This document shows, piece after piece, positions 1 through 46,363 of a DNA stretch of 46,363 nucleotides; within the stretch, counting starts at the first letter, position 1, and every line of letters begins with the position of its first letter. Both the position numbers and the translations under genes were made by a program. The notes under the pieces were generated by a model. That model was not told the DNA's origin and searched no databases. It saw only the letters and a program-made list of their open reading frames with translations. This stretch comes from Bacillota bacterium (lineage in GTDB: Bacteria; Bacillota; JAAYKD01): assembly GCA_012522585.1 (NCBI GenBank), contig JAAYKD010000051.1:1-46363 (forward strand). Reading direction: 5' to 3'.

Positions 1-48
1 CAGCAATGTTTTAAGCGGACTGATACTAATAGATCGAGGGCTTGACCA
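1..48 (+). rRNA. 23S ribosomal RNA, 3' end (partial, cut by window edge)
   Basis: Terminal 23S-like sequence ...ACTGATACTAATAGATCGAGGGCTTGACC, followed by a short spacer and 5S. Confidence 0.85.
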
Positions 49-181
49 TTAACAAAATTTGTTTACAAGTTAATCGTTAAGGTGAAAGTAGCCCAATTAC
101 TAAGACTGAAGTGAATTTTTCAAAACTTTCTATGCAATTTTCAGGGTGAAGGTTAATACTTTCAACTTGACAATAGAATAG

Positions 182-298
<117 letters not shown>

Positions 299-303
299 CA
301 TAT

Positions 304-340
304 AAATAAGACCAGTTCATAATGAACTGGTCTTATTTTT
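304..340 (+). terminator. Rho-independent terminator of rRNA operon
   Basis: AATAAGACCAGTTCATAATGAACTGGTCTTATTTTT hairpin plus T-tract directly after 5S. Confidence 0.85.
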
Positions 341-448
341 ATTATAAGGTAGTAATGAGTCTCTGGGACTGACTGCAATGGTGATGCAGTGAATGTAAAA
401 CATTCAGCAAGGACTGAACCATCATTCTTGCTTTAGAGTTGTTATTTG

Positions 449-890
449 TTGCTCCAACATGTTGCCTGTGGCAAGAAGCTTTGCGAGAAGGAGGATGCTC
501 CAGCATGTGCCTTTGGCACAAGCCGGAGTTGCGGAACCGGCTCACTTCGTTTGCCTAAGTTCCTTATAGGACAGTCCCCGATTTGCATTGTTTCTAGTAT
601 GCAGCCTATGGCACATGCCGGAGTTGCGGAACCAGCATACATAGTATGCTTAGACTCCTTATAGTCTGTCTTGGAGATTGCTTCACAATCTTTACATCTT
701 GTTGCAGGCCCTATTTCACCTTAGTGAAATTGAGGGATTAGCCTAGTGCTGCGGCCCTGTCCTGGCGAATGCTTCGCATTCTCTCCATCTTATCAGCCCT
801 TCTTGTCACGACGGCTCTATCTTGGCGAATGCTACAGTTACGGAACCGACCCACTCTGTGTGCCTAAGTTCCTTTTACCCTGTCCCTTGT
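449..890. repeat. Cluster of degenerate interspersed palindromic repeat copies
   Basis: Core CCGGAGTTGCGGAACCGGC/...GCCTAAGTTCCTTATAGGACAGTCCCC at about 495-590; diverged copies at about 595-675 and 829-890; same family in reverse complement at 45768-46150. Confidence 0.75.
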
Positions 891-1076
891 GGCTTATGAC
901 TGTTTATTTTGAATTTCGTAAAAGCCAAAACTTATCATAAGTATTGAAGAAAATATTATGAAATTAACAAACTCAGTGATAAATCCCTAAACTTTCTGAA
1001 GGATTTGCTTTTCTTTAGTCGAATAGGATAATGAGTGAAGGATATATCTAATGACTTTTATCAAAGGGGGAACTAT

Positions 1077-2270
1077 ATGAAAGGAACAAAAGGCAAAGTC
1101 GCTATAATATTAATTTTTTCTCTCTTAATTTCTCTGTTTCCAGTTACTTTAGCTAGAGATAAAATAGCTAATGTTGAATTTATTGCCTCAAGTTTAGATA
1201 AAAACAATAATTTTTCAATAACAATGTCGATAGCCAATGCGAACTTTAATGCTTTTCAATTTGTCTTGCGGTATGATTCAGATTCGATCATGCCAATAAA
1301 TCCTCAAAGCGGACTTAAAGCGGACAGGTTTTCAGATTTCACAGAAAGAAATTTAGCCCTATCAGATGTTTTGAGTGAATTAGCATTGGATCTAGATAAG
1401 GATGCTGCTTTAATAGAATTTACAAATTATTTGACGCCTGGAAAATCCTATAGCTCCGATGGTTCAACAGTTGAAAATATTGTCAGTATAGGAAATGAAC
1501 CTATCGAAATATATAAGTTTCATTTTGAAAAAATCAGTTCAAAAACACCTCTTTTGGAATTAGCAAAACAAGATGAGGTAAAGCCTTGCAGAAACTATTT
1601 ACCTGATGGTGGAGGCATAGCATATGGAGCCAAACTACCTCTAAAAATCACCTTCGACTTAACTGAACTAGAAGGTAAACTATTAGAAGAGGAATATATT
1701 CCACCAACACCTCCAGACGACAGTGATGTTCCGCCCGAAGAGCCTGTGGAGGAAGAACCAAAAAGACCAACTACTTCTACTGAACGTTTAGAAGATACTT
1801 TAGTCTTGCAGATAGGCAATTATGCTGCAGCGCAAAATGGTATTCTATGTCATATATACCCAGGTGAAAAAGATGTTGTCCCTTATATAAAAGATGACCG
1901 TACATTTTTACCCTTTCGCTTTGTTGCTGAAAGCTTGGGCTTTAAAGTTGTTTGGGATGCAAAGACTAAAAGTGTAACTTTCTACGATGAGGAACAGAAA
2001 TTGGTTTTGGTTGTAGGCGAGAAGGACTATACTAAAAATGGTGAGCTATATTCTATGGATGTAGCCCCTGAGATAATGAATGATCGAACTATGGTCCCTA
2101 TCCGCTTTGTGGCCGAAGCTCTAGGTTTTGCCGTGGAATGGGATTCTATTTCAAAAATGGTGTTCATAACCAAAGAAGAATTACCCTGGTTATTAGATGA
2201 CGAAATAGAAGTAGAAGCTACTTCAGAAATTGCCCTTATTATTTCCCCATTGATTAGAGATTTTGTTTAG
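1077..2270 (+). CDS. Secreted protein with cohesin-like N-terminal region and C-terminal copper amine oxidase N-terminal-like (stalk) domains
   Basis: Signal peptide; NFNAFQFVLRYDSDSIMPI resembles a cohesin strand; DRTFLPFRFVAESLGFKVVWD and DRTMVPIRFVAEALGFAVEWD repeats typical of Cu_amine_oxidN1; RBS AAAGGGGG before ATG at 1077 (ORF track starts at 1035). Confidence 0.75.
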   Translation: MKGTKGKVAIILIFSLLISLFPVTLARDKIANVEFIASSLDKNNNFSITMSIANANFNAFQFVLRYDSDSIMPINPQSGLKADRFSDFTERNLALSDVLSELALDLDKDAALIEFTNYLTPGKSYSSDGSTVENIVSIGNEPIEIYKFHFEKISSKTPLLELAKQDEVKPCRNYLPDGGGIAYGAKLPLKITFDLTELEGKLLEEEYIPPTPPDDSDVPPEEPVEEEPKRPTTSTERLEDTLVLQIGNYAAAQNGILCHIYPGEKDVVPYIKDDRTFLPFRFVAESLGFKVVWDAKTKSVTFYDEEQKLVLVVGEKDYTKNGELYSMDVAPEIMNDRTMVPIRFVAEALGFAVEWDSISKMVFITKEELPWLLDDEIEVEATSEIALIISPLIRDFV

Positions 2271-2284
2271 AGGAGGGATCATAA

Positions 2285-3130
2285 ATGAAAAAAATTAGAC
2301 CCTTGTTATTTTTCTTTATTTTATCAGTTTTCCTCTTTTCTTTTTCTATTTTGGCAACAACAATTACTTTGGAAGGAGTTGAAATAGATAGTTCAAAATT
2401 GCTCGTGCCTGATGAAAACTGGAAATACAGTTTGATTTACCAAGAAGAAAGCCCTGAGGAATTGAGCGATGGCCAACAAATTGTAATTTTAGTTGTCAAA
2501 GGTATTGCCAGCGAAATCGGTGGCTTGATAATTTCGGCAGATACCATACAGTATATCGACCAAACTGCTTCTACGGATACCAAGGTTGAGTTTTTAGGTT
2601 TTATGCCTAAGAAAGTACCCAATTGTACTGTTTTATTAGGTGGGATAGCTGGTGGCCCAAAAATAGTCGGTTATATAGAAGCAGAACCGGTTAGTGTAAA
2701 AGGTAAAGTTAAAATTGAGGGTTTAACACCTGCCACAATTGAGCTTGTGGATGAATTTAATCATGTACAATCTTTTTTTAGTGATTTGCCTGCGAAAAAC
2801 TCAGGTATTGCTGATTTTTTGTTAGAAAAGGTTAAGCCAGGAAATTATAGTTTTAAAATCAGCAAGTTTGGACATACTTCTCATTCCCAAACAATAGCCG
2901 TTGAAGAATTTGATTTATATATTGGCTCTTTCATAATTTATGGTGGTGATTTTAACCATAATGGCTCTATAAATGTATATGATTTGGGATTATTACTTGA
3001 TGATTACGGAAAAGATGTTAAAGATGCTTTAAATACAGCATGTGATATCAATGAAAATGGCTCTATAAATGTATATGATTTAAGTATATTTTTGGACAAC
3101 TATGGAAAGCAAAGTATTAAATTAAATTAA
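2285..3130 (+). CDS. Secreted dockerin-containing protein with carboxypeptidase-regulatory/PEGA-like domain
   Basis: Signal peptide; C-terminal duplicated DFNHNGSINVYDLGLLLDDYGK...DINENGSINVYDLSIFLDNYGK (type I dockerin Ca-binding repeats). Confidence 0.85.
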   Translation: MKKIRPLLFFFILSVFLFSFSILATTITLEGVEIDSSKLLVPDENWKYSLIYQEESPEELSDGQQIVILVVKGIASEIGGLIISADTIQYIDQTASTDTKVEFLGFMPKKVPNCTVLLGGIAGGPKIVGYIEAEPVSVKGKVKIEGLTPATIELVDEFNHVQSFFSDLPAKNSGIADFLLEKVKPGNYSFKISKFGHTSHSQTIAVEEFDLYIGSFIIYGGDFNHNGSINVYDLGLLLDDYGKDVKDALNTACDINENGSINVYDLSIFLDNYGKQSIKLN

Positions 3131-3142
3131 GGTGGTGCTATA

Positions 3143-6100
3143 ATGAGGAATAAAAAATATAGTCTTTTGTTTTTAATGTTGATATTGTCAATTTTGTTGG
3201 CTAATTTTGTTAGTGCACAAACCAAACCTCAGATAAAAGTTGAAACTAATTCTATTGAGGGTGTTGAAAATGCTTATTCAATGGTCTTTAGTGTTGAGCC
3301 TAAAAGTCTAAATTCTTCAGTTAATTTATTATCGACGGTGGTTTCTTTTGATAATACTGTTATTCAACCTATTAGAATTTTGAAAAGCGGACCTAGCGAT
3401 GTTAACATAGAAAATAACTCTGAAATTAAAACTTGTTTTCAAGTTTTAGCTGAATATGATATTGAATTAGAGTTTGAAACCTCAAAAGCAAGATGGGAAA
3501 TAGATGAAAAGAAACAAAGAACTGCTTTCGATTATGTTTTAACTCAAGCTTCTGACGGGAATTATACTCAGCGTGGCCCTCAAGATATGTTTGCCTTCAA
3601 TTTTCGATTAGCTGATGATAAAACTGTAAATGATTTAAAAAAAGGAACAATTAAAATTGAAACCGATCGAAGTGAAGGTGGCTTCTTGGCATCATTTTAC
3701 CCAGATCCTGAGGAAAGAAACGGAATTTTCCTTAAAGAAATAGACGCAACGGAGTTCTTTTACCCCAAAATTGATGGCAAAAATGAAGCAGATTTAATAA
3801 AATTCGATTATCCAAATAGCACAAAAACTATTTTAGGAAAAATTCAATTATCGGTAGAAAATGATGTTGATACAGTTTATATTCCTGCAGATGCTGAAAC
3901 TGAGCCTAACAAATTAAAGATTACTGCCAAACTATTCGACGAAGATGGCGACGATTATGAGTTGAAAGGTGAGGTTCTTTGGTCTGTAGTAGCTTCTGGA
4001 CCAAAAAATGTAGTGCTAGATGGCGATAATCCATTAGAGCAGCTTCTTGTTATAAACCCAGGTGAGGAAGAAGGAACAGTAACAATCAATGTAACAATTG
4101 AAGGAAAAACAGCATCGATAACTCTTGATGTTGAAAGATATGCTTCAGTGGTAACAGATATTAAGTTTTACTATAGTGACGAGGAAATTGTTGATTCATT
4201 TGAATTTGAAATACCCTCTGGTAGCCTGGCAAGTATTAGAACAGCTTTGATAGCTATAGCCTATGATCAATACGGTTTTGGCATGAGCAATCAAACAATT
4301 ACTTGGATCTTTCCTAATACTACTAATGTAATCTTCGAGCATGAAAATGCTGGTAGAGAATTTTATTTTAAAGTTGATCAGACAGCCCAAGCATATAAAT
4401 ACGATGTAACAGCAAAAGTTGGTGACGTGGAGAGAGATTTAGAAATCCGTTTTACGAAACTCGTTTCAGCCTTAAAAGATTCGATAGAATTTCCTGTAAC
4501 TAAATACACGGGGTCAAAATTGATGCCGAAACCCACTATTAAAGACGGAGATTATACTCTCGAAGAGAATAAAGATTATACAGTTGATTATCCTTTCGAT
4601 ATCATTGATGTTAAAAAAGATGGAGATTATATTATTGTCACAGGTCTAGATCTATATAAAGGCGATTTTGATCCAGTTGTATATGTTACCAAAGCAACTT
4701 ACTCAGGCGAATTAAAATATAGTACATTTGTTGTCAGCAATACCGATGCTACTGGCAAGACATACAATTTGCGAGAAAAGGTTGAAGAAGTGGCAGGTTT
4801 CAAGAATTTGAAATTTAAAAATCCAACCTACGTAGCAACAGGTCTTTTAACGGGTAGTCCAAGTGTGACAGAGCTGGGTATCTTAACTTTTGACGTAACC
4901 TCACAGACAGCTGGACAAAGTGGTCAGATTAAAGTCACTGTGGAAAATCAAAACTATGAAGATGTAGAAGTTTTGTTAACAGTTACAACCACCGATGTTG
5001 ATCCGGTGTGGACAGCTGTTGATACTTTATTTAAAACTCCCGAATACGTTTATGGAGATCAAAACGATAAGATTAATTTGCCCAGCAGTGGAACGGCCAA
5101 AGCTGGAGATGAAATTCTAGAAGGAAGCTTCAGTTATAAAGATGGCGCAACAATTCAAGATAGCGGTAGCAAAACCATTGCTGTCGTCTTTACTGTTACT
5201 ACAGATGGTCAATACAAAGGTGTGACTATTGAAAAGAATTACACTGTAAATATTGCACCTAAACCGATAACTGTTGTTGCTGATGATAAAGTCAAGAAAT
5301 ACGGTGAAGATAATCCAGCATTGACTTTTTCGGTAAACTCAGGCGATTTAGTTGGTAACGATACTGAAACGATCATTAAAGATGGTTTGACTCTGAGCAC
5401 AAAAGCAGGTAAAACTAGCGATGTAGGTGTGTATGATATAACAGGTGAAGACTCAGATCCCAATGATAATTATGTGATTACAGTGACAAAAGGAAAACTG
5501 ACTATCGATAAAGCAACAATAACAAAAATTAATACAGATATGCCTTCTTATTCAGAATTGGCAAATCATCCTAAGAACACAGATTTAAACAAACTTAAAG
5601 AGCTTGTCGTTTTAAATAAAGTTGAAGCTGTTTACGGTTCAAACAACAATGTTGATATATCTGTTACCTGGGATTATGTTGAGGGAACTACCTTTGATAT
5701 TAAAGGAAAAAATTATAAACTCAATGCTAAGTTTGATGTAGGCAATAACTTTGAACCATATAGCGATGCAAACTATCAAGCAACTATTACTGTAACGCCC
5801 ATAAATGGAACTCTAAAAACCGTCATAGATAAAAACGTTACAATCGCCAAAGCGACTAGGGATGCAGCTAAAGACTATGAGGATTTTGACCTACCGGATG
5901 AGCTTGAGTATAATTTGGACAATTCAGTGGGTGACAAAAAATATTCAAGTTTGAAATGGGATATGTCCCTTGATGATTTAAGAGCTATTCCAGTTGACGG
6001 CAGTACTGTAGTGACTTTGGTTCAAAGTACAGACGATGGCAATGTACCTAGCTGGCTGACCATTGACCCTGTTTCCATCACGGTGAACATCACTGAGAAG

Positions 6101-9058
6101 CATGTAATACCTTCTACTGATATTACAGTAGCATCTAAAACAATAACCTATGGTGAGGCTTTTGATCCTGTCGCTGAAAATTCAGCTTCAATCGCTAATG
6201 CAGATGACCACGGAAACCCTGTAGTAACTTATAGCTATACAGTTAAAGCTACAGGTGAAGAGCTATCTGAGCAGCCAAAGGATGCCGGTGAGTATTTACT
6301 GGTAGCCACCTATGAAAGCGATACTCATATAGGGTCAAATAGTGCAGATTTCACCATCAATCCCAAGAAGATTACAGTTATTATTGAAAATCAAGAGCGA
6401 ATTTACGGTGCTGAAAATCCTGAATTGACTTGGAAATTAGATTCAAGCTCAACTCTTGCTTTCGCTGAGGAAGAAAAAGATTTACTGGTGGAATTGACTT
6501 GCTTGGCGGATGAGAAAACCAAAGTAGAAGATTCCCCGGTCGATATTACAGGAGATTCAACCAATACAAACTACAAGATAACATTTGTAGGTGAAACCGA
6601 TCCTACCGATCTTACTGTTAATGTTGGTAAATTGACAATCAATAGGGCTCCTATTGATGCCATGACACCTGTTATCACTACAGTACCGCCAATCTCACCT
6701 GTGCCTATCGGTTACGATTTGATCGCATCTCTCCCCGGGGTTGACGATGCTGAATTGAACTGGCAATGGTACAAAGAAGGAACGCTAATTAGTGGCGAAA
6801 CAAATAAAGCCTATACTGTGAAAATAGAAGATTCCAACAAAGAATTCACAGTCAAAGCCATAGCCAAAAAGATCAACTATGAGAAAACCTCACTACCCAG
6901 CGATTCTATTGCAATCGAAAGAGCTGAAGTCCAAGGTCCAGCAAATATCACAATTTCAAACGATGTGGATCCCTTTGGGAAAATCAGTGTTGGCGATACT
7001 GTCAAAGCTGTAAATATGTTTGTACCTGATGTAGCTAAATCTTTCAGCTATAAATGGTTTATCGATGGACAAGAAGTCGTCGGTGAAACAAGTGAAACTT
7101 ATGTCATTCGACTCGAAGACAGTGACAAAAAGATTTCTGTTGAGATAAATGTTGAAGACGATTATCAAGGAAGCTCTAAATCGGCAGAATTTGAAATCGG
7201 CAAAATGATTCTTGATACATCTTTTACAATCGATGATCCAGGTGTATTAACGCCTGGCGTAGACGATCAGCTCAATGTTGACGTAAGCGGTTTAAAGGTG
7301 GCAGGAAAATATATCCATATAGACCAAGATTTCACCATCGTTTGGTTGCGTAACGGTCAACCAATTCAAGGTGAAACAGAGGATTCCTACACTTTGAAGA
7401 AAGAAGATCTAGGTCAAACAGTAGCTGTTAAATTAGTCGCTGCAGGCGATTATACAGGTGAAGGTTTTGCTACAAACAGTTTCACAATTGCTGCAGCTAA
7501 ACCAGAAGATCCAACATTCAACGGTAGTGCTGACGATCGAGTGATCAATGTTTATTGGAGCGAACCTTTCGACAACGGAAGCCCCATTACCCACTACACA
7601 TTGCAACTCGACACAGAGAACCCAATAGTCATTGCAGCAGGAATAACTCGTCATCAGTTCAAGAATCTCAAGAACGGGCAGAAATACGATGTTTATTTAA
7701 CCGCTCATAACTTAATCGGTGATAGTGCTACAGTGACCAGAAGCTTTACCCCGGTCGAGCCGGAAGAAGAATATGTTCCGGTACTACCGCCTAAACCTCC
7801 TGTAGATGAAGTGCCGGTACTTATTGACGGTCAAGAAAAGCAATTGGCAACTCAAGAAGAGAAAACATCCGAAACTGGTAAAACAGAGACCATCATCACA
7901 GTAAGTGAAGATATTGAAGAAGCTCTGGATGAAGCAAGTGCAGCCGAACCTAAGGTTGGCCTTGAATTCACTAAGCCTGCCGATACCTACACTTCTGTTT
8001 TGCCGGCCAAGGGTGCCAAGGCCATGAAGGGCAAAGGCACAGTTTTAGAAATCAAGACTCCGGAGGCAATTTTTGAACTGCCTCTCGACAAAATGGATCT
8101 TGAGGAAAAACTGGAAGAACTCTATCCAGAAGCTGATTTAGCAGATCTGAGAGTTATAGTCACAATCGGTGAAGCCGACGAAGAGACTGTAGCTGAGGTA
8201 GAAAAAATCTTAGAAACTGCCGGGTTAAACCAGGTTGCTACTCCGGTCAGATTTAAAGTTAGCGCCGAATACGAAGATGAAATCCAAGAAATTGGTGAAT
8301 TGACTGGCTTTGCAACCAGAACAATCATTTTGCCTGAAGGAACCGATCCAACTCTCGTCACGACAGCAGTAACTGTCGACAAAGAAGGAAACGTTTTCCA
8401 TCTGCCAACCCAAGTTATCGAGGTAGATGGTCAGATTCAGGTTAGAGTCAATGCTTTCTTCGATGCCGACTATACAGTGATCTATAACACCAAGACCTTT
8501 GCTGATATTGAGACTCATTGGGCCAAAGAATCCATTGAAGATATGGCAGCTCGCTTGATTGTCAACGGTGTCAACCAAGAGAATTATGAACCCAAGCGGG
8601 ATATTACCCGAGCAGAATTTGCTGCTATAATCATCAGAAGCTTAGGCCTCAAGCCTGAGATGTCTGATCAGGTCTTCAGTGATGTAGAACTGGATAAATG
8701 GTATGCCGATGTGGTCTATACAGCGGTTAAACATGGACTCATTCAAGGCTACGCTGATGGAACATTCGATCCTGATGCACCTATCACCCGTGAACAGGCC
8801 ATGACCATCATCTGGAGAGCTATGAAGCTGACCATCTTAAGAACCGATTATACAGCTGAAGAAGCCGATCTAATTATCGGTGTATTCAAAGACAATGACG
8901 AAGTGGCTAAATATGCTCAAGAAGCAATTGCCGCTTGTGTCGATAACGGAATTGTTCAAGGCCGTAGTCAAGATGAAATTGACGCCAAAGAAAGCATCAC
9001 TAGAGCTGAAGTAGCAGTTCTGGTTCAACGCATGCTGGAAACTGCCAATTTAATCTAA
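3143..9058 (+). CDS. Giant S-layer-anchored surface protein (cohesin-like N-terminus, Ig-like/MBG domains, FN3, three SLH domains)
   Basis: Signal peptide; MBG-like KPITVVADDKVKKYGEDNPALTF and KKITVIIENQERIYGAENPELTW; FN3 PEDPTFNGSADDRVINVYWSEPFDNGSPITHYTL; C-terminal SLH motifs ITRAEFAAIIIRSLG, YADGTFDPDAPITREQAMTIIWRAM, ITRAEVAVLVQRML. Confidence 0.9.
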   Translation: MRNKKYSLLFLMLILSILLANFVSAQTKPQIKVETNSIEGVENAYSMVFSVEPKSLNSSVNLLSTVVSFDNTVIQPIRILKSGPSDVNIENNSEIKTCFQVLAEYDIELEFETSKARWEIDEKKQRTAFDYVLTQASDGNYTQRGPQDMFAFNFRLADDKTVNDLKKGTIKIETDRSEGGFLASFYPDPEERNGIFLKEIDATEFFYPKIDGKNEADLIKFDYPNSTKTILGKIQLSVENDVDTVYIPADAETEPNKLKITAKLFDEDGDDYELKGEVLWSVVASGPKNVVLDGDNPLEQLLVINPGEEEGTVTINVTIEGKTASITLDVERYASVVTDIKFYYSDEEIVDSFEFEIPSGSLASIRTALIAIAYDQYGFGMSNQTITWIFPNTTNVIFEHENAGREFYFKVDQTAQAYKYDVTAKVGDVERDLEIRFTKLVSALKDSIEFPVTKYTGSKLMPKPTIKDGDYTLEENKDYTVDYPFDIIDVKKDGDYIIVTGLDLYKGDFDPVVYVTKATYSGELKYSTFVVSNTDATGKTYNLREKVEEVAGFKNLKFKNPTYVATGLLTGSPSVTELGILTFDVTSQTAGQSGQIKVTVENQNYEDVEVLLTVTTTDVDPVWTAVDTLFKTPEYVYGDQNDKINLPSSGTAKAGDEILEGSFSYKDGATIQDSGSKTIAVVFTVTTDGQYKGVTIEKNYTVNIAPKPITVVADDKVKKYGEDNPALTFSVNSGDLVGNDTETIIKDGLTLSTKAGKTSDVGVYDITGEDSDPNDNYVITVTKGKLTIDKATITKINTDMPSYSELANHPKNTDLNKLKELVVLNKVEAVYGSNNNVDISVTWDYVEGTTFDIKGKNYKLNAKFDVGNNFEPYSDANYQATITVTPINGTLKTVIDKNVTIAKATRDAAKDYEDFDLPDELEYNLDNSVGDKKYSSLKWDMSLDDLRAIPVDGSTVVTLVQSTDDGNVPSWLTIDPVSITVNITEKHVIPSTDITVASKTITYGEAFDPVAENSASIANADDHGNPVVTYSYTVKATGEELSEQPKDAGEYLLVATYESDTHIGSNSADFTINPKKITVIIENQERIYGAENPELTWKLDSSSTLAFAEEEKDLLVELTCLADEKTKVEDSPVDITGDSTNTNYKITFVGETDPTDLTVNVGKLTINRAPIDAMTPVITTVPPISPVPIGYDLIASLPGVDDAELNWQWYKEGTLISGETNKAYTVKIEDSNKEFTVKAIAKKINYEKTSLPSDSIAIERAEVQGPANITISNDVDPFGKISVGDTVKAVNMFVPDVAKSFSYKWFIDGQEVVGETSETYVIRLEDSDKKISVEINVEDDYQGSSKSAEFEIGKMILDTSFTIDDPGVLTPGVDDQLNVDVSGLKVAGKYIHIDQDFTIVWLRNGQPIQGETEDSYTLKKEDLGQTVAVKLVAAGDYTGEGFATNSFTIAAAKPEDPTFNGSADDRVINVYWSEPFDNGSPITHYTLQLDTENPIVIAAGITRHQFKNLKNGQKYDVYLTAHNLIGDSATVTRSFTPVEPEEEYVPVLPPKPPVDEVPVLIDGQEKQLATQEEKTSETGKTETIITVSEDIEEALDEASAAEPKVGLEFTKPADTYTSVLPAKGAKAMKGKGTVLEIKTPEAIFELPLDKMDLEEKLEELYPEADLADLRVIVTIGEADEETVAEVEKILETAGLNQVATPVRFKVSAEYEDEIQEIGELTGFATRTIILPEGTDPTLVTTAVTVDKEGNVFHLPTQVIEVDGQIQVRVNAFFDADYTVIYNTKTFADIETHWAKESIEDMAARLIVNGVNQENYEPKRDITRAEFAAIIIRSLGLKPEMSDQVFSDVELDKWYADVVYTAVKHGLIQGYADGTFDPDAPITREQAMTIIWRAMKLTILRTDYTAEEADLIIGVFKDNDEVAKYAQEAIAACVDNGIVQGRSQDEIDAKESITRAEVAVLVQRMLETANLI

Positions 9059-9097
9059 ACTACAGTCAGCGATTTAAAAGTATCACTAAAAGAACTG

Positions 9098-9131
9098 AGA
9101 GCTGCCGGGAATTTCCCGGCAGCTCTTTTTA
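9098..9131 (+). terminator. Rho-independent terminator after SLH protein gene
   Basis: AGAGCTGCCGGGAA/TTTCCCGGCAGCTCT hairpin followed by TTTTT. Confidence 0.9.
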
Positions 9132-9505
9132 TTTATGCTAACTCCAAAAACGAAGTTTATTTTGTAGTTTATTCTTTAAGTGCCTAAATTCTTTAGAGGA
9201 TAGGCAACAATGTGATTGATAGGTCTAGTGTGTTTGGCAATAGATAAATACAATTTTTGGCAATCAGAAGAGCAATTGGACTAATTGCCAGCACTAGCCT
9301 TATTTTATTAGTTAATTAATCATTCGACAGATTTGGCTGGTAAACATTACCTTGTGAGGATTAAGCAATAGCGGTTTTCCTTTTGCCGGCCAGATAAGTC
9401 TCTTCAACTTAAAGAAATTCGTCTAGATTCAACATAAAGAAGATATTTAGCAGGATTTTTCTTGCATTAGGAAGAAGTTGAGACTGTATAAATAAAAGGG
9501 TAGGA

Positions 9506-10693
9506 GTGAATAAATTGAAATTAGAATTTTCAAACAGAATCGCCGCCATGCAACCTTCAGCTATCAGAGAAATTCTGAAAGCAACGGCTGATCCAAACAT
9601 TATTCCCTTTGCAGCAGGTAATCCAGCTCCCGAAGCCTTTCCGGCTGAAGCTATTGCCAAGTTTAGTGCAGAAATTCTAGAGACCAATCCCATCGGTGCA
9701 TTGCAATATTCTCTTTCCGAAGGTTATCCTCTGCTCAGAGAGACCTTAAAAGTTTATATGAAAGAGCATTTTAATATTGGTCGTGAATTTGACGATATCA
9801 ATATTATGTCCGGTGCCCAACAGGTTATGGACTACACAGCCAAAGTTCTTTTAAATGAAGGCGACACGGTTATCTGTGAAAACCCAACCTTTATTGGAAC
9901 TTTGAATACCTTCCGTTCCTATGCTTTGAACTTGGTTGGTTTACCCATGGAAGATGATGGTATCAGGCCTGAAGATTTAGAGGCAGCTATTTTGGCCAAC
10001 CCCAATACTAAGCTGATCTATCTGATCCCCACCTTCCAAAATCCTTCCGGCCGCACCATGAGTTTAGCCAAAAGAAAAGCCGTCTATGAAATTGCCGTCA
10101 AGCACAATATTTTAATTCTGGAAGACAACCCCTATGGTGAGTTGCGTTTCGAAGGGGAGACCCTTCCAACAATTAAATCTTTAGATGAAAAAGGCGTAGT
10201 TATTTATGCTGGTTCCTTCTCTAAAGTTGTGTCTCCTGGCATGCGCGTTGGTTTTGCTGTAGCCCACAAGGATATTCTTTCCAAGATGACCATAGCCAAG
10301 CAGTGCAATGATGTTCATACAAATATTTCAGCCCAAATGGTCATTCATAAGCTTCTGACCGAGTTTGATTTCCCGGCACACTTGGAAAGATTGCGCGGAA
10401 TCTACCGCAGAAAATGCAATCTCATGCTCAATGCCTTAGATGAAAAGATGCCCACTGTTAAACATACCTTACCCAGCGGTGGCCTTTTCGTTTGGTGTGA
10501 TTTGCCTGAAGGAATTGATATTCATGAATTCACTCAAGAAGTTTTAGCAGCCGGCGTAGCTATAGTCCCAGGTAACAACTTCTTTGTCGATTCCAATATG
10601 CCCACACAATCGGTGCGCCTAAATTATTCAACGCCAACCGATGAGCAATTGGTCAAAGGCGTGGACATTTTAGCTAAAATTCTCAACAAGTAA
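9506..10693 (+). CDS. PLP-dependent aminotransferase, class I/II (2-aminoadipate/LysN-like)
   Basis: Fold-type I aminotransferase; PLP-lysine motif YAGSFSKVVSPGMRVGF; YLIPTFQNPSGRTMS; GTG start with upstream RBS-like GGGTAGG. Confidence 0.88.
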   Translation: MNKLKLEFSNRIAAMQPSAIREILKATADPNIIPFAAGNPAPEAFPAEAIAKFSAEILETNPIGALQYSLSEGYPLLRETLKVYMKEHFNIGREFDDINIMSGAQQVMDYTAKVLLNEGDTVICENPTFIGTLNTFRSYALNLVGLPMEDDGIRPEDLEAAILANPNTKLIYLIPTFQNPSGRTMSLAKRKAVYEIAVKHNILILEDNPYGELRFEGETLPTIKSLDEKGVVIYAGSFSKVVSPGMRVGFAVAHKDILSKMTIAKQCNDVHTNISAQMVIHKLLTEFDFPAHLERLRGIYRRKCNLMLNALDEKMPTVKHTLPSGGLFVWCDLPEGIDIHEFTQEVLAAGVAIVPGNNFFVDSNMPTQSVRLNYSTPTDEQLVKGVDILAKILNK

Positions 10694-10746
10694 CTAAAGG
10701 GCTATCTTTTGGTTCAAGCCAAAGATAGCCTAAATTCTGAAATGGG

Positions 10747-11670
10747 GTGGAAAAGATGCGACCGCGTAGTGAGCGGAAGAAAAGTCAAAAGAAAAAGTCA
10801 AATACTCCTTGGATTGTTCTGGCTATGCTCTTGGCTTTAGCTATAGGTTTCTTTTCTGCTCCATTTCTTATTAATAAAGTCTCACAAATAGAAGAAGGAT
10901 TTTTAGCCCAGCCTTTTTTCCAAAATTTAATCGAAAATTTCGAAGAGTCATATTTTGGTCAAGGGCTGAGCTCTTTTTGGCAGAATAGAAAATCTGGCAG
11001 TGAAAATGGTTTAATCGATGATCCAAAAGATCCAGGTGTAGATGAGCCTCCATCTCAGATTGAGCCTCCGGATGAGCCTGGCATTCTGCCCACTGATGAA
11101 GAAGATAAGATTCTTTTAGATTTTCCTCAGATGGAAGTCTGGTTGTTGCAATTAGCTTTCAGCCAAGACCTTGACTGGGCAGTTCAATATAGAGAAAGCT
11201 TAGAGTCTGAGTTGCCCATCTATATAGAGGAAAAAAATTCAGGGGCAATTTTGTTTTTAGGGCCTTATCCAAATTCTTTAGCTGCTCAGGAAGATTTAGA
11301 AGAAGCCGAATCCATAGGCTTTGATGAAGCTTATCCGGCAGCCTGGAACTGGCCAGAAGCTCGATTAAACTATGAAGCTTCCAATCAAGATGATTTGGTT
11401 AAAGCTAAAACCACTGCTGCATTTTTAAATATTGTCTCTCTTTTCTGGCAAGAAAATATTGATCTTAATATTTTGGCAGAGGAACTACAAATTTTAAATT
11501 CAACCAATTTTGCTTTTAACAATCCGGAAGATCAAATTGAATGGAATCATCGCTTGGAAATTTTACAAGAGCTATTCGTCGAACCTTCCAATGAAAGTTT
11601 AAAGGCTGAAATAATCTCCCTGGTTTTTAATGATAGAATCTTCTATCAAGCCTTGGATATTATTTCTTGA
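10747..11670 (+). CDS. Membrane-anchored hypothetical protein, possible SPOR-like domain
   Basis: Basic N-terminus plus one TM helix; SGAILFLGPYPNSLAAQEDLEEAESIGFDEAYPAAW resembles a SPOR-type repeat. Confidence 0.6.
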   Translation: MEKMRPRSERKKSQKKKSNTPWIVLAMLLALAIGFFSAPFLINKVSQIEEGFLAQPFFQNLIENFEESYFGQGLSSFWQNRKSGSENGLIDDPKDPGVDEPPSQIEPPDEPGILPTDEEDKILLDFPQMEVWLLQLAFSQDLDWAVQYRESLESELPIYIEEKNSGAILFLGPYPNSLAAQEDLEEAESIGFDEAYPAAWNWPEARLNYEASNQDDLVKAKTTAAFLNIVSLFWQENIDLNILAEELQILNSTNFAFNNPEDQIEWNHRLEILQELFVEPSNESLKAEIISLVFNDRIFYQALDIIS

Positions 11671-11837
11671 TTCAATAAAATATGGCGGAAATATTTTCAC
11701 AATGAAAAAAATACATTTTTCTATAAAGTATGTGAGAATAATATGGTAATATAACTCTATATATGTGTTATAATATGTTGTGTGATTATAGATATAGTGA
11801 AATAATGAACAAAGATTCACAGTAAGAGGTGGCTTTT

Positions 11838-13160
11838 ATGCGCTTAAGAACATTTCGTGGTGGTATTTATCCACCTGCTATGAAGGGGACATCCCAAAGG
11901 CCGATTGTCGATTTGCCGGCACCGGCTCATGTTGTCATCCCAATGCAACAGCATGTAGGGACTACATGCTCTCCTCTGGTCAAAGTAGGGGATACAGTTA
12001 AAATTGGCCAAAAAATTGGCCAATGCACTACTTTTATCAGTGCCCCCATTCATGCCAGTATATCCGGTAAAGTCAAATCCATCGGGGCAGTTGACGTAGC
12101 CAACGGAAACAAAGTCCTGGCTATAACAATTGAAAATGACTTTCAGAACACCCTTGTCGAAGGTATAGCACCGCCGCCTCCCTTAGAAGAGCTGAGCCCG
12201 GCTGAGATAGCTGAGCTAGTTCGAGAAGCAGGTATTGTAGGTATGGGCGGGGCAGGGTTTCCAACATCTGTCAAATTGACTCCGCCTGCTGATGTTAAAA
12301 TCGATATGATTATCATCAATGCAGTTGAATGTGAACCTTATTTAACCTGCGATCAGATGATCATCATCGAAGAAGTCAATTATATGATCAGCGGTATTCG
12401 AGCTATCATGAAGGCACTTGGCTTAGATCATGCTTGTATTGGCATCAAGATCAATATGGAAGGTGCTATTGACAGACTGCACGAAATCATTTTGGAAGAA
12501 AAAGGAATAGATATAGTTCCTTTAGTGCCCAAATATCCTCAAGGGGAAGAGCGTCAGCTCATCTATGCTGTCACAGGCAAAGAAGTACCTTCAGGTGCTT
12601 TGCCTCAGGATATAGGTATTGCAGTCTTCAATGCAGCTACTGCTTGGTCCATCGGTCATCTTTTAGCCGATGGTTTGCCCCTAACAGAGAGGGTTATCAC
12701 CGTTGGTGGTGCCGTCAAAGAAGAGGGTAATTACCGAATCAAAGTGGGTACAACTGTAGATCAGGTGATTGAAATGGTCGGAGGCTATACCGATACTCCC
12801 AAGAGCATCATAGTTGGTGGCCCCATGACCGGCTTCGGTCTCTATCATACAAATATACCTTTGACCAAACAAAACAACGGTGTCATCGTTTTGACTGAAG
12901 AGCATGTTAAAGAAGAGGAAATGACCGAGTGTATTCATTGCGGCCAATGTGTGCAGGTTTGTCCTGCTCGCATCATGCCTAATAGAATTGCCAAATTGGT
13001 CAAAAAAGCTGATGTCGATGGGCTGGAAAAGTTCAATGTCCTCGATTGCCGCGATTGTGCAGCTTGCGCCTATGTTTGCCCGGCCAAAATCCCCCTATTA
13101 CACTATATGAAAATCGGTAAAAATTACGTCAACGAAGAAAGAGCCAAAAACCGAGCTTAG
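11838..13160 (+). CDS. rnfC: Electron transport complex subunit RnfC
   Basis: FRGGIYPPAMKGTSQRPIVDLPAP; GGAGFPTSVKL; two 4Fe-4S motifs CIHCGQCVQVCP and CRDCAACAYVCP; GAGGTGG RBS before ATG at 11838 (ORF track starts at 11829). Confidence 0.95.
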   Translation: MRLRTFRGGIYPPAMKGTSQRPIVDLPAPAHVVIPMQQHVGTTCSPLVKVGDTVKIGQKIGQCTTFISAPIHASISGKVKSIGAVDVANGNKVLAITIENDFQNTLVEGIAPPPPLEELSPAEIAELVREAGIVGMGGAGFPTSVKLTPPADVKIDMIIINAVECEPYLTCDQMIIIEEVNYMISGIRAIMKALGLDHACIGIKINMEGAIDRLHEIILEEKGIDIVPLVPKYPQGEERQLIYAVTGKEVPSGALPQDIGIAVFNAATAWSIGHLLADGLPLTERVITVGGAVKEEGNYRIKVGTTVDQVIEMVGGYTDTPKSIIVGGPMTGFGLYHTNIPLTKQNNGVIVLTEEHVKEEEMTECIHCGQCVQVCPARIMPNRIAKLVKKADVDGLEKFNVLDCRDCAACAYVCPAKIPLLHYMKIGKNYVNEERAKNRA

Positions 13161-13175
13161 AAAGGAGCGACAGAA

Positions 13176-14126
13176 ATGGAAGAAAACAAATTGATTGTTC
13201 TCTCAGCGCCGCATTTTAAATCGCCGCTGACTACTAAAAAAATCATGTTCACAGTCATTCTTGCCTTAATTCCTGCCGCTGCGGCTTCGGTTGTGTTTTT
13301 TGGCATCAAAGCTTTATTGCATATCCTGATCAGCGTAGTAGCCGCTGTAGCTACCGAATTTGTTGTTCAGAAACTTTTGAAGAAGAAGATCAACATTACC
13401 GATGGTTCCGCCATCCTAACAGGGCTTTTAATGGGCATGAACTTGCCTGCTGGAGCCCCTCTTTGGATAGGTGCTGTCGGTTCGATTTTTGCTATAGCCG
13501 TCGTCAAAGAAGCTTTTGGTGGCTTAGGCCAAAACTTCATGAACCCAGCTCTAGCAGCCCGAGCCATGCTTTTAGCCGCTTGGCCTTCCCAAATGGTCTC
13601 TTGGGTAACTCCCATCGATGCCATTGCCACGGCAACCCCTCTGGCTATAGCTAAAGCAGGAGTGCCTGATACAGCCACCTTGCCTTTGCTCTGGGATATG
13701 TTCATCGGTTTCGTCGGCGGTAGCTTAGGGGAGACCTCAGCTCTTGCTCTGATGATCGGTGGAATTTATCTCATCTATAAAGAAATCATAGATTATCGCA
13801 TACCATTGAGCTTTTTAGGCACAGTTTTCGTTCTCGCTACCATCTTTGGAGTAGACGGTATCAATTCCGGTCTGTTCCATCTCTTAGGCGGCGGAGTCAT
13901 GTTAGGAGCTATCTTTATGGCTACCGACTATGTCACCTCACCTTCAACAGCTAAAGGGCGTTGGATCTATGGTATCGGCTGTGGGCTGATCACCATCCTG
14001 ATTCGTTTCTGGGGAGGTTATCCCGAAGGCGTATCCTTCGCTATTTTACTGATGAACATCTGTGCGCCTCTAATTGAAAATTATACCCTGCCCACTAAAT
14101 TCGGAAAGGTGGCTAAAGTAAAATGA
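13176..14126 (+). CDS. rnfD: Electron transport complex subunit RnfD
   Basis: SAPHFKSPLTTKKIMFTVILALIPAA; multiple TM helices; FMATDYVTSPSTAKGRWIYG covalent-FMN region. Confidence 0.93.
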   Translation: MEENKLIVLSAPHFKSPLTTKKIMFTVILALIPAAAASVVFFGIKALLHILISVVAAVATEFVVQKLLKKKINITDGSAILTGLLMGMNLPAGAPLWIGAVGSIFAIAVVKEAFGGLGQNFMNPALAARAMLLAAWPSQMVSWVTPIDAIATATPLAIAKAGVPDTATLPLLWDMFIGFVGGSLGETSALALMIGGIYLIYKEIIDYRIPLSFLGTVFVLATIFGVDGINSGLFHLLGGGVMLGAIFMATDYVTSPSTAKGRWIYGIGCGLITILIRFWGGYPEGVSFAILLMNICAPLIENYTLPTKFGKVAKVK

Positions 14127-14728
14127 AGAACAAATATCTAAAGACTCTGACCGACGGAGTCGTCACAGAAAATCCCCTGTTTCGTTTAGTTTTAGGTACC
14201 TGCCCGGCTCTGGCAGTATCTTCTGCAGTTGCCAATGGGTTCTGGATGGGCCTCATGGTCATTTTTGTTTTGACTTTTTCCAATATGTTGATTTCGGCCT
14301 TGCGCAATTTTATACCGGATAAAATTCGTATTCCCTGTTATATCGTGATCATTGCAACATTCGTCACCATAGTCGATTTGCTGATGGCCGCTTATATGCA
14401 CGAAATGCACAAAACATTGGGTATCTTTATCCCTCTGATTGTTGTTAACTGTATAATTTTGGCCAGAGCAGAGAGCTTTGCTTCCAAAAACTCCATCCTG
14501 CATTCAGCAGTTGACGGTATTGGCATGGGCTTAGGCTTCATGGCAGCTTTGATGATCGTTGCCACTTTCCGCGAAGTTTTAGGCAATGGCACCTTTTTCA
14601 ATATTCGTGTTCTGCCAGCCGGCTTCCCGGTAGCCAAAGTAATGGTGGAAGCCCCCGGAGCTTTTATTACCCTCGGTTTGGTTTTAGGTTTGATCAACCT
14701 GATTACCGCTCGCAGTAAAACAGCTTAG
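14123..14728 (+). CDS. rnfE: Electron transport complex subunit RnfE
   Basis: NPLFRLVLGTCPALAVS; 4-nt ATGA overlap with rnfD; membrane protein of the RnfA/E family. Confidence 0.93.
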   Translation: MKNKYLKTLTDGVVTENPLFRLVLGTCPALAVSSAVANGFWMGLMVIFVLTFSNMLISALRNFIPDKIRIPCYIVIIATFVTIVDLLMAAYMHEMHKTLGIFIPLIVVNCIILARAESFASKNSILHSAVDGIGMGLGFMAALMIVATFREVLGNGTFFNIRVLPAGFPVAKVMVEAPGAFITLGLVLGLINLITARSKTA

Positions 14729-14742
14729 AAAGGAGAAAACAA

Positions 14743-15333
14743 ATGAAGTTTATTTCCATATTATTAGCCGGAATTTTAATCAACAACTTTATTTTTGTCA
14801 GATTCTTAGGCATCTGTCCTTTCTTAGGTGTTTCTCAAAAAGTTGAAACAGCTGTGGGAATGGGTGTAGCCGTTACTTTTGTTATGACAGTAGCCTCAGG
14901 GATAACCTGGTTAATTCAGCATTATGTTTTAGATTTGTTCGGCATACCCTATATGCAAACAGTTGCTTTTATTTTAGTCATAGCAGCCTTGGTTCAGTTT
15001 GTAGAAATGGTCATTCAAAAGACCAGCCCTACTCTCTATCAGGCTTTGGGCGTTTATCTGCCTCTGATCACGACCAACTGTGCCGTTTTAGGTGTAACAG
15101 TTTTGAATATTCAAAGCGATCACAATTTCTTTTATGCTATGGTCAACGGTTTTGCCGCTGCCTTAGGCTTCCTGCTGGCTATCACCTTGATGGCAGGAGT
15201 GCGTGAGAAGCTGGAGTTTTCCAATATTCCCAAAAGCTTACAAGGATTCCCCATGGCATTCATCACTGCCGGTTTGATGGCAGTCGCTTTCTATGGTTTC
15301 CAAGGCTTGTTTAAAGACTTTTTAGTCTTATAA
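14743..15333 (+). CDS. rnfA: Electron transport complex subunit RnfA
   Basis: NNFIFVRFLGICPFLGVSQKVETAVGMG; RnfA family; position in operon. Confidence 0.95.
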   Translation: MKFISILLAGILINNFIFVRFLGICPFLGVSQKVETAVGMGVAVTFVMTVASGITWLIQHYVLDLFGIPYMQTVAFILVIAALVQFVEMVIQKTSPTLYQALGVYLPLITTNCAVLGVTVLNIQSDHNFFYAMVNGFAAALGFLLAITLMAGVREKLEFSNIPKSLQGFPMAFITAGLMAVAFYGFQGLFKDFLVL

Positions 15334-15346
15334 GGAGGCATGAATT

Positions 15347-16213
15347 ATGATACAGAGTATTGCTTCATTGGGAATTTTAGGAGCAGCTTTTGGAGCCCTC
15401 CTGGCTTTTGCCGGAACAAAATTTGCGGTAGAAGTCGATCCTAAGGAAGAAGCCGTTTTAATAGCTCTGCCTGGTGCTAACTGCGGTGCCTGTGGCTATC
15501 CCGGTTGTGCCGGCTTTGCAGCAGCTGTGGTCAGCGGTAAGGCTCCCGTCGATGGTTGTCCTGTAGGCGGCCCTTCGGTTGCAGCTAAATTAGGGGAAAT
15601 TATGGGTCAGGCTGTTGACGGAGATGGTCTGGTCAAAATTGCAGCTCGAATGTGCAGTGGCGATTGTGATATTCGAGGCGATTACCAGAGTATTGATACC
15701 TGCCGGGCAGCCCATATCATGGGCGGAGGGGCGCAAGCTTGTGCCTTTGCCTGTTTAGGTTTTGGCGATTGCGTCGCTGTCTGTCCTTTCGATGCCATTC
15801 ATATGAGCGAAAAGGGCATACCCATCATCGACGAAGAGAAATGTCAAAACTGCGGTAAGTGCATTATCGAATGCCCCAAGAACTTGCTGATCGAGGTGCC
15901 CAAAGCATCTGCCGTTCATGTCAACTGTTCTTCCCAGGATACCGGGCCGGATACCAGAAAAACCGGTTGTGCAACCGGTTGCATTGTCTGTGGTATTTGT
16001 GAACGAGTCTGTCCTCATGACGCTATTCATGTGGTCAGAGACCCTGCCAATGATAGCTGGCCAAATCCCCGAGGTTTAAGAAATATTGCCATCATAGATT
16101 ACTCCAAATGTGTAAGCTGTGGTCTCTGTGTAGAAAAATGCCCAACCAAAGCATTGGTTCTACAAGAGGGAAAAGAGCAAGGCTCTCGGGAGGCCCGAGT
16201 AGCGGTTCAATAA
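15347..16213 (+). CDS. rnfB: Electron transport complex subunit RnfB (polyferredoxin)
   Basis: GANCGACGYPGCAGFA plus several CxxCxxCxxxCP motifs. Confidence 0.95.
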   Translation: MIQSIASLGILGAAFGALLAFAGTKFAVEVDPKEEAVLIALPGANCGACGYPGCAGFAAAVVSGKAPVDGCPVGGPSVAAKLGEIMGQAVDGDGLVKIAARMCSGDCDIRGDYQSIDTCRAAHIMGGGAQACAFACLGFGDCVAVCPFDAIHMSEKGIPIIDEEKCQNCGKCIIECPKNLLIEVPKASAVHVNCSSQDTGPDTRKTGCATGCIVCGICERVCPHDAIHVVRDPANDSWPNPRGLRNIAIIDYSKCVSCGLCVEKCPTKALVLQEGKEQGSREARVAVQ

Positions 16214-16222
16214 GTTTAAAAT

Positions 16223-16279
16223 GAAAAGCCCCAGTCTTTGAAGCAAAGTTTAAGCCTCGAAGACTGGGGTTGTTTTTTT
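16223..16279 (+). terminator. Rho-independent terminator after rnf operon
   Basis: CCCCAGTCTT...AAGACTGGGG followed by TTGTTTTTTTT. Confidence 0.8.
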
Positions 16280-16285
16280 TAATTT

Positions 16286-16687
16286 CTATTTTCCTTTGTT
16301 CAATTCCTCTTGGTTAAAACCATAGGGCAGAAGCTCCCTCAAATTGTGTTTGCGTAAAACTCCCTCAGCATTGCCCACAATTATTTCTAAATCTGGGGCA
16401 AATTCATAGAGCAGTTGGCGGCAAATACCACAAGGATAGGTAAAATCACCGGAGATGCTGGCTACTGCCATTTTTCGGAATTCTCTTTCACCAGCGCTGA
16501 TAGCACTGACCAAGGCAGATCTTTCAGCACAGATGGTAGCTCCATAGGAGGCACTTTCTACATTACTGCCGGTATAGACTTCGCCACCTGCAGTCAAAAG
16601 CGCAGCCCCTACATTGAATTTGGAATAAGGAACATAGGAATGTTTCGTTTGTTCCTGGGCCAGTTGGAAAAGTTTTTTATCATCCAT
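16286..16687 (-). CDS. cdd: Cytidine deaminase
   Basis: MDDKKLFQLAQEQTKHSYVPYSKFNVGAALL; CAERSAL and PCGICRQLL zinc motifs; internal ATG at 16687 with GAGGTG RBS preferred over ORF-track start. Confidence 0.93.
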   Translation of the reverse strand: MDDKKLFQLAQEQTKHSYVPYSKFNVGAALLTAGGEVYTGSNVESASYGATICAERSALVSAISAGEREFRKMAVASISGDFTYPCGICRQLLYEFAPDLEIIVGNAEGVLRKHNLRELLPYGFNQEELNKGK

Positions 16688-16784
16688 AGTTTTCACCTCT
16701 ATCTGAGTTTGAAATGTTTTGGCAAGGGTTTCTCTTAAGTCGTGGCGAAAAATGTAATAGCTTTTAAAAAAGGATGAAAGATAT

Positions 16785-17966
16785 ATGATCGATCTTGACA
16801 ATATAAGTAACCAGCAGACAGAATTTATCAAAACAGAAAATCACATTCCCGTTTATCAGGATGAATTTTGGACGGCCAAACAAAGGCAGATGTCCAGTCT
16901 TCATGAGATTTCTTATCGGGCTTGCTTCAAAGGGGAGTTGCCCCATTTTTTTATTGACAAGTATTCCCAAGAAGGGGATGTTATCTACGATCCTTTTGCT
17001 GGTCGTGGCACCACTGCTGTGCAAGCCTCTTTGATGGGCAGGCGCTTTATCTCCAACGATATAAACCCTTTGAGTGCAATTTTAGCCGAACCCAGGACAA
17101 ATCCTCCCAGTTTTGCTGCTGTTGCCAAGCGCTTAGAGCAGATTCCTTTAGATCTTGAGCTGCCTCCTGAAGACGATCAAGACCTCTTGCCCTTTTATCA
17201 CCCAGAGACTCTCCAAGAGCTAAAAGCTCTGCGCTATTATCTGCAAGTAAAAAGAGCTTCAGGCACTGAGGATATTCTCGATCGCTGGATTCGCATGGTG
17301 GCAACTAACCGCCTGACCGGCCACTCTTCTGGTTTTTTCTCTTATTATACAATGCCCCCCAATCTGGCAGTCAGCCCGGAAAGGCAGAAGAAAATAAACC
17401 TCAAGTATTCCCACAAAGGCTTTTTATATAAGGATGTTAAAGCCCTGATTTTAAAGAAGACCAAAAGTCTTTTAAAAGATAAACCAGAAAATTGGCCCGG
17501 CCTGGGAGGGCAATTTCTCCACAGCGATGCCGCTCAGACCTATGCTATTGCAGACAATTCAGTCAAGCTGATCATTACCTCTCCGCCTTTTTTAGATCAA
17601 GTTCAATACGTTAAAGATAATTGGCTGCGCTGTTGGTTTAATCATTTAGACGCTGATCAAATAGAGAAACGGATCACCCATCTCTCTTCTCCGGAAAAAT
17701 GGAGTCAAGCCATGGGCCAAATTTTTCGAGAATTTTATCGGGTCTTACAACCCGGAGGCATGGGAGCCTTTGAGGTTGGAGAAGTGCGCAAAGGCAAAGT
17801 CTATTTAGAAGATTTAGTCCTGCCTGAGCTGATCAAGGCGGACTTAGTACCTCAGGCTCTTTTGATCAACTCCCAAGAATTCAGTAAAACAGCCAATATC
17901 TGGGGAGTCAAGAATAACCTCAAGGGCACCAATACCAATCGTATAATTTTGTTTCAAAAAGAATAA
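16785..17966 (+). CDS. DNA methyltransferase (N4-cytosine/N6-adenine type), no adjacent restriction gene
   Basis: SAM motif DPFAGRGTT; catalytic motif TSPPF; YRVLQPGGMGAFEVGEV. Confidence 0.85.
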   Translation: MIDLDNISNQQTEFIKTENHIPVYQDEFWTAKQRQMSSLHEISYRACFKGELPHFFIDKYSQEGDVIYDPFAGRGTTAVQASLMGRRFISNDINPLSAILAEPRTNPPSFAAVAKRLEQIPLDLELPPEDDQDLLPFYHPETLQELKALRYYLQVKRASGTEDILDRWIRMVATNRLTGHSSGFFSYYTMPPNLAVSPERQKKINLKYSHKGFLYKDVKALILKKTKSLLKDKPENWPGLGGQFLHSDAAQTYAIADNSVKLIITSPPFLDQVQYVKDNWLRCWFNHLDADQIEKRITHLSSPEKWSQAMGQIFREFYRVLQPGGMGAFEVGEVRKGKVYLEDLVLPELIKADLVPQALLINSQEFSKTANIWGVKNNLKGTNTNRIILFQKE

Positions 17967-17986
17967 AATATAAAGGAGTTGTCACT

Positions 17987-18385
17987 ATGGAAACGATCAA
18001 TTGGCAAGGCAATATCACATTTCTCTATTACGATGATTTGGCTAGGGCAGACGAGTTCTTCCAAAAAACACTCAATTTAAGCTTAATCCTCGATCAAGGT
18101 TGGGCTAAAGTTTATCGCATCTCAGCCGGTGCTTTTTTAGGTGCCGTTGATAAAACCAGAGGTTCAGTTAGAGCCAGCAGCCCCGATGGTGTTTTAGTCG
18201 GCTTCGTCGTCCAAAACTTCGATCAAGTTGTGGCTGAGCTGGCTCAAAGGGGAATAGAATTCATCAACCCACCTGCTCAAAACCCTGAAATAGGTATAAA
18301 ATCAGTTATGTTCTTTGATCAGGAAGGCTATAAATTTGAAGTTCAAGAATTCTTACTGGAGCAAGATATCAAAGAGTTTTATTAA
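17987..18385 (+). CDS. VOC/glyoxalase family protein
   Basis: ITFLYYDDLARADEFFQKTLNLSLILDQGWAKVYRI; FFDQEGYKFEVQEF. Confidence 0.8.
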   Translation: METINWQGNITFLYYDDLARADEFFQKTLNLSLILDQGWAKVYRISAGAFLGAVDKTRGSVRASSPDGVLVGFVVQNFDQVVAELAQRGIEFINPPAQNPEIGIKSVMFFDQEGYKFEVQEFLLEQDIKEFY

Positions 18386-18390
18386 AACCC

Positions 18391-19551
18391 TTAGTCTAAG
18401 CTATAAAGATTGCGATCAAAGACGGTTAGAGACTCGGCACCCGTTTCGGTGATCAGCACCATGTCTTCAACTCGCATGTAGCACTCACCGGGGAACCAAA
18501 TTTTTGGTTCGACACAAAAGACCATGCCGGGTCGGAGGAGATCGTTTTCGCTGTTGATCAGCCAAGGGTCTTCGTGGACATCGATGCCAATTTGGTGACC
18601 GCAGATACCTGTATCTCCATATAGCATCTGTTCGCCAAAGCCCAAATCGGTCACCCTTTCTCTGATCAATCTGTCTATATCAGAGAGTTTGTGTTGAAAG
18701 GGTTTAATCTCTTCCAGCATTCTGATCTGACCTTTTTGTAAGGCCCCATAAGCATCCACCACTTTTTGAGGTGGCTCACCTCTATAAAAGCTACGGCCAA
18801 AGTCTGAACAGTATCCCTCGATGATAAAGCCAAAGTCAAAAGCAATAGAAGTATTGCCTTTCAAAGGCATTTGCTTAGGGTAACCGATGCGCTCCTGGGC
18901 TGAAGGATGTCCCGGCCTGGTGTAGATACAAGCAGCAGGGAAGGAGACATCTGTCGCTCCCAGGGCTTCGCCCTTTTTATGAATGAAGGCCTCTACATCA
19001 ACGGGAATGCTTCCCTCAATCAATAAAGGTATGGTAGCAGCCATTACTTGATCGGTGATGGCTGCTGCTTTTTTTAGCAGCTGGATTTCTTCACTGTCTT
19101 TGATCACCCTTAACTCATCTGTCAGAGTTTCTCCTTTGATTATCTCGAGGGAGCTATCATAATCTTTGAACAGTTGAGCTAAACTATCGTGAGCATCCAT
19201 GCCGATGGCAATTCTTTGAGCTTTCAGCTCTTGGAAAAAATAATAGGGAAAATGGCTGATAAAAGAAGTGATGATCTTCAGCCCATATTTTTCTAAGCTT
19301 GCCTGGTGATGGGGTTGACTGATCAAGAAAGCTTCTCCTTGGGCCGGTATGACCAACAAGTACTCGGCTAAATTCAAACCGCTAAAATAACCTTCACCTT
19401 TTAGCATCTTGCTGTAACCGGTGCGCTGGTAGACTAAACTTTGGTCGTTTAATAGATATTGCAGATTGGCTCCTAAAGTGTAGATAGCACAGTCGATCTT
19501 TTCTCGATTGAGAATGTTCTGTAGCTTCTCTCTGCGAACCCGACTTTTCAT
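18391..19551 (-). CDS. M24 family Xaa-Pro peptidase-like protein
   Basis: Creatinase-like N-terminus; FDFGFIIEGYCSDFGRSF; GHQIGIDVHEDPW; GMVFCVEPKI metal-ligand motifs. Confidence 0.88.
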   Translation of the reverse strand: MKSRVRREKLQNILNREKIDCAIYTLGANLQYLLNDQSLVYQRTGYSKMLKGEGYFSGLNLAEYLLVIPAQGEAFLISQPHHQASLEKYGLKIITSFISHFPYYFFQELKAQRIAIGMDAHDSLAQLFKDYDSSLEIIKGETLTDELRVIKDSEEIQLLKKAAAITDQVMAATIPLLIEGSIPVDVEAFIHKKGEALGATDVSFPAACIYTRPGHPSAQERIGYPKQMPLKGNTSIAFDFGFIIEGYCSDFGRSFYRGEPPQKVVDAYGALQKGQIRMLEEIKPFQHKLSDIDRLIRERVTDLGFGEQMLYGDTGICGHQIGIDVHEDPWLINSENDLLRPGMVFCVEPKIWFPGECYMRVEDMVLITETGAESLTVFDRNLYSLD

Positions 19552-19732
19552 TTTGACCCCTCCAATAATTTTTTCGTTTGTTCTTATTTTCCCATAGTCC
19601 GCTAAGATTCCTTTAAATGAAGAAAAAACATAAAAAATTAAAATGTTTATGCTTTTATGCGAAGGATTTTCTCTTTGCCCTTTAGAATATAGAAGGTTGT
19701 ATAGTCTATTATATTATATATGAGGTGTTTTT

Positions 19733-20182
19733 ATGCGGCCTTCTTGGGACGATTATTTTATGGAAATAGCCAATGTGGTAGCTAAGCGTTCTACGTGTTT
19801 ACGCAGACAGGTCGGAGCTATTTTAGTCAAGGACCGTCGGATTCTTTCCACCGGCTATAATGGTGCGCCCAGTGGTTTGCTCCACTGTGCCGAAGTTGGC
19901 TGTCAAAGGGAACAGGAGAATATTCCCTCCGGTCAGAGACACGAAATCTGTCGGGCAGTTCACGCCGAACAAAATGCCATTATCCAAGCGGCTATTGCCG
20001 GTGTCAGTATCGACGGAGCAGTTTGTTACACAACAGCTTTTCCTTGCGTGCTCTGTGCTAAGATGCTGATTAACTGTCACGTCTCAGCTATCTATTATAG
20101 CGATGGTTATCCCGATGAATTATCCAAAGCCCTTTTAAAGGAAGCCAAGATACCCTTGATTAAAAGCGATTACCAGGGCTAA
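19733..20182 (+). CDS. dCMP deaminase (ComEB-like)
   Basis: [38 protein letters not shown] and [11 protein letters not shown] motifs. Confidence 0.93.
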
Positions 20183-20230
20183 AGTTTTGACTAAAAGGAT
20201 TGTGAAAGACTTCGTTTATATTGTTTACAA

Positions 20231-20258
20231 TTGACAAATTTATCTCCTATGGTATACT
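20231..20258 (+). promoter_or_regulatory. Putative sigma-A promoter upstream of the tagO-like gene
   Basis: TTGACA, 16-nt spacer, TATACT. Confidence 0.6.
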
Positions 20259-20281
20259 CATTCTGATACAAAGGAGTCACT

Positions 20282-21382
20282 ATGAACGCTATTAATTTGA
20301 CATTTGTAGAGATACTTTTTACATTTGGTACGGCTCTGTTTTTGAGCGTATGTTTTACACCCATTGCTATTAGATTAGCCTTGAAGTTCAACATAGTTGA
20401 CCAACCAAATCCCAGAAAAACCCATCTCTTACCCGTTCCTTATTTAGGTGGGATAGCAATATATTTAGCATTTTTAGTCGCAGCTACGATTTTTATTCCT
20501 ATCAGCTCAGAGATGCTCGGTTTATTCATCGGCGGCACAGTCTTGATGATCGTGGGGGCAATAGATGATAAGAAGGATATTTCCGCTCTTTTGCGCCTGG
20601 TCATTCAAATCGGCTGTGCTATCTTGGCTGTACGCAGTGGAATTCTCATAGAAGGCATAGGTTTGCCCTTTGTCGACAAATATATAAAATTAAGATTTTT
20701 CGGCCCGCCTTTGACTGTGATTTGGATCGTCACTGTAACCAATATTATGAATTTTATCGATGGCCTAGACGGTTTAGCCTCGGGCACAGCTGCAATTTCT
20801 GCCATCACCTTGATGGTAGTTGCTTGGCGCATCGATGCCTATGATGTGGTCATCCTATCCCTGGCTTTGGCAGGAGCTTGTCTGGGTTTTCTTTTTTACA
20901 ATTTTCATCCCGCTAAAATATTTATGGGCGATGCAGGAGCGCTTTTTATCGGCTTCACTTTAGCCTGTCTTTCAGTCAAAGGACCGATGAAAGTAGGTAC
21001 ATTTGCTACCATGTTAGTTCCCTTGATGGCCTTAGGCTTACCCTTAATCGACACCCTGGTGGTTTTTATTAAAAGGATCAAATCGGGTCAATCTCCCATG
21101 AAAGCGGATCGGCAACATATTCATCATGTTCTCTACGACAGCGGGCTCAGTCAAAGACAGACAGTCTTGTGGTTATATGCTATTTCTGCCTGTTTCAGCT
21201 TTGCTGCCATTGAAGCCAACAATATTCAAGGGCGGATCATTTCCTTGGGAGTTGGTTTTTTAGGACTGATCTTGTTTTTAGTTGCCCGCAGCATGGGTCT
21301 TAAAGAGATGTCCGCTGAGACCAAGGATTATAAGGGCGAATTAGCTCGTGAAATTGAAGAAGAACTGAAGCGTCATCGCTGA
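20282..21382 (+). CDS. Undecaprenyl-phosphate GlcNAc-1-phosphate transferase family (MraY/WecA/TagO)
   Basis: NPRKTHLLPVPYLGGIAIY; NIMNFIDGLDGLASG; FMGDAGALFIGF; DRQHIHHVLYDSGLSQRQ. Confidence 0.92.
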   Translation: MNAINLTFVEILFTFGTALFLSVCFTPIAIRLALKFNIVDQPNPRKTHLLPVPYLGGIAIYLAFLVAATIFIPISSEMLGLFIGGTVLMIVGAIDDKKDISALLRLVIQIGCAILAVRSGILIEGIGLPFVDKYIKLRFFGPPLTVIWIVTVTNIMNFIDGLDGLASGTAAISAITLMVVAWRIDAYDVVILSLALAGACLGFLFYNFHPAKIFMGDAGALFIGFTLACLSVKGPMKVGTFATMLVPLMALGLPLIDTLVVFIKRIKSGQSPMKADRQHIHHVLYDSGLSQRQTVLWLYAISACFSFAAIEANNIQGRIISLGVGFLGLILFLVARSMGLKEMSAETKDYKGELAREIEEELKRHR

Positions 21383-21404
21383 TAAAAAATATGGAGGTGT
21401 TCTC

Positions 21405-22571
21405 TTGCTGGAAGAAGCGAAAATCAATGTACTGACAATCTTTGGCACCAGGCCAGAAGCCATCAAGATGGCTCCCTTGGTCAAGATGATTGAAAAATCG
21501 CCTCATTTGAATTCTATCGTCTGTGTTACCGCTCAGCATCGGGAAATGTTGGACCAGGTTTTGCAAGCTTTTGCCATCGAGCCTGATTATGATTTGGATA
21601 TCATGCAACAAAGGCAAACCCTTTCAGGTGTGGCAATCAGAGCTATCGAAGGCTTGGAAAAAGTCATCATCGATGCCAAGCCTCATTTAATCCTGGTTCA
21701 CGGAGATACCTTGACCACCTTTATCGGAGCCTTAGCGGCTTACTGGCATCAGATTATGATCGGCCATGTGGAAGCCGGCTTGAGAACCTACGATAAATAT
21801 TTTCCTTTCCCTGAAGAGATGAATCGTCAATTGACCGGCCGTTTAGCTGACTTACACTTTTCGCCTACTCCTCTTTCCAGAGAGCATCTGCTCACCGAGA
21901 GGATCCCGGCAGAAAAAATCTTTGTCACAGGCAATACCGTCATAGATGCTTTGGCCTATACAGTCGATCAGGATTATATCTTCAGTCAGGAAATCTTAAA
22001 CACTTTAAAAGACGAGCCCTATTTGATTACAGTGACTGCTCATCGGCGGGAAAATTTAGGCGAGCCTATGGAGCGGATAGCCTCAGCCGTCAAGCGTTTG
22101 GCTGAAAATAACCCTCAAGTTAAAATGGTCTGGCCGGTTCATAAAAACCCAGCCGTCATGGAAATAGCTCACAGAAAACTGGGCAATTTAGCCAATGTCC
22201 ATTTGATCGAACCTCTTGACCCCAGTGATATGCACAATCTGATGGCTCAGAGCTATCTTATCTTGACCGATTCCGTTGGCATTCAAGAAGAAGCAGCTGC
22301 TTTAGGAAAGCCGGTTTTGGCCATGGGCGATGTGACTAAAAGACCGGAAGCCGTAGCAGCTGGAACAGTTTTACTGGTAGGTACAGATGAAGAGCTGATC
22401 GTCAGCAAGACGACCGAGCTTTTACATGACCAAGAAGCCTATGCTCAAATGCAGAGAGCCGTCAATCCTTATGGGGATGGTCAGGCCAGCAGGCGGATCG
22501 TCGAAGCCATCGAATACGCTTTCTTGAAGAGGAGCAGCCCGCCGGAGCCTTTTACCGGAGAGGGTAACTGA
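21405..22571 (+). CDS. wecB: UDP-N-acetylglucosamine 2-epimerase (non-hydrolysing)
   Basis: VLTIFGTRPEAIKMAPLV; VHGDTLTTF; TAHRRENLGEPM; TDSVGIQEEAAALGKPVL; TTG start with AGGAGG-like RBS. Confidence 0.93.
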   Translation: MLEEAKINVLTIFGTRPEAIKMAPLVKMIEKSPHLNSIVCVTAQHREMLDQVLQAFAIEPDYDLDIMQQRQTLSGVAIRAIEGLEKVIIDAKPHLILVHGDTLTTFIGALAAYWHQIMIGHVEAGLRTYDKYFPFPEEMNRQLTGRLADLHFSPTPLSREHLLTERIPAEKIFVTGNTVIDALAYTVDQDYIFSQEILNTLKDEPYLITVTAHRRENLGEPMERIASAVKRLAENNPQVKMVWPVHKNPAVMEIAHRKLGNLANVHLIEPLDPSDMHNLMAQSYLILTDSVGIQEEAAALGKPVLAMGDVTKRPEAVAAGTVLLVGTDEELIVSKTTELLHDQEAYAQMQRAVNPYGDGQASRRIVEAIEYAFLKRSSPPEPFTGEGN

Positions 22572-22987
22572 TGCCCGACCAACTCAAAGAATACTGGCAG
22601 CTCTGGCAAAAATACGCCAAGGCAATTTTAATTATTACTGCAATGACTGCTTTTCCGGCAATTTTTGTGCAACCCTCGGTAGCTATTGGGGCACTTCTAG
22701 GCGGATTTGTAGCCTTGCTCAACTTTCGGCTTTTGGCCATCAGTGTCCAACAATCGGTAGAATTACCCGTTGATAAAGCCAGACTTTTCGCTATTTCTCG
22801 TTATCTGATCAGGTTTCTTATCACCTTGATTTTGTTTGGGGTTTTGCTTTTGAGAAAGGATTTGGGACCGGCTGCTTTGATTGGCGCCCTCCCTCCGTTT
22901 TTTGCAATTAAGATAACTCTTTTCTTAGAAGCTTTAATAAAACATCTATCTTTATACGTTGACAAAAGAAATAATGAAAGGAGGTAG
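22571..22987 (+). CDS. ATP synthase subunit I-like membrane protein (AtpI-like)
   Basis: Small TM protein directly upstream of atpB; overlaps wecB stop by 1 nt. Confidence 0.65.
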   Translation: MPDQLKEYWQLWQKYAKAILIITAMTAFPAIFVQPSVAIGALLGGFVALLNFRLLAISVQQSVELPVDKARLFAISRYLIRFLITLILFGVLLLRKDLGPAALIGALPPFFAIKITLFLEALIKHLSLYVDKRNNERR

Positions 22988-22992
22988 AGTTT

Positions 22993-23667
22993 TTGGGAAA
23001 TTTAGAAATCAATGGACCTCGAATACTCTTTCGGGTTTTCGGATATCCCATAACCGAAACCATCACAAACCAATGGCTTGTCATGGTTTTGATCATAGCC
23101 TTAGCCTATTGGGTGACGCGGAATTTGCAGAAAACGCCTAAAGGCAAACAGCATATAGCCGAACTTTGGGTCTCCACGGTACAGAGCTTAGTTCAACAGG
23201 CTATGGGTGCCAAAAACATGTGGTTCGCTCCTTATATTGTTGCTTTAATACCTTTTATCTTTTTTAGCAATGTATTGGGTTTGGTGGGTTTAAGACCTCC
23301 GACAGCTGATTTAAATACGACTTTAGCCTTATCCATGTTGACTGTTTTTATGTTTCACTATTACAGCATCAAGTTCAATGGTATCGTCGCTTATTTAAAG
23401 GGCTATCTCGATCCTTTTGCCCTATTTCTGCCAATCAATATTATCGGCGAATTGAGCAGACCCGTTTCTTTATCCTTCCGTCTCTTTGGTAATCTCTTTG
23501 GCGGAAGCGTTATCATGAGTTTGGTCTATTTTTTACTGCCGGTTTTTTTGAGAGTGGCAGTGCCCATTCCGTTTCACATCTATTTCGACATTTTCTCCGG
23601 AGGTATTCAAACCTTCATCTTTGCCATGTTGACCATGGTCTTCATTGCTAATGCCGTTGGCGATTAA
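22993..23667 (+). CDS. atpB: F-type ATP synthase subunit a
   Basis: GELSRPVSLSFRLFGNLFGG; IQTFIFAMLTMVFIANA. Confidence 0.95.
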   Translation: MGNLEINGPRILFRVFGYPITETITNQWLVMVLIIALAYWVTRNLQKTPKGKQHIAELWVSTVQSLVQQAMGAKNMWFAPYIVALIPFIFFSNVLGLVGLRPPTADLNTTLALSMLTVFMFHYYSIKFNGIVAYLKGYLDPFALFLPINIIGELSRPVSLSFRLFGNLFGGSVIMSLVYFLLPVFLRVAVPIPFHIYFDIFSGGIQTFIFAMLTMVFIANAVGD

Positions 23668-23710
23668 AATTTTAAATTATAATTAAGCTGTGCTAAACAC
23701 AGAAATTTGA

Positions 23711-24001
<291 letters not shown>

Positions 24002-24061
24002 ACTAATGAATTGCTAAGTGTATTTAGCATTTAGTTTTACTGAATCCAAGAGGAGGTTACC

Positions 24062-24559
24062 ATGGATTATAAACCCATGATCGATATTTCAGGGGATACA
24101 ATATTTACGATCATCAACTTTTTGATTCTGCTGGTAGTCCTTTATAAGATTCTTTACAAACCGGTCGTCGAGATGATGACCAAAAGGGAAGAAGAGATAT
24201 TGAACGCAGTCAGCGGCGCCTCTCAAGACAGAGAAGCAGCTCTGCAAATGAAGGCCGAATATGACCAATTGTTGGCCAGTGCCCGCGGTGAAGCTCAGCA
24301 AATCATGACCAGAGCCCACCGGCAAGGTGAAAACATTGTTCAGGATGCCCATCAAAAGGCAGAACAAGATGCCAACGATATCATCGCCAGAGCTCACGTT
24401 GAAATCCAAACTGAACGAGAACAAGCCTACGAACAGCTGAAAGGTGAAGTTGTAGGTTTAGCTTTGGCTGCCAGTGAAAAACTCTTAGGAGAGAAAATGG
24501 ACAGCGAAACTAACAAACGCTTGGTTCAAGAATATATTAACAGCAGGGGAGACGATTAG
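24062..24559 (+). CDS. atpF: F-type ATP synthase subunit b
   Basis: N-terminal TM then long charged helix; position in atp operon. Confidence 0.93.
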   Translation: MDYKPMIDISGDTIFTIINFLILLVVLYKILYKPVVEMMTKREEEILNAVSGASQDREAALQMKAEYDQLLASARGEAQQIMTRAHRQGENIVQDAHQKAEQDANDIIARAHVEIQTEREQAYEQLKGEVVGLALAASEKLLGEKMDSETNKRLVQEYINSRGDD

Positions 24560-25105
24560 ATGAAAAACGGTGTTGCTGCTAAACAGTATGCCTCCGCTAT
24601 CTATCAAGTCTCAGCTGAACAGGGAGCCATCGAGGAAATCATGGGGCAGTTGCAAACGATTGCCACTTTGTTAAAGGAATCTGATCAAGTCAGGCTCTTT
24701 TGGCAGCATCCTCAAATCAAACCTGCCGCTAAAATAGAAGCGGTCAAAGAATTGACTAAAATGGAATTTCTACCCACCACCGAGAAGTTTATCAATCTTC
24801 TTTTGAGGAAGGGTCGAAACGATATCTTAGATGAAATTTTGGTGGATTTCAGAAAACTACAACTGGAAGAACAAGGTGTCTTGGTTGTCAAGGTTTCTAC
24901 AGCTCAGCCATTGCAAGAAGAGGAAGAAAAAAATCTCTTGACCAAGCTGAAAGAAGAACACCAAAAGGAAATTCTGTTGGAAAAAGAAGTGCTCCCCCAC
25001 TTGTTAGGCGGCATACGCATCCAGATAGAAGATACTGTTTATGACAGTACAATCCGCCGGCGTTTGGATAAGATGCGCGAGGTTTTATTGCCTCAGTTCC
25101 GTTAA
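24560..25105 (+). CDS. atpH: F-type ATP synthase subunit delta
   Basis: YASAIYQVSAEQGAIEEI...; LLGGIRIQIEDTVYDSTIRRRLDKMRE. Confidence 0.94.
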   Translation: MKNGVAAKQYASAIYQVSAEQGAIEEIMGQLQTIATLLKESDQVRLFWQHPQIKPAAKIEAVKELTKMEFLPTTEKFINLLLRKGRNDILDEILVDFRKLQLEEQGVLVVKVSTAQPLQEEEEKNLLTKLKEEHQKEILLEKEVLPHLLGGIRIQIEDTVYDSTIRRRLDKMREVLLPQFR

Positions 25106-25171
25106 CTTTGGCAAAGTTTCATAGATCGGATCAAAACAATAAAGGAAAACCAAAAGAACGGAGTGACTTGA

Positions 25172-26683
25172 ATGCACTTAAAACCCGAGGAAATTAGCGC
25201 GATTCTGTTACGCCAAATTAAAGGATATGAAGAAAAACTGGCTGTTGAAGAGGTTGGTACCGTTTTAACAGTCGGTGATGGTATTGCGCGTATATACGGA
25301 TTGAATAATGCCATGGCCGGAGAACTCTTGCAGTTTGAAAACGGCGTTTATGGCATGGTTATGAACTTAGAAGAAGAAAGCGTCGGTTGTATTCTGTTAG
25401 GCTCAGAAGAAGATATTCAAGAAGGCCAAACAGTCAGAGGAACCCGTCGCGTCATGTCGGTCCCCGTAGGTGATGCATTGATAGGTCGGGTTATCAACGC
25501 AGTGGGAGAACCAATTGACGGCAAAGGGCCGATTGAAACCGAAGTTTTTAGACCTATAGAATTATTGGCTCCCGGCATCATCGACCGTCAGCCTGTTTTT
25601 GAATCATTGGCGACCGGTTTAAAAATAGTCGATTCCATGACCCCCATCGGTCGTGGTCAAAGAGAACTGATTATCGGAGACCGGGGCACAGGCAAAACTG
25701 CTCTGGCTGTGGATGCTATCATCAACCAAAAAGGTAAGGATGTAATTTGTATCTATGTGGCCATTGGTCAAAAAGCCTCCAGCGTTGCCCGAGTCATCAA
25801 AAAACTGGAAGACTTTGGCTCCATGGACTACACAATCGTAGTCAACGCTTCAGCCAGCGAACCGGAAGCTCTGCAATTTATTGCACCTTATGCCGGTTGT
25901 GCCGTCGGAGAAGAATTCATGTTCAATGGCAAGCATGTTTTAATCGTCTACGATGATCTATCCAAACATGCAGTCGCTTACAGAACAGTTTCCTTGCTTT
26001 TACGCAGACCTCCCGGCCGAGAAGCTTTCCCCGGTGATGTCTTCTATTTGCACTCTCGTCTTTTAGAAAGAGCAGCAAAATTGTCTGACGATCTTGGCGG
26101 AGGCTCCTTAACAGCCTTGCCCATAGTCGAGACTCAAGCCGGCGACGTTTCCGCTTATATCCCCACCAATATCATCTCGATTACAGACGGCCAAGTCTTC
26201 TTGGAAAGTGACCTCTTCTTTGCCGGTCAAAGACCTGCCATGAACGTAGGTATTTCCGTCTCCCGAGTAGGTGGAGACGCTCAAATCAGAGCGATGAAAC
26301 AAGTTGCCGGGCGGATGAAAGCAGAATTAGCTCAATACAGAGAATTGGTCAGCTTTGCTCAATTTGGTTCAGATTTAGACGAAGAAACAAAATTCCGTTT
26401 AAATCGTGGAGCCAGAATGACCGAACTTCTGATCCAAGGGGAAAATGTTCCCATGTCAGTAGAAGAGCAGGTTGTTTCCATCTATACAGCCGTCAACGGT
26501 CATTTAGACGAGTATTCCCTCGATAGAGTCCAGCCCTTTGAGCGAGACTTCTTAGCCTTTGTCAGAGACCAGCATCCTGAGATTTTGCAGAATATCACTG
26601 AAACAGAAAGCCTGACCGATCAAAACCGAGACGCTTTGGAAAAGGCGATCAAAGACTTTAAAGCCATCTTTGGTGTGGCTTAA
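25172..26683 (+). CDS. atpA: F-type ATP synthase subunit alpha
   Basis: [19 protein letters not shown]-loop [18 protein letters not shown]. Confidence 0.97.
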
Positions 26684-26706
26684 GGCTATGGGAAGGAGGT
26701 ATTCCC

Positions 26707-28987
<2,281 letters not shown>

Positions 28988-28996
28988 GAGAGTACG

Positions 28997-29416
28997 ATGG
29001 CGAAAAAATTTAATGTCGATATCGTAACGGCTCAAGGAAGATTTTGGCAAGGCGAATCGGATATGGTCATCATGGTAACGGTTGAAGGTGAAATGGCCAT
29101 CATGGCCGGGCACATACCCGTCGTCTCAGCCCTTTTACCCAGCGCCCTGAGAATCAGGGATGAAGATGGAAAGTTTATGGTAATTTCCATTGGCGGTGGT
29201 TTTGCTGAGATGACCGGGCAAAAAGCTACATTTTTGCTACGCAGTGCCGAATGGCCTCAATATATTGATGTGGCCCGAGCTGAAGCCGCTAAAAAGCGAG
29301 CAGAGAAGCGGCTGGCCGATAAAACATCGGGCATAACCGATGAAAAGAGAGCTCAAGCCGCTAAGCAAAGAGCAGTATCCAGATTGCGCATTGCTCAACA
29401 AGAAGAAAAAGAATAG
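28997..29416 (+). CDS. atpC: F-type ATP synthase subunit epsilon
   Basis: KFNVDIVTAQGRFWQGESDMVIMVTVEGEMAIMAGHIPVVSALLPSALRI; end of atp operon. Confidence 0.94.
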   Translation: MAKKFNVDIVTAQGRFWQGESDMVIMVTVEGEMAIMAGHIPVVSALLPSALRIRDEDGKFMVISIGGGFAEMTGQKATFLLRSAEWPQYIDVARAEAAKKRAEKRLADKTSGITDEKRAQAAKQRAVSRLRIAQQEEKE

Positions 29417-29454
29417 AAAAAACCTCTTTATCCCACTGGGTAAAGAGGTTTTTT
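29417..29454 (+). terminator. Rho-independent terminator after atp operon
   Basis: AAAAAACCTCTTTATCCCACTGGGTAAAGAGGTTTTTT. Confidence 0.9.
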
Positions 29455-29658
29455 AATGCTTGAATTCTCCTGCTTGAACTTTCAAAAAACAAAATAACTG
29501 TTCTGCTCTCGCTTTTTGAATTCTGAACTAGGAAATAGGGGGTACGACCTTTATTTCATTCGAAGAGATAAATTGAGATATCCAACTAGGTCAATGGATT
29601 GCCGAGCAGGAAATATATTTCTAGTACAAGACTTTACTAAAGCTATGTTGGAGTGTTT

Positions 29659-32262
29659 TTACTGGATGACTAATTTGTCAGCTATTACATCGATGATGAT
29701 TGTTTGGCCTGGAATCAGGGAGCCTTTCAAGATTTCCCGGCCGATTAAAGTCTCCAGATGTCGCTGTAAAAATCTTCTCAAAGGTCTGGCTCCATAAATA
29801 GGATCGTAAGCATTTTCGATAATCCAATCCTCCGCTTTTTGACTGAGCTGACAGAATAATTGCTGTTCTTTTAAACGTTCGTTGAGCTCTCCTAAAAGCA
29901 ATTTGATGATTCCGTAAAGATCTTTTTTGGTCAGAGGTTTGAAGAAGAGTATTTCATCAATCCGGTTTAAAAATTCCGGTCTAAAACTGCGTTTGAGCAG
30001 ATTTTCTACTTCAGACTTACTGTGCTCAGATAATTCACCCTGCTCGTCGATGCCATCCAAGAGATATTCTGAACCTAAATTGGAAGTCATGATCAAAAGA
30101 GTGTTTTTGAAATCCACTGTGCGACCTTGGGAATCGGTGATTCGTCCGTCATCTAAGACCTGTAAAAGAATGTTGAAGACATCCGGGTGGGCTTTTTCAA
30201 TTTCATCGAAAAGGACCACAGAATAGGGGGCACGGCGGACAGCTTCAGTCAGCTGACCTCCTTCTTCATAGCCGACATAGCCGGGGGGAGCTCCAATCAA
30301 GCGTGAAACAGAGAACTTTTCCATGTATTCGCTCATATCGATCCGGACCATATTCTTTTCGCTATCAAAAAGATTGGCTGCCAGAGCTTTCGCTAATTCG
30401 GTTTTACCCACTCCTGTGGGGCCGAGAAACATGAATGAGCCTAAGGGCCTATCCGGGTCCTGGACTCCGGCTCTGGAACGAATGATGGCTTCGCTAATCC
30501 TGATCACAGCTTCTTCTTGGCCGATTACCCTTTCCTGGAGTAAGTCTTCCAAATGAAGGATTTTCTCCCTCTCGCTTTCCATCAGCTTGGCCACGGGAAT
30601 TTTGGTCCAGCGCTCTACAATGCGAGCTACTTCTTCTTCCGTAACCTTGTCCCGCAATAATGAAGCAGCCTGGCTGCTGCGACTTGTCACTTCCAGCTCT
30701 TCCAGTTTCTTTTTAACTTCCGGAATTTTGCCATATTTTATCTCCGCCGCCTTGTTCAAGTCATAATTGTTTTCCGCTTCTTCCATCTGCATCTGTAAAA
30801 CTTCCAACTCTTCTCGCAAAGCTTGGTTTTCTGAAATCCCGGCTTTTTCGTTTTCCCATTGGGCGTTGAGTTGGTTGAATTGATCTTTCAGCTCTTGGAT
30901 TTCCTCCCTGATGCCCTCTAAGCGTTTTTGGGAGAGGGGGTTATCGTCCTTTTTCAAAGCGGCTTCTTCGATCTCCAATTGAATGATCTTTCTGCGAATA
31001 ATATCCAGCTCTGTGGGCATGGAATCTATTTCAGTACGAATCAAAGCGGAAGCCTCATCGTTCAGGTCGATGGCCTTATCCGGTAGGAAGCGTTCGGTGA
31101 TATAGCGATCTGAGAGAGTAGCAGCTGCAATGATGGCAGGATCTTCAATTTTAACGCCGTGAAACACCTCGTAGCGCTCTTTTAAGCCTCGCAGGATAGC
31201 TATGGTGTCATCCACACTAGGCTCAGTCACTAAGACAGGTTGGAAGCGTCTCTCCAAGGCTGCGTCCTTTTCAATGTAAAGCCTGTATTCATCTAAGGTT
31301 GTGGCTCCGATACAATGGAGCTCGCCGCGGGCTAGCATGGGTTTGAGCATATTGCCTGCATCCATGGCACCTTCGGTTTTGCCGGCTCCGACAATAGTGT
31401 GCAGCTCATCGATGAAGAGAAGAATTTGGCCGTCGCTTTCTTTTACTTCTTCCAAGACTGCTTTCAGCCTCTCTTCGAACTCCCCACGATATTTGGCTCC
31501 GGCAATCAAAGCACCCATATCCAGAGAAAAGATGGTCTTGTCCTGTAAATTTGTAGGCACATCTCCGCGCACAATGCGCTGAGCCAGACCCTCGGCAATG
31601 GCAGTTTTACCGACACCCGGTTCACCGATTAAAACAGGATTATTCTTAGTCCGGCGAGAGAGAATTCTGATCACATTGCGAATCTCTTCGTCTCGACCGA
31701 TGATTGGGTCTAACTTTTTGTTTCGAGCTTGTTCGACTAAATCGTGACCATATTTGCTCAAAGCATCATAAGTGCCTTCAGGGCTATCAGTGGTCACTCT
31801 GGCGGTTCCTCTGACTTGAGCTAGAACTTTTAGAAATTCTGCTTCTTCAATTTGGTGGCGCTGCCAGATCCTATTCAAGACCAGGCCGGGCTTTTGTAAG
31901 AGAGCTAAGAATAGATGCTCAACAGATACATATTCATCCTTCAGTCTTTTAGCTAATTGTTCAGCCAGATTGAAAGCAGCGTCCGTTTCAGCTGTGACGT
32001 AGATGGTGTCCATCTGACGGCCGCCTCCCGACACTTTGGGGAAACCTTCGACGGTTCTTTTTAAATCCTCTTTGATTCGGTTAGGCTCTTTTTTCATCTT
32101 GCGCAAAATTTCCGGGATCAAGCCATTTTCCTGTTCAATTAAGCTCAAGGCTAAATGGGCCGGTTCCATCTGTTGATTTTGAGCCCCAATGGTCAGAGAT
32201 TGTGCTGTTTGCACAGATTCGCGGGCTCTTTGAGTCAATATATTCATATTCAAATCAACCAC
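29659..32262 (-). CDS. clpB: ATP-dependent chaperone ClpB
   Basis: Two AAA+ modules ([30 protein letters not shown]), coiled-coil middle domain, C-terminal D2-small domain; exact start (GTG 32262, TTG 32253 or ATG 32247) uncertain. Confidence 0.96.
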
Positions 32263-32283
32263 CTCCTATAGGTTGAAAAAAAC

Positions 32284-32328
32284 TTTGACCTTTCCTGACC
32301 ATTATAATATTTTTTCAAACAATTGTAA
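32284..32328 (-). promoter_or_regulatory. clpB promoter with CtsR-like operator
   Basis: On minus strand: TTACAA (32328-32323), 16 nt, TATAAT (32306-32301), then GGTCAGGAAAGGTCAAA (32300-32284), 15/17 match to CtsR consensus GGTCAAANANGGTCAAA. Confidence 0.75.
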
Positions 32329-32340
32329 AGTTATTTTTAA

Positions 32341-32372
32341 TGGAGATAATTTTTTAGTAAAAATTATCTCCA
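32341..32372. repeat. Perfect inverted repeat (14-bp stem, 4-nt loop)
   Basis: TGGAGATAATTTTT-TAGT-AAAAATTATCTCCA. Confidence 0.9.
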
Positions 32373-32600
32373 TTAGAAAATTCATTGATGTACTTTTTCT
32401 GTAAGAAAAAACTTTAGAAAATTCCGATATGTAATTGCTGAAGTTTTTTAAACTCAATCTCCATTAGAAAATTCATTAATGTACTTTTTTCTGTAAGAAA
32501 AAACTTTAGAAAATTCCGATATGTAATTGCTGAAGTTTTTTAAACTCAATCTCCATTAGAAAATTCATTAACGTACTTTTTTCTGTAAGAAAAAACTTTT
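32366..32600. repeat. Tandem repeat, about 91-92 bp period, about 2.5 copies
   Basis: ATCTCCATTAGAAAATTCATTRAYGTACTTTTTTCTGTAAGAAAAAACTTT... starts at 32366, 32457 and 32549; near-identical copies. Confidence 0.95.
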
Positions 32601-32826
32601 AAACGAACTAACGGAGGAGCTTCTATTTTATAAAACCATAGGAAGATTAGAAACTCACTATTCAGTTATCTTTTTAAGGTATAAGAAAAATCAAAAACAC
32701 CTTGATGTTCTCGATTTATTTTGTAGAAGAGCCAATCATTATTTTATAAAGCAAAGAATCTATGCTATAATTTTAAAGAAGATTACAATACAAAATTTAA
32801 TTTTGATGTGAAGAGAGAAGAATTAT

Positions 32827-33096
32827 ATGGACGAGTTTTATTGTTTGACATTTGATAATATTCATAATGCGATTAAAGCTGAAAAACAAGTTTTACAAGA
32901 GTTTTCTGTAAGGTTGATACCTGTACCAAGAAAAATCAGCGCCACCTGCGGCCTGGCTCTTAGGTTCGATAAGAGCGACTGGCCCAATGCAGTGGCGCTG
33001 ATAAAAAATTCTATTGAATATGATCAAGCTTATTTGGTTTTAAAAGATTCGGTTGAACAAGTGGTACTAATGACCCAGGATATTGATCAAAAGTAA
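32827..33096 (+). CDS. DUF3343 (putative Se/S carrier-like) family protein
   Basis: CLTFDNIHNAIKAEKQVL...VRLIPVPRKISATCGLALRF, characteristic of DUF3343. Confidence 0.8.
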   Translation: MDEFYCLTFDNIHNAIKAEKQVLQEFSVRLIPVPRKISATCGLALRFDKSDWPNAVALIKNSIEYDQAYLVLKDSVEQVVLMTQDIDQK

Positions 33097-33885
33097 ACCG
33101 CCTACAATACCAATAAGTGTGAAGATGGCTGGCAATCTGCCTTTATTCATTAAAATTACCTGGGGCATGATTTCACAATAGGTTACATAAAGCATGGCTC
33201 CGCCTGCTCCTGCTAGGGACATGGCGATTAAATAAGGTGACATATTGCCTAGGAAATAGCCTAAGATAGCACCGAGTAAAGTGGGTGCGCCGGATAGAGC
33301 TGTTAAAAATAGGGTTTTGCCCATGCTCATACCGCTGGCATAAAGGGGAACTCCGATGGCCATACCTTCCGGGATATTGTGAATGGCTATCATAATAGCC
33401 AAAATGATACCCATTGCTGTGTCGTGAATCATACCGGAACCAATTGCCATACCTTCCGGTAGATTATGCAAGGCAATCGCACTGAGCATGACGATTCCTG
33501 CTTTCATCAGCTGGACATTGGATTGACCGGCTTCGGCCAATTGTGCCAAGAAAGGATCTTGATGATGCAATTCTTCCAAAGCATCATGTTCTTCAATCGT
33601 CTCTTTCCCGGTCATGCGTGCTGTCATGATGTCGATAATGTGATTTAAACCAGCAACTGCTACGACACCAATGCCAACTCCGATAGTGGTAGCCCAAACA
33701 TTGGTCAATTCTAGTGCTTCTGGTATCAAGTCAAACATCACGATGCTGACCATGATACCTCCGGCAAAGGAGAGAACATAGGACATGTTCTTCAGAGATT
33801 GACGGCCAAAGAGTATGCCAAACAACCCGCCTAAGCCTGTACCGGCAACGCCTGCTAAAACGCTTACCAAAACTACATTTTGCAT
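33067..33885 (-). CDS. ZIP family metal transporter
   Basis: AIALHNLPEGMAIGSG and AIMIAIHNIPEGMAIGVPLYASG motifs; probable ATG at 33885 (ORF track starts at 33903). Confidence 0.93.
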   Translation of the reverse strand: MQNVVLVSVLAGVAGTGLGGLFGILFGRQSLKNMSYVLSFAGGIMVSIVMFDLIPEALELTNVWATTIGVGIGVVAVAGLNHIIDIMTARMTGKETIEEHDALEELHHQDPFLAQLAEAGQSNVQLMKAGIVMLSAIALHNLPEGMAIGSGMIHDTAMGIILAIMIAIHNIPEGMAIGVPLYASGMSMGKTLFLTALSGAPTLLGAILGYFLGNMSPYLIAMSLAGAGGAMLYVTYCEIMPQVILMNKGRLPAIFTLIGIVGGLLLINILGH

Positions 33886-34081
33886 AACAATACCTCGAAT
33901 CATATAAAAGTTAAGTGCAGCTAACAGATGTTTACAGTATAGAAGGATTTTTTGCTTTTGGCAAGGGTAAAATAAGTAGATTTCTGTCGATTATATGGAA
34001 TATTTGAGATATTGCTCAAATATATAAATTAATAATGATTTTTTACAATGAGATTATTCAATTTGAAAGGAGAAAATTCAG

Positions 34082-34822
34082 ATGCGCTTGAGAGTATTAG
34101 GCATGTGGGGTGGCTTTCCGCGAAAAGGAGAGGCTACTTCCGGTTATCTGTTGGAAAGTGATGAAGCTAAGGTTTTAATTGATTGTGGCAGCGGTGTTTT
34201 GAGCAAATTGCTCTTCTATTTGAATATTGACCAGCTTGACGCCATTGTTTTATCCCACTATCATGCCGATCATTGGAGCGATCTGGGTGTAGTTCAATAT
34301 GCAAGATTAGTCGATCAACTCCTGCATGAACGGGATAATCCTCTGCCTGTTTATGCGTTCGATGACCAAAAGGAGTTTTATTCTTTGACTTATAAGGAAG
34401 GAAGTGTGACTAAAGGCATATCTTTTCAGGAAAATGAAAGGTTTCAAATCAAAGATCTGGTCTTCACGCCTTTTAAGACTCTACATCCCGTTGAGTGTTA
34501 CGGCTTTAGGGTTGAAAACAGCTTTAAAACCATTTGTTATACTGCAGATGGGGGTTACAGCCATAATCAAATAAAAATGGCTCAGAACGCCGATTTGCTT
34601 CTTTGTGAAGCTAACTTTCTCGATCAAGATGCTGAACTGGCTTTGGGCAATCATATGACTGGCTTGCAAGCAGGGGAGCTTGCCTTGCAGGCTGGAGTGA
34701 AAAAGCTCGTCTTGACTCATCTGCCTCCTTTAGGCAAGCCGGAAGAAATCTTTAAAGAGGCTGCTTCCGTCTTCAAAGGAGAAATTATTTTGGCCTCAGA
34801 GGGCCTGAGTATTGAGGTTTAA
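34082..34822 (+). CDS. MBL-fold metallo-hydrolase (RNase Z-like)
   Basis: ATSGYLLESDEAKVLIDCGSGVLSKL; LSHYHADHWSDLG; GNHMTGLQAGELALQAGVKKLVLTHLPP. Confidence 0.9.
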   Translation: MRLRVLGMWGGFPRKGEATSGYLLESDEAKVLIDCGSGVLSKLLFYLNIDQLDAIVLSHYHADHWSDLGVVQYARLVDQLLHERDNPLPVYAFDDQKEFYSLTYKEGSVTKGISFQENERFQIKDLVFTPFKTLHPVECYGFRVENSFKTICYTADGGYSHNQIKMAQNADLLLCEANFLDQDAELALGNHMTGLQAGELALQAGVKKLVLTHLPPLGKPEEIFKEAASVFKGEIILASEGLSIEV

Positions 34823-34936
34823 CCCTTAGTTTTAATGAGTCTTCGATAAGGAGTGCCTGCCCTAGGCTTCACTCTGATCTTTATTTGTTAATATCTGAGT
34901 GAAGAAAGCTATTTATAACATGTAAGTTAAAACAGA

Positions 34937-34973
34937 AACTCCCCGAAGGTAGAACCGTCGGGGAGTTTTGCTT
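34937..34973. terminator. Rho-independent terminator hairpin
   Basis: AACTCCCCGAAGGTAGAACCGTCGGGGAGTTTTGCTTT. Confidence 0.75.
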
Positions 34974-35052
34974 TGTCCTTTTTCATCTATCTTAAATTGG
35001 ATAAGGGCGATTGCAATCACTGTTTTTTGTTATTGCCTGATCTATTTACTTT

Positions 35053-37653
35053 CTATTTTAAGTCGAACCAATTGTCGCCGCTATAAATTTCGACTACCAC
35101 GGGCACGCTTAAGACAATGGCTTCTTCCATGGCAGTTATGATCAGCTCTTTTAAAATCTCTTCCTCTTCCGGAGGAGCTTCGCAGACCAATTCGTCATGA
35201 ACCTGGAGGAGAATGCGGCTTTGCAAATTGTTTTCTTTAATCGCTTTGTTTAAGCGGATCATAGCAATTTTGATTAAATCAGCTGCACTACCTTGAATTG
35301 GGGTGTTCAAGGCTGCTCTTTCACCGAAGCTGCGTAGGTTGAAATTTCTGCTGTTAATTTCCGGTAGATAGCGGCGGCGGTTGAAGATGGTTGTGACAAA
35401 GCCTTTCTCTTTAGCTTCTTTAATCAGTTTTTCTTGGTAGGCTTTGATGGCTGGGAACTCTTCGAAAAAGCGATCGATGTAGCCTTGGGCTTCCTTGCGG
35501 TTGATCTTCAATTGAGTGGAAAGCCCATAGTCAGAAATACCGTAGACGATGCCGAAATTGACGGCTTTGGCTTTTTCTCTAATATCGGGGGTGACATCCG
35601 CGAAGGGTATGTTGAAGACTTCGGAAGCGGTTCTTCTGTGAATATCCTGACCCTGCTTGTAGGCATCGACGAAATGCTCGTCTTGAGAGAGGTGGGCTAA
35701 AATTCGCAGCTCAATTTGGCTATAGTCGGCGGAGATTAGTCGCCAGTTTTCCTTGGTAGCCGTAAAGGCTTTGCGAATCAAGCGGCCTTCAGGTGTTCGG
35801 GTAGGGATATTTTGCATATTGGGATTGCTGGAGCTGAGCCTGCCGGTGGCAGTTACAGTTTGATGGAAACTGGTGTGCAATTTACTGGTTTGGGTATCGA
35901 CTAAGGGAATCAGTCCATCCAGATAGGTCCCTTTTAATTTAGCCAAGCCTCTGTACTTGATGATCAGCTCGATTACTTCATGGTCGTCGATCAAACGCTC
36001 CAAGGATTCGGCGTCGGTGGAATAGCCGGTTTTCGTCTTCTTCAGACCGGTCAACCCTAAATCTTCAAAAAGCACTTGGGATAATTGTTTGGGGGAGTTT
36101 ACATTGAATTCCTTGCCGACAACTTCGAAGATGCTCTTTTGGGTTTGATTGATTTCATTTTCGATGTTTTTTGAAATTTCCCCTAAGACTTCAAGCTTAA
36201 CTCCGATACCTGTGGCTTCCATCTGGTATAAAACTTCAGACAAAGGCAATTCTATTTTTTCGTATAGTTCTTTTAAATCTCGCTCTTCGATTCCTTTAGC
36301 TAATTCTTTGGCTAATTTATGCAATTGCCAGAGCTCTTCCAATTCATCTCCGGCTGTGGCGGCTCTATTGGCGCCTTCTAAAACCATGGAGGCAAAGAGG
36401 CTGTCGATAGAGAGGTTTTGGCCCGGATTCAACAGATAAGCCTGCAAGTGCAGGTCGTCGGCTTTGCTGGGGTAGGTTTCAATCAGATGGGCTAAGCCTT
36501 TTAAGTTCCAAGCCGAAAACTCCTTGTCTTTAAGTTTTTCAGCTAGCTTTGCCATCATCTCTTGGTCCGGCCCCAATTTCACAGCTTTATTATTTTTAAA
36601 GAGGAAGAAAAATTCAACTAAAGCACTTTCTAAATCAGGCTCATTCTCCTTGTAGATCAGAATATCCAGATCATCTTGTTCCAGTTTTTTTAATAGCGCT
36701 GGAAAATCCAGATCGTCATATTCTGGAAAATCCACCTCTTCTAAAGCTTCGCTCAGGCTGACATCCTCTTGTTCCGGCAGCCTGTCTGCTAAGGATTTTA
36801 AGGAATAGGTGTCAAAAAAGCTTCTCAGCTTACTATTGTCCGGCTCTTGTAAGAGCCATTCTTCCGGTGAACTCTCCAGAGGCACGTCGGTCACGATTTT
36901 CACCAAATAATGGCTTAAATCCAATTGCTCTCGATAGGTGACCAAGTTTTCTTTAGCTCTTTTGGGTTTGACATCTTCAATGTTTTCCAAAACTTCTTGC
37001 AGATTACCATAGGCATGAATCAGCTTTAAAGCAGTTTTTTCTCCGATTCCGGGAACACCGGGTATATTATCCGAAGGGTCGCCCATTAAAGCCTTGACGT
37101 CGATCAATTGCTCCGGTTCTAAATCGTATTTTTCTTTAATCCATTCTGGGTCGGTGAACTGAAAATCGCTCATGCCCCGACTGCCCGGATAGAGTATAGT
37201 CGTCAGAGGGTTGATCAATTGAAAAGCATCTCGGTCCCCGGTCAGAATATAGGAATGGACATCCTGGTCCCTTAAAATATGGCTGACCGTGCCTAGAATA
37301 TCATCGGCTTCGTAACCGGCCTTTTCCAAACGGGCGATCTTCATATATTCGATATACTCATCGATTAAGGAGAACTGACTGACCAGCTCGGCCGGCGCTT
37401 TTTGCCTGGTGCCCTTATACTCTTCAAAGGCTTCATGGCGGAAGGAGGGCTCCAAACGGTCGAAGGCGATGAGCAGATAATCTGGCTTAATAGTCTCGAT
37501 GGCTTTGAGCATGATGGTGGCGAAGCCGTAGAGAGCATTAGTATAAATGCCGGTGGGGGTGGATAGGAGAGGAATGCCGTAGAAGGCTCGAAATGCTAGG
37601 CTGTAACCGTCGATAATCAATGCTTTTTTTCTCATAAAACTTCCCTCATTCAT
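35053..37653 (-). CDS. polA: DNA polymerase I (5' nuclease plus polymerase; degenerate 3'-5' exonuclease region)
   Basis: 5' nuclease motifs ALMGDPSDNIPGVPGIGEKTA; polymerase motifs SADYSQIELRILAHLSQD, KAKAVNFGIVYGISDYGLS, LLQVHDELVCE. Confidence 0.96.
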   Translation of the reverse strand: MNEGSFMRKKALIIDGYSLAFRAFYGIPLLSTPTGIYTNALYGFATIMLKAIETIKPDYLLIAFDRLEPSFRHEAFEEYKGTRQKAPAELVSQFSLIDEYIEYMKIARLEKAGYEADDILGTVSHILRDQDVHSYILTGDRDAFQLINPLTTILYPGSRGMSDFQFTDPEWIKEKYDLEPEQLIDVKALMGDPSDNIPGVPGIGEKTALKLIHAYGNLQEVLENIEDVKPKRAKENLVTYREQLDLSHYLVKIVTDVPLESSPEEWLLQEPDNSKLRSFFDTYSLKSLADRLPEQEDVSLSEALEEVDFPEYDDLDFPALLKKLEQDDLDILIYKENEPDLESALVEFFFLFKNNKAVKLGPDQEMMAKLAEKLKDKEFSAWNLKGLAHLIETYPSKADDLHLQAYLLNPGQNLSIDSLFASMVLEGANRAATAGDELEELWQLHKLAKELAKGIEERDLKELYEKIELPLSEVLYQMEATGIGVKLEVLGEISKNIENEINQTQKSIFEVVGKEFNVNSPKQLSQVLFEDLGLTGLKKTKTGYSTDAESLERLIDDHEVIELIIKYRGLAKLKGTYLDGLIPLVDTQTSKLHTSFHQTVTATGRLSSSNPNMQNIPTRTPEGRLIRKAFTATKENWRLISADYSQIELRILAHLSQDEHFVDAYKQGQDIHRRTASEVFNIPFADVTPDIREKAKAVNFGIVYGISDYGLSTQLKINRKEAQGYIDRFFEEFPAIKAYQEKLIKEAKEKGFVTTIFNRRRYLPEINSRNFNLRSFGERAALNTPIQGSAADLIKIAMIRLNKAIKENNLQSRILLQVHDELVCEAPPEEEEILKELIITAMEEAIVLSVPVVVEIYSGDNWFDLK

Positions 37654-37662
37654 TATTTATAA

Positions 37663-38811
37663 TTAGTTACTTGTAATGCGATATTCAGGTTCGATGACGT
37701 ATTCATAGAGATTCCACAGCAAATCCAAGGTGAATTGGTCGCCATATTGGTGCAAACCGTGTAAAAGTGCCTGTTCTTCAGTATATTCAGTCAAAGGTAA
37801 AACTATTGTATGTTCGAAATTTACATCATAATGGGTGACTAAGGGAATCAATTCTATGTCTTCGATTCTCAAGCCCTCTTGGTCGGCGACAAAGGTTAAA
37901 TTAGCCATGCCCCCTAGAAGATTGACTAAATCCTTTTGATTGGAGATGAAATTGCCCAGAGAATAGAAAATTGGCATCTCTTTGCCATCGGCTCTGGTCA
38001 AAATATCCACAGGCTGAATGACGTGAGGGTGATGGCCTATGACCAAATCCACATTCTCAGCTGCCATCAATTCTGCCAAATAAAGCTGCTCCTCATTGGG
38101 ATGATGGTGGTATTCATAGCCCCAGTGATAGGAAACTATGACGAAGTCGGCGGATTCTCTGGCCTGGCGCACATCCTCTAAGATTTTTTCCTCTTCTTCT
38201 AAGAAAGTCATGCCGTAGCCCTGCCAATCATCGACAATGAAGCCGTTTAAGCCATAATTATAGCCTAAGAAGGCAAAGGTCAAGCCATCTCGCTCAAGAT
38301 ACTGAATCGGGCCCTTGTCTGCGTCGAAAAACCCGACCACCTTGACCTCCAATTGGTTCCAAAGATCTAAGGAATCGACCAAAGCACCCATGCCACTGTC
38401 CATGGAATGGTTGGTGGCCTGATTGACTATGTCGAAGCCGATTTCAGCCATATGATGAGCGAGCTCTCTGGGAGAATTGAACATGGGATAGGTGCTGATG
38501 ATGTATTCTTCTCCGGCAACCGTCACTTCTTGGTTGAGAAAGGAAATATCAGCAGCGGCGATTGTTTCAGCCATATGTTCGTAAGCCCAGGTGAAATCAT
38601 AGACATCGCCACCTTGCTTTTTGGCGAATTGATAAATCGGCTCATGAATCAGATTGTCACCGACGGCCAAAAAGCTTATTCTTTTTTCTGTTTCTTCGAT
38701 GATTTCTTCCGGCAATTCCTCCGGCTCAACCTCTGTCTTTTGGCAGGAACTGAGTAAAACCAAGGCTAAAAGGAAAAATAAGATGATTTGCAGTTTTTTT
38801 GTTTTTTTCAT
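37663..38811 (-). CDS. CapA/PgsA-like metallophosphatase-fold lipoprotein
   Basis: Lipobox LVLLSSC; ISFLAVGDNLIHEPIY; NQATNHSMDSG; VIGHHPHVIQP; FYSLGNFIS. Confidence 0.9.
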   Translation of the reverse strand: MKKTKKLQIILFFLLALVLLSSCQKTEVEPEELPEEIIEETEKRISFLAVGDNLIHEPIYQFAKKQGGDVYDFTWAYEHMAETIAAADISFLNQEVTVAGEEYIISTYPMFNSPRELAHHMAEIGFDIVNQATNHSMDSGMGALVDSLDLWNQLEVKVVGFFDADKGPIQYLERDGLTFAFLGYNYGLNGFIVDDWQGYGMTFLEEEEKILEDVRQARESADFVIVSYHWGYEYHHHPNEEQLYLAELMAAENVDLVIGHHPHVIQPVDILTRADGKEMPIFYSLGNFISNQKDLVNLLGGMANLTFVADQEGLRIEDIELIPLVTHYDVNFEHTIVLPLTEYTEEQALLHGLHQYGDQFTLDLLWNLYEYVIEPEYRITSN

Positions 38812-38912
38812 TTATACATCCTCAATACAATACTTTTTCCTTAAATTCGATACAGTCCACATCACTTCCTGCACTTTTCTTGTCAATCTAATGGTTGTTT
38901 TAATAAAAACCC

Positions 38913-38941
38913 TTGCCAAAAACATCTTTTCCCTTTAAAAT
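38913..38941 (+). promoter_or_regulatory. Putative sigma-A promoter upstream of aspS-like gene
   Basis: TTGCCA, 17-nt spacer, TAAAAT. Confidence 0.5.
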
Positions 38942-39039
38942 AGTCATTATGAAATGTTGATTCTAATGTTTTCTCTGCCGAAAATATGGATATTAGGCAA
39001 GGAAAGATGATTTAAATAGGAATCAGGAAGGATGTTTTC

Positions 39040-40335
39040 ATGATCAAGAAATATTGGATAGAAGATTTGGCCCAAGCAGAAGGTCAAAAGGTAGAGGTTG
39101 AGGGCTGGCTTCATCGGGTCAGAAAGCTGGGCAAACTAGCCTTTATCCTGATCAAGGATAAAACAGGTATAGTCCAAGGAGTAATCACCGGTAAGCCACC
39201 TTTTTTAGCAGAAATCAGTGGGGAGCAAGCAGTTCGGGTCACAGGGACTGTCACACCTTCAAAGCAGCAGCCTTTGGGAGTGGAAATACAAGTTGAAGAA
39301 ATAGAAGTTTTGGGCCCTGTTTTACAGGAGCTCCCCTTTGAATTGAACCAAGCGGAGATCTCTGCCGGTTTAGAACATGTTCTAGATCACAGGGTTTTGA
39401 GCTTGCGCCACCCTAAAACTGCTTCTGTCTTTAAAATCCAAAGCGGTATTATCAAGGCCTTCAGACAGTTTTTGGATAAGGAAAAGTTCACAGAGATTCA
39501 TACTCCCAAAATAGTTGCCACCGGAACCGAAGGAGGCAGCGAGCTTTTTGAGATCAAGTATTTTGATCAAAAAGCCTATTTGGCTCAATCACCTCAATTT
39601 TATAAACAGATGGCTGTGGGTTCCGGCTTACAGAGAGTCTATGAAGTAGGGCCGGTCTATCGAGCTGAACCTCATAACACTTCCAGGCATTTAAGCGAAT
39701 TAATTTCCTTGGATTTGGAAATGGGCTTTATTTCCGGCTTAGAAGACATTCTCAAATTGGAAGAGGAGATGCTGCGCTATATCTTCGCTTATTTAGAAGA
39801 ATATCACAGTCAGGATTTAGCCCTCTTCGATGCTACCTTGCCCGAGGTCAAGACTATTCCTCGACTGACCATCAAAGAAATCGGCAGTATCTTAGAAAAG
39901 GAATACAAGAAGCCCTTAGAAATATTGGATCTGGATTCGGAATCGGAGCGTCTGATCTCCCAATATGTAAAAAAAGAAATGGGCAGCGATTTCCTCTTTG
40001 CCACTCATTATGGCAAGGATGCCCGCCCCATGTACACGCAGCCTAGTGCCCACGATTCTGATGTGACCGAGAGCTTCGATATGATCTTCCGAGGTCTAAA
40101 AATGAACTCCGGAGCCCAAAGAGTCCATGAATACGATGTTTTAGTCAACAATATCAAGGAAAAAGGCCTCGATCCAGCTGAGTTTGCTTCCTATTTAGAA
40201 ATCTTCCAATTTGGTATGCCTCCTCATGGCGGCTATGCCATCGGAGTAGAACGTTTGGTCATAAAAATATTGAATTTGAGCAATGTCAGGGAAGCAGTCC
40301 TCTTTCCGCGCGATCGTTTCCGTCTGACCCCTTAA
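39040..40335 (+). CDS. aspS: Archaeal-type aspartyl-tRNA synthetase (probably non-discriminating)
   Basis: Class II aaRS; GWLHRVRKLGKLAFILIKDKTGIVQ; YRAEPHNTSRHLSELISLDLEM; GGYAIGVERLV...VREAVLFPRDRFRLTP; about 430 aa without bacterial GAD insertion. Confidence 0.88.
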   Translation: MIKKYWIEDLAQAEGQKVEVEGWLHRVRKLGKLAFILIKDKTGIVQGVITGKPPFLAEISGEQAVRVTGTVTPSKQQPLGVEIQVEEIEVLGPVLQELPFELNQAEISAGLEHVLDHRVLSLRHPKTASVFKIQSGIIKAFRQFLDKEKFTEIHTPKIVATGTEGGSELFEIKYFDQKAYLAQSPQFYKQMAVGSGLQRVYEVGPVYRAEPHNTSRHLSELISLDLEMGFISGLEDILKLEEEMLRYIFAYLEEYHSQDLALFDATLPEVKTIPRLTIKEIGSILEKEYKKPLEILDLDSESERLISQYVKKEMGSDFLFATHYGKDARPMYTQPSAHDSDVTESFDMIFRGLKMNSGAQRVHEYDVLVNNIKEKGLDPAEFASYLEIFQFGMPPHGGYAIGVERLVIKILNLSNVREAVLFPRDRFRLTP

Positions 40336-40342
40336 AATTAGA

Positions 40343-40398
40343 TAAAAAAAGAAGTGGCTGTAGCAAGTTTGCATTTTGCTACGGCCACTTCTTAATTT
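40343..40398. terminator. Bidirectional terminator between convergent genes
   Basis: AAAAAAGAAGTGGCTGTAGCAAGTTTGCATTTTGCTACGGCCACTTCTTAATTT. Confidence 0.8.
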
Positions 40399-40411
40399 AG
40401 AAAGGAAGGTT

Positions 40412-41686
40412 TTATTTCGAATCAGGTGTGCTTTCTGTGGCTACTATTACGGGAGCCGTATATTCTAAAGGACGGCTTGCCTCTTTTTTCTTACGCTTGA
40501 TTGCTCCTGATTGGAACAGGGCGAATTTGGCACTGGCCGGACCGATCAGCTCATAAAGCACTGAAGATGAGAGGATGATGGTCAAGAGCATATTGCCCGT
40601 GGCCGGCGGCAAGACCCTTTTGCCCAGAAAAGCTAAACCGATGGATACTCCGGCTTGAGGCACCAAGGCCAAACCTAGGTATTTTTTGATTTCCGGAGCA
40701 GTATCTGTGATGGCACAGCCTAAATAGGCTCCGGCATATTTGCCCACGATTCTGATCAAGAAGTAGACTACACCCATGATACCTAGGTGAGCAAAGGTGG
40801 TCAGGTCCAGGTTCATCCCCGATACGACAAAGAAGATTGATAGAAACGGAGGTATAAATCCGTCGATCTGTTTAAACAGGCTGTCGTCTCTGCTCAGATT
40901 GATATAGGTTGCCCCAAAGACCATGCTGGCCAAAAGGGGAGAGATATCGAAATAGGCACAAATACTGGCTAGGCCTAATAAAATTGCTGTAGTTAAGATG
41001 AGGCGATTGTCCTGGCTGCGATCTGGGGTCATCAATTTGTGTAGACCTAAGCCGCTTAAAAAACCTAATAGAAGTGCTGCGATATTTAGGAGTATTGGAG
41101 TCGCTACTGCCAGAAAAGATAGACTACCACCGGAGCCTCCGGTGATCAAAGCCAAGGCTAAGCTGAAGGCGATTAAACAGACTGCGTCATCTAAAGCTAC
41201 TACTTGTAAGAGGGTATTGACAAAAGGCCCCTTGGCTTTATATTGTCTGATGGTAGCCATTGTGCTGGCCGGAGTAGTCGCGGTGGCGATAGCCCCTAAC
41301 AAAAGACTGAAGCTCCATTCCAGTTTGAATAAATAGCGCATGGACAAGGTGATTAAAAGTCCGGCTAAAAGGCTTTCCAGAATAGTTATCACGATGATAC
41401 TCTTACCCGTCGCCTTAAAGGATTCCTTGACAAAAAATCGTCCTACCCCAAAGGATATAAAGGCTAGGGCAATATCACTAACGAAACCCATATTATTGAT
41501 TAAATCAACAGGTATTAAATTGAGAACGTGAGGCCCGATTAAGATGCCGGCAATGATGAAACCCGTTACATTGGGCAAGCTAGCTTTTTTAGTCAGGCGG
41601 GTTAAAAGAAAACCAGAAAATAAAATCAAGGATAATGACATCAAAGCTCTTGTCGTTTCGTTAGTCTGTTGTAATATAGATGCCAC
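40412..41686 (-). CDS. Cation/proton antiporter (CPA2/Kef-type membrane domain)
   Basis: About 12 TM helices; LTRLTKKASLPNVTGFIIAGILIGPHVLNLIP; VALDDAVCLIAFSLALAL. Confidence 0.88.
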   Translation of the reverse strand: MASILQQTNETTRALMSLSLILFSGFLLTRLTKKASLPNVTGFIIAGILIGPHVLNLIPVDLINNMGFVSDIALAFISFGVGRFFVKESFKATGKSIIVITILESLLAGLLITLSMRYLFKLEWSFSLLLGAIATATTPASTMATIRQYKAKGPFVNTLLQVVALDDAVCLIAFSLALALITGGSGGSLSFLAVATPILLNIAALLLGFLSGLGLHKLMTPDRSQDNRLILTTAILLGLASICAYFDISPLLASMVFGATYINLSRDDSLFKQIDGFIPPFLSIFFVVSGMNLDLTTFAHLGIMGVVYFLIRIVGKYAGAYLGCAITDTAPEIKKYLGLALVPQAGVSIGLAFLGKRVLPPATGNMLLTIILSSSVLYELIGPASAKFALFQSGAIKRKKKEASRPLEYTAPVIVATESTPDSK

Positions 41687-41990
41687 TCCAAACCCTCCAT
41701 TTCAAAGCAGCTCAATTGTGGCTGAGTAAGAATAATCTAAGCTCAGACGAATTTGACGGATAATATTTGAAATTAAACAATCATAATTATAATAAAAAAG
41801 CACCAGGCAGGATAATCTTCATTACTGGTTGAAGTAAAAAGAAGGAAAATACAAGTTCCAGTGCTTTTGTGTTTTAAAACTCATCTTGTTGAATGCTTGT
41901 GTAACCATTATAATCAATTTGAAAATAAAGTAAACTTATTCTTTTTTTAGATTCAATAAATAAAACTTATGACGGGAGCGGAAATATTCA

Positions 41991-42893
41991 ATGGTCGACC
42001 CAAAACTTTATACTTTATTGGAAATATTGGAGTCAGGAAATTATACTCGAGCTGCCGAAAAGCTTTCCTTGACTCAGCCGGCTGTGACTCAGCATATCAA
42101 GCATTTGGAAAAAGAACTGGATATTAAGATTTTCAACCGAGTAAAAAACAAATTTGTGCCAACAGCTCAAGGAAATCTGCTGATTGAGTATGCCAGAAAG
42201 AATATTGCCCTTTACGAAGGTCTGCAACAGTCTCTCAAGGATATGAAAAGACAGATCCGACGTTTGCGCGTTGGCATCACTCATACAGCTGAGAGCAATG
42301 CAGTTGCTGAGGTTTTTGGCAAGTATAGTTTGGAAAACCCGGGCACTTCCATCATCATTATTTCAGGAGCTATAAATTATCTTTATGATTTGTTGAGGAA
42401 TTATGAGATTGACTTAGCAGTAGTAGAGGGTAAACTTTCTGAACCTGGCATAAATTCTGTGCTTTTGGACACTGATTCCTTGGTTTTTGTGGTCAGCAAC
42501 AACCATCCTTTGGCTAAAAAGAGAATGGTCAGCATAGAAGAGATAAAAAAAGAGCCTCTGATCCTGCGCAGCTCATCTTCCGGCACTCGAAACCTCTTTG
42601 TAGCTCATTTGGAAAGTAAAAACATGTCTTTAAATGAATTCAACCTGATTATGGAAGTGGATAATGTAGCTACTATCAAGGATTTAGTCTGGCGGGATGT
42701 TGGTGTTTCCATCTTGTCGCGGAGTGCTTGTCTCGATGAATTGAAAAAAAGCAAGATGACAGTTTTACCCATCGAAAATCTTGGCATGATCAGAGAAATA
42801 AATATTGTTTATAAAAAGGGCTTTCACCACTTAGCTTTGGTCAACCGCATTGTAGAATCTTATAATGAAGTTATTAAGTCCTATGTTTCTTAA
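41991..42893 (+). CDS. LysR family transcriptional regulator
   Basis: N-terminal HTH: LYTLLEILESGNYTRAAEKLSLTQPAVTQHIKHLEKELDIKIFNR. Confidence 0.94.
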   Translation: MVDPKLYTLLEILESGNYTRAAEKLSLTQPAVTQHIKHLEKELDIKIFNRVKNKFVPTAQGNLLIEYARKNIALYEGLQQSLKDMKRQIRRLRVGITHTAESNAVAEVFGKYSLENPGTSIIIISGAINYLYDLLRNYEIDLAVVEGKLSEPGINSVLLDTDSLVFVVSNNHPLAKKRMVSIEEIKKEPLILRSSSSGTRNLFVAHLESKNMSLNEFNLIMEVDNVATIKDLVWRDVGVSILSRSACLDELKKSKMTVLPIENLGMIREINIVYKKGFHHLALVNRIVESYNEVIKSYVS

Positions 42894-42958
42894 ATTTAAA
42901 CAAGGGAAAAGCTTTTTGGTTATCGAAATATAGGGACAAAGAGAGGAGGCTTTTTTTT

Positions 42959-44116
42959 ATGCAAAAAAGAAGTTTTGGCAAATTGGATTACAAACCTTCA
43001 CTTCTGGGCTTTGGAGCTATGCGTTTTCCTACCATCGGGCCCGACAAAGAGGTGGATGAAAAAGAAGCAACAAAAATGGTTCGCCACGCTATTGACAGCG
43101 GAGTCAATTATGTGGATACGGCTTACAATTATCACGGTGGTCTTTCCGAAGTAATTGTTGGCAGAATGTTAAAAGACGGTTATCGTGAGAAGGTTAAATT
43201 GGCTACTAAAAGTCCTTCCTTTCTTCTGGAGAAAGAAGGAGATTGGACTAAATTCTTAGATGAGCAATTGAAAAAGATTGATGTTGAACATGTGGATTTT
43301 TACCTCCAGCATGCTCTCAACAAAGAGCGTTTCGATCTATTTAAAGAGCTCAATGGACATGATGAAGCAGTAAAAGCCAAAGAAGACGGAAAAATCAAGT
43401 ATTTTGGCTTCAGCTTCCACGATTCCCTCGAGGTCTTTAAGGAGATCATCGATACATACCCTTGGGATTTCTGCCAAATTCAATTGAACTATTTTGATAC
43501 GGATTTCCAGGCAGGTCTGGAAGGCTTAAAATATGCAGCCGGTAAGGGCATTCCTGTCATCATCATGGAGCCTTTAAAAGGCGGACGTCTGGCAGGTAAT
43601 TTGCCCGAAGATATTCAGGCCATGTTCGATAATCATCCTAAAGAGTGGAGTCCCGTTGAATGGGCTTTGCGCTGGGTAGCAGATTTACCAGAAGTAGCCC
43701 TGCTGCTTTCCGGAATGAGCACAATGGAACATGTTCTGGACAATTTGAGAATCTGTAGTGCCGAAGATACTGTGGCCAATGGCCTCTCGCCTGAAGACAG
43801 AGAGTTTTTGGCTCAAGTAGCAGCTACTTGGAAAGCTAAAATCAAGGTGGATTGCACCGATTGCCGCTATTGCATGCCTTGCCCCCAAGGTGTAAATATC
43901 CCCGGTTGTTTTGCTCTATACAATAACGCAGCCATGTTTGGCAATTGGAAAGAAGCAGCCAGAATGTATAAAAACAACTTTATCGACAGAGATGCTGATG
44001 CTTCTCTCTGTATAGAGTGTGGCATTTGTGAAAGTGCCTGCCCTCAGCAGTTAGAAATCATCCAATTGCTCAAGGAACTCCATGATCGCTTTATGTTCGA
44101 ATTAGGCGAATTATAA
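42959..44116 (+). CDS. Aldo/keto reductase with C-terminal 4Fe-4S ferredoxin-like domain
   Basis: SLLGFGAMRFPTIG; YVDTAYNYHGG; C-terminal CTDCRYCMPCPQGVNIP and CIECGICESACPQQLEI. Confidence 0.93.
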   Translation: MQKRSFGKLDYKPSLLGFGAMRFPTIGPDKEVDEKEATKMVRHAIDSGVNYVDTAYNYHGGLSEVIVGRMLKDGYREKVKLATKSPSFLLEKEGDWTKFLDEQLKKIDVEHVDFYLQHALNKERFDLFKELNGHDEAVKAKEDGKIKYFGFSFHDSLEVFKEIIDTYPWDFCQIQLNYFDTDFQAGLEGLKYAAGKGIPVIIMEPLKGGRLAGNLPEDIQAMFDNHPKEWSPVEWALRWVADLPEVALLLSGMSTMEHVLDNLRICSAEDTVANGLSPEDREFLAQVAATWKAKIKVDCTDCRYCMPCPQGVNIPGCFALYNNAAMFGNWKEAARMYKNNFIDRDADASLCIECGICESACPQQLEIIQLLKELHDRFMFELGEL

Positions 44117-44145
44117 AATCTTAGATTAAGTGAGGTTTAAAATCT

Positions 44146-45027
44146 ATGGAATATTCTAAAAAACAAGTCGGTGATTTAGTCGGTTTCGAATTGGAAATCT
44201 ATCAATTTGGCCAAGGCGACGGCCCCAAACTCATGGTCACAGCCGGTGTCCATGGTGGGGAAGTCACCGGTATTCATGCAGCCAGAAGACTGATCGAATT
44301 TTTACAAGAAAATGAAAGCCAACTCAAAGGACAGGTTAAAATTTTACCGGTCTGCAACCAAGGTGCCTATCGTCGCATGCAAAGGAGCAATCCTTACGAT
44401 GAAATCGATATGAACCGGATCTTCCCCGGCAAGATGGGTTCTAAACCCACACTAGCCACAGCAGCTTTGGTCTATGAAGAAGCGGCCTGGCCCGATTACT
44501 TGGTAGATTTACACTGCTGCGGCTTATACGGCAGCAACTACACTTTAGCTACTTGGATGGATTCAGAAGGGGACAAAGAACTGGCTTCCATGCTGGATAT
44601 TCCTGTTGTGATCAAATCTGGCGGCACGGCTGGGCAACTCTTCGTGGAATCCAGCCAAAAACGCAATATTCCCTCGGTCATCATCGAATTATCCGGCGGA
44701 CAACCTACCGGCCAGATCGATTTAGATTCAGCCGACATTGCCTATCAGGCTTTGCTCAAACTGATGAAAAAACTGGGTATGTTGCCCGGTGAGGTCGAGC
44801 CCTTTGAACCGGCGTTTTGCCTACCTTTGGAAAGAGTTGTGGCTATTGAAGATGGTCTCTTTTTACCTCAAATAGAAAAAGGCACATGGGTTGAAAAAGG
44901 CCAGGTCATCGGTAGTTTAAACGGCAAGCCCATTTCCGTCGAACAAGATTGCAGGGTAATGAATATCGGCCCGGCCAGATATCTATTCCGTGGCGATTAT
45001 CTCTATGTCTATACTGTAAGAGCATAA
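44146..45027 (+). CDS. Succinylglutamate desuccinylase/aspartoacylase family protein
   Basis: VTAGVHGGEVTGIHAARRLIEFL; DMNRIFPG; DLHCCGLYG; SVIIELSGG. Confidence 0.88.
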   Translation: MEYSKKQVGDLVGFELEIYQFGQGDGPKLMVTAGVHGGEVTGIHAARRLIEFLQENESQLKGQVKILPVCNQGAYRRMQRSNPYDEIDMNRIFPGKMGSKPTLATAALVYEEAAWPDYLVDLHCCGLYGSNYTLATWMDSEGDKELASMLDIPVVIKSGGTAGQLFVESSQKRNIPSVIIELSGGQPTGQIDLDSADIAYQALLKLMKKLGMLPGEVEPFEPAFCLPLERVVAIEDGLFLPQIEKGTWVEKGQVIGSLNGKPISVEQDCRVMNIGPARYLFRGDYLYVYTVRA

Positions 45028-45043
45028 AAGAGAGGAGATTTAT

Positions 45044-45742
45044 ATGAGCGTTTATAGCCATGAACTATTAGCACCTGGTGTCTATGCTATCAGCCAAGGT
45101 CATGTGCGCATGTTTTTAATCGAAGGCAGTAAAAGGGCCTTGCTCTTGGATACAGGCAACCCAGGCGCTGAATTGAATTTGTATGTAAGCCAACTGACCG
45201 ATAAACCGGTGACAGTTGTCTTGACCCATGCTCACGGTGACCACCTCGGTGGCGTTGAGAAATTTCCTTTTGCTTATCTGCATCCGGCTGATTTCTCCCT
45301 TCTGGCAGCTGATACAAAGGGAAAATATCTCCCCTTAACATTGGATCAGGGCTTTGACTTAGGAGATCGCTTCTTAGAAGTGATCGAAATTCCCGGTCAC
45401 ACCCCCGGACATATTGCCCTTTTGGATAAAGAAAACAAAATGCTTTTCTCCGGTGATACTGTCCAGACCGGCCCCATCTATATGTTCATGCCCCACTGCT
45501 CTTTCGATTCTTTCATCCAAAGCATCGAAAAGCTGGAGGCACGCCAAGCTGATTTTGAAAAAATCTATGCTTGCCACAACGAAATGCCCCTGGGCGTAGA
45601 TATCCTACCCATCTTAAAAGAAGGAGCCCAGCTGATGCTCGAGGGTAAACTGGACGGCAAAAAACAAGAACCTTCACCGGGCCGCATCATGTGGGTTTAC
45701 CGCCATAAAACCATCGCCTTCTACGGTCCCCCCGTCCTCTAA
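45044..45742 (+). CDS. MBL-fold metallo-hydrolase
   Basis: LLDTGNPG; VLTHAHGDHLGG; IEIPGHTPGHIALLDKENKMLFSGDTVQ. Confidence 0.92.
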   Translation: MSVYSHELLAPGVYAISQGHVRMFLIEGSKRALLLDTGNPGAELNLYVSQLTDKPVTVVLTHAHGDHLGGVEKFPFAYLHPADFSLLAADTKGKYLPLTLDQGFDLGDRFLEVIEIPGHTPGHIALLDKENKMLFSGDTVQTGPIYMFMPHCSFDSFIQSIEKLEARQADFEKIYACHNEMPLGVDILPILKEGAQLMLEGKLDGKKQEPSPGRIMWVYRHKTIAFYGPPVL

Positions 45743-45770
45743 AACAACATCCAACCTACAACCTATGCAA

Positions 45771-46363
45771 ATCGGGGACAGTCTATAAGGAACTTAGGCA
45801 CAAGGTGCCGGTTCCGCAACTCCGGCTTGTGCCAAGGGCACCAAGCTGGAGCATATATAGTCAGCTCAAATTCAATGCAACACCATCGAAGTTAGACCTT
45901 ATCGAGGCAGTTTTTGCGATTGCTTCGCAGGGTTACACATCACTTATAAAGATAAAAAAGGCGCAGTTGATTCATTTCGACTGCACCTTTTTTATTACTA
46001 ATCAGTTATTTTTAACCTGCAACGACTCTGTTATTTCACTTCTTCCATAGAAGCCTTGCAAAACCGGGACAGTCTATAAGGAACTTAGGCACAAGGTGCC
46101 GGTTCCGCAACTCCGCTTGTGCCAAGGGCACCAAGCTGGAGCATATATAGTCAGCTCAAATTCAATGCAACACCATCGAAGTTAGACCTTATCGAAGCAG
46201 TTTTTGCGATTGCTTTGCTGTCGATACACATCACTTATAAAGATAAAAAAGGCGCAGTTGATTCATTTCGACTGCACCTTTTTTATTACTAATCAGTTGT
46301 TTTTAACCTGCAAAGGCTCTGTTATTTCACTTCTTCTATAGAAGCTTTGCAAAACCGGGACAG
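45771..46363. repeat. Tandem 291-bp intergenic repeat (two copies, third begins at window edge) containing palindromic repeat and terminator-like hairpin
   Basis: GTCTATAAGGAACTTAGGCACAAGGTGCCGG... at 45781 and 46072 (period 291); ACCGGGACAG recurs at the window end, at the position expected for a third copy. Confidence 0.93.

Follow-up and report, generated by a model that had tools for sequence, protein, structure and literature searches.

A conserved three-gene locus in a Bacillota genome encodes a predicted enzyme-free cohesin–dockerin surface module

We identify a compact locus in a Bacillota bacterium in which a predicted type II cohesin, an X-module–dockerin protein and a giant S-layer homology (SLH) protein are encoded side by side. 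The 46,363-nucleotide stretch of DNA analysed here (the window) corresponds to contig C185 in a draft assembly of 1.9 Mb with ~94% completeness. We consider it probable that the three genes form a dedicated enzyme-free surface module, with gene 1 as the socket, gene 2 as the plug and gene 3 as an S-layer-attached support, a reading in which we infer binding, anchoring and function. The three proteins contain no recognised catalytic domain, in agreement with a preliminary description that had proposed a compact non-catalytic cohesin, dockerin and SLH surface unit. Cohesin–dockerin interactions are among the strongest natural protein pairings known and, to our knowledge, have been studied almost only in cellulosomes. 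An enzyme-free three-gene unit whose order is kept across several genomes provides a naturally occurring system of very small size for probing the roles of this pairing outside cellulosomes, and offers a new predicted type II X-dockerin–cohesin pair for engineering.

The three genes occupy positions 1077–2270, 2285–3130 and 3143–9058 of the plus strand with gaps of 14 bp and 12 bp, and each product has an N-terminus judged by eye to resemble a signal peptide, matching the initial account of closely spaced same-strand genes for secreted proteins. Gene 1 starts at the ATG at 1077 behind a good ribosome-binding site, and Shine-Dalgarno sequences precede genes 2 and 3 as well. Upstream of the trio is the tail of an rRNA operon, with a 5S rRNA at 182–299 (plus strand; Rfam 5S_rRNA, 102.5 bits) followed by a terminator-like hairpin at 304–338 (plus strand; 16-pair stem, then a T-rich tail), and a second terminator-like hairpin at 9097–9127 (plus strand; 14-pair stem with 9 G-C pairs, T-rich tail) closes the unit. 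The short gaps, Shine-Dalgarno sequences and hairpins on both flanks make it likely that the three genes share a single transcript. Sigma-70 promoter matches were not clearly above those in shuffled sequence (37 versus 27.7, s.d. 5.5) and were set aside. Both contig ends carry a dispersed intergenic repeat (509–878 and 45766–46363), present as 61-nt copies at 509, 604 and 818 and as 2.1 copies of a 291-bp unit at 45766–46363; its core GGAGTTGCGGAACC has 4 matches in the window versus 0.15 expected. A separate 92-bp tandem repeat (32366–32599; 2.6 copies, 97% matches) lies upstream of a minus-strand ClpB-like gene.

Gene 1 encodes a predicted secreted protein of 397 aa, assigned from its open reading frame, ribosome-binding site and homologues. 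Pfam detects a copper-amine-oxidase-N (CuAO-N) domain alone in this protein (residues 266–364; 1872–2168, plus strand; PF07833, E 1.9e-35) and no cohesin, so that the CuAO-N assignment of the preliminary description holds with one domain in place of the two repeats it had counted. Its suggestion of a cohesin-like N-terminus gains support from family profiles and from structure prediction, which point to a type II cohesin domain at residues 27–196 (1155–1664, plus strand). A five-row profile of the N-terminal domain built from trio homologues matched ScaB of A. cellulolyticus in the Protein Data Bank (PDB; 3l8q, E 1e-6), and a six-row profile freed of signal peptides matched the type II cohesins 3l8q (1.4e-7), 1qzn (1.1e-4) and 1tyj (0.0018). 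An AlphaFold2 model computed from a shallow alignment of three sequences (the window and loci L040 and L041) reached pLDDT 72 and pTM 0.72 with the last 36 residues unreliable, and the best 25 Foldseek matches to this model were all type II cohesins (TM ~0.52–0.60). The same profile also finds cohesin–SLH and cohesin–dockerin proteins in other genomes, and when five of these proteins were aligned and compared with the N-terminal domain, hhalign gave 96% over 50 columns. When the entire gene 1 protein is searched, unrelated CuAO-N proteins appear in the hundreds, and only N-domain or full-length matches were kept. Together, the PDB profile, Foldseek and cohesin-protein profile matches identify the N-terminal domain of gene 1 as a predicted type II cohesin carried on a CuAO stalk.

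Gene 2 encodes a predicted secreted X-module–dockerin protein of 281 aa, supported by its open reading frame, Pfam, profile matches and homologues. A conserved N-terminal domain (2357–2683, plus strand), presumably the displayed part of the protein, is kept in six homologues and has no Pfam family match across the first ~110 mature residues. This domain is followed by an X-module resembling CnaB and carboxypeptidase-regulatory domains, with approximate limits of 2690–2941 (plus strand) set by alignment with 4u3s_B and 2b59_B, and by a dockerin at 2942–3109 (plus strand) with the two calcium-loop repeats DFNHNGSINVYD and DINENGSINVYD, both of which fit the D-x-N-x-N-G-x-I-N-x-x-D calcium-binding loop. 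The Pfam Dockerin_1 match (E 1.5e-4) lies just below the hmmscan protein cut-off and above the cut-off in the genome scan, and the model of that name covers type I and X-module dockerins alike. Compared with the PDB, the gene 2 profile is closest to X-module–dockerins of type II complexes (4u3s_B, 6.2e-16; 4wi0_B, 7.4e-14; CipA 2b59_B, 1.5e-13) versus 1.8e-7 for the best plain dockerin, and the 4u3s_B match spans profile positions 122–267, placing the X-module directly ahead of the two-repeat dockerin. Sequence resembling Pfam CarboxypepD_reg occupies the X-module position, weakly in the window and clearly in the L041 homologue. Because of this module and the margin over plain dockerins, we assign gene 2 from its sequence as an X-dockerin, the kind that usually partners type II cohesins, rather than as a type I dockerin standing alone; the two repeats first described stand, and their type I label does not.

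Gene 3 encodes a protein of 1971 aa, assigned from its open reading frame, Pfam and homologues, that by sequence fits an SLH-anchored S-layer-type protein with a signal peptide (by eye), repeats and three C-terminal SLH domains (PF00395) within 8495–9016 of the plus strand (8495–8623, 8675–8800 and 8885–9016). Pfam reports three SLH (2.4e-32), two MBG_2 (3e-23) and one FN3 (5e-9) domains, the composition that had been read from the translation, and other SLH proteins are encoded in the same genome. The N-terminal domain of gene 3 (residues 28–240; 3224–3862, plus strand) is conserved in the family and may be a remote cohesin-like fold. Pfam finds no cohesin in gene 3, and searches of this domain against the PDB gave no match and no significant similarity to any solved cohesin. 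With signal peptides removed, hhalign comparisons of the gene 1 and gene 3 N-terminal domains gave 10% in the first test and 7–48% across tests; in the comparison that gave 35%, the similar region coincides with the strand pair characteristic of the gene 1 cohesin, and the maximum of 48% extends over 117 columns with a reversed control at 0.2%. A value of 93.6% obtained with signal peptides included was discarded because it dropped to 10% without them. These comparisons are no more than suggestive of a cohesin fold at the gene 3 N-terminus. Because genes 2 and 3 share a reading frame, a joint read-through model was computed in place of a complex prediction; it was rejected as evidence (mean pLDDT 43, gene 3 part below ~40), and its Foldseek matches support the X-module weakly at best.

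The conserved gene 3 domain raises the alternative that the dockerin receptor is the SLH protein itself, through a diverged N-terminal cohesin, or that genes 1 and 3 both serve with gene 2 bridging them. Conservation of the domain with the operon and its faint resemblance to the gene 1 strand pair favor this alternative, as does a second protein in another genome, G900, that fuses a gene-3-type N-terminal domain to a true Pfam cohesin (L114:907–2295, E 1e-11), so that such domains also occur on cohesin proteins. We nevertheless regard it as rather doubtful, given the lack of a significant match to solved cohesins, the low value in the first signal-peptide-free comparison and a matching cohesin already supplied by gene 1. 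The preliminary description had cast the SLH protein as receptor and gene 1 as a stalk protein, whereas the cohesin that can be demonstrated by profile and predicted structure is on gene 1.

Looking for the triad in the genomes of other anaerobic bacteria, we found the same gene order in four of them and a modified version in a fifth, which argues that the arrangement is more than chance. G001 belongs to the same family and a different genus, and its trio (L037) also lies beside a 5S rRNA and is followed, as in the window, by aminotransferase and RnfC genes; the trio is likewise in order in L040 (CASFCW010000003.1), L041 (CALXEB010000029.1, labelled an uncultured Flavonifractor MAG) and L078 (genome G652). 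Identity to the window in genes 1 and 2 is 48–49% in G001 and 31–35% in L040 and L041. Flanking genes differ outside the sister genus, and the three genes thus behave as a unit. The modified locus of G900 (L098) retains genes 1 and 2 together with the N-terminal domain of gene 3; it has one extra gene inserted, and its gene 3 counterpart has no SLH domains, indicating that SLH anchoring is not obligatory. The module is rare: in a sample of 399 genomes from the window's phylum, the gene 1 N-domain profile located it in two, one of them the genome of the window itself. Two further observations concern these loci: the additional gene that separates genes 1 and 2 in G900 resembles the N-terminal half of an enlarged gene 2 (L098:9279–10382 and 7642–9225) and ends in a hydrophobic segment with lysines, as if it were a membrane-anchored duplicate; and window positions 10747–11670 encode a protein of 307 aa that lacks any Pfam match and sits between the aminotransferase and RnfC genes, in the same place as in G001.

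Calcium loops are imperfect in several gene 2 homologues, including repeat 1 insertions in G001 and L040, which favors a reading of the cohesin and dockerin as relics that no longer pair and persist as mere structural domains of separate surface proteins. We find this explanation very unlikely, since the cohesin and X-dockerin match in type, with genes that adjoin in five of six loci and lie one gene apart in the sixth, and since the X-dockerin 4u3s_B, which was solved in complex with its cohesin, likewise has insertions in its repeat 1 loop.

Dockerin counts bear on whether the locus belongs to a cellulosome. Pfam finds one dockerin in the window's genome, that of gene 2, consistent with the expectation that the dockerin partner is encoded next door and not only elsewhere, and no cohesin. 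One dockerin gene each is found in G001 and G400, and a second dockerin protein is present in G399 and G652. In G900 the Pfam dockerin model recovers another protein only and misses the gene 2 dockerin; all of these counts come from Pfam scans with a model that is weak on gene 2-type proteins and are therefore lower bounds. The trio might on this account anchor a reduced or incomplete cellulosome whose enzymes carry dockerins that escaped detection or are encoded in regions that did not assemble, and cellulosomes are indeed anchored by the same type II cohesin–X-dockerin pairing, with several large dockerin proteins encoded in related genomes such as G844. By Pfam, however, the window's genome has neither several dockerin-bearing enzymes nor a multi-cohesin scaffoldin, the attributes expected of a cellulosome, and a single non-catalytic dockerin gene in a 94%-complete genome, likewise a single one in G001 (97%), with other cohesins not found, leads us to give this explanation little credence. 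G844 itself encodes, besides a small cohesin–SLH protein (L081), five or more large dockerin proteins in frames of 1064–1822 aa (contigs C7 and C8; L117, L119 and L121–L123), perhaps another surface cohesin–dockerin system.

In the dedicated surface module that we favor, gene 1 would be a secreted, surface-associated monovalent scaffoldin that holds its type II cohesin out on the CuAO-N stalk, with the CuAO domain providing surface anchoring by analogy with the scaffoldins OlpC and ScaG. The X-module–dockerin of gene 2 would plug into this cohesin via calcium-filled loops, and gene 2, once docked, would expose its own N-terminal domain on the cell surface. Gene 3 would act as a long SLH-anchored S-layer-type protein giving structural support, made together with genes 1 and 2, and its conserved N-terminal domain may provide a second contact. 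The purpose of such a module would be adhesion or envelope architecture. A more specific and tentative possibility is a conserved, self-contained envelope-assembly system in which the enzyme-free cohesin–X-dockerin pair would fasten a ligand domain to a scaffold of the SLH/S-layer type. The SLH protein might itself bear another, diverged cohesin, in which case the dockerin protein would cross-link two surface proteins.

Among known systems, the type II anchoring pairs SdbA–CipA of C. thermocellum (2b59) and ScaB–ScaA of A. cellulolyticus (4u3s) share the same cohesin type and the same X-module–dockerin arrangement; in those systems the X-dockerin resides on an enzyme-carrying scaffoldin and the cohesin lies next to SLH domains, whereas the window places the X-dockerin on a small protein with no recognised catalytic domain and the predicted cohesin on a stalk of the CuAO type. 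OlpC of C. thermocellum and ScaG of A. cellulolyticus each combine a CuAO-like domain with a single cohesin of type I (PMC3413522), and OlpC is described as surface-tethered (PMC12811415). These proteins are a precedent for the layout of gene 1, which likewise pairs one cohesin with a CuAO-like domain, but in them a type I cohesin comes after the CuAO domain, whereas the predicted type II cohesin of gene 1 comes before it. Gene 3 shares its domain make-up with SLH-anchored S-layer-type proteins bearing MBG and FN3 repeats, and adds to it a conserved N-terminal domain that accompanies cohesin and dockerin genes. Cohesin and dockerin modules are known in organisms without cellulosomes (Peer et al. 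2009, as cited in PMC4300822 and PMC10066038); in the window, the predicted receptor and ligand adjoin in a conserved three-gene operon. This compact, conserved and enzyme-free operon is an unusual use of the known cohesin–dockerin pairing.
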